55,410 nucleotides of DNA, taken from contig JAOUJW010000032.1 of the NCBI GenBank assembly GCA_029882975.1, positions 1-55,410 on the forward strand. Reading direction: 5' to 3'. Below are positions 1 to 55,410 of the stretch, piece after piece; the stretch's first letter is position 1, and each line of letters opens with the position of its first letter. This stretch comes from Gammaproteobacteria bacterium. Its GTDB lineage: Bacteria; Pseudomonadota; Gammaproteobacteria; SZUA-152. The position numbers were made by a program, and so were the translations under genes. Below the pieces are notes generated by a model. That model searched no databases, was not told the DNA's origin, and saw nothing but the letters and a program-made list of their open reading frames with translations.

Positions 1-23
1 TCAATAACATTATCTTTGCTCAT
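1..23 (-). CDS. Start of an unidentified gene cut by the window edge
   Basis: On the - strand an ATG at 23 opens a frame reading MSKDNVI before the window ends. A good ribosome binding site (AAGGAAG, on the complement of about 30-38) lies about 8 nt upstream. The gene follows the third integron cassette gene in the same direction, with only 77 bp between and no attC-like sequence in that gap, so it may be a second gene on the same cassette or the first gene beyond the array. The few residues resemble the start of some IF-1 proteins, but seven residues cannot identify it. Confidence 0.35.
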
Positions 24-100
24 GTGGTGTGCTTCCTTTGTCGTTTGTTTTTCAGCGAAAACAATTATACAACAAAGGGCACGCCACCCTTTCTAGGTGC

Positions 101-442
101 TCATACACCAGAAATGATCATAACTCCACTGCAAGCGTCAAAAATAGGTAGGTACAAAATAATAACGCAAGCCAAGATAATACTTATACTCGTAAATACA
201 AAAATCCAAAAAGATTTTCTTCTATTGTTTGGTTCTAGCACAAAATACCAGACTAAATTTAAACAGAAAGCAAATACCATTAAAGAGGCGATAACTAAAT
301 TATTTTCATATAAAACACAAAATAATCCAGATTGATCGTACCCTCCTTGGGATTTAATAGACAACAAATAATATACTAGCCCAACTAGAACCAACGTACT
401 CAGAAAAATATTATACGTATTGAATATACTATTTTTAACCAT
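101..442 (-). CDS. Integron cassette gene 3: small hypothetical membrane protein
   Basis: A 113-residue protein (115 if the GTG at 448 is used) with about three hydrophobic membrane-spanning stretches: near the N-terminus (after NTYNIF), in the middle (LVIASLMVFAFCLNLVWYF) and near the C-terminus (IFVFTSISIILACVIILYL). I do not recognise the family. The ATG at 442 lies 7 nt downstream of the R' core of the attC at 449-553, the usual position for the first gene of an integron cassette. The gene is AT-rich compared with the chromosomal genes to the right, as cassette genes often are. Function unknown; an envelope location is inferred from hydrophobicity only. Confidence 0.6.
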   Translation of the reverse strand: MVKNSIFNTYNIFLSTLVLVGLVYYLLSIKSQGGYDQSGLFCVLYENNLVIASLMVFAFCLNLVWYFVLEPNNRRKSFWIFVFTSISIILACVIILYLPIFDACSGVMIISGV

Positions 443-448
443 GCTCAC

Positions 449-553
449 TTATAACGACACCCTCACCGGCACTTTGGAGCGGGGTGCTTTTTGTGGTAAC
501 TACCACAAAAAGTGCGCCGCGGAAATGTGTCCGAGTGCAGGGACTGGTTAGTA
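449..553 (-). repeat. attC recombination site between cassettes 2 and 3
   Basis: A 105-bp imperfect palindrome read on the - strand. It begins with an R'' core (TACTAAC, complement of 547-553) and ends with an R' core (GTTATAA, complement of 449-455), with inverted arms rich in CACAAAAAG/CTTTTTGTG between. It has the same length as the site at 973-1077 and shares the arm CACAAAAAGTGCGCCGCGGA with it. Position after one small gene and just before the next on the same strand is that expected of an integron attC. The R' core departs from GTTRRRY, so this copy is somewhat diverged. Confidence 0.8.
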
Positions 554-617
554 ACCAATTCATTCATTGTTTCATTATTCTCTTACCTTACTTTCTAACA
601 GTACTTACTATTTAGTC

Positions 618-962
618 TTACACAACACATTCTCTGATATAGAATAGCGGTACGCCCAGCATAGGAAGCACAATTAATGAAACTATAAATAGAAATAAGA
701 ACAATAAAAAGCTCGAACTAAATAATGCTATCACATACACTAACTGCCTAATAGTTCCAGCGTTTTTGTAACGCCACTTTCGTTCTCTTGCAAAAACCAA
801 GCATGTCGCAAATACAAAAAACATCGAAAGATACATTGTTCCATATGTTCGGAGATGAGAAATTTTACGGTCACATCCATCATTAAGCACGGAACCGTCG
901 TATACCGCATAGCAAACCAAAAAAACAGATACAGCTAGCATTAAGTATACTGGTGTCTTCAC
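618..962 (-). CDS. Integron cassette gene 2: small hypothetical membrane protein
   Basis: About 114 residues with an N-terminal hydrophobic segment (VYLMLAVSVFLVCYAV), a second (YLSMFFVFATCLVFA) and a strongly hydrophobic C-terminal region (VIALFSSSFLLFLFLFIVSLIVL). I do not recognise the family. The start is uncertain: GTG at 962, TTG at 968 or an internal ATG near 941 are possible, and none has a clear ribosome binding site. The gene lies between two attC sites, 10 bp after the R' core of attC 973-1077, so it is a cassette gene. It could be read from a promoter near attI through cassette 1. Confidence 0.55.
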   Translation of the reverse strand: MKTPVYLMLAVSVFLVCYAVYDGSVLNDGCDRKISHLRTYGTMYLSMFFVFATCLVFARERKWRYKNAGTIRQLVYVIALFSSSFLLFLFLFIVSLIVLPMLGVPLFYIRECVV

Positions 963-972
963 AATCAATTTA

Positions 973-1077
973 TGCTAACGCCGCATTCACCGGCATGCCG
1001 TAGCGGCGCACTTTTTGTGCGATTCTGCACAAAAAGTGCGCCGCGGAGGTATGTCCGCGTGAAATGGCTGGTTAGGA
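973..1077 (-). repeat. attC recombination site between cassettes 1 and 2
   Basis: A 105-bp imperfect palindrome. On the - strand it starts with R'' TCCTAAC (complement of 1071-1077) and ends with R' GTTAGCA (complement of 973-979). The centre is a perfect 18-bp inverted repeat: 1003-1020 pairs with 1027-1044 around GATTCT. Simple R'' and R' cores around a palindrome able to fold as a single-stranded hairpin are the hallmark of integron attC sites recognised by IntI. The match in length and arm sequence to the site at 449-553 shows both belong to one array. Confidence 0.88.
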
Positions 1078-1084
1078 TATTTTT

Positions 1085-1516
1085 TCATTCTTTTGCAAAG
1101 TCTTTTCTAATCCAGATATACAAACTAAACAGTTTGCCTATTGATTTGGCTTGATTTATCCACTCAATCACCTGATTTTGAGAATGATGCTGACAAAGAA
1201 TATCATCATCTGCTTCTACCGATGATTTGAACATACTTTGCAACTCCATAAATTCATATGGGCCAATACTAACAAATTCGGCTCGTACCTTTATTTCGCG
1301 TAACCCACCAAATATTTTTCCAAAAAATCCTATTGGTTCATCCGGTTCAATAGTTTTTAACCTCCATTTATTACCATCTTTACCATAAAAAACTAAACTA
1401 TTTAGTCTTTTTCGGTATAAAGATATGTAACTAATTGGTAATGATTTCCAATAACTACTATCTTTCAACATTGCAGTAAAACCGTGAGGCTCTATGGCTA
1501 AAATAGGATACTCCAT
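1085..1516 (-). CDS. Integron cassette gene 1: hypothetical protein
   Basis: 143 residues starting MEYPILAIEPHGF. The frame stays open upstream to 1588, but the ATG at 1516 is preferred: it sits 8 nt inside the cassette, just after the GTTAGGG core (1525-1531) where the cassette joins attI, and anything upstream would be attI sequence. The protein is soluble-looking, with a basic, aromatic C-terminus, a sheet-like N-terminal half (SLVFYGKDGNKWRLKTI) and no signal peptide. I do not recognise the family. As the attI-proximal cassette it would be the best expressed and most recently inserted one, by the known behaviour of integrons. Confidence 0.6.
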   Translation of the reverse strand: MEYPILAIEPHGFTAMLKDSSYWKSLPISYISLYRKRLNSLVFYGKDGNKWRLKTIEPDEPIGFFGKIFGGLREIKVRAEFVSIGPYEFMELQSMFKSSVEADDDILCQHHSQNQVIEWINQAKSIGKLFSLYIWIRKDFAKE

Positions 1517-1524
1517 CAACGCGC

Positions 1525-1600
1525 CCCTAACAGAGTTTTCGACAGTCCACGTAATTATACCTTTTATTATTTTTGTCAATATGCACAATCACGCGATCAT
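1525..1600 (-). other. Presumed attI site with attI/cassette junction core
   Basis: On the - strand the core GTTAGGG (complement of 1525-1531) immediately precedes the first cassette gene and closely matches the GTTRRRY consensus. The cut by IntI would fall between its G (1531) and first T (1530). attI lies on the intI side of this core. Its right-hand limit cannot be fixed by eye; 1600 is a guess. The site carries a copy of the ATTGTGCATATTGA motif and a promoter-like pair of boxes, and lies upstream of intI with the cassettes leading away, the normal integron arrangement. Confidence 0.65.
1554..1579 (-). promoter_or_regulatory. Candidate cassette promoter with a 14-bp spacer
   Basis: On the - strand a perfect TTGACA (complement of 1574-1579) is followed, after only 14 bp, by a perfect TATAAT (complement of 1554-1559). 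It points into the cassette array and a transcript would begin about 30 nt before the ATG at 1516. The spacer is 3 bp short of the optimum of 17 bp, so strength as it stands is doubtful. Confidence 0.5.
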
Positions 1601-1828
1601 TTCTTGAGCACACCCCTGTGCAACTTACCGCATTTACTGAGATCATTTGTAAATCTCCAAGAAACAATTGTTTATGGTCTTTATGTTTAGCACAGTTCTG
1701 TGGCACCTTCCAGTAATTTGATCAATTAGTCCACAAAGTTTGGTTGTTAGTCGATCAGTTTTGGGTTTGGTGTCATTGTGCATATTGAACTGCTGTATTT
1801 TACTTTTTATTACCTGTGTTCAATATGC
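1576..1828. repeat. Three copies of a GCATATTGA motif between attI and intI
   Basis: ATTGTGCATATTGA occurs on the - strand at 1576-1589 and identically on the + strand at 1775-1788. A third, inverted copy at 1818-1828 forms a perfect 11-bp inverted repeat with 1780-1790 (GCATATTGAAC / GTTCAATATGC). The attI copy overlaps the -35 box of the candidate cassette promoter. These could be binding sites for a regulator or for IntI itself. Confidence 0.55.
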
Positions 1829-1832
1829 CCTT

Positions 1833-1862
1833 TTGCATATTTTTCGGATTTGGGGATATAAG
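1833..1862 (+). promoter_or_regulatory. Candidate intI promoter
   Basis: TTGCAT at 1833-1838 and TATAAG at 1857-1862 with an 18-bp spacer form a reasonable sigma-70 promoter pointing at intI. It would give a leader of about 135 nt. It lies just downstream of the GCATATTGAAC/GTTCAATATGC inverted repeat, so a protein bound there could affect it. I found no LexA box with correct spacing. Confidence 0.3.
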
Positions 1863-2003
1863 TTGGCCGAGACTCACATATTGCCTTAATAAACAATAGG
1901 TAACGGAAGGATGGTTGTTGTAGATAGGCGACTCATTTTAATATTGCCGCTGAGAAATACTGCAAGTTTCTTGATTTGAGTTTTTTGCCAAACAGGTGCT
2001 AAT

Positions 2004-3413
2004 ATGTGCACCTGTTCTAGTCAATCAGATCAGGATGAAACCATGGGCAAGAATTTGATGAGTCTCTATTTCGCACAACTACGACACCAGAAGTTGTCGC
2101 CCGATAGAGCTAGGTGGTATGTGAAACGCGTTGAGTTCTATTTAAAAGCTATAGCGATTCCGGTGGAGGAGCAAAACGTAGAGGATTTGGTGCAGTATTT
2201 GAACACCGTTAGTCAAAGCGGCAGAGTTTCTGACTGGCAGTTCCAACAAGTGGTGCAGGCATTGAGGTTGTTGTTGCGGGATACGGCTAAGTTGCCCTGG
2301 GCTAAGGAGTTCCCATGGGGATTTTGGGAGGAGTTGGCTACCAGTTTACCTTCATCTCACGCCACGATTGCCAGAGATGCTGATATAAGTACAGAGTTGT
2401 TGCAACAAATCCCAGAGTCATCGGTAAAAATTGTCAAGAAATTTCGAGACGGGTTTCCAGAGTTATACCAAAAGATGGTGGCACGTATGCGGATAAACCA
2501 TTTTTCCATAAGAACGGAACATGCCTACATCCCTTGGGTTGCAAGGTATTTGCTTTTCCATTCCATGCAGAATCCGGCTGATCTGGATAAACACGCCGTA
2601 GTGTCATATTTGGAGTATTTGGTTGTAAAACGAAATGTAGCAGCCAGCACTCAGGGGCAGGCTTTGTGTGCGATTGTTTTCTTTTATAAACACGTACTCG
2701 GAATGGATTTGGGCGAGTTCGGTGATTTTTCTCGTTCCCAGAAACAAAAAAGACTGCCCGTGGTGCTGACAAAAGCAGAGGTCAGAGCGCTGTTGTCGCA
2801 GTTGGAGGATGATAAGATTTCTCTAATGGCTAATTTGCTGTACGGTTGTGGAATTCGTTTAATGGAGTGTATTCGACTGCGGGTGTTCGATCTGGATTTT
2901 GAATACGGACAAATTATCATTCGTAAGGGCAAGGGAGGAAAAGACCGGGTAGTGCCACTGCCCAAACGTCTTGTTGAGTCTTTAAAACAACAAGTTGAAT
3001 TCGTAAAACAACTCCATGAAGAGGATGTAAAGGCGGGGTACGGTGAGGTGTATTTACCATTTGCGTTGTCTAGAAAATATCCAAATGCTGCGAAGGAATT
3101 GGGTTGGCAATACGTGTTCCCATCGTCTCGGCTTTCGGTGGATCCTCGCAGTAACATTGTTCGCAGGCACCATGTTCATGAGACTGTGTTACAGCGCTAT
3201 GTGAAAAAGGCGGCAACCGAGTCCGGACTGGTGAAAAAAGTGAATTGTCACTCCTTGCGCCATTCCTTTGCCACGCACTTGCTGGAGAATAACTATGATA
3301 TTCGCACAGTACAGGAATTGTTGGGCCATGCGGATGTATCAACTACAATGATTTATACGCATGTGCTAAATAAACCGGGAGTCAGTGTGTTGAGTCCATT
3401 GGATCAATTGTGA
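2004..3413 (+). CDS. intI: Integron integrase IntI (tyrosine recombinase) with N-terminal extension
   Basis: 469 residues. Integron integrases insert and excise gene cassettes by recombining attI and attC sites. The tyrosine recombinase residues are all visible: R285 (GCGIRL), K313 (GKGGKDR), H416 and R419 (HSLRH), H442 (LLGHAD) and Y451 (IYTHV). The IntI-specific insertion lies at about 345-392 (LPFALSRKYPNAAKELGW... DPRSN..RRHH) and separates this protein from XerC/D. The normal IntI core-binding domain starts near 157 (RMRINHFSIRTEHAY). The first 135 residues are extra relative to the roughly 337-residue IntI1 and look like a second SAM-like N-terminal domain (SLYFAQLRHQKLSPDRARWYV). Start uncertain: ATG 2004 has a weak site (AGGTG), and ATG 2043 is possible. 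The stop overlaps the next gene by 4 bp. Confidence 0.96.
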   Translation: MCTCSSQSDQDETMGKNLMSLYFAQLRHQKLSPDRARWYVKRVEFYLKAIAIPVEEQNVEDLVQYLNTVSQSGRVSDWQFQQVVQALRLLLRDTAKLPWAKEFPWGFWEELATSLPSSHATIARDADISTELLQQIPESSVKIVKKFRDGFPELYQKMVARMRINHFSIRTEHAYIPWVARYLLFHSMQNPADLDKHAVVSYLEYLVVKRNVAASTQGQALCAIVFFYKHVLGMDLGEFGDFSRSQKQKRLPVVLTKAEVRALLSQLEDDKISLMANLLYGCGIRLMECIRLRVFDLDFEYGQIIIRKGKGGKDRVVPLPKRLVESLKQQVEFVKQLHEEDVKAGYGEVYLPFALSRKYPNAAKELGWQYVFPSSRLSVDPRSNIVRRHHVHETVLQRYVKKAATESGLVKKVNCHSLRHSFATHLLENNYDIRTVQELLGHADVSTTMIYTHVLNKPGVSVLSPLDQL

Positions 3414-3883
3414 AAACTTCGCCGGGTGCATTACTGTTGCGCTGGTGGTTTCGGCTGGCGCCTTTACCTTTGGGAAAGCGATTGTTTAGCCGCCTAATTG
3501 GTATATTTGTTCCCTACAGTGCCACGATTGGTGCACGGGTGTTGGATTTTCGTGAGGGATATATCCGTTTGTTGTTACCGGATCGGCGCCGGGTACGAAA
3601 TCATCTCAACAGCATTCACGCCATTGCCTTGGTGAATTTCGGTGAAATGTGCAGCGGTTTGGCGCTTATGAGCGGTATGCCATCTCATGTACGAGGGATT
3701 GTCACCCATATTAGTATTGACTATTTAAAAAAGGCCAGGGGTGACTTGCAGGCCCAGTGTGATGCGAGTTTTCCCCAGGTAAGCGCAGACATGGAACATA
3801 TAGTTTTGGTAGATATAGTGGACGGTGTGGGTGAAGTGGTGGCCCGGGTCGCAGTGACCTGGCGATTGGGTTTGATAGCATGA
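3410..3883 (+). CDS. DUF4442 hot-dog fold protein (possible acyl-thioester hydrolase)
   Basis: 157 residues, GTG start overlapping the intI stop in a GTGA, so translation is probably coupled to intI. The layout matches the DUF4442/PaaI-like hot-dog family: an N-terminal amphipathic stretch, a long helix after NHLNSIHAIALVNFGEMCSGLALM, then strands ending ...VVARVAVTWRLGL. In related thioesterases the helix segment H-x-x-A-x-x-N-x-x-E lines the active site; here it reads HAIALVNFGE. The family often acts on acyl-CoA or acyl-ACP, but the substrate is unknown. It is followed at once by a flavoprotein gene, suggesting a small operon read through from intI. Confidence 0.75.
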   Translation: MKTSPGALLLRWWFRLAPLPLGKRLFSRLIGIFVPYSATIGARVLDFREGYIRLLLPDRRRVRNHLNSIHAIALVNFGEMCSGLALMSGMPSHVRGIVTHISIDYLKKARGDLQAQCDASFPQVSADMEHIVLVDIVDGVGEVVARVAVTWRLGLIA

Positions 3884-3893
3884 GGTGGTGTTT

Positions 3894-4895
3894 GTGACGC
3901 AAGATTCTTCTCTCGCGTGGCGTTCTTTTTGCGAGTCTATAGGCATAACAATACCGGTTATTGGCGGTCCGATGTATCCGTGCAGCAATCCTGAACTGGT
4001 GGCAGCGGTGTCAGAGGCGGGGGGTATTGGTGTCGTTCAGCCTGTGACCATGACCTATGTCTTTGGGTATGATTTTCGCAGCAGTTTGCGATACATACGC
4101 AGCCTCACCCAAAAACCCATTGGCATGAACGCGCTAATCGAACAGTCGTCTGCGAGATATCGAGAGCGCATGGAAGACTGGATTCAAATTGCCCTGGAAG
4201 AAGGGGTGGCGTTTTTCATTACTTCTTTGGGTAAGCCGGATTGGGTTGTCGATATGGTGCATGCCCATGGTGGTTTGGTGTTTCACGATGTAACCGAGAT
4301 TAAGTGGGCTGAAAAGGGCTTGTCCTGTGGTGTCGATGGTCTGATTGCGGTTAATAATCGCGCCGGGGGTCATGCAGGTGCTTTGAGTGCGCAAAGCTTG
4401 TGGGAGCAGTTATCGCCCTTGGGTGTTCCGCTGATATGCGCCGGTGGGATAAGTACGGGTGAAGAGTATACGCACATGTTGAATTTGGGATATGCCGGTG
4501 TGCAAATGGGAACGCGATTTATTGCCTCTCAAGAGTGTTCCGCCAATGAGGCTTATAAAGAGGCGATTGTGCGCTCCCAGGAAAAAGATATTGTTATGAG
4601 TGAGACCATTACCGGCGTACCCGTGTCGGTAATAGAAACTGAGCAAGTGAAACGGGCCGGAGTTAAGCCGGGCGCTGTGGCGGGCTGGTTGTTGGGCAGG
4701 AAGTCCACTAAACATTGGATGCGTTTGTTTTATGCCTTAAAGTCGATTCGCTTGTTAAAGAAGGCATTGCTGGATAGTAGTGGCAGGCGGGATTATTGGC
4801 AGGCAGGTAAGAGTGTGGCGGGGATTGATAGCGTTGAGTCGGTGTCGGCGATCCTGCAAGGGTTTGAGCAAACACGGAGAAACACGTTAGAATGA
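3894..4895 (+). CDS. Nitronate monooxygenase / 2-nitropropane dioxygenase-like flavoprotein
   Basis: 333 residues, an FMN-binding TIM-barrel protein of the NMO family, which also includes enoyl-ACP reductase FabK. Visible motifs: the N-terminal IPVIGGPMYPCSNPELVAAVSEAGGIG, the RAGGHAG loop in the middle, ICAGGIS with a following GVQMGTRF phosphate-binding region, and SVIETEQV near the end. The frame opens with GTG codons at 3885 and 3888, but GTG 3894 is preferred because TGAGGTGG lies about 7 nt upstream. Substrate unknown: nitronates are the family default, but the neighbouring hot-dog gene and nearby polyene cluster make an acyl substrate conceivable. Confidence 0.85.
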   Translation: MTQDSSLAWRSFCESIGITIPVIGGPMYPCSNPELVAAVSEAGGIGVVQPVTMTYVFGYDFRSSLRYIRSLTQKPIGMNALIEQSSARYRERMEDWIQIALEEGVAFFITSLGKPDWVVDMVHAHGGLVFHDVTEIKWAEKGLSCGVDGLIAVNNRAGGHAGALSAQSLWEQLSPLGVPLICAGGISTGEEYTHMLNLGYAGVQMGTRFIASQECSANEAYKEAIVRSQEKDIVMSETITGVPVSVIETEQVKRAGVKPGAVAGWLLGRKSTKHWMRLFYALKSIRLLKKALLDSSGRRDYWQAGKSVAGIDSVESVSAILQGFEQTRRNTLE

Positions 4896-4942
4896 TTTGG
4901 TCATTTTCTTCCCACGTCTCAGGGCAAATACAGGTGGCTGGA

Positions 4943-5344
4943 ATGCAAGACTATGCTTTCAATCTATCCAAACCATTCTCTATAGTTTTGTTGTTGCTGA
5001 TGCTGACCGCATGCAAAAGCCAACCCATCTATGAGGCTTTGGGGCGACCCATTCATACGCCGGCGCAGGTGAGCGAGCAGCGTATAGGGCAGTTGATTAA
5101 AGAGGCGGGCGAAATTGTTGGCTGGAAGTTTAAGTACGGAGCTAAAAACGAACTCATTGGTAGAATCAATTTTCCGCGCGGTGCCATGGCCGAGGTTAGT
5201 GTCACTTTCAGCAAATCAATGTATGAGATACGCTATAAAGACAGTGCTGAATTACGTTATAACGGTAACTCCATTCATGCCACCTATAATAAAACCGTAC
5301 GTCGTTTGGATGAAGCCATTCGAATTAAATTGAACACTTGGTAG
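4943..5344 (+). CDS. Hypothetical lipoprotein
   Basis: The frame is open from 4892, overlapping the stop of the previous gene, but Met at 4943 (MQDYAFNLSKPFSIVLL) gives a normal lipoprotein signal: a short basic segment, a hydrophobic core and the lipobox LTAC. The mature part, about 105 residues, is a small alpha/beta domain with several aromatic residues (GWKFKY..., MYEIRYKDS) and no motif I recognise. It is probably anchored in the envelope. It ends 10 bp before the stop of the convergent glycosyltransferase gene. A role linked to the preceding flavoprotein is only suggested by adjacency. Confidence 0.65.
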   Translation: MQDYAFNLSKPFSIVLLLLMLTACKSQPIYEALGRPIHTPAQVSEQRIGQLIKEAGEIVGWKFKYGAKNELIGRINFPRGAMAEVSVTFSKSMYEIRYKDSAELRYNGNSIHATYNKTVRRLDEAIRIKLNTW

Positions 5345-5354
5345 AGCGGGGCTC

Positions 5355-6107
5355 CTAAATCTTAGGGCGAGTGTTCAAAGCCTTTATAAACCCCACCGGG
5401 TACAATCCCCACTTTATAATTTTCCAGGCAATCATGAGTACGATTTTGCTAATATCCGCAACCGGTTTGAAGTGACTGGGGCGGGCATCGGCGTGGTAGG
5501 TGGATACAATCGGTTTGACTACTACCGGGTGACCGTGGCGCACTGACTCTATGGCGATTTCACTTTCAAATACAAAGCTGCGGGAGCGGTGGTGGGGAAT
5601 GCGCAGTTTACTGATCAGTTGGGCGGGATAAACCCGAAAACCGGATTGACTGTCCGATACCCATTGCCCCGCAGCCCAGGAAACCCAAAAGTCCGCAAAA
5701 TTGTTGGCAAACAAGCGTGCTTTAGGAGCGTTTTCGCGATTTTTTAACCGGGCACCGATGATGAGGCAGTTGGGATTGTCCCGACTTTTTGCTATCAGCT
5801 CAGGTATTTCAGCCGGGTCGTGCTGACCGTCCCCGTCCAGGGTGATAACGTAGTCGTAGCCTTTTTCCATAGCGTGTTGCAGGCCTCGCCACAGGCTGGC
5901 AGCTTTGCCGCAGTTTTGTTCGTTTTGTAGAACTTCCACGGAAAGATCGTGTAGTTGTGCGACAGTGTCATCACTGGAGCCGTCATCGACAACGATGACT
6001 TTGTCGGTGTGCGCCAATGATTTTGCAACCACATTATGAATGGTAGCAGCTTCGTTGTAAGCCGGAATAAGTACTGCGAAGGTGGGAGCTTTACTACTTT
6101 GATTCAT
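5355..6107 (-). CDS. Family 2 glycosyltransferase (dolichol-phosphate-mannose synthase-like)
   Basis: 250 residues. The GT-A fold motifs are clear: LIPAYNEAATI at the start, VVDDGSSDDT near 40, and the metal-binding DGDGQHDP near 90. A conserved SQSGFRVYP segment follows around 155. No transmembrane tail of the polyprenyl glucosyltransferase kind is obvious. It is the last gene of the - strand aryl-polyene-like cluster. In Escherichia coli-type clusters a GT2 domain is fused to an acyltransferase and is thought to help load the polyene onto a glycolipid anchor. Here the two activities are separate genes (acyltransferase at 12448). Confidence 0.88.
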   Translation of the reverse strand: MNQSSKAPTFAVLIPAYNEAATIHNVVAKSLAHTDKVIVVDDGSSDDTVAQLHDLSVEVLQNEQNCGKAASLWRGLQHAMEKGYDYVITLDGDGQHDPAEIPELIAKSRDNPNCLIIGARLKNRENAPKARLFANNFADFWVSWAAGQWVSDSQSGFRVYPAQLISKLRIPHHRSRSFVFESEIAIESVRHGHPVVVKPIVSTYHADARPSHFKPVADISKIVLMIAWKIIKWGLYPVGFIKALNTRPKI

Positions 6108-6162
6108 AGACGTTTAACTGTTCCAAACGGTGGCGTTGGAGTTTGGCTTAAACCGGTGCCTT

Positions 6163-6885
6163 TTAAACCATAGCACCGTTAATGTTAATAATTTGCCCGG
6201 AAATATACGCGGCTTGATCTGACGCCAGAAAACTCACTAAAGCGGCCACTTCTTCCGGTTTGCCGGCACGTTTCATGGGCACCATAGCCTTAATGGTTTT
6301 GGCATCAAATACCCCTTCGGTCATTTCCGTTTCTATAATACCAGGGGCAACGCAGTTAACAGTGACGCCTCGGGAAGCCAGTTCTTTGGCCAGGGTCTTG
6401 GTGGCACCATGCAGTCCTGCCTTAGCCGCCGCGTAATTGGCTTGACCTCGATTGCCAGTGATACCTGCAATGGAGGAGCTGTTAATAATTCGCCCCCAAC
6501 GAGTTGCCATCATCGGCAGTAACAGGGGTTGCGTAACATTGAAAAACCCGTTGAGTGAAACTTGCAGTACTTTGTCCCATTGTTCGGTGCTCATGCCGGC
6601 CATGGGGGCATCACTATGGATTCCGGCGTTATTGACCAGAATCTGGATCGGATTTTTTTCCGCCAGTTCGGTCAAGAGGCACCGGGTTTGTTCCGCATCG
6701 GTAACATCAAAGACAATGCTTTGTGCCTGGCCGCCTTCGGCTTCGATAGCCTGCACCAATTGCTCAGCTTTATCTTTGTTCTGGTTGGCATGAACGTAAA
6801 CTTGATGGCCATCTTGGGCCAGGCGCCTGCAGATTTCCGCGCCGATTCCGCCGCTGCCTCCCGTTACCAATGCAACCTTACTCAC
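6163..6885 (-). CDS. 3-ketoacyl-ACP reductase (FabG-like), aryl polyene cluster
   Basis: 240 residues, a short-chain dehydrogenase. It has the NADPH-binding GGSGGIG at 9-15, NNAG around 85, and the catalytic Ser with Y-x-x-x-K (NYAAAKAG). The length is normal for FabG. It would reduce the 3-keto group after each condensation in polyene chain building. The stop of the upstream dehydratase gene is only 3 bp away, so the genes are co-transcribed. The primary fabG of fatty acid synthesis normally lies with fabD and acpP, and this copy lies with polyene genes, so pathway-specific use is inferred. Confidence 0.92.
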   Translation of the reverse strand: MSKVALVTGGSGGIGAEICRRLAQDGHQVYVHANQNKDKAEQLVQAIEAEGGQAQSIVFDVTDAEQTRCLLTELAEKNPIQILVNNAGIHSDAPMAGMSTEQWDKVLQVSLNGFFNVTQPLLLPMMATRWGRIINSSSIAGITGNRGQANYAAAKAGLHGATKTLAKELASRGVTVNCVAPGIIETEMTEGVFDAKTIKAMVPMKRAGKPEEVAALVSFLASDQAAYISGQIININGAMV

Positions 6886-6888
6886 GGC

Positions 6889-7335
6889 TTAGCCTTGGGT
6901 AATGACGGTGGCACGAGCGGAACTGATTACGCGGTCTCCGGCCATGATTTTGAACACATACATAAGATTACCATCGCCGGCCATGAGCTGTTTAGCGGAA
7001 ATCACCAGGGTTTCTTCCACGTCATCAATACGGGGGACTAACAATTCTACGTCACGCAATGCCGCCAAATAACCGGGCTTAATAGATTGGCCATATTGTT
7101 TGGCTAATAGGCCGCCGTGTACTGCCATCGCTTGGGCCCCATACTCCATAGTATGGACGCTGGACAATTGATTGTTTCGTCGTAGAGGATTGTCCTGTGA
7201 TTGGTGTGAACGGCTGATACAAGAGATGCTATCGTCGGTCCAATCCCTAACACCGTCCAACAAACACATGATGCCGGAATGAGGAATCAAATCACACAGC
7301 TCATCCCGTGTTACCTTGATGGCCGGTCCTGTCAT
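6889..7335 (-). CDS. ApeP-like 3-hydroxyacyl-ACP dehydratase
   Basis: 148 residues, hot-dog fold of the COG4706/ApeP type. The N-terminus ELCDLIPHSGIMCLLDGV contains the conserved PHxGxMxLLD motif, whose His is the expected catalytic residue. The mid region MEYGAQAMAVHGGL matches the family helix. Known ApeP proteins act with ApeI as a dehydratase pair that makes trans double bonds in aryl polyenes, and an ApeI-like partner is present at 13393. The start overlaps the stop of the preceding ketosynthase-like gene by 4 bp. Confidence 0.85.
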   Translation of the reverse strand: MTGPAIKVTRDELCDLIPHSGIMCLLDGVRDWTDDSISCISRSHQSQDNPLRRNNQLSSVHTMEYGAQAMAVHGGLLAKQYGQSIKPGYLAALRDVELLVPRIDDVEETLVISAKQLMAGDGNLMYVFKIMAGDRVISSARATVITQG

Positions 7336-8117
7336 GATAAGGTCACCATTAATGAATTTCCTCCTACATAAGGCAGTACAGCGGTTTGTTTTGAGGTGCA
7401 GATGGCTTCCAGCAAGCTTAACGCGTGTCCGCTGGGGTTGCTTTGACGCAGGGGTTCCAGCGCTGCATTGTCCAGCGAGGAAGGAGTCGCGGTCTGATTC
7501 AATTGCAGCGATATGATCGCCTCGTTCTCACCGTCAGTCTCATGGCTGATCAACAAGGCGCATGCCAGAGGCTCGGTTACGGGAACAAAGGGTTGCAATG
7601 ATTCGGGTGCAGGGTAATCGTAGCTGATCATCAAAACGGGTTTGTGCTCTGTCACTGCGATGGTGGTTGCCTCCAGTAAGCCGGATGCAAACGACGCTGT
7701 ACCGGCTGACAAACTGGTGGAAGATTCCCGGCATTCGGTGGCAATGGCCCAATATCCTGCCGGTGCGTTATGTACGGAGTTGTGAAATTGTGTGGGTGAT
7801 ACCGGTTGGTCCGGTAGTGTCAAAGCCGTGCAAATTTTATCAATAATATCGGTATCGCCTTCGGATGAAGCAAACACGGCACACAAAGAGTTTTGTGGAT
7901 AAGGGCAATCATCCAGAATTTGTTCGCCAACTTGTAAAGCCAATTTTATGAGATTCGTGGTACGCCGTCTTTCATTGGGGCGCAGCAGGTTGGGCACAAA
8001 TTTGTCCGGTGGTCTTTTTTCAAAGGTTTGCTCGCCGGTAAGGACTTGACGACACTGCCCCCAGTTGGTGAGGCCTGGAGCGATGATACCGATTTTTTTT
8101 ATAGAAGCTTTCAGCAT
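7332..8117 (-). CDS. Ketosynthase-like chain-length factor (ApeC type)
   Basis: 261 residues from ATG 8117 (MLKASIKKIGIIAPG); the frame extends to 8180 but that part would overlap the upstream gene. It has the N-terminal thiolase-fold half of a beta-ketoacyl synthase (NSVHNAPAGYWAIA, SAGTASFASGLLEA). The expected active-site Cys is absent, replaced in SAGTAS, and the protein is much shorter than the roughly 400 residues of a full ketosynthase. This is the usual form of the chain-length-factor partners in aryl polyene clusters, which pair with the active ketosynthase, here the gene immediately upstream. Confidence 0.82.
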   Translation of the reverse strand: MLKASIKKIGIIAPGLTNWGQCRQVLTGEQTFEKRPPDKFVPNLLRPNERRRTTNLIKLALQVGEQILDDCPYPQNSLCAVFASSEGDTDIIDKICTALTLPDQPVSPTQFHNSVHNAPAGYWAIATECRESSTSLSAGTASFASGLLEATTIAVTEHKPVLMISYDYPAPESLQPFVPVTEPLACALLISHETDGENEAIISLQLNQTATPSSLDNAALEPLRQSNPSGHALSLLEAICTSKQTAVLPYVGGNSLMVTLS

Positions 8118-8140
8118 AGTTTTACCTGTAACCTGGCACT

Positions 8141-9337
8141 TTAGCTGGAAATGCCGGCTTTGCCAAACAGCAAGCTGCAATTGCTGCCGCCAAACCCGAA
8201 AGAGTTACTCATCGTTATGTTTATTTTACCGGCTTTGTTGTCCAGCAGTACTTGTGCGGACAGGGCAGGGTCAATACTGGTGGTGTTTAAGGTGCCGGGC
8301 ATAAAATTATTTTCCATGGCCAGAAAGCAAAACACGGCTTCAGTGATCCCTGCGGCACCCAAGGTGTGGCCTGTCCAGCCTTTGCTGGAGCTACAGGGTG
8401 TAAATGTACCAAAAACCTGAACGACGGCGTGATCTTCCGCGCTGTCGTTGGATTGGGTGGCGGTGCCATGAAGGTTAATGTAGTCCACTTTATCTGCCTG
8501 CAATTCGGCTGTTTCCAATGCGCGCTGCATGGCCAGGGCCGCCCCCTCGCCCTGTGGGTGGGGCGTAGACATATGGTACGCGTCACTGCTTTCTCCGTAG
8601 CCCAGCAGCTCCAGTGCCTGCGCATTATCACCATTGGGTTTTTCCAGCAGGGCATAGCCGGCGGATTCTCCAATATTAATGCCGTTGCGTCCGCCGTCCC
8701 AGGGACGACACTTTTGCTGTGAAACCAGTTCCAAAGAGTTAAAGCCCAATAAGGTGGTTAAGCATAGGCTGTCTACACCACCGACAATGGCGGCGTCACA
8801 CAACCCGGCTTGTATATAACGGCTGGCGCTGGCGAAAACTTTGGCACTGGAAGAACAAGCCGTGGATATAACAACAGCAGGCCCTTGCAGTTGTAAATAT
8901 TGTTGAGTGAACCAGGCAACGGAAAACGTATTGTGGCTTTGTTGGTAATTAAAATCTTTCGGTAGGGCATTGGCTACCAAATCTCGATGCTTGTAAGCTC
9001 GCTCGGTTTGTTGAATACCGGAGGTGCTGGTACCCATAAACACGCCAATACGGTGTGCGCCATAGCGTTGACGCGCTGCCGCTATCGCTTCTGCAAAGCC
9101 ATCCGCCTGCATACCGGCAAGCGCTAGACGGTTATTGCGGCAATCAAATTGGGCTAGAGCGCCGTCCACGGGTTGCTCCAGGGCGACTTGGCCGATCCAG
9201 GTCTCCAAATGGCAGTCGCTGAAGTCGCAGCTGCTTAGGCCACTGCGTTTTTGTTGCAATGCGTCCAGATTGGCCTTCAAGCCGGTACCCAGCGAGTTCA
9301 CTGTGGTGTAGTGGGTGATTTTCAACACTTGATTCAT
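8141..9337 (-). CDS. Beta-ketoacyl-ACP synthase, FabF type (aryl polyene cluster)
   Basis: 398 residues. The active-site triad is visible: Cys in STACSSSAK, His in NLHGTATQSND and His in GHTLGAAG. The C-terminal SFGFGGSN glycine-rich motif is intact. It would catalyse the decarboxylative condensations extending an aryl starter with malonyl-ACP. Its probable dimer partner is the Cys-less chain-length factor encoded directly downstream. The gene is separated from the exporter gene upstream by about 105 bp, the longest gap in this part of the cluster, so an internal promoter is possible. Confidence 0.93.
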   Translation of the reverse strand: MNQVLKITHYTTVNSLGTGLKANLDALQQKRSGLSSCDFSDCHLETWIGQVALEQPVDGALAQFDCRNNRLALAGMQADGFAEAIAAARQRYGAHRIGVFMGTSTSGIQQTERAYKHRDLVANALPKDFNYQQSHNTFSVAWFTQQYLQLQGPAVVISTACSSSAKVFASASRYIQAGLCDAAIVGGVDSLCLTTLLGFNSLELVSQQKCRPWDGGRNGINIGESAGYALLEKPNGDNAQALELLGYGESSDAYHMSTPHPQGEGAALAMQRALETAELQADKVDYINLHGTATQSNDSAEDHAVVQVFGTFTPCSSSKGWTGHTLGAAGITEAVFCFLAMENNFMPGTLNTTSIDPALSAQVLLDNKAGKINITMSNSFGFGGSNCSLLFGKAGISS

Positions 9338-9442
9338 GCCGCTATAGCCGTTGTGTAAATGTCAGCAGATTTTAAACCGTTAAAACCATTCGTCAAATTC
9401 AATTTGCGCAATAGCCCTGTTATCCGCTCGGATTTAAGTTGG

Positions 9443-11845
9443 TTATTTGTTAAACAAGCGACGCGTTTGCGATAGGGACAGCGCAAATACAAAGCTCAGT
9501 AAAACACCTACAGACACGGTATGGCCCATGTCTTTGAGTACGGGAATGTGGGACAGGGATAAAAGGCCAAACACGGTAACCGTGGATATACAGCATACCG
9601 ACAGTGCGTGAAAGGTGCGTAATTTTTCCTGAATGTCGACTTCATTACGATTAAAAAACAAACCATAGTCTATACCAATTCCAAATACCAGCAGTACCGC
9701 CACCAGATTAAACAGGGACAGAGGCATATCGAGAGCAATCAACAGCGCCATGACACAAACAATGGCAGCGCCTACCGGTAACGTGGCGGCGACCAGATAA
9801 TCCCAGGAACGCAATCCCAACCATAGTACCACGATGATGGCCAAAATGGCCCATTGCATTCGTGACAGAGTTTCTTGGCGAAAACTGCTGACCAGGATAT
9901 TGCTGGTTTGTTTTAAGTTGAGATAATAAACCCCATCCAGATCTTGTTGTTGGAACCACTCGGTGAGTTTCTGCGGCTGTCGGGCATCGTACAGTATCAC
10001 CACAGCCGTCCAGTGATCCGAGCGTTGAAACAGCAGGGAGCTGAGTTTTAAACCCAAGGCACTGTTTTGCAGATGTTCCAGCGTTAGGGCGGGTAGTGTT
10101 TTGCTGTCGACAACGGATTGCACAAAGGGCTCAAACTGGCCGTCTCGAAACGGCATGCCTTGAACGGCGGCAGTGAGCTGTTGTCGCAGCATAAGTTCGT
10201 CGGGCAATAATGCCTGACGTTGAGTTTGGGTTTTTACGCTGGGAAGGTAATGGCTGGCCATATCAACAGAGGCTACGATGCCGGCCGTTTTCAATTCCCG
10301 CAATTTTTGGTCTAATTGTTCCGATTTTTGCAGCACCGTCTCAGCGCTGGTATCACTGATTAAGACCATATGGTGTACATCCGGCGCGCCCAGTTCCGCG
10401 CGCAGTTGTTTATCCAATTGCAGTTTATCTTTCGGCAAGGGGCTTAGCGCGGATAGATCATTTTGCCATATCGTTTTATCAGTCAATGTAATATATCCGC
10501 AGGCAGTAATTGCCAAAATGATCATACCCAAGGTGGTTTTAAATCCCGGCTGTAACATCCGAGCGAAAATCCCGTCCGGAGCAAGAACACCATTTGTCTG
10601 TTGTGCGGTTTTCGGTACGTAATAGGCGGGAAGCACCGCCGGGACTACCCAGCGGGTAATGGCCGCTGCAGCTAACAGCCCAATAATGGCAAACCACGAC
10701 AATTGCGCCAAGCCGCTGAAATGGGTAAAGGCCATGGCTAAATAGCCCGTTGCGGTAGTGACCACACCCAAGCGCAAGGTGGGCCAGATGCGTCCAATGT
10801 TGTAAGTAACACTGCGCGGTGGCTTTAAGTGGCTGAACGCATGGATAGGGTAATCAATGGCTACCCCCAGTATGGTCACGCCAAATGCGAGGGTGACTCC
10901 ATGGATCTGCCCAAAGGCAAGGATCACTCCCGCTGTGCCGAAAAGTATGCCGGAGACCAGCGGTAATGCGCTGATTAAAGTTAGGCTCACGGAGCGGTAA
11001 GCCAGTAGTAAAATCAAAATGACGGCGATGCCGGCTGCTGCGCTTAGTAAAGTGATTTCTTTTTCTATTTTTTTGCGTGATTGAGTGGCAAAAACGCTGC
11101 TTCCGCTGAGGGTCAGGGTGTAGTTTTGCGCTGGAGTCCCTTGGTCGAGGGACTGAAAAATTTTCCCAATAGCGGTAATATTGCGCTCCTGCGCATCCAA
11201 ATCAAACCCTGGTGCCTGTGTCTGTAACATCAACAATGCTTTGCGGTTATCGCCGGAAAACCATACGCCATATTGGGTGTTGGTGTTTTGTTGCGGTTGC
11301 AGGCTGTCTACAATAGTGCCCAGTTCATTAGTGGGGTCCTTGGTGAAAGTGCGCTTGTTCATCATGCCCATGGGGGAACTCAATTCCAGCAAGCGCCGCT
11401 CTAACAGGGCGCGCAATGAGGGGGTCTGAAAGCGTTCTTGATTTATCTGGTGGCTGAGCAAATAGCGGTATTGAAACAACAGTCGCTGGTCTTGTTTGTC
11501 CTGTTTCGCCGGCATGCCATTATCCACCCGGTTGAATCGTTCACTCTGTTTCAGTTGTTTGGCAAACTCGCGACTCAGTTGTGCCAATGTTTGGATGGTT
11601 TGTTGAGTGACTGGGGAGTGAGGGTCTTTGGCTTCAATGGCGAGTAGCAGCAGGCGCGAAGCGGCACCTTGGTTTAATTCTTCCAGTAATAGTTTTTCCG
11701 CAGGCGTTTTGGCGTCTGGCATAAACTGCGCCATATCCGTGCTCATATGGGCGCGGGTAAACAATACCCACAGGCTAATGGCAATGGCGATAAGCCAGAG
11801 GGCTATGGGGATGTAGCGGTGCTGACGGGGCTCGGTACCGGTCAC
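9443..11845 (-). CDS. MMPL/RND-family exporter of the aryl polyene cluster
   Basis: 800 residues. The layout is that of an RND/MMPL transporter: one N-terminal membrane helix, a large periplasmic domain, a bundle of five to six helices (from about 270: AGIAVILILLLAYRS...), then the same pattern repeated in the second half (WAILAIIVVLWLGLRSWDYL...). The helix GVTILGVAIDYPIHAF and its counterpart FGIGIDYGLFF carry the conserved Asp-Tyr pairs expected of proton-coupled members. It would move the polyene lipid or a precursor out of the inner membrane. The LolA-like gene 7 bp upstream supports a joint role in transport to the outer membrane. Confidence 0.92.
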   Translation of the reverse strand: MTGTEPRQHRYIPIALWLIAIAISLWVLFTRAHMSTDMAQFMPDAKTPAEKLLLEELNQGAASRLLLLAIEAKDPHSPVTQQTIQTLAQLSREFAKQLKQSERFNRVDNGMPAKQDKQDQRLLFQYRYLLSHQINQERFQTPSLRALLERRLLELSSPMGMMNKRTFTKDPTNELGTIVDSLQPQQNTNTQYGVWFSGDNRKALLMLQTQAPGFDLDAQERNITAIGKIFQSLDQGTPAQNYTLTLSGSSVFATQSRKKIEKEITLLSAAAGIAVILILLLAYRSVSLTLISALPLVSGILFGTAGVILAFGQIHGVTLAFGVTILGVAIDYPIHAFSHLKPPRSVTYNIGRIWPTLRLGVVTTATGYLAMAFTHFSGLAQLSWFAIIGLLAAAAITRWVVPAVLPAYYVPKTAQQTNGVLAPDGIFARMLQPGFKTTLGMIILAITACGYITLTDKTIWQNDLSALSPLPKDKLQLDKQLRAELGAPDVHHMVLISDTSAETVLQKSEQLDQKLRELKTAGIVASVDMASHYLPSVKTQTQRQALLPDELMLRQQLTAAVQGMPFRDGQFEPFVQSVVDSKTLPALTLEHLQNSALGLKLSSLLFQRSDHWTAVVILYDARQPQKLTEWFQQQDLDGVYYLNLKQTSNILVSSFRQETLSRMQWAILAIIVVLWLGLRSWDYLVAATLPVGAAIVCVMALLIALDMPLSLFNLVAVLLVFGIGIDYGLFFNRNEVDIQEKLRTFHALSVCCISTVTVFGLLSLSHIPVLKDMGHTVSVGVLLSFVFALSLSQTRRLFNK

Positions 11846-11852
11846 TGGCGGC

Positions 11853-12488
11853 TCAAAGCGTCATGCCGTGATCACTGACCGTCATGATACTGCGGTCACC
11901 GCCGGCCTCCAGCGTTTCTACGCGATGCAGTTGGGTGCCACTGCCGTGCAAAGTCATGGCATCCACATAAGTCAGCATTTCTTCATCCAATGGATTCAGT
12001 TTCAAGGTCCAGGCCTTGCGGTTGCCGGAAAGGGATGCCTGATAGAAGTTTTTCAGGGTTTTAATATTACCCGATAGCGTTGAGCGCATGGCTTCCACCA
12101 GCGCATGTATCGGGGGGAATTGGTACAGCACCAGACGACGCTCCTTTTGACCTTCGGTTTTCAGGCGCAGGTTGTCTTTTTCCACAATGAAGTAACCCGG
12201 AAGCGGTTTTTCGCTGCGCCGTTCAATATAGTCCGGCGCCTTGTAAACCAGTTTGCCGGAGGATACCAGGGGTTTCGTGGTGATGGAGCGATGTTCGACC
12301 AACTCATAACGGGCACTGGAGGACTTCACTTGGGCCATCGCCTCCATTAAGGTTTCCAGATTCCAAGCCGATGCTTCCGGCTCTGCGCTGGATGGCGTAG
12401 AGCTGTACAGACAAGCCACAAGGACTGTTGTGGCGAATATCCATACCTTATGGTGTTTCGTTGACTTTATTGGTGTTCCAATAATCAT
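11853..12488 (-). CDS. LolA-like outer-membrane lipoprotein carrier homologue
   Basis: About 211 residues from ATG 12488. This start gives a signal peptide (KHHKVWIFATTVLVACLYSSTPSSAEPEA); the frame is open to 12599 but the extra part has no signal. The mature domain matches the LolA fold: an N-terminal helix (WNLETLMEAMAQVKSSSARYELVEHR), then strands including YIERRSEKPLPGYFIVE and a C-terminal sheet. Periplasmic LolA-like proteins are standard members of aryl polyene clusters. With the start at 12488 the gene overlaps the acyltransferase gene by about 41 bp. Confidence 0.85.
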   Translation of the reverse strand: MIIGTPIKSTKHHKVWIFATTVLVACLYSSTPSSAEPEASAWNLETLMEAMAQVKSSSARYELVEHRSITTKPLVSSGKLVYKAPDYIERRSEKPLPGYFIVEKDNLRLKTEGQKERRLVLYQFPPIHALVEAMRSTLSGNIKTLKNFYQASLSGNRKAWTLKLNPLDEEMLTYVDAMTLHGSGTQLHRVETLEAGGDRSIMTVSDHGMTL

Positions 12489-13359
12489 AATAATTAAACC
12501 AATTGTAAGGCGCCATACGGGTATAGTGTTCCAGCCGTTTGGCATACAGCTGAACCCAACGCTGGATATCTTCATCTCGGGTTTTTCGGGAAACGTCAAC
12601 CGATTCAGTCAACAGTTCGAAGTGCACATCGTAGCGGTTACCGCCACGATACAAACCGAATATTAGCACTACCGGGACGTTTAAAATAGAAGCCATCAAC
12701 AAGGGGCCGGTGGGAAATAAAGTGGGTTTCCCCATGAATTGGCATTCCACGGTTTTGTCATCGTTGCTGACTCGGTCACCGAGTATGCCCAACATACCAC
12801 CGGTGTTGAGAAACTCGTGGGCGGCCAAGCCGGCGCTAAATGTGCCCAGCGGGATAACGGTTTTGGCGATGTCCGGGTTCAACGTGTCCAACAACTTAGT
12901 GATGGTGGCGTTTTGCTCCACCCGCATGAAAACTTTTAAGGGGATATTTTTCTCTTTCAAAGCAACAGCACGCAACACCTCGAAACTTCCCAGGTGCGAA
13001 CCTAATAAGATACAACCCTTACCCTCGGCCAAGGTGTTGAGCAGCAGATCAAGATTTTCGATCTTGGTCTTAAACAAATCAAAGCGCCCGCACAGGAAAT
13101 ACACTCGATCCAAAATAGTGGAGGCAAAACAGTGAAAATGCCTGGCGACTGTCAATAAGCTGGGTGGATGCTGCAAAACTAAAGTGAAAAACTGGAATGA
13201 TGCCCGGCGCGCTTTGCTAACCGCCAGCAGAAAGTACAGGGTAATGGGATACAAAAAAACCCGAGTCGGAGTCCGGCCGATGTGCAGCGCTACCCACAGG
13301 ATCAACTTTACCAATAAGGGAGACCCTCGTTCGGGGGATTTTTTCCATTCGCTGCCCAT
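12448..13359 (-). CDS. Lipid A-type (LpxL/HtrB-like) acyltransferase
   Basis: 303 residues. The acyltransferase motif H-x4-E is visible in LLGSHLGSFEVL near 120, and a GDRVSNDDKTVECQFMGKP segment near 195 matches the second conserved block (GDR...F.G...P) of the LABLAT family. An N-terminal hydrophobic segment probably anchors it to the inner membrane. In aryl polyene clusters such enzymes are thought to acylate the lipid anchor. In some clusters this activity is fused to a GT2 domain; here it stands alone. Confidence 0.9.
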   Translation of the reverse strand: MGSEWKKSPERGSPLLVKLILWVALHIGRTPTRVFLYPITLYFLLAVSKARRASFQFFTLVLQHPPSLLTVARHFHCFASTILDRVYFLCGRFDLFKTKIENLDLLLNTLAEGKGCILLGSHLGSFEVLRAVALKEKNIPLKVFMRVEQNATITKLLDTLNPDIAKTVIPLGTFSAGLAAHEFLNTGGMLGILGDRVSNDDKTVECQFMGKPTLFPTGPLLMASILNVPVVLIFGLYRGGNRYDVHFELLTESVDVSRKTRDEDIQRWVQLYAKRLEHYTRMAPYNWFNYYDYWNTNKVNETP

Positions 13360-13392
13360 ATGTTTTACCTCTTGCTGCGCGTATTTACTGCT

Positions 13393-13707
13393 CTACACCT
13401 CCGGGTGGTCCAATTTTAACTGGCCGGTAGCAAAAGCGGATTCGGAATTACTTTTTTTGTAGCAATTAAATTTTGCCCGACGGCTACCCATTTCCGTAAA
13501 TTGAATACTAAAGGGTTCGTCCGGTAAAAGTGGGGTCAAAAACTTCACCGCCGCGAATCCTCCCACTTGTGCCTCCGGTTTCCATGCCAGCGCCGCGTTG
13601 ATGACTTCATCCAGGACCACTACGCCCGGCACAATAGGATTGCCGGGAAAGTGGCCCTCCAGGCTGGGGTGGGAGTTTGGAATTACGCTGTCAGCTTCAA
13701 AGCTCAT
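13393..13707 (-). CDS. ApeI-like dehydratase (hot-dog fold, FabZ-like)
   Basis: 104 residues. The signature HPSLEGHFPGNPIVPGVVVLDEV at about 13-35 is the FabZ/ApeI-type active-site region, with the His of GHFPG as expected catalyst. It is shorter than FabZ (about 150) but normal for ApeI-like proteins. It would pair with the ApeP-like protein (6889) to dehydrate 3-hydroxyacyl-ACP intermediates. It lies 17 bp downstream of the AMP-ligase gene and 33 bp upstream of the acyltransferase gene. Confidence 0.86.
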   Translation of the reverse strand: MSFEADSVIPNSHPSLEGHFPGNPIVPGVVVLDEVINAALAWKPEAQVGGFAAVKFLTPLLPDEPFSIQFTEMGSRRAKFNCYKKSNSESAFATGQLKLDHPEV

Positions 13708-13723
13708 AGTTTTCCCTTTATTG

Positions 13724-15085
13724 TCATGTGGCCGAATGAGCCGTGCTGCCTACCCTCAGTTGGTCCAATAAGCTTAGTAGGTTTTTACGCGGCAGTTTAC
13801 CGGTTTTCTCTCGGGGCAATTGCTCTACTTTGTAAATGGGACGAGGTAAAAAAGCTCCGTCCACGTGTAAGCGCAGTGCATCCAGAATTTGTTTCTCCTG
13901 CAATGCCGGAGCAACGACAAAGGCCACCAAGCGGGTTAGTGTGTCGGTTTCCGCGCAGTCCGGTAGAAACAACACACCGTCCTCAATGCCTTCAATGGCC
14001 AGCAATTTGTGATTCAAGTCAGCCAGGGACGCGCGCTTACCGGCAATATTAAGCATATCAGATTTGCGTCCCGCGAGCTCAAAACGATTTTCATCGTGAC
14101 AAATTACAATATCGCCCAATACCACAGCCTGATCCAGGTAAGGTGCAGTGGCTATGCTGTCGCCGTCCTGGTTAGAGATACGTAAGGTGTCGAATAACTT
14201 CCAGATATTGCCTTCTACGGTGCGGCGTGAAGCCATAGAGCCGCATTCGGTGCAGCCATAGATTTCCTTAACCGGGGCGCCAAAAACCTGCTCGGCTTTT
14301 AGCGCCAGTTCCTGAGGTAGCGGTGCGGTTGCGGAAATAATGAATTCAGGAGCGGGCCAGGACAAGCCGGATTCCACGCAGACACGTAAATGGGTGGGCG
14401 TTGTAATGAGGACCTTGGGGCCGTCCTGGTTTAGCAGGGCATTGCGAATGTCTTGCGGATAAAAGGGACGTCCCGCAAATACGCAGGAACCGGAAACCAG
14501 TGGAAGCATTATCGAGGTTTCCAGGCCATACATGTGTTGTGGCGGTACAGTGGCGATAAGCGTAAGTGGGTGTAATGTTTGAATACCAAAACTTTGCTGA
14601 ATCAGCCGGGTCACTCGTACCAGTTGGCCCCAGGTTTTAGCATTGGGGGTGGATTGACCGGTACTGCCCGAGGTAAACGCAATGCAGGCTAGGTGGTCCG
14701 AGGCGATATGAGGGACTTCAGCGCCGTCGGTTATTGTAAGGTTTTGGGGCAACTGCAGAAAAAATTCCGGCAGCTCAATACCGTCAATGCGGTGGTCCGT
14801 CAAACAATAGCTGTTCGGATATTGCTGCGCCACATCCAAAATTGTTTTTTGGGCGTGGCTGGCGGGTAATAAATTGGTTTGCCCTTTCACCAAGGCGGCG
14901 GTAAATGCCACCAAAAAATGGTAACGATTTTCACACAGGTTGATGGCGTAGCTGTGGTCAGGCAGGGCCTGGGCTACATGGTACACATCCGCTAAAAAAT
15001 GATCTCGGCTGATGTCTGTATTGCCAAATCGGGCGACCGTTTGTGCGGCAGTGTGGGAAAGTAGCGGAAAGTCTGAATTATCCAT
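13724..15085 (-). CDS. AMP-dependent acyl/aryl ligase (adenylate-forming enzyme, APE type)
   Basis: 453 residues, class I adenylate-forming fold. The P-loop-like motif TSGSTGQSTPNAKTW lies around 140, EIYGCTECG (the A5-type motif) near 270, the hinge Asp region ELAGRKSDMLNIAGKRAS near 345, and the C-terminal catalytic Lys in PREKTGKLPRK. It is shorter than typical 500-residue ligases, as is usual for the aryl polyene ligases. The expected role is to activate an aromatic starter acid (4-hydroxybenzoate in the E. coli pathway) and load it onto the ACP. No gene making the starter acid is present in the window. Confidence 0.9.
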   Translation of the reverse strand: MDNSDFPLLSHTAAQTVARFGNTDISRDHFLADVYHVAQALPDHSYAINLCENRYHFLVAFTAALVKGQTNLLPASHAQKTILDVAQQYPNSYCLTDHRIDGIELPEFFLQLPQNLTITDGAEVPHIASDHLACIAFTSGSTGQSTPNAKTWGQLVRVTRLIQQSFGIQTLHPLTLIATVPPQHMYGLETSIMLPLVSGSCVFAGRPFYPQDIRNALLNQDGPKVLITTPTHLRVCVESGLSWPAPEFIISATAPLPQELALKAEQVFGAPVKEIYGCTECGSMASRRTVEGNIWKLFDTLRISNQDGDSIATAPYLDQAVVLGDIVICHDENRFELAGRKSDMLNIAGKRASLADLNHKLLAIEGIEDGVLFLPDCAETDTLTRLVAFVVAPALQEKQILDALRLHVDGAFLPRPIYKVEQLPREKTGKLPRKNLLSLLDQLRVGSTAHSAT

Positions 15086-15088
15086 CGC

Positions 15089-15712
15089 CTAGCTTTTATA
15101 CAGGCTGGAAAAGTCGGTTTGTTTCAACATACGCAAAAATCCCATAAAGCCGGGAAACTTAATATGTTTAAAACGCCAGATTCGGACTATATGATCACCG
15201 GCCATCAGACCCAATACAAACAAATAATTAATACCGTTAGTGTATAGAGACCAGGTGTCTAAAGACGCGAAAAAAGCCAAACACAGGCTCTCCACTGTTA
15301 GAAAAGCAAACAACAGCACCCAGGCCACGGTTAAATGATAGGTGTAACGCTGTAAAGCCGGATCCAGTGTTCCACCGTGGTAGAGTAAAGCGATATGAGT
15401 GATCAGGGGGGTGCGATTGGGTGTCAGGGTGCGCCCAAAAATAAACAGAAAGCCCAGGCTTGCGAAAACCGGTGGGAAGAATAAGATGGCGAATTCATAG
15501 TGCTGCATAAGTTTAAACAGCAATATGCCGGAAACCGCAAAGCCTGCTACTGAAGCCAACCCGTTTCGGGTTAATTTCTTGCCTTTTTGCTTTTCACCAA
15601 ACACTGAAGCGGCAATGAGGAACAGCAAAACCATGGCGGGCCAAGGGTTTTGGTGCAAGACGCTGTAATGAGTGACAAATGGATAGGCTGCTATCAATAA
15701 AACCGTACGCAT
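15089..15712 (-). CDS. COG4648-type integral membrane protein of the aryl polyene cluster
   Basis: 207 residues with about five or six membrane segments, including an N-terminal one (TVLLIAAYPFVTHYSV) and a clear pair at LTVAWVLLFAFLTVESLCLAFFASL and YTNGINYLFVLGLMAGDHIVRIWRF. The family (COG4648) has no known chemistry, but it is a near-constant member of aryl polyene clusters between the ACP and ligase genes, exactly its place here (3 bp from the ligase start). An inner-membrane assembly role is inferred. Confidence 0.8.
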   Translation of the reverse strand: MRTVLLIAAYPFVTHYSVLHQNPWPAMVLLFLIAASVFGEKQKGKKLTRNGLASVAGFAVSGILLFKLMQHYEFAILFFPPVFASLGFLFIFGRTLTPNRTPLITHIALLYHGGTLDPALQRYTYHLTVAWVLLFAFLTVESLCLAFFASLDTWSLYTNGINYLFVLGLMAGDHIVRIWRFKHIKFPGFMGFLRMLKQTDFSSLYKS

Positions 15713-15737
15713 GATGCTGGATTCTGTTGTGATTAGG

Positions 15738-16007
15738 CTAAGTTTGTCGATTTTTGCCCACGTGTTCGCTCAACTTGCGTAATGAGGAAAAAATTCGGGC
15801 ATTCTCGCTGTCATCGGAGCGCAATTGGAAGCCGTAGGTCTTGGAAATAGCAAGAGCCAGTTCCAGAGCGTCGATAGAATCCAAGCCCAGCCCTTCATTA
15901 AACAAAGGCTCCTCCGGTTCTATATCATCGACTTCGATGTCTTCCAGGTTTAATGTATCAATAATGAGTTGTGCAACTTCGCGCTCTTGATCGCTGACTT
16001 TGATCAT
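15738..16007 (-). CDS. Acyl carrier protein (aryl polyene cluster)
   Basis: 89 residues, acidic, four-helix ACP pattern. The phosphopantetheine attachment Ser is in GLDSIDALELAL at about position 43. It would carry the growing polyene chain. E. coli-type clusters have two adjacent ACP genes; only one is visible here. There is a 179-bp gap to the upstream DUF218 gene, so transcription of the biosynthetic genes may start just before the ACP. Confidence 0.93.
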   Translation of the reverse strand: MIKVSDQEREVAQLIIDTLNLEDIEVDDIEPEEPLFNEGLGLDSIDALELALAISKTYGFQLRSDDSENARIFSSLRKLSEHVGKNRQT

Positions 16008-16186
16008 ATCGGTATCTCTAAATCTAATTAAAACAAACTGTTATGCAATGACCCTGGGTTTTTACGCCGTGTAGGTATTGTCCGGTCGGAAAAACCGACA
16101 AATTGTACCATAGGGTAACCGGATTCAATAAAAGTATGAAGTGCTTGCAAAATAAACGCACAAATTTGCAAAATCGGTCGATGATT

Positions 16187-16930
16187 TCAGCGAATTCGAC
16201 TCAGGCTCTTTTCGCTGCGAATGCAATGGGCCCAAAGTTTGCCGGTGTAATACCAGTGAATGAAATAGGCCTCTACGCAGGCTCGGATCAGGTTTTTGGG
16301 ATTGAAGAGAAAGTGTTCCTCTGCAGCGCACATACAATGCTGCAATTGCAGGCCTTTGGCCATGATATGGGCCCGAGCCAGATGGAAACGGCTGGTGATA
16401 ATGGTCGTGCGTTTTTCATTTTTGCCCAAATAAATGGTTCTGGCGTTGCTTAAGTTTTCCAACGTGTGGCGGGATTGGTCCTCGGTAACTATAAACTCGG
16501 AGCCAATGCCCGAATTGCTCAGGTACTCCAGGCCGCTTTGAGCTTCGCTTTTTATACTGTTCCCCGTTTTTCCTCCCAAGATTAATATCGTGTTGGCGGA
16601 CCCGGTTTCAAACAAAGTTCTGGCTCGCTCCAGACGCGAGATGAAGTCCCGGCCGGGCTGATTCTCTTCCAGGCGCATGCCTAAGACGGTGATAACATCA
16701 CAGTTATTGCTTGAGGCGGGAGTTTTTGTTGCGAATTGTATGACGTCGCGCAAAAACCACAACAAAGACAGGCCGCCAGTGGCAAATACGAACAGATTGG
16801 AAAGCCCCAAAGTGAAATAACCATCGCCGCCTATGGGGGCGGCGTTGGTATTGATGGACTGTGACTCTCTCATTTTACATTGTGCGGTTTGAACGTTAAC
16901 GGTTTCTGCCGGGTATTGTTTTGCGGACAT
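16187..16930 (-). CDS. DUF218 (YdcF/ElyC/SanA-like) membrane protein
   Basis: 247 residues. A hydrophobic segment near 38-65 (FTLGLSNLFVFATGGLSLLWFL) precedes the DUF218 domain: VITVLGMRLEEN, then RLERARTLFE, ILILGGKTGNS with a conserved SEAQSGLEYL, and a TSRFHLARAH block. DUF218 proteins act in envelope or polysaccharide metabolism, but the reaction is unknown. The gene starts 12 bp after the CBS protein gene. DUF218 proteins are not standard members of the E. coli-type aryl polyene cluster, so its link with the pathway rests only on position. Confidence 0.78.
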   Translation of the reverse strand: MSAKQYPAETVNVQTAQCKMRESQSINTNAAPIGGDGYFTLGLSNLFVFATGGLSLLWFLRDVIQFATKTPASSNNCDVITVLGMRLEENQPGRDFISRLERARTLFETGSANTILILGGKTGNSIKSEAQSGLEYLSNSGIGSEFIVTEDQSRHTLENLSNARTIYLGKNEKRTTIITSRFHLARAHIMAKGLQLQHCMCAAEEHFLFNPKNLIRACVEAYFIHWYYTGKLWAHCIRSEKSLSRIR

Positions 16931-16942
16931 GTTGGGAGTGGC

Positions 16943-17536
16943 TTACACGGATGCTATCGCTTTGCCCAACTCTGCAAACGTGTTGGCACGTTCGGCAATG
17001 TCAATACTGGCTCCCAATTGGCGGCTGATTTGAGTCGTAGAGAACAAGCCCCGTATGGTTTGGCGGGCAATGTCTCCGGAAAATTCAACCACCAACAAAT
17101 GCTGTCGTCCCATTGCTTTTGCGGTTTCTATGATATCACCAACGCAAGAGTATTCAACATCTGACATATGCACAACGTCCAGCATGTTGTGCGGTGTCAT
17201 AATGTCCTGCGCCATAATTTCATCGCGTCTGCCGCTATGTTCCTTCAAGTATTGTAACGGCTTTTCTCCCAATATATCGGTCGCCGTGATTAAACCCAGC
17301 AGAGAGTGATTGCTGTCAGTTACAAACAGCAGGCGTACACCGCAGGCGATCATCTTTTCGTTGGTCGCATCTATGGATGCGGTGGGTTCTATGGAGTAAG
17401 GGGTGATTAAATTAAAATCCGTCATAACCAAAAGCGCCGGATCATCCAGTGAAACATTCGTGGGGCGGTTGACGGTGCGGCGGTTGACCATGGGTTTCTG
17501 GGTGATACTGTGGCCGGTAAGAATTTTATAGGACAT
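16943..17536 (-). CDS. CBS-domain pair protein
   Basis: 197 residues with two CBS motifs. The first covers about 40-105 (MTDFNLITPYSIEPTASIDATNEKMIACGVRLLFVTDSNHSLLGLITATDI). The second covers about 110-180 (AQDIMTPHNML..., GRQHLLVVEFSG... IRGLFSTTQI). Such pairs usually bind adenosyl nucleotides and regulate a partner. No catalytic domain is attached. It is the first gene of the - strand run leading into the polyene cluster and is divergent from the asparagine synthetase-like gene. Confidence 0.82.
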   Translation of the reverse strand: MSYKILTGHSITQKPMVNRRTVNRPTNVSLDDPALLVMTDFNLITPYSIEPTASIDATNEKMIACGVRLLFVTDSNHSLLGLITATDILGEKPLQYLKEHSGRRDEIMAQDIMTPHNMLDVVHMSDVEYSCVGDIIETAKAMGRQHLLVVEFSGDIARQTIRGLFSTTQISRQLGASIDIAERANTFAELGKAIASV

Positions 17537-17862
17537 AAGCAGCCTCCTATTGGATGGTGACTAAATAAGCGAACTGGTTTTACAATAGCTGAACTTGAAT
17601 CTCTATAGCAATGCTAAATAGTAAGAAATTATTGACGCTTCCTTGTCCGGCGGCGAATAGTGAGATTAAGTGACTGTTTTTATAAAGCCTGGCGGTTTTT
17701 CTTTGAACCTAGTAGGCTGGACAAATTTTTAGGGTGTGGTGGGACGGGATAGTTGCTCAGGTCTCTGTGTAGGAAATGGCCTACTCAGTACTGAGAAAAA
17801 TCCTCGGTTTATTGGCGATTTTACGCCACTCGTGATGCGGAAAGCAGAATTGGACTATTGCC
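17537..17862. other. Divergent intergenic region between the CBS and asnB-like genes
   Basis: No gene seen in these 326 bp. The region must hold the promoters for the - strand run headed by the CBS gene and for the + strand amidotransferase gene. I could not pick boxes with good spacing by eye. A ribosome binding site for the CBS gene (AGGAGGC on the complement, about 17542-17549) is clear. Confidence 0.5.
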
Positions 17863-19842
17863 ATGTGTGGAATTGCGTTTATTTATAACAATAACGGGTC
17901 AGATCACGGTCTCCATGGGATTCACGCTATGGTAAAGGCGTTGACCCATCGCGGGCCGGATCAACAAAACACACAGATAAGCGGCCACTGTGCTTTGGGC
18001 CACACTCGGTTGAGTATCGTGGATATTCAAGGTGGCGTGCAGCCCATGGTGAGCGACGATGAGCGCTACAGTATTGTGTTCAACGGTGAAATTTATAATT
18101 ACCGTACTTTGCGCCAAACGTTGGAAAAACGTAAGCATGTCTTTCAAACCCAATCGGACACAGAAGTTATATTGCGTGCTTATGTAGAATACGGCGCCGC
18201 CTGTGTCAAAGAGCTTCGCGGTATGTTTGCCTTCGCGATTTATGACAGCCGGTCCGGAGAGTTGTTTGTGGCTAGGGACCGCGTGGGAATCAAGCCGCTG
18301 TATTATTATTGGAATGATGGTGTGTTGGTGGGTGCGTCGGAGATCAAGGGGGTTTTTGCGGGCTGCGATCTTGAACCCAAGTTCAATCTTCACTCCATCC
18401 AAAACTTTTTTAAGTACCAGTTTAGCATTTGTCCCTATACAGTATTTGATTCCGTATTGGAGTTACCTCCCGGATACACTTTGAGCCTAAGTCCCGGCGG
18501 TGAACCGAAGTTGCGGGAATACTGGGATTTAGAGTTTCCCCTGGAACATGACCACGAAAACTTTCCTGAAGCATACTGGCTGGATCGATTCGAGGCTGCT
18601 TTACATGATGCCGTTGATTCTCACATGATCGGTGATGTTCCTATTGGCGCATACCTTTCCGGTGGAATTGATTCGTCAACAACGGCAGGGTTGTTGGCGC
18701 AACATTATCCGGATGTAGTTAATACATTTACGGTACGGTTTTCCAACCCCAACGCCGACGAGTCTGCGATTACAGCCGGCATTGCGGACCATATCGGCGT
18801 TCCTTTGCATCAATTAACCATGGATGACAGCCGCGAGGGCGGATACCTGGATGCCTTGGAGCAGACTATTTACGCTATCGAACAACCGCAACGTATGGCA
18901 GTAGATGTTCCGTTTTTCCTGTTGTCTGAGTTGGTAAACAACAATAACTACAAAGTGGTTTATACCGGTGAAGGGGCGGATGAAATCCTGGCCGGTTACG
19001 ATTGCTATCGACAGAACAACATTCGGCTTTGGGGTAATTCCCTCATGGACGAAGAGATGCGCTTACAATATTACTTGGATGAGTTTGGCGATTTTGCTCA
19101 AGACTATATGCGTATGTTGGCGCAATTACACCATCCGCAACAACAGCGTCAAGTGGAACAAACATTTGGCTTTTATCCGGTGTGGCGTGATCTATGGCAT
19201 GTGATGCAAGGTCCCAGCGAGGGGTTGTTCACCGGCGATTTTCTTAAATGTTGTGAAACTAACGAGCAGATGCAGGAAATGGCGGCGCAAATAAAACCCA
19301 ATGTGGACGGAGTGCATCCGCTGAATCAGTCCTTGTACATGGAAGTGAAAACACGGTTACCCGGCTGGATACTGTTGAAAGGCGACCGCTTGGCAATGGC
19401 CAACGGTGTTGAGGTGCGGGTCCCGTTTTTGGATCATCCTTTGGTGGAGTTGGCCGCACAAATACCGCCTGACCTCAAGCTCAATGGCATGGATGAGAAG
19501 TATATTCTTAAAATGGTTATGCGGGATCGTTTACCGCAACACCCGCAACAATTCAAAAAGCGCGCATTTTATACTCCCATTCGTGAATGGTTTTTTCGGG
19601 ACGATCTGGCCCGGGAGTTGGATCGGTATCTTTCTCGTGAAGCCATTCTGGATTCTTCTTTATTTGACCCGGATAAAGTACAGCAAATACGCCAGAAGGT
19701 TATTTCACACCCACCTCCGACAAATCTCAATGAATATCACTATCTTATGCAGTTGGAATGGGTGCTGTGCTGTGTCTTAACGATTCAGATGCTGCACCAC
19801 TTATATATAAAGAAGAATGGCGCTTGCTTCCAAAATACTTAA
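17863..19842 (+). CDS. asnB: Glutamine-hydrolysing asparagine synthetase-like amidotransferase
   Basis: 659 residues. Cys2 (MCGIAF) is the glutaminase nucleophile, and the class II glutaminase domain follows with RGPD, GHTRLSI and NGEIYNY to about 210. The synthetase domain has the PP-loop SGGIDSS near 270 and the conserved GEGADE near 370. It would transfer glutamine-derived ammonia to an acid, asparagine being the default product. Many bacterial paralogues in secondary metabolism or polysaccharide regions amidate other substrates, and the length and position beside a polyene cluster leave this open. Confidence 0.88.
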   Translation: MCGIAFIYNNNGSDHGLHGIHAMVKALTHRGPDQQNTQISGHCALGHTRLSIVDIQGGVQPMVSDDERYSIVFNGEIYNYRTLRQTLEKRKHVFQTQSDTEVILRAYVEYGAACVKELRGMFAFAIYDSRSGELFVARDRVGIKPLYYYWNDGVLVGASEIKGVFAGCDLEPKFNLHSIQNFFKYQFSICPYTVFDSVLELPPGYTLSLSPGGEPKLREYWDLEFPLEHDHENFPEAYWLDRFEAALHDAVDSHMIGDVPIGAYLSGGIDSSTTAGLLAQHYPDVVNTFTVRFSNPNADESAITAGIADHIGVPLHQLTMDDSREGGYLDALEQTIYAIEQPQRMAVDVPFFLLSELVNNNNYKVVYTGEGADEILAGYDCYRQNNIRLWGNSLMDEEMRLQYYLDEFGDFAQDYMRMLAQLHHPQQQRQVEQTFGFYPVWRDLWHVMQGPSEGLFTGDFLKCCETNEQMQEMAAQIKPNVDGVHPLNQSLYMEVKTRLPGWILLKGDRLAMANGVEVRVPFLDHPLVELAAQIPPDLKLNGMDEKYILKMVMRDRLPQHPQQFKKRAFYTPIREWFFRDDLARELDRYLSREAILDSSLFDPDKVQQIRQKVISHPPPTNLNEYHYLMQLEWVLCCVLTIQMLHHLYIKKNGACFQNT

Positions 19843-19956
19843 GGGTTTACCCTTGAACACCTACGCCGCGTTATTGTGTCCATAAGTCTAATTTAGGAGC
19901 ACAGAAACAATATCTATAACGGGGTAATAAAAGCTTACAAGTTGAGCTCTAACTAC

Positions 19957-19986
19957 TTGGATTCTTAGGCCAATAGGGTCTATACT
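19957..19986 (+). promoter_or_regulatory. Candidate promoter of the cold-shock gene
   Basis: TTGGAT at 19957-19962 and TATACT at 19981-19986 are 18 bp apart. Transcription would begin near 19993, giving a leader of about 120 nt before the ATG at 20114. Long structured leaders are typical of cspA-family mRNAs. A small palindrome (AGCTTTTAAGCT) and a ribosome binding site (AAGGGG) lie in the leader. Confidence 0.4.
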
Positions 19987-20113
19987 AGCTTTTAAGCTGC
20001 AGCAAAAACGTAATCAATTCGGAAATTCCTCCCGTTTTTCCCCAGGTTTTCGTTTTACATCTCTGCAAGCTCTGATTTGACTAAAACAATAAATTTTTTC
20101 AAGGGGTATTAGC

Positions 20114-20317
20114 ATGGCTGAAGGTACAGTAAAGTGGTTTAATGAGGCCAAAGGATTTGGTTTTATTGCGCCACAAGATGGCTCAGATGATGTATTTGTA
20201 CACTATTCTGCAATTGCAGGTAGTGGTTTTAAAACGTTGGCTGAGGGACAGGCAGTAGCGTACGAGACGGAACGGGGTCCCAAAGGGTTATCGGCGACTA
20301 ACGTAACGCCGCTTTAA
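20114..20317 (+). CDS. Cold-shock domain protein (CspA family)
   Basis: 67 residues, a complete cold-shock domain. RNP1 appears as KGFGFIA and RNP2 as VFVHYSAI; both are intact, so it should bind single-stranded RNA or DNA. It begins [16 protein letters not shown] like other CspA proteins and ends SATNVTPL. The gene stands alone, with its own promoter-like sequence, long leader and terminator. Which member of the csp family it corresponds to cannot be told. Confidence 0.96.
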
Positions 20318-20405
20318 TACAAATCCATTACCATAAAGAGTTCGCTACACGATATCGTAAGATATCACCAAGGCGCCAATAGACGTCGATATTAGTTAAT
20401 TTGAA

Positions 20406-20434
20406 AGACCCGTTAATACGGGTCTTTTTTTTTT
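20406..20434 (+). terminator. Rho-independent terminator after the cold-shock gene
   Basis: Perfect 7-bp stem AGACCCG (20406-20412) / CGGGTCT (20419-20425) with a TTAATA loop, followed by a run of Ts. It also stands just beyond the mutM stop on the other strand, where three As at 20404-20406 give only a poor T-run. Confidence 0.9.
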
Positions 20435-20457
20435 GTATGCTCTAATTTATTGTACGG

Positions 20458-21270
20458 CTACCGTTGGCATTTGCTGCAAAAGTACGTCGATCTTTGTCCC
20501 AGCTTTACAAGTTTAATAGCTGAGGTGCAGCGTGGGCAGGGTGCGTCGGCTCGATCGTACACATTGAGCTGTTGCTTAAAATATCCGGGTTTACCGTCGC
20601 TGCCCAAAAAGTCTTTTAAAGTAGTCCCGCCTTGTTGTATTGCTGCTGTCAGTATGGACTGTATTGCGCTCGCCAATGTTTCATAACGTTTCAAGCTGAT
20701 TTTTCCAGCGGCGGTTTTAGGATGAATGCCCGCGGCAAACAAAGCTTCGTTGGCGTAAATATTGCCCACGCCAACGACGATATGGCTGTCCATTAAAAAC
20801 AATTTTACGGCGCGTTTGCGCCCATGTGCTTGTGCATGTAAGTAGCTTGCATCGAACTGTGCCGACAAAGGCTCCACTCCCAATGGGCTCAGTAACGGAT
20901 GTTGCTCCGGCGTTTCGCTCCACAGCAAAGCACCAAAGCGGCGTGGATCCCGTAAACGCAGGCAATGACCTTGGGTAAAACAAATATCCACGTGGTCATG
21001 TTTTTGAGCTGGTGTCAGTGCATCCACTACCCGCAAACTACCGGACATGCCCAAGTGTAAAATAGCGGCACCTCTTTGAGTGTGTAATAATATATACTTA
21101 CCTCGTCTGGAGATCTTGTTGATTATCCGGTTCTGTAGTTGTTTGTTCAGTTCATCAGGAATCGGCCAACGTAACTGAGGTTGGCGCACAATGACTTTTT
21201 TCACGCGTTGTTGCAGTACATAAGGTTCTATACCCCTAAGGGTGGTTTCCACTTCGGGTAGCTCGGGCAT
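20458..21270 (-). CDS. mutM: Formamidopyrimidine-DNA glycosylase
   Basis: 270 residues, normal length. Base excision repair enzyme removing 8-oxoguanine and ring-opened purines. The N-terminal PELPEVET carries the catalytic Pro2 and Glu3. The helix-two-turn-helix segment is around VGVGNIYANEALF, and the C-terminal zinc finger has CPRC and CSKC. All key parts are present. It is followed 1 bp upstream by the DUF4340 gene on the same strand, so it may be the last gene of the Gld-like operon transcript. Confidence 0.97.
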   Translation of the reverse strand: MPELPEVETTLRGIEPYVLQQRVKKVIVRQPQLRWPIPDELNKQLQNRIINKISRRGKYILLHTQRGAAILHLGMSGSLRVVDALTPAQKHDHVDICFTQGHCLRLRDPRRFGALLWSETPEQHPLLSPLGVEPLSAQFDASYLHAQAHGRKRAVKLFLMDSHIVVGVGNIYANEALFAAGIHPKTAAGKISLKRYETLASAIQSILTAAIQQGGTTLKDFLGSDGKPGYFKQQLNVYDRADAPCPRCTSAIKLVKLGQRSTYFCSKCQR

Positions 21271-21271
21271 G

Positions 21272-22240
21272 CTAGTGTCCTGAGTCCGGGAGTAAGTGTT
21301 TAAGGAATGTTGGCTGTGTTAATGTGCGATAGGTTTCCGGGGCCAGTTGGTATGTGGTGTTGGGCTTATCCCGGCGTAGGGTCTGGTTATGGGTATCTAA
21401 ATAGAAAATGTGAGCTTGTTCCCGGCCTTGTTGTTGCACAATAATTTGTGGTGAATCTTTGGGTGTCGCTATCGCATTATTGAATTGAACGCTCAGGGCC
21501 TGGCCGTAGCGCCATTCATCCACGTATGCCGCCAAGACATCCGTGCTGAGTTTCGACGTAATGGCGGTCAATTCCATGCTGACTCCTGACCGGCTGTTAC
21601 CTTGCGGATTCGCAGTTAAACGCCAAGCGCCTTTCTCACGGAGCACTGTGAATAATGGCAGTCGAATCGACTGGATGGCGCCTGTCTCGGGTAAAAGCGC
21701 CGGCTGTGCAAATGCGTCGGCCGATTTGTTCATCCACAATGCCGGTGTATCGTTGATCAAATATATTTTGTCTTGGTGTAAAATATAGCGCTGTTGGTAT
21801 ACGGGGTCGTTGTTACCCACTCGTACAGGTTCATCATTAAATTCCAGGAGCATTTGCGGGCGCTCCAAACCATATTGGCTTAATTCATTTGCTTTGATCT
21901 CAAATTGTTGATGGCTGGCTTCATATAATACGCTGATCAGTTTCTTCACCTGGATGGGGTTGGCGGGAAACTCTACCGGTTGTGTGATCCACCAGGTTTG
22001 ATCGCGGCGTTGCAGTTGCAGCACCCTTTTTAAGTGCTGTTCGCTGCCCTGCGGTAGGTTGACGTTTATTCTCGTGATGTTTGTTGCATCCAGGCGGCTG
22101 AAACGTTGTCCTTGTGTTGTCTGCGCTTGAAACGGGGGTAGTTGGGGCTCCGGCAGCAACAACACGCCCAAGCCGATGGCGCATAAGAGCAGAAGCAGCA
22201 AAATCGCCCAGCGCTTGTTTATCGTGGTCAGCCTGTCCAT
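21272..22240 (-). CDS. DUF4340 protein associated with a Gld-like ABC transporter
   Basis: About 322 residues from ATG 22240 (MDRLTTINKRW), two bases after the stop of the upstream gene; the frame stays open to 22267. An N-terminal membrane anchor (WAILLLLLLCAIGLGVLLL) is followed by a periplasmic region with the DUF4340 repeat pattern: ARITRINV-type strand start (NITRINVNLP), WWITQPVEFPAN, YGLERPQMLLEF and YILHQDKIYLI. DUF4340 proteins regularly sit beside the GldG-like subunit of this ABC system. Function unknown. Confidence 0.78.
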   Translation of the reverse strand: MDRLTTINKRWAILLLLLLCAIGLGVLLLPEPQLPPFQAQTTQGQRFSRLDATNITRINVNLPQGSEQHLKRVLQLQRRDQTWWITQPVEFPANPIQVKKLISVLYEASHQQFEIKANELSQYGLERPQMLLEFNDEPVRVGNNDPVYQQRYILHQDKIYLINDTPALWMNKSADAFAQPALLPETGAIQSIRLPLFTVLREKGAWRLTANPQGNSRSGVSMELTAITSKLSTDVLAAYVDEWRYGQALSVQFNNAIATPKDSPQIIVQQQGREQAHIFYLDTHNQTLRRDKPNTTYQLAPETYRTLTQPTFLKHLLPDSGH

Positions 22241-22242
22241 GC

Positions 22243-23604
22243 TCAGCGTTTGCGCCGCTTTAACCAAAGCCAGGTTCCGGTGCCTCCCAAAGCCAGGGGA
22301 ATGAAAAACAAAAATCCAAAACCAATGATTAACTGGGTGGGTCCGCTCCAGTTTAGCTGGGACCCTACGGCAGTTTTTACGCCAATATTAATAAAGCGGT
22401 CATCATGGCTGAGCCAGTTGGCCATCGACAGACCTAAATCACTGTTGCCTCCATTGCCTAGATAGGCGTTGGAGAGAAAATCGCCGTCTCCAATGACCAA
22501 AATCCTCTGCTGCCTGCTGCTCGACGGTTCAATGCCCGGTACGATTCGGCTGAGGGTTACGCCAAAATCTACAGGGCCTTTGCGGTCGGTTTGTGGATCA
22601 AAGCCTACATTGCCGCTGAATTGAGTCGTCTCCACCCAGCTGCGCGGCAGGCTGCGCAACAATGTCTGTGCGTCCCAGTCTCGTTCATCCCGCCCTTTGA
22701 CCGGGCGGGCGATGGGGTATAGTGTGACAACATTAAAGTTTGCCGTGATTTCGTGAGCAGGGTATTCGCTGCTCAAGGCAACAAAGGGATTGTTAATTCC
22801 AAAGAGCTGAGTAGAGGGTTCCACTAGTTGACCGGTGCCGAACTCCAAAGGCAATAGTTCAGTGAGAGGGTCCAATTGGTACAAGGAACCCGGTTCGGCC
22901 AACCAAAGTAGGTTGCCTCCCCGAGTAAGGTATTGGCGAATCAGGTCCAGTTCTCCCGGGAGATAGTCCACTTGGGGTGAGGCGATAACCAAAACAGCGG
23001 TGTTTACGGGAATAATAGGTTGTGTCGTAAGATTCAGGGTTTGTAAATTTATCCCCTTACTCTGCAGTTGTTTACCCCACTCTCCCAAGTCGTGATTGGC
23101 TTTTCCCAGAGGGTTGCGTTCACCGTGTCCGCTTAAGAAAATCATCCATCGTTCGGCACTACGGGCCATGCGTTGAATGGCATTGGTGTAGGCCTGTTCA
23201 TGATGCTCTGATAGTTTTTCACTACGCTCACCCAAGGTGATAATAACTTCTCCGTCTTTGTTGATTCCTTTGGACTGGGCGATAGCGGGTTGCTCCACAG
23301 GATCGATAAACTCGTATTCCACTGCAGTGTGGGAGCGGCGGTATTTTAAAATCAATTCCTCTCTCTGTTGCCGCAGTAGTTCTGATTGGGTGGCAAAGAC
23401 CGTAAAACGCAGGGGTTGTTCCAGGGTGTGCAACAAGCGCTGACTTGCTTGGGACAAGGTGTTGCGCTCAAATTTGCTCCAGTCACTGCTAAATTTGTAA
23501 CGCTGGGTGACTGCGGCCAACAAAATGGTGAGCAAGAGCACCAACCCTATAAACACAGCATTTTGTATGCGCAGTTGTTGCCGGGTTCCGGTGGTAATTT
23601 TCAT
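22243..23604 (-). CDS. GldG-like ABC transporter auxiliary protein
   Basis: 453 residues. An N-terminal membrane helix (NAVFIGLVLLLTILLAAVTQ), a long periplasmic region and a C-terminal membrane helix (LIIGFGFLFFIPLALGGTGTWLWL) match the ABC_transp_aux/GldG family. Family motifs include the FLSGHGER segment near 155 and RILVIGDGDFLSN near 395. In Bacteroidetes GldG is needed for gliding, but homologues are common in non-gliding proteobacteria where the cargo is unknown. The upstream permease gene is 76 bp away. Confidence 0.82.
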   Translation of the reverse strand: MKITTGTRQQLRIQNAVFIGLVLLLTILLAAVTQRYKFSSDWSKFERNTLSQASQRLLHTLEQPLRFTVFATQSELLRQQREELILKYRRSHTAVEYEFIDPVEQPAIAQSKGINKDGEVIITLGERSEKLSEHHEQAYTNAIQRMARSAERWMIFLSGHGERNPLGKANHDLGEWGKQLQSKGINLQTLNLTTQPIIPVNTAVLVIASPQVDYLPGELDLIRQYLTRGGNLLWLAEPGSLYQLDPLTELLPLEFGTGQLVEPSTQLFGINNPFVALSSEYPAHEITANFNVVTLYPIARPVKGRDERDWDAQTLLRSLPRSWVETTQFSGNVGFDPQTDRKGPVDFGVTLSRIVPGIEPSSSRQQRILVIGDGDFLSNAYLGNGGNSDLGLSMANWLSHDDRFINIGVKTAVGSQLNWSGPTQLIIGFGFLFFIPLALGGTGTWLWLKRRKR

Positions 23605-23680
23605 CAGAGTGTTTTCATGAGAGTAGATTCATTGGTAGAGGTTTCATGTGCAAGGGTTTCATAGAATCAATTTCTCAGCC

Positions 23681-24439
23681 TCAGGTCCAGCCGTGTGTCA
23701 AACGTTGTTGATTGAGGCGGTGCACCGTTAACACCAGAAACGCCGTGGACAGAATCACAAAATAGCCAATATCGTTGCTGTTGATAATGCCGCGTAGCAT
23801 GGGTTGTATGTGCTGCAACATTGAAATATATCCCAGCCATTGCGTTTGACTTCCGGCACCACCGGCCAAATCCACTATCCACAATAGAACCAACACCGCC
23901 GAAGTGCTAACGGCGGCGACAGTGGGGTGGTTACACAAAGACGAGATGTACAAACCCAATGCGGTAAAAAAGCTGATCAAAAGCAATAGAGCCAAACACC
24001 CGCCTGCTAAAATTCCAAAATCCAAGGATGTTCCCAGCAACAAGGAGAAAGGCATCATTAACAACAGGAGCAAAATTAACAGAAAAAATCCCAGTGCTCC
24101 CAGAAATTTTCCCAGCACCAATTCTGTCATGCTCAAAGGTGCGGACAGTAGCAGTGTCATAGTTTGATTGCGGCGTTCTTCGCTGATCAGGCGCATGGTT
24201 ACCATGGGCGTGATAATTAACAGCACAATCGCCGTTGTTGCCAATAATGGAGTGACCACAATTTGAGTGATACCCAGGTCCGTCGTTTGCAGTTCCAGTT
24301 GGGGTTGCAGTTTGACGAAATAGTCCAGGTACAATAAGAAGGCATAGGCCAGTATGAGCTGCACCACTGTGAGCACGGCCCAAGCCAAGGGTGAGACGAA
24401 TAGGCTGCGCAGTTCACGGGCTGCCAAAGTTATGATCAT
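23681..24439 (-). CDS. ABC-2 type permease (GldF-like)
   Basis: 252 residues with about six membrane segments, starting ITLAARELRSLFVSPLAW, a typical ABC-2 permease N-terminus. The cytoplasmic loop RLISEERRNQTMTLLLSAPLSMTELVLGKFLG is the conserved coupling region of this permease class. The gene overlaps the ATP-binding subunit gene by 4 bp, so the two are translated together. Confidence 0.88.
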   Translation of the reverse strand: MIITLAARELRSLFVSPLAWAVLTVVQLILAYAFLLYLDYFVKLQPQLELQTTDLGITQIVVTPLLATTAIVLLIITPMVTMRLISEERRNQTMTLLLSAPLSMTELVLGKFLGALGFFLLILLLLLMMPFSLLLGTSLDFGILAGGCLALLLLISFFTALGLYISSLCNHPTVAAVSTSAVLVLLWIVDLAGGAGSQTQWLGYISMLQHIQPMLRGIINSNDIGYFVILSTAFLVLTVHRLNQQRLTHGWT

Positions 24440-25446
24440 TGGATTTCCTCTGTAGCAGGGGAGTCCGGAGCCGTGAGATTTTTTTGTTCCGACACGGTGA
24501 GATTTATAAAAATTTGTTCCAGTGATTGTTGCTCCGGGGTCAGTTGGTTAAGTTGCCAATTTTTTTCCACTGAAAGCTTGACCAGCTGTTGCGCAGGGCT
24601 TTGATGTGCTTGATGGCGCATGCGAAAGCGGTGATCATCCAGGCGTTCTATTGAATCCATTGATGTTATGGCGGCGAAGTCGCTTACTTGACGTTTGGTG
24701 TCAAATCCGACAATGAGGCTGCGGCTGTGTAAATGGTTTTCCAATCGATCCACTTGTTCTTGCAGTACCAGTTTACCATTGTTGATTATTTGCACACGGT
24801 CACACACCGCCTGTACTTCAGATAATATGTGAGTGGATAAGATAACGCCGTGGTCTTTACCTAACTCCTGAATCAAATCTCTCACTCCACGAATCTGTTT
24901 CGGATCCAGACCTACGGTGGGTTCATCCAGAATAATAACCGGCGGTTGGTGAATGATCGCTTGGGCGATGCCGACACGTTGTTGATAACCCTTGGACAAG
25001 TTACCAATGAGTCGATTTTGAACCGGTCCGAGCTCCAGGCGTTGCAGGGTGCTGCCCACACGAGAGGACAACCGGGATGGATCAATGCGATGCAGACGGG
25101 CGCAAAATCTTAGGTATTCCTCAACGGTGAATTCCTTGTATAAGGGAGGCTGTTCGGGCAAATAGCCAATATTGCTCTTGGCTTGCCGCGGCTGTTCCAG
25201 CAAATCAATACCGTTGATCTGTATTTCACCGCGAGTGGCGGCCAAATTTCCCGTAAGTAACTGCATGGTGGTGGATTTGCCTGCACCGTTGGGACCTAGA
25301 AAACCCAGTATTTCACCACGGTGCAGCTCAAAGCTCACGTCATCCACGGCCTTGATGTTGCCGAAATAACGGCTCAGGGCGGTCACTTTAATGTAGCAGT
25401 GTTTGTCCCTATCGCTGTGTTCTTCTGTCATGGTTTGGCTGTGCAT
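24436..25446 (-). CDS. ABC transporter ATP-binding protein (GldA-like)
   Basis: 336 residues. Walker A GPNGAGKST, signature LSKGYQQRVG, Walker B VIILDEPTVGLD and the H-loop STHIL are all present. A C-terminal extension of about 90 residues follows the nucleotide-binding domain, as is common in this subfamily. With the permease, GldG-like and DUF4340 proteins it makes a four-gene Gld-like system. The N-terminus is uncertain: ATG 25446 and ATG 25431 (MTEEHSD) are both possible. Confidence 0.92.
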   Translation of the reverse strand: MHSQTMTEEHSDRDKHCYIKVTALSRYFGNIKAVDDVSFELHRGEILGFLGPNGAGKSTTMQLLTGNLAATRGEIQINGIDLLEQPRQAKSNIGYLPEQPPLYKEFTVEEYLRFCARLHRIDPSRLSSRVGSTLQRLELGPVQNRLIGNLSKGYQQRVGIAQAIIHQPPVIILDEPTVGLDPKQIRGVRDLIQELGKDHGVILSTHILSEVQAVCDRVQIINNGKLVLQEQVDRLENHLHSRSLIVGFDTKRQVSDFAAITSMDSIERLDDHRFRMRHQAHQSPAQQLVKLSVEKNWQLNQLTPEQQSLEQIFINLTVSEQKNLTAPDSPATEEIQ

Positions 25447-25628
25447 GTGCTCTGTTTTGCGGTTACCAGCGCTGGATTTTACACGAATTGAGCTCGGCCC
25501 TGAAACCGGGGTTTTGCATCCGGCTATGCCTCAAGGTTCAATGCCGTGTGCCTTGGTTTGATCAATTATTCACCTTTTCGTTCCATACTCGTCATAGGCT
25601 GCTATAGTTTGTTGAGTATTAACCATAG

Positions 25629-26696
25629 ATGAAATACGGTATGACACAAAGTCTTTGTGAGCGGTTTGGGTTTACGCAAGAAAAAATTCGAGAACGCCTC
25701 ATTTTGTTGGATCTAGGCGACAAGGATTATGTATTGGCGGGGCGTTTACAGCAGGAAGTCATAGTGCCCAATTTTCCGCTTATCATGAATGCGTTTTTCG
25801 ACGGTTTCACTTCGCATCCGGAAGTAAAAACATTCATAAAGGATGAGGCCGCCGGTAAGCGTATCAAGAAGATCATTACCACTTTTTTGCTCAGTTTGGG
25901 CAGTGGTTTTGACAGCAGAAAGTATTTTGAACATCGCTTACACGTGGGTTTGGCTCACGGGGATGTGGGTTTGTCCCTAAGCCTATATTTATGTGCTTAC
26001 CGTGGATTAACTCAAAGTATTATTAACCATTTCCCTCAAACGGTGCGCGATGATCAGCAGCATTATGAGCAACTGGTGGAGTTTCTTTACAAAATTAATG
26101 CTCTGGATATGTCGCTGGCCATAGAAACCTATCACGGAGCCCAAGTGCAGAACCTGGAGGCGTCTATCACGGGGATACGTTCTCAGGCGGCGGAGTTTCA
26201 GAAAAAAGCCATTACAGATGCGCTAACGGGTATCGTCAACCGTGAGCAAGTGTTTACCGAATTAAGCCGGGCGTTGGAGCAATCTCGAGAAAATCGTACC
26301 CCTATTTGCCTGGCTATGGCGGATATTGACCATTTTAAGAAAGTAAACGACAGCCACGGTCACCAGGTCGGTGATTCGGTGCTTATTGACGTGGCCCGGC
26401 GTATAAAAGCCTCGTTACGCGGTAAAGATGTGGTCGGCCGGTATGGCGGGGAGGAGTTTATGTTGATCTTACATAATATCCCCTTGGATACAGCCCAAAA
26501 AATAGCCCAGCGTATCCGTTTACGTATTGCCGATCACCCTATAAATTTGGCCGATTTAATTTTGTCGGTGACTATGAGTTTCGGTTTGACCATGGCCAGG
26601 CCGGAGGATACGGTGGAGACCTTGGTCAAACGAGCGGATGAAGCTTTGTATGCGGCGAAGCATGGGGGGCGTAATAAAGTGGTTGTCTCTGAGTGA
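25629..26696 (+). CDS. Globin-coupled diguanylate cyclase (protoglobin-GGDEF)
   Basis: 355 residues. The first 165 residues look like a globin-coupled sensor domain; H110 in VGLAHGDVGLSLSLY is the likely proximal haem ligand. A helical linker follows. The GGDEF domain spans about 195-355, with MADIDHFKKVND for metal and substrate binding and an active-site GGEEF at 273-277. An RxxD inhibitory site (R264-D267) sits exactly five residues before it, so product feedback is expected. By family knowledge it would make cyclic di-GMP in response to oxygen or another haem ligand. An internal Met at residue 5 is an alternative start. Confidence 0.87.
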   Translation: MKYGMTQSLCERFGFTQEKIRERLILLDLGDKDYVLAGRLQQEVIVPNFPLIMNAFFDGFTSHPEVKTFIKDEAAGKRIKKIITTFLLSLGSGFDSRKYFEHRLHVGLAHGDVGLSLSLYLCAYRGLTQSIINHFPQTVRDDQQHYEQLVEFLYKINALDMSLAIETYHGAQVQNLEASITGIRSQAAEFQKKAITDALTGIVNREQVFTELSRALEQSRENRTPICLAMADIDHFKKVNDSHGHQVGDSVLIDVARRIKASLRGKDVVGRYGGEEFMLILHNIPLDTAQKIAQRIRLRIADHPINLADLILSVTMSFGLTMARPEDTVETLVKRADEALYAAKHGGRNKVVVSE

Positions 26697-26802
26697 GTTT
26701 GTCTCAGGCAGAATTTGCCTTAGCTAAGATTGTGTAAGTCAAGCTTGCCGCAGAAAGCGGTTACAAGCGATTCCTTTCTACACCAGTGCGCGGGACCACT
26801 CC

Positions 26803-27528
26803 ATGTCCGAGCCGACGATTGTCGCTATTCTGCTTGCAGCTGCCTGCATACACGGACTATTGGGATTTGGTTTTCCCATGTTATCCACGCCGGTGCTGTT
26901 ACTGTGGTTAGAGTTGCCTTTGGTCGTTATGGTGACTTTGTTCCCTACAGTGACGATCAATATCATCAGCATCTCAGCGGAAAAACAGTGGCGTGAGGCC
27001 TTTCGGCGTTACTGGCCTATCCCTGTGTTTACCATTGCGGGCAGTTTGCTTGGTACACAGGTTTTACTGCATACCGACCCGCAACCGCTGCGATTACTGC
27101 TTGCCGTGTTGTTGATTGTTTATCTGGTGGCGGAACGGTTACCGCAGGCGCAGACGGAGCGGCGGGTCCCGCCGTTCGCCATGGGGTTGTTCGGGTTTGG
27201 TCTGGGTTTGATGGGAGGCATGATCAATATTATTGCACCGGCCATTGTGATGTACGCCCTGTTTACACGTATGGATGCCACGTTGATGGTGGCAACTTTC
27301 AATTTTAGTTTTTTGATCAGCAAAAGCGGTCAGATCATAGGTTTTCTCGCCAATTCGGCCTTTGACTGGCAGGTGGTGAAGTTTACGCTGCTGCTTTTGC
27401 CCTTCATCGTGTTAATGCTGTGGTTGGGCATGCGCTTGCGTAAGCGCATGAATACGGATAACTATAAGAAGCTGTTACGGTTGAGTTTATGGGTGATTGC
27501 CTTGGTTCTCCTGGTGGACAGTGTTTAA
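26803..27528 (+). CDS. TSUP (TauE/SafE) family membrane permease
   Basis: 241 residues with about seven or eight membrane segments. The N-terminal IHGLLGFGFPMLSTPVLLL and the internal repeat MGLFGFGLGLMGGMINIIAPAIVMY carry the glycine-rich pattern of TauE/SafE permeases. Members move sulfite, sulfonates or other organic anions; the substrate here is not known. The gene is followed 74 bp later by a HyuA-like gene on the same strand, which may share its transcript. Confidence 0.88.
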   Translation: MSEPTIVAILLAAACIHGLLGFGFPMLSTPVLLLWLELPLVVMVTLFPTVTINIISISAEKQWREAFRRYWPIPVFTIAGSLLGTQVLLHTDPQPLRLLLAVLLIVYLVAERLPQAQTERRVPPFAMGLFGFGLGLMGGMINIIAPAIVMYALFTRMDATLMVATFNFSFLISKSGQIIGFLANSAFDWQVVKFTLLLLPFIVLMLWLGMRLRKRMNTDNYKKLLRLSLWVIALVLLVDSV

Positions 27529-27602
27529 CGCTGACATACTGTGACCCCGCGCCAACTCTGGTAAACTTGCTGTTCGACACAGAGTATAGACAAGAGAAAA
27601 GT

Positions 27603-29648
27603 ATGGGTGTTTTAGACAGAGTCGTACTAGGGGTGGATACCGGTGGCACGTTCACCGATTTCGTCCTGCTCTGCAATAACACCGTACGTATCCATAAAGT
27701 TTTATCTACCCCCAAAGCTCCGGAGCTGGCTATTTTGCAGGGTATGCGCGAGCTGGGTTTGCAGCAGTTGTCTTGTCTGGATTTATTTGTGGTTCATGGT
27801 TCTACGGTAGCCACGAATGCGGTATTGGAGGGGAAGGGGGTTCGCACTGCCTATATCACCAATTATGGTTTGGGTGACGTGCTGAGTATTGGTCGCCAGG
27901 CCCGCAAACAGCTATATAACCTGCAGCCCCCTAAAACGCATCCGCCCGTCCCCAAAGCATTGTGTCTGGAAACCGGAGGGCGCTTGGGTGCCGATGCCTC
28001 TGTGGTGGACCCTCTGAGCACATCAGAGTTGCAGCAGTTGCGTCGGCAATTGCAACAACTGAAACCGGAAGCCGTGGCCGTGAACTTATTGTTTTCCTTT
28101 CTGGACGATCGGTTTGAGCAGCAAGTGGCCGATATCGTACCGGAGGATATGTTTGTGTCATTGTCCTCACAAGTGCTTCCCGAATGTAAGGAATATGAAC
28201 GCGGTATTAGTACCTGGCTCAATGCTTGTGTCGGACCCATTGTTGCGGGGTATTTGCAACGCCTGTGTGACGGGGTGGCACACTTCGAAACCAAAACAGC
28301 TACGCAAACCGGGCCGCAAAGATCGGCGGTTTCCATTATGCAAAGTGCCGGCGGTACCATCGCAGCCGATCAGGCGGCGCTGCGTTCGGTGGAATTACTG
28401 CTGTCGGGTCCGGCCGGTGGCTTGTCGGGGGCGCAGTACGTGGCCCGCTATTCGGATCGCCGGCGTTTGCTTACATTTGATATGGGGGGGACTTCCACTG
28501 ATGTGGCGTTGATCGATGGGGACATTGTACTGACATCAGAGGGTAGCATCGGGGACTATCCGGTGGGTGTCCCCCAGGTTGATATGCACACCATCGGTGC
28601 CGGTGGGGGCTCCATTGCCATGGTGGATGAAGGCGGTATATTGCAAGTGGGGCCGCAGTCGGCCGGTGCTGACCCAGGACCTGCCTGTTATGGGAAAGGC
28701 GGTCAACAAGTGACGGTGACCGATGCTAATTTGGTGCTGGGGCGGTTACGGCCCGATTTGTTTCTGGGGGGAGGTATGACATTGGATGTCGCGGCAGCCC
28801 AACATGCCATACAGGCATTGGCCCGCGATTTGGGTATGAGTGTGACTCAAACGGCTTTGGGCGTAATTCAAGTGGTGAACGAGCACATGGCCCGCGCTTT
28901 ACGAGTGATGTCGGTGCAGCGGGGGCTGGACCCTAAAAGCCTGACCCTGGTGAGTTTCGGTGGTGCCGGTGGCTTGCATGTTTGTGCCCTGGCGGAAGCT
29001 CTCGCCATGCCCGAAGCCATTGTGCCGGTGCACGCAGGGGTGTTATCGGCCCTGGGCATGCTAGTGGCGCCCAGGTCACGACAACTGTCCCAGGGGATGG
29101 CCCAAACCCTGGGGGATAGGAGTCAGGAGCAGTTGACCCCGGTGTTTGAGCAAATGCGCCAACAGGCTGCCCAGGCATTGCTAAGTGAGGGGTTACAGGA
29201 GTCCCAACTGCAAACCCAAAATAGCGTGGATTTGCGTTACACCGGGCAGAGTTACGCACTCAATGTTCCCTGGCTTGACGCCGAGCAAAGTCGCTCCTAT
29301 TTTGAGCAGCTGCATCTTAATCGCTATGGTCATAAGATGGAGCTGGACGTGGAGTTGGTGACTGCCAGAACCAAGGTTTGTGGTAGCAGTGAACCCTTGG
29401 AGCTTGCGGTTTTGCCGGGCCATGATGTCGCCAAGGGGGTAGATCCGATTTGGGTGGAATTACCGGGAATGGGTGCCGATGCGGAACAGACCCAAACCGT
29501 ACCGGTATTGCAGCGACAGCACCTGGGTGCCGGTTTTGCAATGGACGGTCCGCTGTTGATCACGGAAACCGTTTCCACAACCTATGTGCAATCGGGTTGG
29601 CGCTGTCGCCTGGACGACGTGGGGAATATATTACTGGCAAGGCTCTGA
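27603..29648 (+). CDS. Hydantoinase/oxoprolinase family protein (HyuA-like)
   Basis: 681 residues from ATG 27603 (MGVLDRVVLGVDTGGTFTD); the frame is open to 27489 but that part overlaps the permease gene. The N-terminal ATPase-like phosphate motif VDTGGTFTDF, the HGSTVATNAVLEGKG region near 65, the GGTSTDVALIDG motif (near 300) and AGGGSIA are those of HyuA/N-methylhydantoinase A. The substrates of this family are cyclic amides (5-oxoproline, hydantoins) or, in relatives, acetone and acetophenone. No HyuB partner is seen in the window, so the activity remains open. Confidence 0.87.
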   Translation: MGVLDRVVLGVDTGGTFTDFVLLCNNTVRIHKVLSTPKAPELAILQGMRELGLQQLSCLDLFVVHGSTVATNAVLEGKGVRTAYITNYGLGDVLSIGRQARKQLYNLQPPKTHPPVPKALCLETGGRLGADASVVDPLSTSELQQLRRQLQQLKPEAVAVNLLFSFLDDRFEQQVADIVPEDMFVSLSSQVLPECKEYERGISTWLNACVGPIVAGYLQRLCDGVAHFETKTATQTGPQRSAVSIMQSAGGTIAADQAALRSVELLLSGPAGGLSGAQYVARYSDRRRLLTFDMGGTSTDVALIDGDIVLTSEGSIGDYPVGVPQVDMHTIGAGGGSIAMVDEGGILQVGPQSAGADPGPACYGKGGQQVTVTDANLVLGRLRPDLFLGGGMTLDVAAAQHAIQALARDLGMSVTQTALGVIQVVNEHMARALRVMSVQRGLDPKSLTLVSFGGAGGLHVCALAEALAMPEAIVPVHAGVLSALGMLVAPRSRQLSQGMAQTLGDRSQEQLTPVFEQMRQQAAQALLSEGLQESQLQTQNSVDLRYTGQSYALNVPWLDAEQSRSYFEQLHLNRYGHKMELDVELVTARTKVCGSSEPLELAVLPGHDVAKGVDPIWVELPGMGADAEQTQTVPVLQRQHLGAGFAMDGPLLITETVSTTYVQSGWRCRLDDVGNILLARL

Positions 29649-29661
29649 GAGGGCTTGGTGT

Positions 29662-30555
29662 TTATAAGCTCCGTTGCCATTCCTGGCGTAAGGACACCTG
29701 TTCCGGTGTGGTCAGCGCCTTATCCAGCAGTTCCAGCAGGCGCGGTTTGTCTCGGCCCAATACGCCTTTCAAAATCAGATAGTTCGAAGCATGGTCGCTG
29801 CGGAACAAGGTACTGTCCAATTCCGTATGGGATAGAAACGTACGCATTTCCTGAAACAAACCGGCTTGATCCAATAACTGCAGACCTTCGGGGAAATGGG
29901 ATAAAAAACGTTGTTTGCCCATGGGAAAGCTCAATACCAAGGTGGCGAGATAGTGGGGTTGCGCGGCATTGACCAGACGGGCCGAATTAAGCGCATGTTG
30001 TTGTGAATACACATCACCACCCAGCCCGTTGAGAATCATCACTGAGGTTTTAATGCCCGCTAAACGCAGTTTTTGTAAGGCCTCAACACTGGAGTCGAAG
30101 CTCTCTCCTTTTTGAATGCGCTGTAGTAGTTCGTCGTCACCGGTCTCTGCGCCGATGTAGGCCAAGCCTAATCCGGCATCGTGTAGCTCTTTGAGTTCGG
30201 CCACGGATTTGGTCTTTACATTGCGTGGCAGGCAATACGCGGATACCCGGGTAACTTGGGGCATATAGCGGCGAATTTGTTCCAATATGGCCAACAAGCG
30301 TCGAGTGGACAATACCATGGCATCACCATCGGCCAGAAAGACACGACGGCTGAAGGGCATGGATTCTGCGGCCGCTTCGATTTCTGCCAAGACCTGAGGT
30401 TCTTTCTTAACACTGAATTTTTTTTGCGGTGCGGTGTACATTTCGCAAAAGGCACAGCGATTCCAGGAGCAACCATTAGTCACTTGTAAAATCAGCGAAT
30501 TGGCTTCGCTGGGTGGGCGGAATAAGGGCTGGATATAGTCGGGAAATTCGCTCAT
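29662..30555 (-). CDS. Radical SAM protein
   Basis: 297 residues. The iron-sulfur cluster motif is C-x4-C-x2-C (NGCSWNRCAFC) near residue 29, a variant of the usual C-x3-C. The rest of the partial TIM barrel is visible: VFLADGDAMVL, VSAYCLPRNVKTKS and YIGAETGDDELLQRI (glutamate of the GAESG-like strand). No extra cluster motif or B12 domain is seen. Members of this subfamily are widespread but mostly uncharacterised. It is convergent with the HyuA-like gene (13 bp gap). Confidence 0.88.
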   Translation of the reverse strand: MSEFPDYIQPLFRPPSEANSLILQVTNGCSWNRCAFCEMYTAPQKKFSVKKEPQVLAEIEAAAESMPFSRRVFLADGDAMVLSTRRLLAILEQIRRYMPQVTRVSAYCLPRNVKTKSVAELKELHDAGLGLAYIGAETGDDELLQRIQKGESFDSSVEALQKLRLAGIKTSVMILNGLGGDVYSQQHALNSARLVNAAQPHYLATLVLSFPMGKQRFLSHFPEGLQLLDQAGLFQEMRTFLSHTELDSTLFRSDHASNYLILKGVLGRDKPRLLELLDKALTTPEQVSLRQEWQRSL

Positions 30556-30626
30556 CAGGATATTGCCGGTGCTGCCCTACCACTCATCATATATTTATCC
30601 TCGTTTAATCCTATGGTAGCAAATTA

Positions 30627-31547
30627 CTAACGATCACGCTCCAGTAAGATGGGAAGATCTGAAAAATCCAGCCCGCTGGCAATCACCGCTTCGCTCTTGC
30701 CTTTTACCATCAAGCTTTGTGCTCTTTGGGTACACAGTTCCCCGGGCAAATGTTGGTAGCTGCTTTGACTAATAACAATATCTTTGCCCAAATCCTTAGA
30801 GGCACTTTCCAACCGAAAGGCGATATTGACGGCATCGCCTATGGCCGTGTTTTCCTGGCTGAAATCCACCGCTGCCGAACCGGTGTTTATACCCACTCCC
30901 ACAACAATAGGGTGAGGTAACTGCGTGTATTGTTCATTCATGCGCAGACAAATCCGGTTGAGTTCATTTGCGGTTCTCAGAGCGCTCATAACGGACTCAG
31001 ATGCCTTTTTTGATTCCCAGCGCGCATAGACACAGTCCCCGATGAATTTGTCCACCGTACCGTGGTTGTCCGCCACCACTTGGGCCACCTCGCGGGACCA
31101 TTGGCCGATCACCTGGGTCAGGGTTTCAATGGGTAAGGATTCGGAAAGCTGGGTGAAGTTGCGGATATCTGAGATCAGTACCGTAATTTCGGCTACCCGC
31201 ACTGTTTTGGAAATGACCGTTTTTTCAGGGATATCCACCGAAGTTACCACCTCGGCGTGTTCCTTTTTAAACTCAAAAGAGGATGATCCGATACGAATGG
31301 TATCTCCGTCCTTGACCACAGTGGGCTCGCTGATGCGCCGATCATTTAGAAACGTACCGTTGGTACTGCCCATATCTGTCAAAACGTAGGCATTTCCCCG
31401 CATTTGTCGCAATACGGCATGGTTGCGTGAAGCCAGAGGGTCGCTCAAAGTGACATCGCTGTGCGAGTCACGGCCAAATGTCAGCCCCGATTCACACACA
31501 AAGGTTTGGGTTTGTCCGTCAATTTCCGAGATAAGCCGCGCTGTCAT
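30627..31547 (-). CDS. FHA-domain adenylyl cyclase (class III)
   Basis: 306 residues. The N-terminal forkhead-associated domain (about 1-95) has GR at 25-26, SRNH at 40-43 and TNGT at 62-65, the phosphothreonine-binding residues. The C-terminal class III cyclase domain has both metal aspartates (D127 in ISDIRNFT, D171 in FIGDCVYARW), K167 and the transition-state pair N241/R245 (GDAVNIAFRLES). Nothing essential seems missing, so it should make cAMP. The FHA domain suggests control by a Ser/Thr-phosphorylated partner. A PPM phosphatase lies at 33993 and SrkA at 44602, but a link is only speculation. Confidence 0.9.
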   Translation of the reverse strand: MTARLISEIDGQTQTFVCESGLTFGRDSHSDVTLSDPLASRNHAVLRQMRGNAYVLTDMGSTNGTFLNDRRISEPTVVKDGDTIRIGSSSFEFKKEHAEVVTSVDIPEKTVISKTVRVAEITVLISDIRNFTQLSESLPIETLTQVIGQWSREVAQVVADNHGTVDKFIGDCVYARWESKKASESVMSALRTANELNRICLRMNEQYTQLPHPIVVGVGINTGSAAVDFSQENTAIGDAVNIAFRLESASKDLGKDIVISQSSYQHLPGELCTQRAQSLMVKGKSEAVIASGLDFSDLPILLERDR

Positions 31548-31728
31548 GATATGGAGACCAAGTGTGTCAAACTGTGGATAAAACTCTACCCTTACCTATC
31601 GGCGCTTGCGCGGTTTAGTTGAAGACTGGCTAATAATTAATCCTGACGGAAATGCTACAAGCCGCTTTGGCAATTGTTTTTGATCTGGTTATACTGGCAT
31701 GAGTAAACAGCCAAAAGGAGGGACATTG

Positions 31729-31983
31729 ATGCAAAAAACAAAATGGGCATTTATCCTATGGGTGTTGGTTGTCCTAACAGGCTGTGCGTCCGGCGGTGGG
31801 GTGCAAAACGCCTGTGATGCAATTGCTGAGGGTTCTGAATTTGCTGAGGCTTCCGGAGAAAGTGCTCAGGCAATGTGTTCGGCGGTGAAATCCTGCCAAT
31901 ACATAGCCCCGTTACGCTGTATTTGTCCTGCAGATGGGGAATGTATTTGTGCCGGTTCCGATGCGCGCTGTGCTCAAATGTAG
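31729..31983 (+). CDS. Small cysteine-rich lipoprotein
   Basis: 84 residues from ATG 31729 (MQKTKWAFILWVLVV), chosen because AAAAGGAGGGA lies about 8 nt upstream; an ATG at 31699 is open but less likely. The lipobox is LTGC. The mature part is small and Cys-rich, with seven further cysteines, including a CPADGECIC cluster near the end, suggesting disulfide bonds or metal binding. I do not recognise the family. Divergent from the FHA-cyclase gene. Confidence 0.7.
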   Translation: MQKTKWAFILWVLVVLTGCASGGGVQNACDAIAEGSEFAEASGESAQAMCSAVKSCQYIAPLRCICPADGECICAGSDARCAQM

Positions 31984-32006
31984 TTTGCGGCGACTGAGGA
32001 GAACTA

Positions 32007-32180
32007 TCAATCACCTTCGAAAATCATCAGGATCTCTTTAAGCCCGCTGTCCAAAATGGCTTCTGGTGGAACCTGCAGTGTCGCCAGAATAACGGCGGTA
32101 AACGCCGTGTAAACAATGACGCCATTGAGTAGTAATATAAACAAATCATTTTTTAGTAGGGTTTCCACTGTTTGTTTCAT
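32007..32180 (-). CDS. Small single-pass membrane protein
   Basis: About 57 residues from ATG 32180 (MKQTVETLLKND), 6-9 nt after an AAGGAA ribosome binding site; the frame is open to 32201. One strong hydrophobic segment (LFILLLNGVIVYTAFTAVILATL) is followed by an acidic tail (GLKEILMIFEGD). The gene is short, but the clear ribosome binding site and typical composition make it believable. Function unknown. Confidence 0.5.
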   Translation of the reverse strand: MKQTVETLLKNDLFILLLNGVIVYTAFTAVILATLQVPPEAILDSGLKEILMIFEGD

Positions 32181-32201
32181 ATAGTTTCCTTGTGGCAACA
32201 A

Positions 32202-32552
32202 TATTCGAGCTTAGAGATGATTGATGCTATAGGGTTTCGGTCGTTTCAGCGGAAAACTTTAGAAAAGGTGGTCTCTGGAACGAAAACTAAACCGGGCTGC
32301 AACTACGTAGCTTTGAAAGCGTCAAATAAATTTTGATGAGCAAATAGCATGCCCAGCGTGATTTTTGTCATTTGCGCCAAAGAGAGTCCTGCCAATACAG
32401 CCACATAAGTGCAGGTGCTCACCGGGTGAGCGGCGAATCTTTGACAGAGGAACCCAGCTTAGTGTGTGGAGCACGCTAAGAGAACGTAACAACTTACTGA
32501 AGTATCCTTTGGCGGTAGTTTCCGCCAACCGGTCAGATTTATAGGGTGATAA
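32202..32552. other. Intergenic region upstream of map, with a hairpin
   Basis: No gene seen in 351 bp. A 9-bp stem with one G-T pair, CTTAGTGTG (32458-32466) / CACGCTAAG (32472-32480), lies about 75 bp before the map start and is not followed by a T-run. It could fold in the map leader or be an operator. Otherwise nothing notable. Confidence 0.45.
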
Positions 32553-33299
32553 ATGACGATAGAAAACGAAAAGGATCTGGAACACTTGCGCACCATAGGC
32601 AAAATTGTCGGTACCGTGCTGAATACCATGATTCAAAAAACAGAGCCGGGCATGACGACCCGTGAATTGGACGTGATTGGAAAACATTTGCTGGATCATT
32701 ATGGAGCCAGGTCTGCGCCCCAATTAAGCTATAACTTTCCGGGTGCGACGTGTATCAGCATCAATGAGGAGGCGGCCCATGGTATTCCAGGCGAGCGAGT
32801 GATTCAAAAAGGGGACATGGTCAATATAGATGTCTCCGCTGAGTTGGATGGTTATTTTGCAGATACCGGAGGAAGTTTTGTGGTGCCTCCGGTTTCACCC
32901 TTAAAGCAGCGCTTGTGTCAGGCAACCCAGCAGGCTTTATACTCAGCCATATCCAAAGCACAAGCGGATCAACCAATTAATGTAATCGGTAAAGCTATTC
33001 AAAAAGTAGCCAAGGACAAAGGTTATAAGGTAATAAAAAATTTGTGCAGTCATGGGGTGGGGCGTGCCTTACATGAGGAGCCCAAAGAGATCCCGGGGTA
33101 TTACGACCCCAAAGACAAGCGGCGTTTGTGGGAGGGGCTGGTGATTACGATAGAGCCGTTTTTGTCAACCAAAAGCCGATTTGTTACAGAAGCCGGTGAC
33201 GGTTGGACTCTAGCTGCTGCCGCGGGAAATCTGTCTGCACAGTATGAGCACACAATGGTAATCACTAAAGGCAGGCCCATATTGCTCACGGAGGTCTAA
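32553..33299 (+). CDS. map: Methionine aminopeptidase, type I
   Basis: 248 residues, normal for bacterial type I enzymes. The five metal ligands of the pita-bread fold are visible: Asp in NIDVSA, Asp in FADTGGS, His in CSHGVGR, Glu in ITIEPF and Glu in QYEHTM, and the substrate His in AAHGIP. It removes the initiator Met from new proteins. The stop codon directly abuts the lspA start, so the two form a bicistronic unit. Many bacteria carry map beside rpsB; this one does not, so a second map elsewhere is possible. Confidence 0.95.
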   Translation: MTIENEKDLEHLRTIGKIVGTVLNTMIQKTEPGMTTRELDVIGKHLLDHYGARSAPQLSYNFPGATCISINEEAAHGIPGERVIQKGDMVNIDVSAELDGYFADTGGSFVVPPVSPLKQRLCQATQQALYSAISKAQADQPINVIGKAIQKVAKDKGYKVIKNLCSHGVGRALHEEPKEIPGYYDPKDKRRLWEGLVITIEPFLSTKSRFVTEAGDGWTLAAAAGNLSAQYEHTMVITKGRPILLTEV

Positions 33300-33794
33300 A
33301 TGCCGCTGCAGGAAACAGCCCAAAGAGCGGGCCTGCTGAGTTTGGTTGTGATATTTTGTATTGCCGGCGATCAAATAACTAAAGAAATAGCCATTCGCTA
33401 TCTGGCGGACTCCCCGGCTTTGTCTTATGGTTTTGACACCTTACGGTTTCAATATGCAGAAAATCCGGGAGCGTTTCTGAGTCTGGGGGCAAACCTGTCT
33501 GTAACAACCCGATTCTGGGTATTCACCGTATTTTCCACTGTATTGTTGTTAGGTATGAGTATCTATGTTTTTATCAGCAAGCAAATGAATCGATTTATGT
33601 TAGTTTCTTTTGCTCTCATGATCGGGGGTGGATTCAGTAACCTGATAGACCGCATCGGAAATCAAGGGCGGGTGGTGGATTTTATTAATCTGGGAATTGG
33701 AAATTTACGTACCGGGATATTCAATGTGGCTGATATGGTGGTGCTTTTGGGGGCATTGTTTCTAATCTGGGGTTCCCGCCGGATCAGGGACTAA
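33300..33794 (+). CDS. lspA: Lipoprotein signal peptidase (signal peptidase II)
   Basis: 164 residues with four membrane segments. The family blocks are visible: DQITKE near 24, YAENPGAFLSLG in place of the usual NxGAAF box, and the two catalytic Asp regions NLIDRI...VVDFINL and GIFNVADM. It cuts diacylated prolipoproteins at the Cys in the inner membrane. It starts directly after map. lspA usually lies with ileS, so the unusual company may mean this is a second copy. Several lipoproteins are encoded in this window, consistent with demand for it. Confidence 0.9.
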   Translation: MPLQETAQRAGLLSLVVIFCIAGDQITKEIAIRYLADSPALSYGFDTLRFQYAENPGAFLSLGANLSVTTRFWVFTVFSTVLLLGMSIYVFISKQMNRFMLVSFALMIGGGFSNLIDRIGNQGRVVDFINLGIGNLRTGIFNVADMVVLLGALFLIWGSRRIRD

Positions 33795-33992
33795 GCGGTT
33801 AAAACACTCCAAGCAGAGACACGCCTGGCGAAGCAATACCGGCAACAGGGTTTGGCGGTTGTTATATCTGGAACATTATGTGTGTTCCTGGCCGCTCTCG
33901 CACATCCCTGTGCTTCACGGCACCGGTATGTCCCTATACAATGGATAATGCCTCAAGGAATCACTTCCCCGGGGATATGAAAAGATAAAAAT

Positions 33993-34793
33993 ATGAAAAC
34001 AGCCCTCAAATACCTGCAACAAAACCACGAGCAACCTTACAGGTTGCAGAGTTTCGCCCAGGGAGAAGCCGTGGTCTATTCTTCACGTTCACCACGAAAA
34101 CAAAGTGCCAATGAAGATGCGGCAGCTTTATTTGAATTTGACAGGCGCAGAGGTGTTTTGGCAGTGGCCGATGGCATGGGTGGCCTGCCTAAAGGGCAAC
34201 AGGCATCGGCGGTTACCTTGAACGAAATACAAAAAAACCTGCGCAAACAAACGGCTCTGCGCGAGGGTATTCTCAACGGTATTGAAACTGCCAATCGTCG
34301 CATTATTAACAGCAAGAACGGTTCCGGGACCACGGTGGCCCTGGTGGAGTTAAAGGGCAATCTTATTCGTCCCTACCATGTGGGTGATTCGGAAATTCTT
34401 CTGCTGGGACAACGGGGTAGAGTTAAAATACAAACCGTTTCCCATTCTCCCACCGGGTACGCAGTGCATGCCGGGATAATTGCCCACGAAGAAGCCATGT
34501 TTCATCCCCAGCGTCACCTCATATTCAATGCGGTGGGATTTGACGATATGCGCATAGAAATCGGGGCAGTGGTTGAAATGGCGGCGAAAGATACCCTGTT
34601 GTTGGCTACAGACGGGTTGCTGGACAATATGTTTCTAGACGACATATGCGCGATAATTCGCACCGGACCCCTGGAAGAAGCGGCACAATTGTTAGTGCAG
34701 CAATGTCAGCAAAATATGGTAGAGCCCAATCCCGGACAACCTTCAAAGCCGGATGATATGACTTTTATCCTGTATCGACAAACACAGCGTTGA
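33993..34793 (+). CDS. PPM-family (PP2C-like) protein phosphatase
   Basis: 266 residues. The PPM metal-binding and catalytic motifs are in order: NEDAAALF, VADGMGG, GSGTTVAL, YHVGDSEILLL, ATDGLLDN and a final KPDDMTFIL. It should dephosphorylate serine or threonine. No membrane segment or extra sensor domain is seen. The N-terminal 25 residues are a short extension. The lspA gene ends 198 bp upstream, so it probably has its own promoter. Confidence 0.92.
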   Translation: MKTALKYLQQNHEQPYRLQSFAQGEAVVYSSRSPRKQSANEDAAALFEFDRRRGVLAVADGMGGLPKGQQASAVTLNEIQKNLRKQTALREGILNGIETANRRIINSKNGSGTTVALVELKGNLIRPYHVGDSEILLLGQRGRVKIQTVSHSPTGYAVHAGIIAHEEAMFHPQRHLIFNAVGFDDMRIEIGAVVEMAAKDTLLLATDGLLDNMFLDDICAIIRTGPLEEAAQLLVQQCQQNMVEPNPGQPSKPDDMTFILYRQTQR

Positions 34794-34816
34794 ATATTTG
34801 AAGTAAGCAACAAACC

Positions 34817-34849
34817 AAAAAAAAAAGGCACGTAAAAAACTTACGTGCC
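34817..34849 (-). terminator. Rho-independent terminator for the rhodanese operon
   Basis: Perfect 9-bp stem GGCACGTAA (34827-34835) / TTACGTGCC (34841-34849). A run of ten As at 34817-34826 reads as Ts on the - strand, so it ends the rhodanese transcript. On the + strand no T-run follows, so it probably does not stop the phosphatase transcript well. Confidence 0.88.
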
Positions 34850-34910
34850 GGGACCCTGTGGGGTCACTATCGAGGATAGTTCGTTTTATTTTTGTTGGTT
34901 CACTCGTTCT

Positions 34911-35627
34911 TTATTTAGGTACGTTGACGGTTAAGCCCAATAACATCCAGGTTTGCATGCCGCCACGGTAATACATGATTTTTTCCGGCGGATAGCCCAT
35001 GCTTAACAGGCCTTTAATGGCTCTGGGGGATTGTCCGCACCACATGCCATTGCACCACAGCAGCAAGGTTTTGGCATTGTCGAAATCCCAAGGAGAGGGT
35101 TTGTAATCGCTGTCCACGATTTTCTTAATCTTGGCCATGGCGGAACTGACCATGTTGTCGTGCTTTTTACGTACACCCAAGGAATACAAAATTTCACTGA
35201 GCTCAGAAGAGCTGATTTTTCCGGGAATAAACGAGGTGAAGGGAATATTGACCGAACCGGGAATAGTCCCTTTTTCATGCCAGCTGGGCGTTCTTGCGTC
35301 GATTAAGACCCCGCTGCCGCTGGCCAGTTCTTTTTTCATAAAATCCAGCAATTCCAGTTCACCTACAGTTTTGACGCCGGGTGCCACATTAATCGGCTGA
35401 ATACAAAAAGGCGGGCATTTTCGTGAAGTTTTGGAAAAACCACCCGTAAGCAGATTTTCGGTGTCCTGAATGCGCTCAATGCGAATGTTTTGATCACCCG
35501 CTTTAAGTTCCACTGCTTCGATGTCAGGAGCGATTTTTACATCCATATTGGCGGATGCCAGGCCGGGTATGGCCAGCAGGCCGGACAGTGTAATGGTGTA
35601 CAGGAAGGAAATTTGTTTCACGTTCAC
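34911..35627 (-). CDS. Exported rhodanese-domain protein
   Basis: 238 residues. An N-terminal signal peptide (ISFLYTITLSGLLAIPGLASA) marks it as periplasmic. The rhodanese domain spans about 90-235: GVLIDARTPSWHEKGTIPGSVNIPF and the active-site loop CNGMWCGQSPRA, with C192 as the expected sulfur-carrying Cys. A further CPPFC pair lies at 71-75. It would transfer sulfur or act in redox chemistry in the periplasm. A small secreted protein gene is 15 bp upstream and shares the transcript. Confidence 0.88.
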   Translation of the reverse strand: MNVKQISFLYTITLSGLLAIPGLASANMDVKIAPDIEAVELKAGDQNIRIERIQDTENLLTGGFSKTSRKCPPFCIQPINVAPGVKTVGELELLDFMKKELASGSGVLIDARTPSWHEKGTIPGSVNIPFTSFIPGKISSSELSEILYSLGVRKKHDNMVSSAMAKIKKIVDSDYKPSPWDFDNAKTLLLWCNGMWCGQSPRAIKGLLSMGYPPEKIMYYRGGMQTWMLLGLTVNVPK

Positions 35628-35642
35628 GTTAAAGTCCTCGTC

Positions 35643-35969
35643 TTATTTGTTTTGAACCAGATATAGGTCGAAAACCGTCTTACTTATTGCCGAAATGTCA
35701 TCGTTGATTTCATGCAGTTTCGCCACTTTGGCTTTGTTGCTCTCCGATAGTTTTGTATAGAATTTGTATGTCGAAGGCAGCTTGGCCTTCAACTCCATTT
35801 CCATGTGCTCCCTGTGTTCAGTTTTACTGGGGTCGTGGTTTGGTGACGTTTTGGACTTAACTTTAGAATTTGCTTCAGATTCCACGGCATCCAAATAGTC
35901 ATCAGCGTAAAGCGGATTAGCCACCATGAGTCCCAAGAAAAAGATAGTTGTCGCACTATTTAATTTCAT
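35643..35969 (-). CDS. Small secreted hypothetical protein
   Basis: 108 residues. A signal peptide (TTIFFLGLMVANPLYA) precedes a charged, helical mature part with many Lys and Glu residues (KTEHREHMEMELKAKL, LSESNKAKVAKLHEI). No family recognised. It is 15 bp upstream of the rhodanese gene on the same strand and ends the transcript's 5' side. A role supporting the rhodanese in the periplasm is only suggested by the operon. Confidence 0.65.
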   Translation of the reverse strand: MKLNSATTIFFLGLMVANPLYADDYLDAVESEANSKVKSKTSPNHDPSKTEHREHMEMELKAKLPSTYKFYTKLSESNKAKVAKLHEINDDISAISKTVFDLYLVQNK

Positions 35970-36131
35970 AAAAATTAAAGTCTTAAGTAAATAAAATGTA
36001 TAAAATTCCAGAATTGGAACTAATTGTTCAAAATATCGGACACATTTAATAAAACTTTAACATTTATGTGGGTAATTCAGCGCGTTTTCAGATAGGGGGA
36101 GGGAGAGAGTGTTAAGAGAGGAGAAAGTACT

Positions 36132-38678
36132 TTAATTGATTGAAATACGGTCAAATCCGCCGAGAAAGTGAATGCCGCCAATTCGTCCGTCCGGCTGCAT
36201 GATCACATCACGTATGTCGCAGGCTTCTCCGTAATAGCAATAGATGGCATAGCCGTCGGGGAAGTACGAAATGGCGACCGGGTTACCTCCGCCAAAGTTG
36301 CTGGTGTAGGCCAGGTGGTAATAGCCTGGGGGAATGTTGGAAAATTGAAACTCGAACGATGCAGCGGCGTGAGTAAACACTCGGCGGTCTGTTTCCACCA
36401 CACGATTTAACGAGCTATCGTAGGTATACAATATCAGATATTGAGGATTGATTTGGGTTTGTTGCGCTTGCTTTTGTACCAAAGCCGGTAGGTCAGAACC
36501 ATTGATCTTAATGTTTCCGCTGGTATTTCTTACCGGGTCCTGGCTCAGCATGGCGCGATCTATGGTGGCGCGATAGGTGCCGAGCCCGTTGGTGTCCACA
36601 TTAAGCGGGCGCAGGCTGATCCAGGGGGTGTCGCTGCTGGGTTCAGTGACGCTGACTGCTGTCGTGCCACAGCCGCGTGACACCTGAAAATCCGCATGGT
36701 CACTACTAAGAGCAAAGTTCAAAATACCCGGAGCGACGCTGAGAGTGCTATTAATAACGGGTACGGTGGTTTGAGCGAGTTCGGCAGCGTAAATCACTGC
36801 TTTGCAGGCATCAATAAGGCCGTAGCCGTAGAGTGCGTCTTTGCCCGGCAAGCCCAAATCTTCGATGATACGGCCACTGCTCAGAGCGGTATCGAATTGC
36901 TCGGGGCTTAAGTTTTTGTACACGGATTTCATTAGCGCGGCCACTCCAGCCACGTGCGGGCTGGCCATGGAAGTGCCGGACATCAGTCCATAAGTCGCAT
37001 CCCCGAAATCATTATACAGCGTGCTAAAAATCCCATCGCGGTTCAGATCCTTGTTTAAGTCTGCGTCGATATCTCCACCGGGTGCTGCGACACTGATATA
37101 GGAGCCGAAATTTGAATAGAAGGCAGAGATTTTTTTTGCATCCACGGCGCTCACCGCAACCACTTCCGGGTAGGCGGCGGGATAGGAGGGGTGGTTCGAG
37201 CGTTCGTTACCGGCCGCTGCAACGATAATGACGCCCGCAGCACGAGCCTGCACATATGCTGCCGGTGTTGGGCCGGAACCTTCAGGGCCACCCAAGCTGA
37301 GATTAATGACGTCCGCGACCTCACCGTTTGCGACACGCGTTGCGGTTTCTGCGGTCGACTCCAAATCGTTGTCGAGGCCGGCAGCATAGCGTATACCTTG
37401 TTCTATGTCGTGATCATAACCGTAACCGTTATCGTCCAACACTCGTACGGGCATAATGCGGGCATTGAGTCCGGCAACCCCGGCGACCCCGATGCTATTG
37501 TTGGTTCGTGCCGCAATAGTGCCGGCGACATGGGTGCCGTGAGATTCGCTGGTGGTATAAATGCCGTCGTTTACAAAGTCCGCTTCGGGTAGCAGTTGGC
37601 CATTGAAGTCTTCGTGGGGTAACACTCGAGTATCCAGTACGGCAACAATCGTATTTTGGCCTTGGGGTGCGCTAATGTCCCAGGCCCGTGGCAGGTTCAT
37701 CATCGTGTAGTGCCATTGCTGGCGGTAGTTTACGTCATTGGGTGTTAACAGGGCTTTTCTAACATAGTTAAGACGGGCGCGAATGCCGGGTTGTTGCTGT
37801 AATTTTTCCAGTACAGCGATGGTGTCCTGTTTCAATTGTTCCTGAGCGTTGGCGCTGCTGTTGGGTTGCACCCCCAGGGCGGCCATAATTCGCTCGCGAC
37901 TGATCTTATCTCCCAAACGCAACAGTTGTCCGCGTTCCAGACCGGTTTTTAACGGCAAGTTAAATCGTTGCGCCAGTGAACCCATGGGTTTGACTCCGGC
38001 GGGTAAGGTCGAGGTTGAACCTCCATTGGATGGAGTGGCGGGTTCTATAATAATTTCTCCCAGAGCAAATTCTGTATGTGCTCTTGTCGTTTGCGCAATG
38101 GTTGTTCCTGCAGTTGTTGTTTGTGCCAAGGATGTGCCCGACACAGCGACCGGCGCCGTGGTGGCTGTACCTACCGAGAGGACATAATTGTGTGAGCCTG
38201 AATTTGCTAGAACGTGGATGTAATAGTCGCCGGAGGCGGGGGCGGTGACACTTAGGGTACTTAAATAAGTCGCATTGCTGTCACTGGCGACTGCGCTGCC
38301 GGCGATGTTGAGCAGGCGCAATGTAACGGTTGCGGGTCCGGGATCTGTGCTCAGGCGAATTAACTGATTTTGTGCCAGATGAACGTAAAAGTAATCATGT
38401 GGATCCGATGATGCCTGGACAAATCCTCCCAGTTGTACCGGGTTGCCGATGGACTGGACGTTATTTAAGGAATTATTGCTCGTGGGTGTGGTATCGGGAT
38501 TGTTGATGTCTGAGTCCGATTCCGTGCCGGGAACAATAGCGACGCTACCGCTGATGCCTTGGGGGATGAAGTGGTCGCTCTGGGTGCACGACAGCAATCC
38601 GGCTGCAAGGCAGAGTTGCAGGGCGAAGAGGGCGGAAAATTTGCTTCCAAGCTTTAAACGTTCGCTAAAACTTTTCAT
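36132..38678 (-). CDS. S8 (subtilisin-like) serine protease lipoprotein with PPC domain
   Basis: 848 residues. The lipobox LLSC at C31 makes it a lipoprotein. Domains: a PPC-like pre-peptidase domain at about 72-170 (FVQASSDPHDYFYVHL... YVLSVG), a prosegment-like region at about 200-325, and the S8 catalytic domain at about 330-635. Catalytic residues are D349 (VLDTRVL), H380 (SHGTHVAG), oxyanion N491 (AAAGN) and S570 (GTSMASPHVAG). The usual DTG reads DTR. The C-terminal 200 residues are likely beta-sandwich. It would act at the cell surface or in the periplasm. It lacks a partner in the same operon. Confidence 0.93.
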   Translation of the reverse strand: MKSFSERLKLGSKFSALFALQLCLAAGLLSCTQSDHFIPQGISGSVAIVPGTESDSDINNPDTTPTSNNSLNNVQSIGNPVQLGGFVQASSDPHDYFYVHLAQNQLIRLSTDPGPATVTLRLLNIAGSAVASDSNATYLSTLSVTAPASGDYYIHVLANSGSHNYVLSVGTATTAPVAVSGTSLAQTTTAGTTIAQTTRAHTEFALGEIIIEPATPSNGGSTSTLPAGVKPMGSLAQRFNLPLKTGLERGQLLRLGDKISRERIMAALGVQPNSSANAQEQLKQDTIAVLEKLQQQPGIRARLNYVRKALLTPNDVNYRQQWHYTMMNLPRAWDISAPQGQNTIVAVLDTRVLPHEDFNGQLLPEADFVNDGIYTTSESHGTHVAGTIAARTNNSIGVAGVAGLNARIMPVRVLDDNGYGYDHDIEQGIRYAAGLDNDLESTAETATRVANGEVADVINLSLGGPEGSGPTPAAYVQARAAGVIIVAAAGNERSNHPSYPAAYPEVVAVSAVDAKKISAFYSNFGSYISVAAPGGDIDADLNKDLNRDGIFSTLYNDFGDATYGLMSGTSMASPHVAGVAALMKSVYKNLSPEQFDTALSSGRIIEDLGLPGKDALYGYGLIDACKAVIYAAELAQTTVPVINSTLSVAPGILNFALSSDHADFQVSRGCGTTAVSVTEPSSDTPWISLRPLNVDTNGLGTYRATIDRAMLSQDPVRNTSGNIKINGSDLPALVQKQAQQTQINPQYLILYTYDSSLNRVVETDRRVFTHAAASFEFQFSNIPPGYYHLAYTSNFGGGNPVAISYFPDGYAIYCYYGEACDIRDVIMQPDGRIGGIHFLGGFDRISIN

Positions 38679-38841
38679 GTTTGAACTTTATAAAAAACAG
38701 TCGTCCGGTAGAGTCGCCCAGTGTAGCAGAGCTTGGGCTTTGTGTTTATATCAGTTGCTGACAAATTGGCGCGGGAATATAGTTGTTTGAGATTACGAGG
38801 GCTACCGAGTGGAGTAAGTTACAAGTCGAGCCTGTTAAGTT

Positions 38842-39348
38842 TCACTGTTTTAACTCGGAGACAATATCCTGCAGTAGCTGGTCTACGGCTTGTAGTGTCG
38901 GGTCGTTTGCATCGATTACCAGTAGGTTGCGGTAGGATAAGTGTATGGTGCCGGGCTGCTGTGGTAGTTCGTAAATAAATATAATGTAGGGGCACAGCGA
39001 AATGTAGTGCGCATTGCTTTTCATCATGGCGCGAGAAATGGTTGCGCTGCAAAATTCTATAGCCTGACCGTGACTGTAGAGCGATGTTTCGTCACCCACT
39101 TCCGCACCGGTACGTTTGAGCATTTCGGCGATGTGTGAGACATTGTTGATCTTGATGCCTCTATCCGTGATGGCCAATTCCAAAAAGGACTTCACTTCTT
39201 CGAATTGTCCAGGCACCGTGGTATGGCGAATCCATTGACTTTGGGTAAAGTCCGCGGGCTTTACCATAGCCTGGTGCGATGGGGTGCAGGCGCTACCCAA
39301 AACCAGTAACAACATAGTGGTAATGTTTCTAAGCCTTGAGTAGCGCAT
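38842..39348 (-). CDS. DUF302-type lipoprotein
   Basis: 168 residues. The signal sequence ends in a lipobox (LVLGSAC). The mature domain matches DUF302: an N-terminal strand and helix (EEVKSFLELAITDRGIKINNV), then the conserved LYSHGQAIEFCSATISRAMM and CPYIIFIYELPQQPGTIHLSYRN blocks. DUF302 proteins have no settled function. It lies 22 bp downstream of the ParA-like gene on the same strand. Confidence 0.8.
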   Translation of the reverse strand: MRYSRLRNITTMLLLVLGSACTPSHQAMVKPADFTQSQWIRHTTVPGQFEEVKSFLELAITDRGIKINNVSHIAEMLKRTGAEVGDETSLYSHGQAIEFCSATISRAMMKSNAHYISLCPYIIFIYELPQQPGTIHLSYRNLLVIDANDPTLQAVDQLLQDIVSELKQ

Positions 39349-39369
39349 ATTTGGTTTCCGCGGTTGGTG

Positions 39370-40005
39370 TTAGGGCAGGCTACGTTTGCTGTTAACCCAT
39401 TTGATGAGGGGGCCCCACTGGTCCAAATCCATCTGCACAGCCGAAGGTGCCATTTCAAAAATGCCCAAGCCTCGGTCAGCGGCGCGAATATAATTTTGCG
39501 TGTCACGCAAGCTGGCGATAAATGGTATTTTCAAGCTTTTCAGAAAGACAGACAGCTTGTGGTAAACCACGGTATTTTCCCTGACACGGTTGGCCACGAG
39601 CGCGATTTTTACTTCGTTGCGTTCCACTTTGCTTAAAGCGCGTAATTCCTGAACAAACTTGGCGGCTGCACGGATGTCCAGCGGTGACGGCAATACCGGC
39701 ATGACAATGGTCTCCACGCGTTTTACAAAGCTGGCCAGTTCTTTTCCGTGGGTTACGGCGGGGACATCAAAAATGACCACATCGCTTTTTTTGGAAACAC
39801 GCACTTGCTCAGCTGTTCCGTCTATGCCTTGAATTTCGGGGCGTTTGGGATCTCTAGCATTGAGCCATTCCAAGCTGGATTGTTGTGGATCAAAGTCCAC
39901 CAATACTGTCGATTTGCCACTAACCGCGAAATAACTCGCCAGATTGGTGGCTATGGTGCTTTTACCGCATCCACCCTTGGCGTTTAAAACCATGATTGTG
40001 CGCAT
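39370..40005 (-). CDS. Orphan ParA-family ATPase
   Basis: 211 residues, a small MinD/ParA protein. The deviant Walker A AKGGCGKSTIATNL with the first Lys, a switch region VDFDPQQSS, and Walker B-like VVIFDVPAV are present. No ParB gene or parS-like array is seen nearby, so a chromosome or plasmid segregation role is not indicated. Short ParA proteins of this type often position other cargo. It is read with the DUF302 gene on its 3' side. Confidence 0.88.
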   Translation of the reverse strand: MRTIMVLNAKGGCGKSTIATNLASYFAVSGKSTVLVDFDPQQSSLEWLNARDPKRPEIQGIDGTAEQVRVSKKSDVVIFDVPAVTHGKELASFVKRVETIVMPVLPSPLDIRAAAKFVQELRALSKVERNEVKIALVANRVRENTVVYHKLSVFLKSLKIPFIASLRDTQNYIRAADRGLGIFEMAPSAVQMDLDQWGPLIKWVNSKRSLP

Positions 40006-40144
40006 TTTTGCTCCTTTGTAACCCTTGGCAGTTATATTGTTATTGTTTGATTATAGAGATTCGAAAAACAAATGTCTCGGTTATGTGTCCTTTATCAGAG
40101 GTTTAGCATCATCTATAAGCCGTATCGTCTGCAACTTCGGTGTT

Positions 40145-41614
40145 TCAATCGAATATGTCCAAAGAATCCCAGATTTCATCCACGCGTTTTTTGACCGTTT
40201 CGCTCATGCAAATGGGGCGGCCCCACTCCCGCTGAGTTTCCCCAGGCCATTTATTGGTGGCATCAAAGCCCATTTTGGAACCTAATCCCGAAACAGGTGA
40301 GGCGAAATCCAGGTAGTCGATGGGGGTGTTATCCACGATGGTGGTGTCTCGGCCCGGATCCATACGTGTGCTCATAGCCCAGATCACATCCTGCCAATTA
40401 CGCGCGTTTATATCCTGGTCTACTACAATGACGAATTTAGTGTACATAAACTGTCTTAAAAATGACCAAACTCCCATCATGACCCGTTTGGCGTGTCCGG
40501 CATATTGTTTTTTCATGCTGACCACGGCCACTCGGTAGGAACAACCTTCCGGGGGTAGATAAAAGTCCATGATTTCCGGAAATTGTTTTTGCAGTATGGG
40601 GACAAACACCTCATTCAGGGCCAATCCCAGAATAGCCGGTTCATCCGGTGGCCTGCCGGTATAGGTGCTGTGGTAGATAGGGTCTTTGCGCTGGGTAATG
40701 CGTTCGATAGTGAAGACCGGGAATCGATCCACTTCATTATAGTAACCGGTATGATCACCAAATGGACCTTCATCCGCGGTTTCGCCCGGATAAATATAAC
40801 CTTCCAGTACAAATTCGGCGCTGGCCGGGATCTGCAAATCAGAGCCAAGGCATTGAGTTACTTCGGTTTTTGATCCGCGCAATAAGCCGGCGAAGGCATA
40901 CTCGGAGAGCGTGTCAGGAATGGGCGTCACCGCAGCCAAAATCGTAGCGGGGTCGGCGCCCAGTGCCACTGCCACGGGAAAGGGTTCCCCGGGATGGGCT
41001 TCGCACCATTCGCGGTAATCTAAAGCACCGCCTCGATGGGACAGCCAACGCATGATTACCTTGTTGGGGCCTATGACTTGTTGGCGGTAGATACCCATAT
41101 TTTGACGTTCTTTGTAAGGCCCTTTAGTAACCACTAAGGCCCAAGTGATCAAGGGGGCGGCGTCTTCCGGCCAGCAGGTTTGAACCGGTAGCTGTGACAG
41201 ATCAACCGATTGACCTTCCAGAACTTTTTCCTGGCAAGGTGCATTGCGGACTACTTTGGGTGCCATATTGAGCACCTGCTTATATATCGGTAGTTTTTCC
41301 CAGGCGTCTTTTACGCCTTTGGGCGGTTCGGGTTCTTTGAGAAAGGCCAACAGTTGACCCACTTCCCTTAATGCGGTTACCGATTCCTCGCCCATGCCTT
41401 GGGCCACCCGTTCCACAGTGCCAAATAAGTTTCCCAACAAGGGGTAATTGCTGTTTTTGACATTTTCGAACAACAGGGCCGGGCCGCCGGCTCGTAGAGT
41501 ACGGTCGCAGATTTCGGTGATTTCCAAATAGGGGTCCACCTCAGCCTGAATCCGTTTCAGTTGTCCGGTTTTTTCCAGTTGCTGTATGAAGTCGCGCAGG
41601 TCTTTATATTTCAT
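40145..41614 (-). CDS. ubiD: UbiD-family 4-hydroxy-3-polyprenylbenzoate decarboxylase
   Basis: 489 residues, close to E. coli UbiD (497). The start is [14 protein letters not shown]. The prenylated-FMN-binding and active-site region includes [25 protein letters not shown], and the Glu-Arg pairs of the family lie around [10 protein letters not shown]. The C-terminal [28 protein letters not shown] is highly characteristic. It decarboxylates the ubiquinone precursor using prenylated FMN made by UbiX. Confidence 0.96.
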
Positions 41615-41734
41615 CCGCCCTTATGTTTCCGCAGCTAATAGGAGCGCAAAAGCATACCAGGAAACGTCGCCTTTGGCTTTAGGCACTTGGCGGCCAGGCG
41701 GTTCCGCGCAGGAGTGGGCTGCGGCAATCAGGGA

Positions 41735-42418
41735 TCAGCGAATGCGCACACCGCCGTGGCGCTTGCTGATTCTGTTGTCCAGGTAGGAGTAGCCCAAATA
41801 CAGGCCCAGAATCAGACACAATACCATGCCGGCACCGGCCCAAACAGCAGGTATAGGGGGCATGGCTGCAGACGTGGGTTGCGGTTGGGCCGGGGTTGGG
41901 TTTTCAGTCGGGTTTTCTGTTGCACTGTCCGCAGAGTTTGCGGCGGCGGCAGGGCTGTTTTCAACGGTTGTTTTTGCCTGTTCCAGTTCTACAATTCTGG
42001 CTCTGGCTTTTTCCAATTCTTTATGCAGCTTGCCCAAGGCCTGGACTTCTTTTTTGGTATCGGTTTCGGGGCCCAGTTTTGCTTTTGCCGCTTCCAGTTC
42101 TTCGCTTACGGCTTTAAATTTGGCCAACAACTGTAAGTAGCGAACTTTTTGAGGTTTTGCTGTGGTAAGCATGGCGGTTTCCACCCACCCCTCCTTATCC
42201 TTGTGGCTGATTTTGCTGTATTTTCCATCGGTCATGAGTACTTCCACGGCCGTACCGCTGGGTAGGGTAGTGACTGCTTCGCCGTTGGGAATACTTCCGG
42301 TGGGTTGTTCGGAATAGACTTGAACATTCAACAGATCTTTTATGAAGGTGGTTTGCGCAAATACCAGGCTGCTCCACGCGCTGGAAATGAAAAGCAACAA
42401 CCATAAGCGATATAACAT
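41735..42418 (-). CDS. SH3-domain membrane protein (TIGR04211/YgiM-like)
   Basis: About 227 residues from ATG 42418; ATG 42439 is also open. A signal peptide (LWLLLFISSAWSSLVFA) precedes a bacterial SH3 domain (about 25-90, LPSGTAVEVLMTDGKYSKISHKDKEGWV). A coiled coil (about 95-150, rich in Glu, Lys and Leu), a Pro-rich linker and a C-terminal membrane helix (AVWAGAGMVLCLILGLYLGYSYL) follow. This is the arrangement of the TIGR04211 family found across gammaproteobacteria. A periplasmic envelope role is likely but undefined. Confidence 0.87.
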   Translation of the reverse strand: MLYRLWLLLFISSAWSSLVFAQTTFIKDLLNVQVYSEQPTGSIPNGEAVTTLPSGTAVEVLMTDGKYSKISHKDKEGWVETAMLTTAKPQKVRYLQLLAKFKAVSEELEAAKAKLGPETDTKKEVQALGKLHKELEKARARIVELEQAKTTVENSPAAAANSADSATENPTENPTPAQPQPTSAAMPPIPAVWAGAGMVLCLILGLYLGYSYLDNRISKRHGGVRIR

Positions 42419-42452
42419 ATTTCGGGCTCCGTCGTTCAAGCAGTAAATGGGT

Positions 42453-44489
42453 TCAGGCAGTTATGCCGCTGTGACGCAATAAAGCATCCACAGAAGGTTC
42501 TCTGCCTCGAAATTGTTTAAAAAGTTCCATGGGTTCGGCAGATCCGCCTTGTTCCAGGATGCTGTGTAGAAAAGCCTGGCCGGTGTCTCGGTTAAAAATA
42601 CCGTCCTCCTCAAATTTGGAAAAGGCATCCGCAGAGAGTACTTCGGCCCATTTGTAGCTGTAATAACCGGCGGCGTAACCTCCGGCAAATATGTGTGAAA
42701 AACCGTGTTGGAACCGATTATAGTCACTGTGCCGGATTACTGCGACCTCGCGTCGAACCTGATTCAGCAGGTTTTGTATTTGATCCGGCTGTTGAGGGTC
42801 GAATTCCAGGTGTAAGCGAAAATCAAACAGGGCAAATTCCAACTGCCGCACCATTTGCATGGCACTTTGAAAATTTTTAGCCTGTAGCAGTTTGTCGAAC
42901 AGCGAGTCGGGCAGAGGCTCACCGCTTTCGTAATGGCGTGCTATGAGATTTAGAGATTCCTTTTCCCAGCACCAGTTTTCCATAAACTGACTGGGCAGTT
43001 CTACAGCATCCCAGGGCACTCCGTTAATGCCGGACGCATCCATGCAGTCGATTTGGGTCAACATATGATGTAAGCCATGGCCAAATTCATGAAACAAAGT
43101 GGTGAGTTCAGAATGCGTCAGTAGGGCCGGTTTGCCACCGCTGGGTGGGGTAAAATTGCAGGTGATAAAGGCGACCGGTGTTTGTATGCCATCCTTGGTT
43201 TTAAACCGGGAAGCGCATTCATCCATCCAGGCGCCACCGCGTTTGTTTGCACGCGCATAGAGGTCCATATAGAAGCGGCCCCGAAGTTGGCCTATTGGGT
43301 CTTTTACATCAAAGAACCGTACTTGCTCATGCCAAGTGTCGACGTCATGGCGTTCCTCGATGCTTAAACCGTACAGTTTGTGCACCACTGCAAACATACC
43401 TTGAACCACCTGTGGTTCGGGAAAGTAGGGTTTGAGATCTTCTTGGCTGACGTTGTAGCGTTTTTGGCGCAATTTTTCCGAGAGGTACATAATGTCCCAG
43501 GGTTCCAAACTCGACAATTGCATTTCTTGTGTCGCGAAATCCTGTAGCTGGTGTAAATCCTGTTCGGCGATGGGTCTGGAGCGTTTGGCCAGATCACTGA
43601 GAAAATCCAATACCGATTGGGTGTCCGGTGCCATTTTGGTAGCCAGCGACAGCTCGGCATAATTGGCATAGCCCAGGAGATGGGCTTTTTGTGTGCGCAG
43701 CTCTAAAATTTGTTGCATGATCCGACTGTTGTCGAACTGTCCTGCGTTTGGACCTTGGTCCGATGCACGGGTGACATAAGCTTTATATATTTGTTGTCGC
43801 AGTTCACGCCGGTCGGCATAGGTCATAATGGCAAAGTAAGAAGGAAATTCCAGGTTAAAAACCCAACCCCTTTGATTTCGGCTTTGCGCGGTTTGTGCCG
43901 CCATGTCGATGGCGGAAGGCGGTAATCCGGCCAAATCAGACTCTTGTTCCGTGTGAAAAGACCAGGCTTGAGTGGCATCCAAAACATTGTCAGAAAATTG
44001 GGATTTTAGTGTAGATAGCTGTTGCTGAATTTCTTTGAAACGATTTTTTTCTGTCTCGGGCAAATCCACACCGGACAATCGAAAATCCCTAAGGGCGTCA
44101 TTAATAACTTTTTGTTGAGCTTGGCTCAATTGTGAGAATGTGTCACTGTCATGCAAACGCTGGTAGGCCTGAAACAAGGCGGTATTTTGCCCCAGCTCCG
44201 TGGCATACTGGCTCAATTTGGGGAGGCAGGCATTGTGAGCATCACGCAAGGCTTCATTGTTCATGACCGAGTTTAGATGGCTCACCGGCGACCAAGTTTT
44301 GTGCAGACGGTCCTGTATTTGTTCCAGGGGTTGTATCAATGATTCCCAACTATGCTCGTCTTGTTGTAGTAAAGTAGCGATGGCTTCTCGATTTTGCGTC
44401 AGTACCTGGTCTACTGCCGCTTCCACATGTTCCGGTTTAATGCGTGTGAAGGCGGGTAGCGGCGGATATTCCAACAGGGGGTTTTTCAT
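42453..44489 (-). CDS. prlC: Oligopeptidase A (M3 family metallopeptidase)
   Basis: 678 residues, matching E. coli oligopeptidase A (680). The zinc motif HEFGHGLHH lies near 465 and the downstream Glu ligand is expected around WDAVELPSQFMENWC. The start MKNPLLEYPPLPAFTRIKPEHVEAAVDQ is typical. It is a cytoplasmic enzyme that degrades peptides, including signal peptides. The start of srkA lies 113 bp away on the other strand, so the two genes are divergent. Confidence 0.96.
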   Translation of the reverse strand: MKNPLLEYPPLPAFTRIKPEHVEAAVDQVLTQNREAIATLLQQDEHSWESLIQPLEQIQDRLHKTWSPVSHLNSVMNNEALRDAHNACLPKLSQYATELGQNTALFQAYQRLHDSDTFSQLSQAQQKVINDALRDFRLSGVDLPETEKNRFKEIQQQLSTLKSQFSDNVLDATQAWSFHTEQESDLAGLPPSAIDMAAQTAQSRNQRGWVFNLEFPSYFAIMTYADRRELRQQIYKAYVTRASDQGPNAGQFDNSRIMQQILELRTQKAHLLGYANYAELSLATKMAPDTQSVLDFLSDLAKRSRPIAEQDLHQLQDFATQEMQLSSLEPWDIMYLSEKLRQKRYNVSQEDLKPYFPEPQVVQGMFAVVHKLYGLSIEERHDVDTWHEQVRFFDVKDPIGQLRGRFYMDLYARANKRGGAWMDECASRFKTKDGIQTPVAFITCNFTPPSGGKPALLTHSELTTLFHEFGHGLHHMLTQIDCMDASGINGVPWDAVELPSQFMENWCWEKESLNLIARHYESGEPLPDSLFDKLLQAKNFQSAMQMVRQLEFALFDFRLHLEFDPQQPDQIQNLLNQVRREVAVIRHSDYNRFQHGFSHIFAGGYAAGYYSYKWAEVLSADAFSKFEEDGIFNRDTGQAFLHSILEQGGSAEPMELFKQFRGREPSVDALLRHSGITA

Positions 44490-44601
44490 GAGTAATCCTA
44501 TAATTCTTTTTCAACAGCTGCGAGTCAGACAGGTTTTGTAAAAGCCGGTAGCCCGGTATTATGCAATATGCGTCCCAATATTCAACACAGGGAGGACTCC
44601 T

Positions 44602-45660
44602 TTGCAGGATGATCCGCGAGATAGTTTAGACAATTCAAACCATTTAGGTTCAGCCGATGCTCCCGACGTGGGTAAAACCCACAATGAACATCCTTATGAG
44701 CAATTGACACCGGAAGTGGTGTTGGACGCGGTGGAAACCATGGGGGTGCAGTGTGATGGTCGTTTATTAGCCTTAAACAGCTATGAAAACCGTGTCTATC
44801 AGGTGGGCGTGGAAGACGGGACACCCTTGGTCGCCAAGTTTTACCGTCCGGGACGTTGGAGCGATGCCGCCATTATTGAAGAGCACAATTTTACCATCAC
44901 TCTGGCAGAAGCAGAGTTGCCGGTAGTGGCGCCTTTGCGGTGGGATGGTGAAACCCTACACATGTCCCATGGATTTCGTTTTTCCCTATATCCGCGCAGA
45001 GCCGGTCGCTGGCCCGAGTTGGATAGTGAGCAAAATTTACGCTGGATGGGCCGCTTTATTGCCCGGATCCATAATTTGGGTCGTTTAAGGCCGTTTCAAC
45101 ATCGTCCCCGCTTGGATATACAAACCTATGGTCATGACGCGGTAGAGTTTTTATTAGCAACTACATTTATCCCGGCGGAATTGCGCGAGGCGTATACCAG
45201 CCTGGTGCGGGATGTGTTGGCGCAGGTGCAGGCCGGATTTGATGCAGCAGGCGTTGTGGCACAGCTGCGCATTCACGGTGATTGTCACCCGGGTAACATT
45301 TTATGGACCAGTGACGGTCCTCATTTTGTGGATTTTGACGATGCCCGCAGTGGACCGGCAATCCAGGATTTATGGATGTTGTTATCGGGTGAGCGGGAGC
45401 AAATGACACAACAGTTATCCCATGTCCTGGGGGGGTACACTGAGTTTAGTGACTTCAATCCCTCTGAGGTGGCGCTCATAGAACCCTTGCGTACCTTACG
45501 TATGATTAACTATTCGGCTTGGCTGGCGCGACGTTGGCAGGACCCCAGCTTTCCCATCAATTTTCCCTGGTTCGCCGGCAACCGTTACTGGGAAGAACAA
45601 ATCCTGGCCTTGCGGGAGCAGTTGGCATTGATGCAGGAAGGGCCGTTGGTATGGTACTAA
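44602..45660 (+). CDS. srkA: Stress response kinase A (YihE-like)
   Basis: 352 residues. The body aligns well with E. coli SrkA: LLALNSYENRVYQVGVEDG, VAKFYRPGRW, LRIHGDCHPGNILW (catalytic loop) and PHFVDFDDARSGPAIQDLWMLL, with the C-terminal INFPWFAGNRYWEEQI. TTG at 44602 is taken as start because a strong site (GGGAGGA) lies about 6 nt upstream. This gives an N-terminal extension of about 28 residues relative to E. coli. A protein kinase of the choline-kinase-like fold that protects against stress-induced death in E. coli. Confidence 0.95.
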   Translation: MQDDPRDSLDNSNHLGSADAPDVGKTHNEHPYEQLTPEVVLDAVETMGVQCDGRLLALNSYENRVYQVGVEDGTPLVAKFYRPGRWSDAAIIEEHNFTITLAEAELPVVAPLRWDGETLHMSHGFRFSLYPRRAGRWPELDSEQNLRWMGRFIARIHNLGRLRPFQHRPRLDIQTYGHDAVEFLLATTFIPAELREAYTSLVRDVLAQVQAGFDAAGVVAQLRIHGDCHPGNILWTSDGPHFVDFDDARSGPAIQDLWMLLSGEREQMTQQLSHVLGGYTEFSDFNPSEVALIEPLRTLRMINYSAWLARRWQDPSFPINFPWFAGNRYWEEQILALREQLALMQEGPLVWY

Positions 45661-45666
45661 ATTTAA

Positions 45667-45688
45667 GGAAGCTCTGATTAATTCCTGG
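45667..45688 (+). repeat. Solo copy of a MITE-like end motif
   Basis: GGAAGCTCTGATTAATTCCTGG differs at three of 22 positions from the left end of the MITE-like element at 53221-53379. Here it lies in the 34-bp gap between srkA and the cytochrome-like gene, with no second end nearby. Confidence 0.4.
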
Positions 45689-45694
45689 AAGGGG

Positions 45695-46618
45695 TTAGTT
45701 TGGTACGGGGATTAACGAATTGGCATTCAATGCCGGTGCGGACGATCCATGGCAATTGGAGCACACGCGGTCAGTCGCTGAATGAGCTCGGTAGGGGATG
45801 GATCCCTGGCCCACATACGTGGCGGTAAGTTTTACGGTGCTGTCATATGATGCTATCAGGCCGTACCATGTCGGCGGTAGCAGGTTGGAGCTGTAAAAAT
45901 CGCCCAGAGCGGTGGTTTCAACTACGCCTGCCAGATGTAGGTCGTAATTATAGTTGCCGATGGTATTCCAGGCTCTGTTATAAAAACCGATAGCAACATA
46001 GGTTCGGGGTCCGGCGTTGAGTACCGTGCCTTGAATATTACACGTTGCGCAACTGCCGCTGAAGTAGGTATTGCTAAAATTCCCATTGTTCAATCGGGCA
46101 ACCGTTGGGGTGGCAATGATTTGACCATTTGCGTCTGTGGCGCTAACTGCGTTGCCGTGACAACTGTTGCATTGAAGCGTGCTGGCATTTAACGGGGCTG
46201 AAGGTATGGGTTTATAGGATCGCTTGGCAAGGGATCGATCGTAAACAACGGGATAATATTCCACACCGTTACCGGTAAAGGTACGGTTGCTGTAAAAATT
46301 GCCGTTATCGTCTACATCAATACTGGCCAGGAGTTCTCCGCTGCCATGAGGTTCGGAATATAATTCTATGGCCGCATTGTTTAGTGTGGCATTTAGGTTT
46401 GTGTAGCTATACAGAGTACCCGAAAGGGTGAAAGCCGCAGCATCAATGCCATCATGGCATGAGGCTTGACTGCAAGAGGTGCCGGAAACGGAAGAAGTAT
46501 GGGCGTCATTGGCAGCCGTACTTCCACGGCTGCTTTCCAGGAGATTGGATCGAGGTTCAAGATCCGGCACACACCCGGCTAAAACCGGCAATAAGAGTAA
46601 CAGCGAATAGAGTTTCAT
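45695..46618 (-). CDS. Lipoprotein with c-type haem motifs
   Basis: 307 residues. Signal peptide with lipobox (LAGC). Three haem-like motifs: CSQASCH (a C-x4-C-H form near 48), CNSCH (near 150) and CSNCH (near 287), plus a CATC that lacks the His. Between them lie beta-rich stretches with carboxypeptidase-like repeats (LSGTLYSYTNLNATLNNAAIELY, IQGTVLNAGPRTYVAIGFYN). This looks like a surface or periplasmic lipoprotein with two or three covalent haems. No oxidase or reductase partner lies next to it. Confidence 0.75.
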   Translation of the reverse strand: MKLYSLLLLLPVLAGCVPDLEPRSNLLESSRGSTAANDAHTSSVSGTSCSQASCHDGIDAAAFTLSGTLYSYTNLNATLNNAAIELYSEPHGSGELLASIDVDDNGNFYSNRTFTGNGVEYYPVVYDRSLAKRSYKPIPSAPLNASTLQCNSCHGNAVSATDANGQIIATPTVARLNNGNFSNTYFSGSCATCNIQGTVLNAGPRTYVAIGFYNRAWNTIGNYNYDLHLAGVVETTALGDFYSSNLLPPTWYGLIASYDSTVKLTATYVGQGSIPYRAHSATDRVCSNCHGSSAPALNANSLIPVPN

Positions 46619-46853
46619 TTTTTAAATCGAAGCGTGGTATTCTACTTAAAATAAGGTAACCGGGATTATACTGAAGTAATAATACACAATCGCAGTGTCT
46701 TATGTAAGCCCATGATAATAAATATAATTTAAAATAATTTTTGAGTGTTCCATGCGATTGATTTTGTGGTGAAATCGGGCGCCAAACCCCGGTGAAAACC
46801 AGACAATTTTTCACTAATTTCTATCATTCACATAAGATTCATAAGGTAATAGA

Positions 46854-48203
46854 TTGACTAAACAGGAATTCGATTTAATTGCCATCGGCGGTGGTAGTGG
46901 CGGTCTGTCCGTAGCGGAGCGTGCTGCCGAGTACGGCGCCCGTTGCGCTATTGTGGAAAGCGGTAAAATGGGCGGTACTTGTGTCAACGTGGGTTGTGTT
47001 CCTAAAAAAGTCATGTGGTATGGTGCCGAAACGGCCTTGGCCATTGCACAAGCGCCCGCTTACGGATTTGATGTATCGCTCAACAGTTTCAATTGGCAAA
47101 CCTTGGTTAACGCGCGTGAAAATTATATCAGCGGCATCAACCAATGGTATGACGGCTATTTGCAAAAATTGGGTATTACGGAAATTAAAGGCCAAGCACG
47201 CCTGCTCAGTTCCAATACCGTGGAAGTGAATGGTACCGAGTACAGCGCCAAACATCTGGTGATTGCGCCCGGTGGCACGCCTGCCGTACCCGATGTGCCC
47301 GGAGCGGGGCTGGGGATGACCTCCGATGGTTTTTTCGCGCTCACTGAACTACCGAAAAAAGTCGCGGTTATCGGATCGGGCTTTATTGCGGTTGAGCTCA
47401 GCGGCGTGTTGCATGCTTTGGGCTCGGATGTCACTTTATTGGTACGTGGCGAACATTGCCTGAGTCATTTCGATCCCATGTTGGGTGATGTGCTGATGCA
47501 GGAAATGTTGCACAACCACATCCACGTCCTGACCCAAACCCAGGTTGTCCGTTTGGAACAAAGCGCCGGCGGGATACAAGTGCAGGATCAAAATGGTGCG
47601 ATTCATAGTGACTTTGATTGTGTTATCTGGGCCATTGGTCGCAATCCTAACATTGAGGGCCTGGGTCTGGATCAAGTGGGTATCAAAACCGACGCAGTGG
47701 GGCATATTGTGGTGGATGATTTTCAAAATACCAATATTGCCAATGTATACGCTTTAGGAGATGTGACCGGTCGAGTACCTTTGACTCCGGTGGCTATTGC
47801 TGCCGGGCGGCGTCTTGCAGATCGCTTGTTTAATGGACAGCAGGATCGGCACTTGAACTATGAAAATATTCCCAGTGTGATATTCAGTCATCCACCCATT
47901 GGTACGGTGGGACTAAGTGAGACCAAGGCGCGTGAGCAATACGGTGATGCAGTAAAAGTGTATCAAACGGCATTTACACCCATGGCTTATGCTTTTACCC
48001 CCTACCAACCCAAAACCGCCATGAAGTTAGTAACGGTAGGTGCGGAGGAAAAAGTGGTGGGTTGTCACATTATCGGAACCGGTGCAGATGAAATGTTGCA
48101 GGGCTTTGCCGTCGCGATAAAAATGGGGGCCTGCAAAAAAGATTTCGATAATACAGTCGCAATTCATCCCACCAGCGCCGAAGAATTGGTAACCATGCGC
48201 TGA
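46854..48203 (+). CDS. gor: Glutathione-disulfide reductase
   Basis: 449 residues from a TTG start at 46854 with AAGGTAAT upstream. FAD-binding GGGSGG at 12-17, redox disulfide C43-C48 in [17 protein letters not shown]-binding [11 protein letters not shown] near 175 and the C-terminal catalytic His region [13 protein letters not shown] are all visible. It regenerates reduced glutathione in the cytoplasm. The 235-bp divergent region to the cytochrome-like gene is AT-rich and should hold both promoters; I could not identify an OxyR site by eye. Confidence 0.96.
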
Positions 48204-48227
48204 ACCGACTTTAAGTAGGATTAATTT

Positions 48228-48752
48228 ATGGCAATTCGATCATTTCAACAGTTTGCCCCGGAGTTGGGTGCGAAAGCCTATGTGGATGAGTCAGCCGTGG
48301 TTATCGGCGATGTGGTCTTAGGGGCGGACGCATCGGTATGGCCGTTAACGGTTATTCGCGGGGATGTGAATCACATTCGTATTGGCTCCGGTACCAATGT
48401 TCAAGATGGTTCCGTGTTGCACGTGACCCACCCCTATACGGAAAAACCCGACGGTTACTCCCTGCAAATCGGCGCGAACGTCACTGTTGGCCATAAAGTC
48501 ATTTTGCACGGTTGTAGTATTGGCGATAACTGCCTTATCGGTATGGGCGCCACGATTATGGACGGCGCTGTGGTAGAACCTTATGTGTTGGTGGGAGCCG
48601 GTAGTCTGGTGTCACCGGGGAAGGAGCTGGAGAGCGGTTACCTCTATTTGGGAACGCCGGTTAAGAAGGTGCGACTGCTGACCGAGTCTGAGCGCAATTG
48701 GATTGATTACTCGGCGAAACACTACATCGACTTAAAAAACAAATATTTATAA
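48228..48752 (+). CDS. Gamma-class carbonic anhydrase (YrdA-like)
   Basis: 174 residues. The left-handed beta-helix repeat is clear (IGDVVLGADASVWPLTVIRGDVNHIRIG), and the His ligands lie in GSVLHVTHP and VGHKVILHGC. The C-terminal helix LTESERNWIDYSAKHYIDLKN matches YrdA/CaiE-like proteins. Zinc or iron carbonic anhydrase activity is known for some members only. It lies 25 bp after gor on the same strand, so the two may be co-transcribed. Confidence 0.88.
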   Translation: MAIRSFQQFAPELGAKAYVDESAVVIGDVVLGADASVWPLTVIRGDVNHIRIGSGTNVQDGSVLHVTHPYTEKPDGYSLQIGANVTVGHKVILHGCSIGDNCLIGMGATIMDGAVVEPYVLVGAGSLVSPGKELESGYLYLGTPVKKVRLLTESERNWIDYSAKHYIDLKNKYL

Positions 48753-48849
48753 TATCTGTGAGGGGCGCCGGACGGTGTTGATACAGAGTTGATGTCGAGG
48801 TTTGAAGAAGCTTTGAAAAAAGTTTGATGCAGAGGGTTTGGGGGAAGAT

Positions 48850-49275
48850 ATGATGTATATTTTTGTTGGCAATTTGCCACGGACCTTTAGTGAATTTGAG
48901 TTAAGGCGCATGGTTGAGCGTATGTTGTCACCAAAGGGATTTAAGGAATCCGCCCGACAGGTGTTGTTTAAGAGTGATCAAGTTAAACGATCCGAGTTTT
49001 GTGTTTTCGATAAAATTTCAGATACCGGTATCGTACGTCATGGCCAAGTGCTCATAGAACCGGAAGCGATGGCCAAGCGTCTGTTGCAGCGCTTGGATAA
49101 GACCGATTGTCGCGGACATCAATTGTGTGTGAGAGAGTTCACAATTCGTGCCTATCATAACGATCGCCGCGGCTTGGATTGGCGAAAAAAAGACTGGTCA
49201 GGGATGGAGCGACGATTGATCGAGCGGCGTCAACCCACCATAGAGAAAGAACCCAATAAAGATTTTTTTGCTTGA
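48850..49275 (+). CDS. RNA recognition motif protein
   Basis: 141 residues starting MMYIFVGNLPRTFSEFEL. RNP2 (IFVGNL) is good. RNP1 is degenerate: the middle part VKRSEFCVFDKISDTGIVRHGQVLIE lacks the usual KGFGFV. The C-terminus is basic (RGLDWRKKDWSGMERRLIERRQ). ATG 48850 is chosen over TTG 48838, with GGGGAAGA upstream. Probably a small RNA-binding protein; target unknown. Confidence 0.68.
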   Translation: MMYIFVGNLPRTFSEFELRRMVERMLSPKGFKESARQVLFKSDQVKRSEFCVFDKISDTGIVRHGQVLIEPEAMAKRLLQRLDKTDCRGHQLCVREFTIRAYHNDRRGLDWRKKDWSGMERRLIERRQPTIEKEPNKDFFA

Positions 49276-49289
49276 GCTGGGCGCCCGGC

Positions 49290-50150
49290 CTAGCCGGCTG
49301 TTTGCAGACGGTTCCGCAAATTATGAATAACAATTTGGCTGTCCGGGCGAACCTTGCGCCAGATATAAAAAGATTCGGCGGCTTGTTCCACCAACATACC
49401 CAAACCATCGCTGATGTATCCTGCGCCGCGTTGTTGTGCCCAAAGCATGAACGGCGTCGGTTGAGCGCCATACATCATATCGTAACAAACACTGTTTTGA
49501 TGCAGTGCCGTATTGGCAAGAGGTGGCGCCTCGCCTTGAAGACTGGCTGATGTGGCGTTGATGAGCACGTCATAAGGTTGGGGTGGCAGCGAATCAAAAG
49601 TGCAGGCTGTGCAGTTAGCCGGTTCAGAGAAGTCCAGTAATAATTCCTGCGCCGTTTTCAAAGTACGATTGCATAGTGTTAACTGTTCCGGTTTGCCATC
49701 CAGTAAGGGTCCTAAAACCCCCCGGGCAGCACCACCGGCGCCAACTAGAAGTATACGCTTTCCCTGCAGCGTAACGTTATGGTTGTTGCTGAGGTCGCGA
49801 ATCAGACCGATGCCATCTGTATTGTCGCCAAATAAAGTCTTATCCTCTTGTACTGCGATGGTATTAACGGCTCCGGCCAGACGGGCGCGCTCGGACAGTG
49901 TGTCTACCAGGTTCCAGGCATCTTTCTTAAACGGTACGGTGATGTTTAAGCCTTTACCGCCGTTGGCGACAAAATTACCTACCGCTTGGGGTAAACCGCC
50001 CGGGTCCACTAAGATCGCATCATAGCTAATGGATTGCTGGGTTTGAGCAGCAAAACTTTGGTGGATTTGCGGCGATTTGCTGTGAGCAATGGGATTGCCC
50101 ATGACGCCATAGGCATCCACTTTAGGTTCAAAATCAAATAAGGATGACAT
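49290..50150 (-). CDS. aroE: Shikimate dehydrogenase
   Basis: 286 residues. The shikimate-binding NPIAHSKSPQIHQSFA near 17, catalytic VPFKKDAW (Lys), NTDGIGLIRDL and the NADP-binding GAGGAARGVLGPLL are all in place. The C-terminal DGLGMLVEQAAESFYIW is typical. It reduces 3-dehydroshikimate in aromatic amino acid synthesis. It follows hemB on the same strand with a 21-bp gap. Confidence 0.96.
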   Translation of the reverse strand: MSSLFDFEPKVDAYGVMGNPIAHSKSPQIHQSFAAQTQQSISYDAILVDPGGLPQAVGNFVANGGKGLNITVPFKKDAWNLVDTLSERARLAGAVNTIAVQEDKTLFGDNTDGIGLIRDLSNNHNVTLQGKRILLVGAGGAARGVLGPLLDGKPEQLTLCNRTLKTAQELLLDFSEPANCTACTFDSLPPQPYDVLINATSASLQGEAPPLANTALHQNSVCYDMMYGAQPTPFMLWAQQRGAGYISDGLGMLVEQAAESFYIWRKVRPDSQIVIHNLRNRLQTAG

Positions 50151-50171
50151 GAGATGGGATTAACCGGCTGT

Positions 50172-51248
<1,077 letters not shown>

Positions 51249-51304
51249 TCAATTCAATACTGGGATTTTATAGGAGCGCAGGAGTGTAAAAAAGTGCTGA
51301 AAGT

Positions 51305-51330
51305 AAAAAAGGGCGCACATTTGTGCGCCC
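51305..51330 (-). terminator. Rho-independent terminator after the adenylate kinase gene
   Basis: Perfect 8-bp stem GGGCGCAC (51311-51318) / GTGCGCCC (51323-51330) with ATTT loop. A run of As at 51305-51310 reads as Ts on the - strand, so it ends the transcript of the gene at 51433. Confidence 0.88.
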
Positions 51331-51432
51331 TTAGCTTCTGAACTACCGGTTTTTCGGTTTCCTGGCCCCTTTTGGCTCCTTTGCAGGGTGACAGAAGGGG
51401 TAAGGGACCGTCGATCCGGCTAATTTTGCTGC

Positions 51433-51708
51433 TTATGGTGTAACTGCAGCCTTTTTCTTGGCTGCTCTCTTTTTGGTAGCCTTTTTCTTGGCGACTTTCT
51501 TTTTGGCAACCTTTTTCTTGGCTACCTTCTTTTTGGCAACCTTTTTCTTGGCTACCTTCTTTTTGGCAACCTTTTTCTTGGCTACCTTCTTTTTGGCAAC
51601 CTTTTTCTTGGCTACCTTCTTCTTAGCTACTTTCTTCTTAGCTACTTTCTTCTTAGGTGCGGCTTTCTTTTTAACCGCTGCTTTTGCTCTCTTGGGTTTT
51701 GCTGCCAT
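51433..51708 (-). CDS. Possible separate histone H1-like protein from an internal start
   Basis: ATG 51708 (residue 280 of the adenylate kinase fusion, same frame) is preceded by AAGGAGG (complement of 51717-51723) with an 8-nt spacing, an ideal ribosome binding site and better than most in the window. It would give a 91-residue protein beginning MAAKPKRAKAAVKKKAAP and consisting almost wholly of Lys, Ala and Val. Such proteins condense DNA in other bacteria. This is an alternative product inside the larger frame, not an independent gene. Confidence 0.6.
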   Translation of the reverse strand: MAAKPKRAKAAVKKKAAPKKKVAKKKVAKKKVAKKKVAKKKVAKKKVAKKKVAKKKVAKKKVAKKKVAKKKVAKKKATKKRAAKKKAAVTP

Positions 51709-52545
51709 GATTGTGGCCTCCTTATTGGCAATAGAACCAGATTGATTATGTGTTTCTTTTGCCTTCTTTTCGGAAGTTACTACACTTTCTTTAGTTTTTT
51801 CTTTGGTTTTTTCTGTTTTTATATCATTTTCCTGCATTATTTCATTCAATGCAGACTTAATTGCCGTTGTTGCCTTCTTTTTTTGCGCCTCCTTTACTTC
51901 AATTGATGTGATGACGTTACACAAGCTGTCATAAATCTCATCAATTTCACCCTTTCCTTGCACACTATAGAGCTTGCCTTGTTCCCCATAGTGAGCAATC
52001 AATGGCGAGGTCTGGGTTTCGTACACGCGCAGACGATTGGATATGGTTTCCTCGTTATCGTCTCCGCGATGATGTAAGTTACCACCACACTTGTCGCAAT
52101 GATCTTCCAGTTTGGATGGTGATGTATAAATATTGTAAACCTGATTGCATGTAGAGCAGGTTCGACGTCCCGTTATTCTTTGTATCAGTAAATCGTAGTC
52201 CACGTCTATAAGAATAACACCCTGCAATGGTTTACCAATGGAGTTTAACATTTCATCCAATGCATATGCCTGGGTTAGGTTGCGTGGAAAACCGTCGAGG
52301 ACAAACCCTCTATGAGTATCCGCCTGATCCAATCGCTCCTTAATCATATCCAAAACAATTTGGTCAGAGACCAATTGGCCGGCATCCATTGCAGCCTTGG
52401 CTAATTTTCCCAAGTGGGTTTCCGCTTTAACAGCAGCGCGTAACAGATCGCCCGTGGATATTTGAGGGATCCTGTATTTATCAACCAGCATTTGCGCCTG
52501 CGTGCCTTTGCCCGATCCTGGCGCACCAACCAGTACAATTCGCAT
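51433..52545 (-). CDS. adk: Adenylate kinase with a histone H1-like Lys/Ala repeat tail
   Basis: 370 residues. Residues 1-215 are a complete adenylate kinase: GAPGSGKGT at 7-15, GDLLRAAV, DGFPRN near 84 and a zinc-type LID with C130, C133, C150 and C153. Residues about 216-279 are a charged linker (KEAQKKKATTAIK... EKTKEKTKES). Residues 280-370 are a basic tail of KKVA/KKKVAK repeats like bacterial H1-like histones (AlgP, HctB). M280 (ATG 51708) has its own ribosome binding site. The frame is unbroken, so the full fusion should be made. A sequencing error joining two genes is unlikely because the linker is continuous and intact. Confidence 0.93.
   Translation of the reverse strand: MRIVLVGAPGSGKGTQAQMLVDKYRIPQISTGDLLRAAVKAETHLGKLAKAAMDAGQLVSDQIVLDMIKERLDQADTHRGFVLDGFPRNLTQAYALDEMLNSIGKPLQGVILIDVDYDLLIQRITGRRTCSTCNQVYNIYTSPSKLEDHCDKCGGNLHHRGDDNEETISNRLRVYETQTSPLIAHYGEQGKLYSVQGKGEIDEIYDSLCNVITSIEVKEAQKKKATTAIKSALNEIMQENDIKTEKTKEKTKESVVTSEKKAKETHNQSGSIANKEATIMAAKPKRAKAAVKKKAAPKKKVAKKKVAKKKVAKKKVAKKKVAKKKVAKKKVAKKKVAKKKVAKKKVAKKKVAKKKATKKRAAKKKAAVTP
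51478..51655. repeat. 30-bp tandem repeat coding the lysine-rich tail
   Basis: Roughly 30-bp units (coding KKKVAKKKVA) follow one another. The 30-bp unit from about 51508 is repeated nearly or fully identically at least three times, and flanking units have diverged (CTTCTTAGCTACTTT forms near 51620-51655). It should be prone to copy-number change by strand slippage, always in steps of ten residues. Confidence 0.85.
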
Positions 52546-53220
52546 TGAGGCTACCTCTTTTCCTTGACCGCTGTTCTCGTTTATCAGTAAGTGTTAACTG
52601 CTTTGCCAAACTTCGTCAGAAATCCTGATACCAGCGTCGTGTTCTTCAGTCTTCGAATCTTCGATCTTCCAACGGTAGAACCTGCCGTGATACGTTTGGA
52701 TGTCCTTCCCATCTAACCTTTCTATGTTGGATGGTTGCGCTGCTTAATAATGCATACTGCGATACGGCTGAATCTGTCCTTGCTTACGGGTAATTCCTTG
52801 TTGCTTTGCAATGCATCTTACAAACCAATTTTGTAACTTTTTAAACTATTTTTCTAAAAATAGTTGGAAGTTAATAAAAAGTCAGTAGTAAATCAACAAA
52901 TATTTTAGTAAATAATAAAAAAATATAACACATGAGAGAAGAAAAAACGGTATTATTGCGCTTTGGAGTACTACAACTCCCGGATTTTTACAGTTTAGCA
53001 GGAGCTACCAGTTAATTTTTTGGTGTTTGATGCCTCAAACAAAACAAAAATTGATTTTCGGTCTATCTAAAACAAAATAATTTGACTAGAACCTAACTCA
53101 AAATTGAGTCTTTTCGTTTAGATGAGGCCGGCGTCTTTCGAAAATCGGAGTTCGCACGCGACAACAGGTATTTGAGAAAGGCAATAGCGAAGTATAAATG
53201 GAAAAGATTGATTTTGATCT
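52546..53220. other. AT-rich non-coding region upstream of the adenylate kinase gene
   Basis: No convincing gene. Contains a perfect 10-bp inverted repeat AACTATTTTT (52844-52853) / AAAAATAGTT (52856-52865), a smaller one TTACAA/TTGTAA at about 52819-52836, and GGAGT/ACTCC at about 52964-52980. Very AT-rich from 52800 to 53090. It must include the promoter of the adenylate kinase gene. Short open frames here have no ribosome binding site or recognisable product. Confidence 0.5.
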
Positions 53221-53379
53221 GGGAACCTCTAATTAACTCCTGGATGAGCAGATATGAGAATAGAATTTTCCGGTTGGGGAAAGCACAGGGGATATCGACT
53301 ATTTCCAAGTTTTCAGCAAAGCTTGGTGATTCTATTTTTTTATTGATTTTGTTCACGGAATTAGTCAGAGGTTCTCTGG
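53221..53379. mobile_element. Possible MITE-like element
   Basis: About 159 bp bounded by imperfect terminal inverted repeats. The left copy is GAACCTCTAATTAACTCC at 53223-53240. The right copy, at 53357-53374, reads GAACCTCTGACTAATTCC on the - strand. They match at 15 of 18 positions. There is no transposase inside. A solo copy of the same end motif lies at 45667. No clear target-site duplication was found. It ends about 40 bp before the phosphofructokinase start. Confidence 0.4.
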
Positions 53380-53417
53380 GTTCTGGAAATAAAATATAAG
53401 AGTGTGGAGGAGTTATC

Positions 53418-54683
53418 ATGGCGAAGAAAAATGCTTTTTATGCTCAATCGGGAGGCGTGACAGCCGTAATTAATGCCAGCGCATGCGGTGTCATAGAAAC
53501 TGCGCGAAAACATAAAGACAAAATCGGTAAAGTGTACGCCGGTCGCAACGGAATCATTGGTGCTTTAACGGAAGATTTGATCGATACCAGCAAGGAGTCG
53601 GCTAAAGCAATAGCGGCCTTACGTCATACTCCGTCCGGTGCATTTGGGTCGTGCCGGTATAAGTTAAAAGGACTGGACGAAAACAAAGCCGAGTATGAGC
53701 GTCTCATAGAAGTTTTTGAGGCACACAATATCGGTTATTTTTTCTATAACGGAGGCGGAGATTCTCAGGACACTGCCAATAAGGTCTCGCAACTGGGCGA
53801 GCAAATGGGGTATCCCATTACCTGCATCGGCATACCCAAAACCGTAGACAATGACCTGCCGATCACAGACAACTGTCCCGGTTTTGGTTCAGTCGCCAAA
53901 TACGTGGCTGTGTCCATTCGCGAGGCCGCGTTTGATGTGGCATCCATGGCCAAAACGTCTACCAAGATTTTTGTGATGGAAGTCATGGGGCGTCACGCCG
54001 GTTGGATTGCAGCAGCAGGAGGCTTGGCTACTGAAAAAGAAGGCGATGCGCCTCATATCATTTTATTTCCCGAAGTCGAGTTCGATGAGGCTAAATTTCT
54101 TAAAAAAGTGGATTCCTGTGTTAAAAAATACGGTTATTGCACCATCGTAGTTTCCGAAGGTGTGCGCAATAAAGAAGGAGTGTTCCTGGCAGAAACCGGT
54201 GTTCGTGATGCCTTTGGTCATGCTCAACTGGGTGGGGTAGCCCCTGTGATAGCGGAACTGATCAAATCCAATCTTGGGTATAAGTATCATTGGGCGGTTG
54301 CTGACTATCTGCAGCGTGCTGCGCGTCACATTGCATCGAAAACCGACGTGGATCAAGCCTACGCCATGGGTAAGGCAGCGGTTGAGTTTGCATTGAAGGG
54401 TAAAACGGCGGTCATGCCGACTATCGTACGTAAATCCAATAAGCCGTATAAATGGTCGGTGGGTGAAGCCAAATTGTCCGATGTGGCCAATGTTGAGAAA
54501 ATGATGCCGAAGAACTTTATATCGCGTGACGGGTTTCACATTACCGAGCAATGTCGTGAGTATTTGTCGCCCCTAATCAAAGGGGAAGATTATCCACCCT
54601 ATAAAAACGGCTTGCCTCAGTATGTAACTTTGAAAAATGTGGCGGTACCCAAGAAGATCAAGAAGAGCTTCACCATTAAATAA
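53418..54683 (+). CDS. Pyrophosphate-dependent 6-phosphofructokinase
   Basis: 421 residues. It has the phosphofructokinase signature GGGDSQDTA near 112, PKTVDNDLP near 140 and MGRHAGW near 192. In E. coli ATP-enzyme numbering, Gly104 is replaced by Asp and Gly124 by Lys; these two changes mark the PPi-using type. It reversibly makes fructose 1,6-bisphosphate using PPi. A ribosome binding site GGAGG precedes the ATG. The proton-pumping pyrophosphatase gene faces it across a shared terminator, as is seen in other PPi-based bacteria. Confidence 0.94.
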   Translation: MAKKNAFYAQSGGVTAVINASACGVIETARKHKDKIGKVYAGRNGIIGALTEDLIDTSKESAKAIAALRHTPSGAFGSCRYKLKGLDENKAEYERLIEVFEAHNIGYFFYNGGGDSQDTANKVSQLGEQMGYPITCIGIPKTVDNDLPITDNCPGFGSVAKYVAVSIREAAFDVASMAKTSTKIFVMEVMGRHAGWIAAAGGLATEKEGDAPHIILFPEVEFDEAKFLKKVDSCVKKYGYCTIVVSEGVRNKEGVFLAETGVRDAFGHAQLGGVAPVIAELIKSNLGYKYHWAVADYLQRAARHIASKTDVDQAYAMGKAAVEFALKGKTAVMPTIVRKSNKPYKWSVGEAKLSDVANVEKMMPKNFISRDGFHITEQCREYLSPLIKGEDYPPYKNGLPQYVTLKNVAVPKKIKKSFTIK

Positions 54684-54716
54684 GTTCGATTTGTTCTCTA
54701 CGGAGAGCCGCAAACA

Positions 54717-54750
54717 GAAAACCCCTAACCCGATGGGTTAGGGGTTTTTT
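54717..54750. terminator. Bidirectional rho-independent terminator
   Basis: 11-bp perfect stem ACCCCTAACCC (54721-54731) / GGGTTAGGGGT (54735-54745) with GAT loop. Ts follow on the + strand (to 54750) and As precede (54718-54721), so it can serve both convergent genes. Confidence 0.92.
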
Positions 54751-54775
54751 ATTGCTATTACTTATTTGTTATAAA

Positions 54776-55410
54776 TTATTTTAATAACGGTGCAATAACC
54801 AAGCTAACAATGGCGAGCACGTTAATCAAAATATTCATAGCAGGTCCCGAGGTGTCCTTAAACGGATCACCTACCGTGTCGCCCACAACGCAGGCTTTAT
54901 GAACATCAGAGCCTTTGCCGCCCAAGTTACCTTTCTCAACAAACTTTTTAGCATTGTCCCAGGCACCACCGGCATTCGCCATCATCAAGGCCATTAACAC
55001 GCCGGCTACCAGTGCGCCACCCAGCATACCGCCCAAAGCTTCGGGACCGATACCGAATCCTACCAGAGGTGGGGCGATAACCGCGATCAATCCCGGTGGG
55101 ATCATTTTTTTCAGTGCGGCGGTTGTGGCTATATCAACACAGCGAGCGGTGTCCGGTTTACCGGTGCCTTCCAATAATCCGGGGATTTCTTTGAACTGGC
55201 GTCGAATCTCTTTAATCATGTCAAAAGCAGCTTCGCCAACCGCCGTCATGGTCATGGAGCTGACCAACATCGGGAAGATGCCGCCGATGAACATGCCCAT
55301 TAACACTTCAGGGTTGTTGAGCTTGATCTCAAAGCCCTGAATGTTGTGGGACACGGTTTCCACGAACGCTGCGATGATTGCCAATGCGGCTAGTGCGGCA
55401 GCACCGATGG
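54776..55410 (-). CDS. hppA: C-terminal part of membrane-bound proton-pumping pyrophosphatase
   Basis: Stop at 54776; the frame is open through the right edge (continuing upstream as IGAAALAALAI), so the gene is cut by the window. The visible 211 residues include the conserved loop and helices of membrane pyrophosphatases: GMFIGGIFPMLVSSMTMTAVGEAAF, LIAVIAPPLVGFGIGPEALGG, NAGGAWDNAKK and the hallmark GDTVGDPFKDTSGPAMNILI, which carries the Asp and Lys residues binding PPi. It couples PPi hydrolysis and ion pumping. The residue that tells potassium-dependent from independent forms lies outside the window. Confidence 0.95.
   Translation of the reverse strand, partial: IGAAALAALAIIAAFVETVSHNIQGFEIKLNNPEVLMGMFIGGIFPMLVSSMTMTAVGEAAFDMIKEIRRQFKEIPGLLEGTGKPDTARCVDIATTAALKKMIPPGLIAVIAPPLVGFGIGPEALGGMLGGALVAGVLMALMMANAGGAWDNAKKFVEKGNLGGKGSDVHKACVVGDTVGDPFKDTSGPAMNILINVLAIVSLVIAPLLK

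Follow-up and report, generated by a model that had tools for sequence, protein, structure and literature searches.

An adenylate kinase gene that reads in frame into a histone H1-like tail, with a conserved candidate internal start at the tail boundary

Does a single gammaproteobacterial gene encode an adenylate kinase (Adk) extended by a histone H1-like tail, and what could be made from it? We addressed this question in a stretch of 55,410 nt (hereafter the window), for which a sequence-only reading had proposed an in-frame fusion of both parts. The proposal proved right: the gene is a single 370-aa frame without internal stops, and the same architecture occurs in 19 of the 24 genomes of the window's family (Table 1). 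Neither a stop nor a frameshift separates residues 215 and 280, and the 19 family genomes agree on the open frame and on the fused gene, which rules out an assembly error or frameshift artefact. In the window, adk is flanked by PPi-dependent phosphofructokinase and hemB, and frames sharing the start sequence of each were found in 10 of the 12 other loci read. The hairpin 3' of the fused gene is one of 8 terminator-like sites in the window, against 2.2 in shuffled sequence.

Table 1. Features of the fused gene and its surroundings, in window coordinates
Feature	Coordinates	Strand	Basis or remarks
Whole open frame: adenylate kinase, linker and H1-like tail, 370 aa	51433..52545	-	ATG start, no internal stop
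Adenylate kinase domain, residues 1-215, with P-loop and Cys4 lid	51901..52545	-	Profile, structure match, AlphaFold model
Charged linker, residues 216-279	51709..51900	-	Codon analysis, AlphaFold model
H1-like tail, residues 280-370; predicted separate product MAAKPKRAKAAVKKK..., 91 aa	51433..51708	-	
Tandem repeats of 15/30 bp encoding KKKVA pentamers	51446..51654	-	
Intrinsic-terminator-like hairpin 3' of the fused gene	51309..51332	-	
Shine-Dalgarno-like AGAGGT at the primary adk start	52553..52558	-	-7.1 kcal/mol
Internal Shine-Dalgarno-like site TAAGGAGG, spaced 8 nt from the internal ATG	51717..51724	-	
Conserved internal in-frame ATG (Met280)	51706..51708	-	ATG in 19/19 family members
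Divergent neighbor: diphosphate--fructose-6-phosphate 1-phosphotransferase (PRK14072)	53418..54683	+	
Downstream neighbor: porphobilinogen synthase (hemB)	50172..51191	-	

The N-terminal part had been described as a complete, zinc-type adenylate kinase, and profile searches uphold its completeness over residues 1-215. The NCBIfam adenylate kinase model NF001380 matches residues 1-214 with 289.6 bits (cut-off 251), Pfam PF00406 (ADK) scores 187.9 bits vs a cut-off of 26.8 with an accompanying match of ADK_lid, and among solved chains the nearest is that of an adenylate kinase (5g3y_A, E 2.6e-68). An alignment of 24 rows, window protein included, revealed invariance of the four lid cysteines (C130, C133, C150, and C153), of the P-loop stretch G7-T15 except S11, and of R36, R88, R123, R160, and R171; these arginines are the catalytic ones. 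The AlphaFold model, built from a 24-row alignment, further assigns pLDDT values >90 to most of the domain. Collectively, these data identify an intact adenylate kinase of the long, Cys4-lid type, with zinc binding and catalysis predicted. Besides the tailed enzyme, the window genome encodes a plain Adk, and 23 of the 24 family genomes gave a match to an Adk without a tail. Outside the family, the tailed frame is the sole PF00406 match in three genomes rated 98-100% complete (G037, G044, and G045), in which the tailed Adk can serve as the housekeeping enzyme; a fourth genome (G042) has two PF00406 matches.

The charged linker (residues 216-279) and the Lys-rich tail of about 90 residues (280-370) likewise conform to the initial description. 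With 52% K, 25% A and no D/E, the tail has a net charge of +49, a pI of 12.0 and a mass of 9.9 kDa, and contains 11 KKKVA pentamers. In the AlphaFold model the last Adk helix (201-250) extends into the linker, and pLDDT is <50 nearly throughout residues 254-370, which are predicted to be disordered, in keeping with a tail of this kind. The linker frame is kept open, since the 1122 linker codons of the 19 family genes contain no in-frame stop, vs 57 and 92 stops when the two remaining forward frames are read. Its length ranges from 44 to 78 codons across the family, and its sequence changes rapidly, with just a slight excess of changes at third positions; 12 close pairs revealed no strong purifying selection, and little sign of any, on the linker peptide beyond the open frame. 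When the window tail alone was scored, Pfam HC2 (PF07382; E 3.9e-5, 24.3 bits) and NF038053 (E 0.003, 17.8 bits) both fell below their curated cut-offs of 40 and 80, and these matches rest on composition. Thus, 'H1-like' describes the composition of the tail, that is, a resemblance and not a membership.

Hc2 (HctB) of Chlamydia and the Burkholderia-type H1-like proteins are encoded by separate genes. In the available part of the published account, they resemble the window tail in having a variable number of lysine-rich pentamers (PMC2848022), and Hc2 is longer (165-237 aa vs 91 aa). Similarly, AlgP and PhaF of Pseudomonas are described, in the text available, as proteins in which a disordered, H1-like tail rich in Lys/Ala comes after an N-terminal domain, and these tails are reported or thought to bind DNA (PMC9239181; PMC3574117). 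They differ from the window protein in that their N-terminal part is not a metabolic enzyme and their repeats are KPAA instead of KKKVA; moreover, the available text of both papers does not mention an internal start, for which the window gene has a conserved candidate. KPAA peptides bind DNA, and AlgP itself sits on polyphosphate granules, according to the same partial source (PMC9239181). From the compositional likeness to the Hc2 and AlgP tails and the DNA binding of KPAA peptides, we infer that the tail is a probable nucleic-acid binder, electrostatic tethering of Adk to DNA or RNA being its natural reading. The G037, G044, and G045 cells would then appear to run their adenylate balance on an Adk expected to sit on nucleic acid.

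We examined how widely Adks carry Lys-rich tails, a survey that the sequence-only reading had itself advised. The search covered 57 genomes, of which 24 belong to the window's family (the window genome among them) and 33 to other families in the class; the fused frame was found in 19 of the former and in four of the latter (G037, G042, G044, and G045). In one of the 19 (L007) the contig ends before the tail does. No full fused gene was recovered from five family genomes, which yielded a plain Adk only (G005, G011, G019, and G021) or a plain Adk plus a fragment (G022) and are probably incomplete assemblies. A wider sample consisted of the best 80 loci in named genome contigs, 76 of which were kept for a tree together with 23 fused frames. 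Left out were L033 and L040, whose contig and frame lengths equal those of L005 and L020 and which were treated as duplicates of these; L091, a plain frame of 214 aa that starts at a contig edge; and L054 (3001-3636), a related locus whose Adk part is interrupted in the lid region by an in-frame stop at codon 142. With a Lys-rich tail defined as 60 aa or more with a lysine content of 15% or higher, 43 of these 76 related loci carry one (29 at ≥30% Lys and 14 at 15-30%), 32 have no tail, and one has a long lysine-poor tail. The tree, built by a quick method that leaves many weak forks, requires seven label changes and places the 19 tailed family members in one starred clade, which indicates that Adk tails were gained or lost several times, yet are strongly clustered. 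Three loci (L055, L062, and L072) display a lysine-poorer tail subtype ending near a common W-E-K-D motif, and two of them (L062 and L072) have in common an internal MND[ED]KSN after a moderate Shine-Dalgarno-like site. Long open frames of the wider samples were rejected as additional tailed Adks: 19 of the 20 regions (4 from the 57-genome search and 16 from a phylum sample of 150 genomes) are plain Adks of ~190-219 aa, and L131 was unreadable.

Tailed Adks also occur in that phylum sample, where the model PRK13808 (NCBIfam NF010381), which like the window protein has a C-terminal K/A-rich tail in the same chain as Adk, gave at least two matches over its cut-off. These are L119 (285 aa) and L120 (284 aa), both K/A-tailed with tails such as KKAAKKAVKGAKK; the other 10 of 12 loci inspected in this sample are plain Adks. 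Both matches come from another class of the phylum, presumably Alphaproteobacteria, and have a short lid that, in the stretch read, lacks the Cys4 motif. Scored with PRK13808, the window protein reaches 185.7 bits, below the cut-off of 426, and is a non-member; the two kinds of tail were probably acquired independently. The view that no Adk of this kind had been described is hence only partly tenable. Open-access literature, which omits most subscription journals, yielded no description of a tailed, histone-like or DNA-binding adenylate kinase, but the PRK13808 model and the 43 of 76 related loci reveal that such proteins are not confined to this locus.

While right about the fusion, the earlier account missed a conserved candidate internal start at the tail boundary. 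The first tail codon is an in-frame ATG in each of the 19 family members, preceded at constant spacing by AAGGAG (17) or AAGGAA (2) and followed by an Ala or Thr codon, and this Shine-Dalgarno/ATG block is kept although the length of the linker before it varies. Predicted 16S pairing of the window site amounts to -12.2 kcal/mol vs -7.1 at the adk start, and exceeds that of the best starts of 40 long window frames (mean -5.2 kcal/mol, one reaching -11.1). Across the family, 17 of 19 members have an anti-Shine-Dalgarno pairing of -8.5 kcal/mol or stronger, and 12 have one of -11.4 or stronger, against a background of 449 in-frame ATGs inside Adk domains with a mean of -1.9 and a strongest value of -9.5 kcal/mol. 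Apart from the internal site, no in-frame AAGGAG/AGGAGG-ATG occurs in the 13,138 codons that make up stop-free stretches of at least 250 codons. The Shine-Dalgarno bases of the internal site are predicted to be unpaired with P 0.46-0.75, whereas controls within the Adk part have means of 0.36-0.44. Other Met residues are scarce, just two in the 2051 tail residues of the 19 members. A product started at this ATG would span 48-147 aa in the family, where the L007 tail is cut by the contig end, and 91 aa in the window. A conserved predicted ribosome-binding site with an in-frame start codon is therefore present in 19 of 19 members, in two of them as a weak site.

Conservation of this block extends to synonymous positions. 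The Lys275 codon is AAG in all 19 genes, the sole invariant codon among 40 two-fold columns with a conserved amino acid, and that of Glu276 is GAG in 17. On the nucleotide tree of the Adk part, Lys275 accumulated no third-position changes, whereas each of 35 comparable Adk columns accumulated one to five; the single change at Glu276 is equalled by 2 of these 35. Elsewhere in the linkers, AAG encodes 29% of 136 Lys and GAG 12% of 141 Glu, and other Lys-Glu pairs in the family genes read AAAGAA in 21 of 26 cases and AAGGAG in 4. The contrast weakens when controls are drawn more widely, from Adk parts (AAG for 41% of 195 Lys, GAG for 33% of 147 Glu), tails (AAG for 57% of 1073 Lys) or long frames of the window (AAGGAG for 6 of 28 Lys-Glu pairs). 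Given this constraint on the synonymous codons of Lys275 and Glu276, amino-acid conservation alone is insufficient as an explanation, and the constraint could in principle serve a purpose other than initiation.

We consider it reasonably probable, on these sequence grounds, that the locus is one gene with two products, a nucleic-acid-tethered Adk and a free H1-like protein of ~10 kDa. The intact Adk sequence, the fused and conserved frame, the internal ATG and the Shine-Dalgarno codons are read directly from the DNA, and internal initiation, binding and physiological coupling are the predicted parts of this scheme. Ribosomes starting at the adk ATG would read on into the tail, and the full-length fusion is forced by a frame that contains no stop. 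The resulting chain would comprise a folded Adk, an extended helix and ~115 disordered, very basic residues that may bind nucleic acid irrespective of its sequence, be it DNA or RNA and ribosomes, and the tailed Adk would thereby be held on the nucleoid or on polysomes instead of diffusing freely. In the window's family, ribosomes would also start at the strong internal Shine-Dalgarno/ATG site, releasing from the same mRNA a free histone H1-like (Hc2/AlgP-like) polycation of ~10 kDa. Since the conserved internal start leads us to expect both fused and separate products in this family, detection of a separate tail product alone would not refute the fusion. To a stronger version of this proposal we give about even chances: a histone-like gene is nested in adk, and a free chromatin polycation and a chromatin-tethered Adk arise from one mRNA with their supplies locked together, an arrangement found in all 19 readable family members. 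If the internal start is used, a single gene would deliver an enzyme and a histone-like protein, which would couple energy metabolism to chromosome packing in a simple, hard-wired way. An automatic annotation is likely to name the whole gene 'adenylate kinase' and miss the second predicted protein.

The strongest competing explanation, to which we assign a clearly smaller yet appreciable likelihood, is that the tail is solely a polycationic appendage of Adk and that the internal Shine-Dalgarno/ATG block is unused, being conserved for the peptide or, for example, for slowing ribosomes before poly-lysine. Tails do persist without an internal start, as all but two of the 47 tailed Adks outside the family lack an ATG in the tail at -8.5 kcal/mol or stronger, which suggests that the appendage alone is a stable design. 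The two exceptions, L034 (3001-3849; -11.3 kcal/mol) and L101 (3001-4089; -8.8), are perhaps independent internal starts, or chance; L038 (-6.5) and L065 (-7.8) have an intermediate ATG site at the tail start, and GTG codons at -8.0 to -10.6 kcal/mol in six of the 47 are perhaps due to chance in purine-rich DNA. Within the family, two members have a weakened site, L008 and L011, where AAGGAA alone pairs at -5.6 kcal/mol, at about the 5% quantile of the background, and the internal ATG is predicted to be paired in five members of one genus (L013-L016 and L018; P unpaired 0.04-0.09). A search for a promoter before the internal start revealed no sigma-70-like site in 51200-53450, a result that says little (shuffles average 4.1). 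However, an unused block accounts poorly for a constraint that acts on synonymous codons and not solely on amino acids, for ATG spacing fixed in 19 of 19 members, and for an ATG followed by Ala/Thr, which resembles a real start.

An origin by recent accident, in which an independent downstream H1-like gene was joined to adk by loss of a stop and left the internal start as a relic, would place this start at the beginning of the H1-like part, exactly where it stands. Yet no such donor was evident: in 74 of the 80 related loci, those with a closing adk frame, no Lys-rich same-strand frame of at least 40 aa lies within 900 nt after adk (70 of these 74 contain the full 900 nt). Furthermore, other families have fused tails without the internal site, the tailed family members form one clade, and in a relic the synonymous codons would not be expected to survive, which makes this scenario very improbable. 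Adk acts with polyphosphate kinase in polyphosphate:AMP phosphotransfer. We give marginally less credit still to a tail that, by analogy with AlgP, would tether Adk to polyphosphate granules and help turn polyphosphate and AMP into ADP and ATP; PPK1 occurs in 8 of 12 genomes examined, the window's included, and AlgP, with its H1-like KPAA-rich C-terminus, localizes to such granules in Pseudomonas aeruginosa, but the main text of that paper, as far as available, does not name adenylate kinase (PMC9239181), PPK1 was not found in the other four genomes (G006, G008, G010, and G045), and three of these (G006, G010, and G045) lack PPK2 (PF03976) as well and nonetheless keep the tail, so that a polyphosphate role is possible in single species and weakened as a general function.

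Returning to one gene with two products, several of its elements are already known separately, namely K/A tails on other proteins (AlgP and PhaF), K/A-tailed Adks in PRK13808, and in-frame internal translation elsewhere. As for the latter, archaeal Cas11b, like the proposed tail product, is a shorter second protein made by in-frame internal translation, according to the accessible portion of its description (PMC11899642); unlike Cas11b, the product nested in the window gene is a predicted histone-like polycation inside the gene of a housekeeping enzyme. The novelty therefore appears to lie in the combination, a conserved internal start for a predicted histone-like protein within an adenylate kinase gene.

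Matches of the tail elsewhere in the window's genome were also inspected; at three of them (L114, L117, and L118), none of the frames read encodes a Lys-rich protein. On contig C4, L116 (757-1665) encodes a ribosomal protein S2 of 302 aa with a K/A-rich C-terminal tail AAPKKKATVKKKATVKKK... On contig C2, L115 (994-1776) encodes a 260-aa K/A-tailed protein of AlgP/PhaF-like layout whose C-terminal half is H1-like (NF038053, E 3.5e-7, below cut-off). Polycationic tails attached to unrelated proteins in this genome suggest a recurring add-on. Separately, the minus strand of the window carries at 7332-13359 a cluster of two ketosynthase-type proteins, an MMPL-family protein and a lipid-A-type acyltransferase, which we take to resemble an aryl-polyene-like fatty acid locus.
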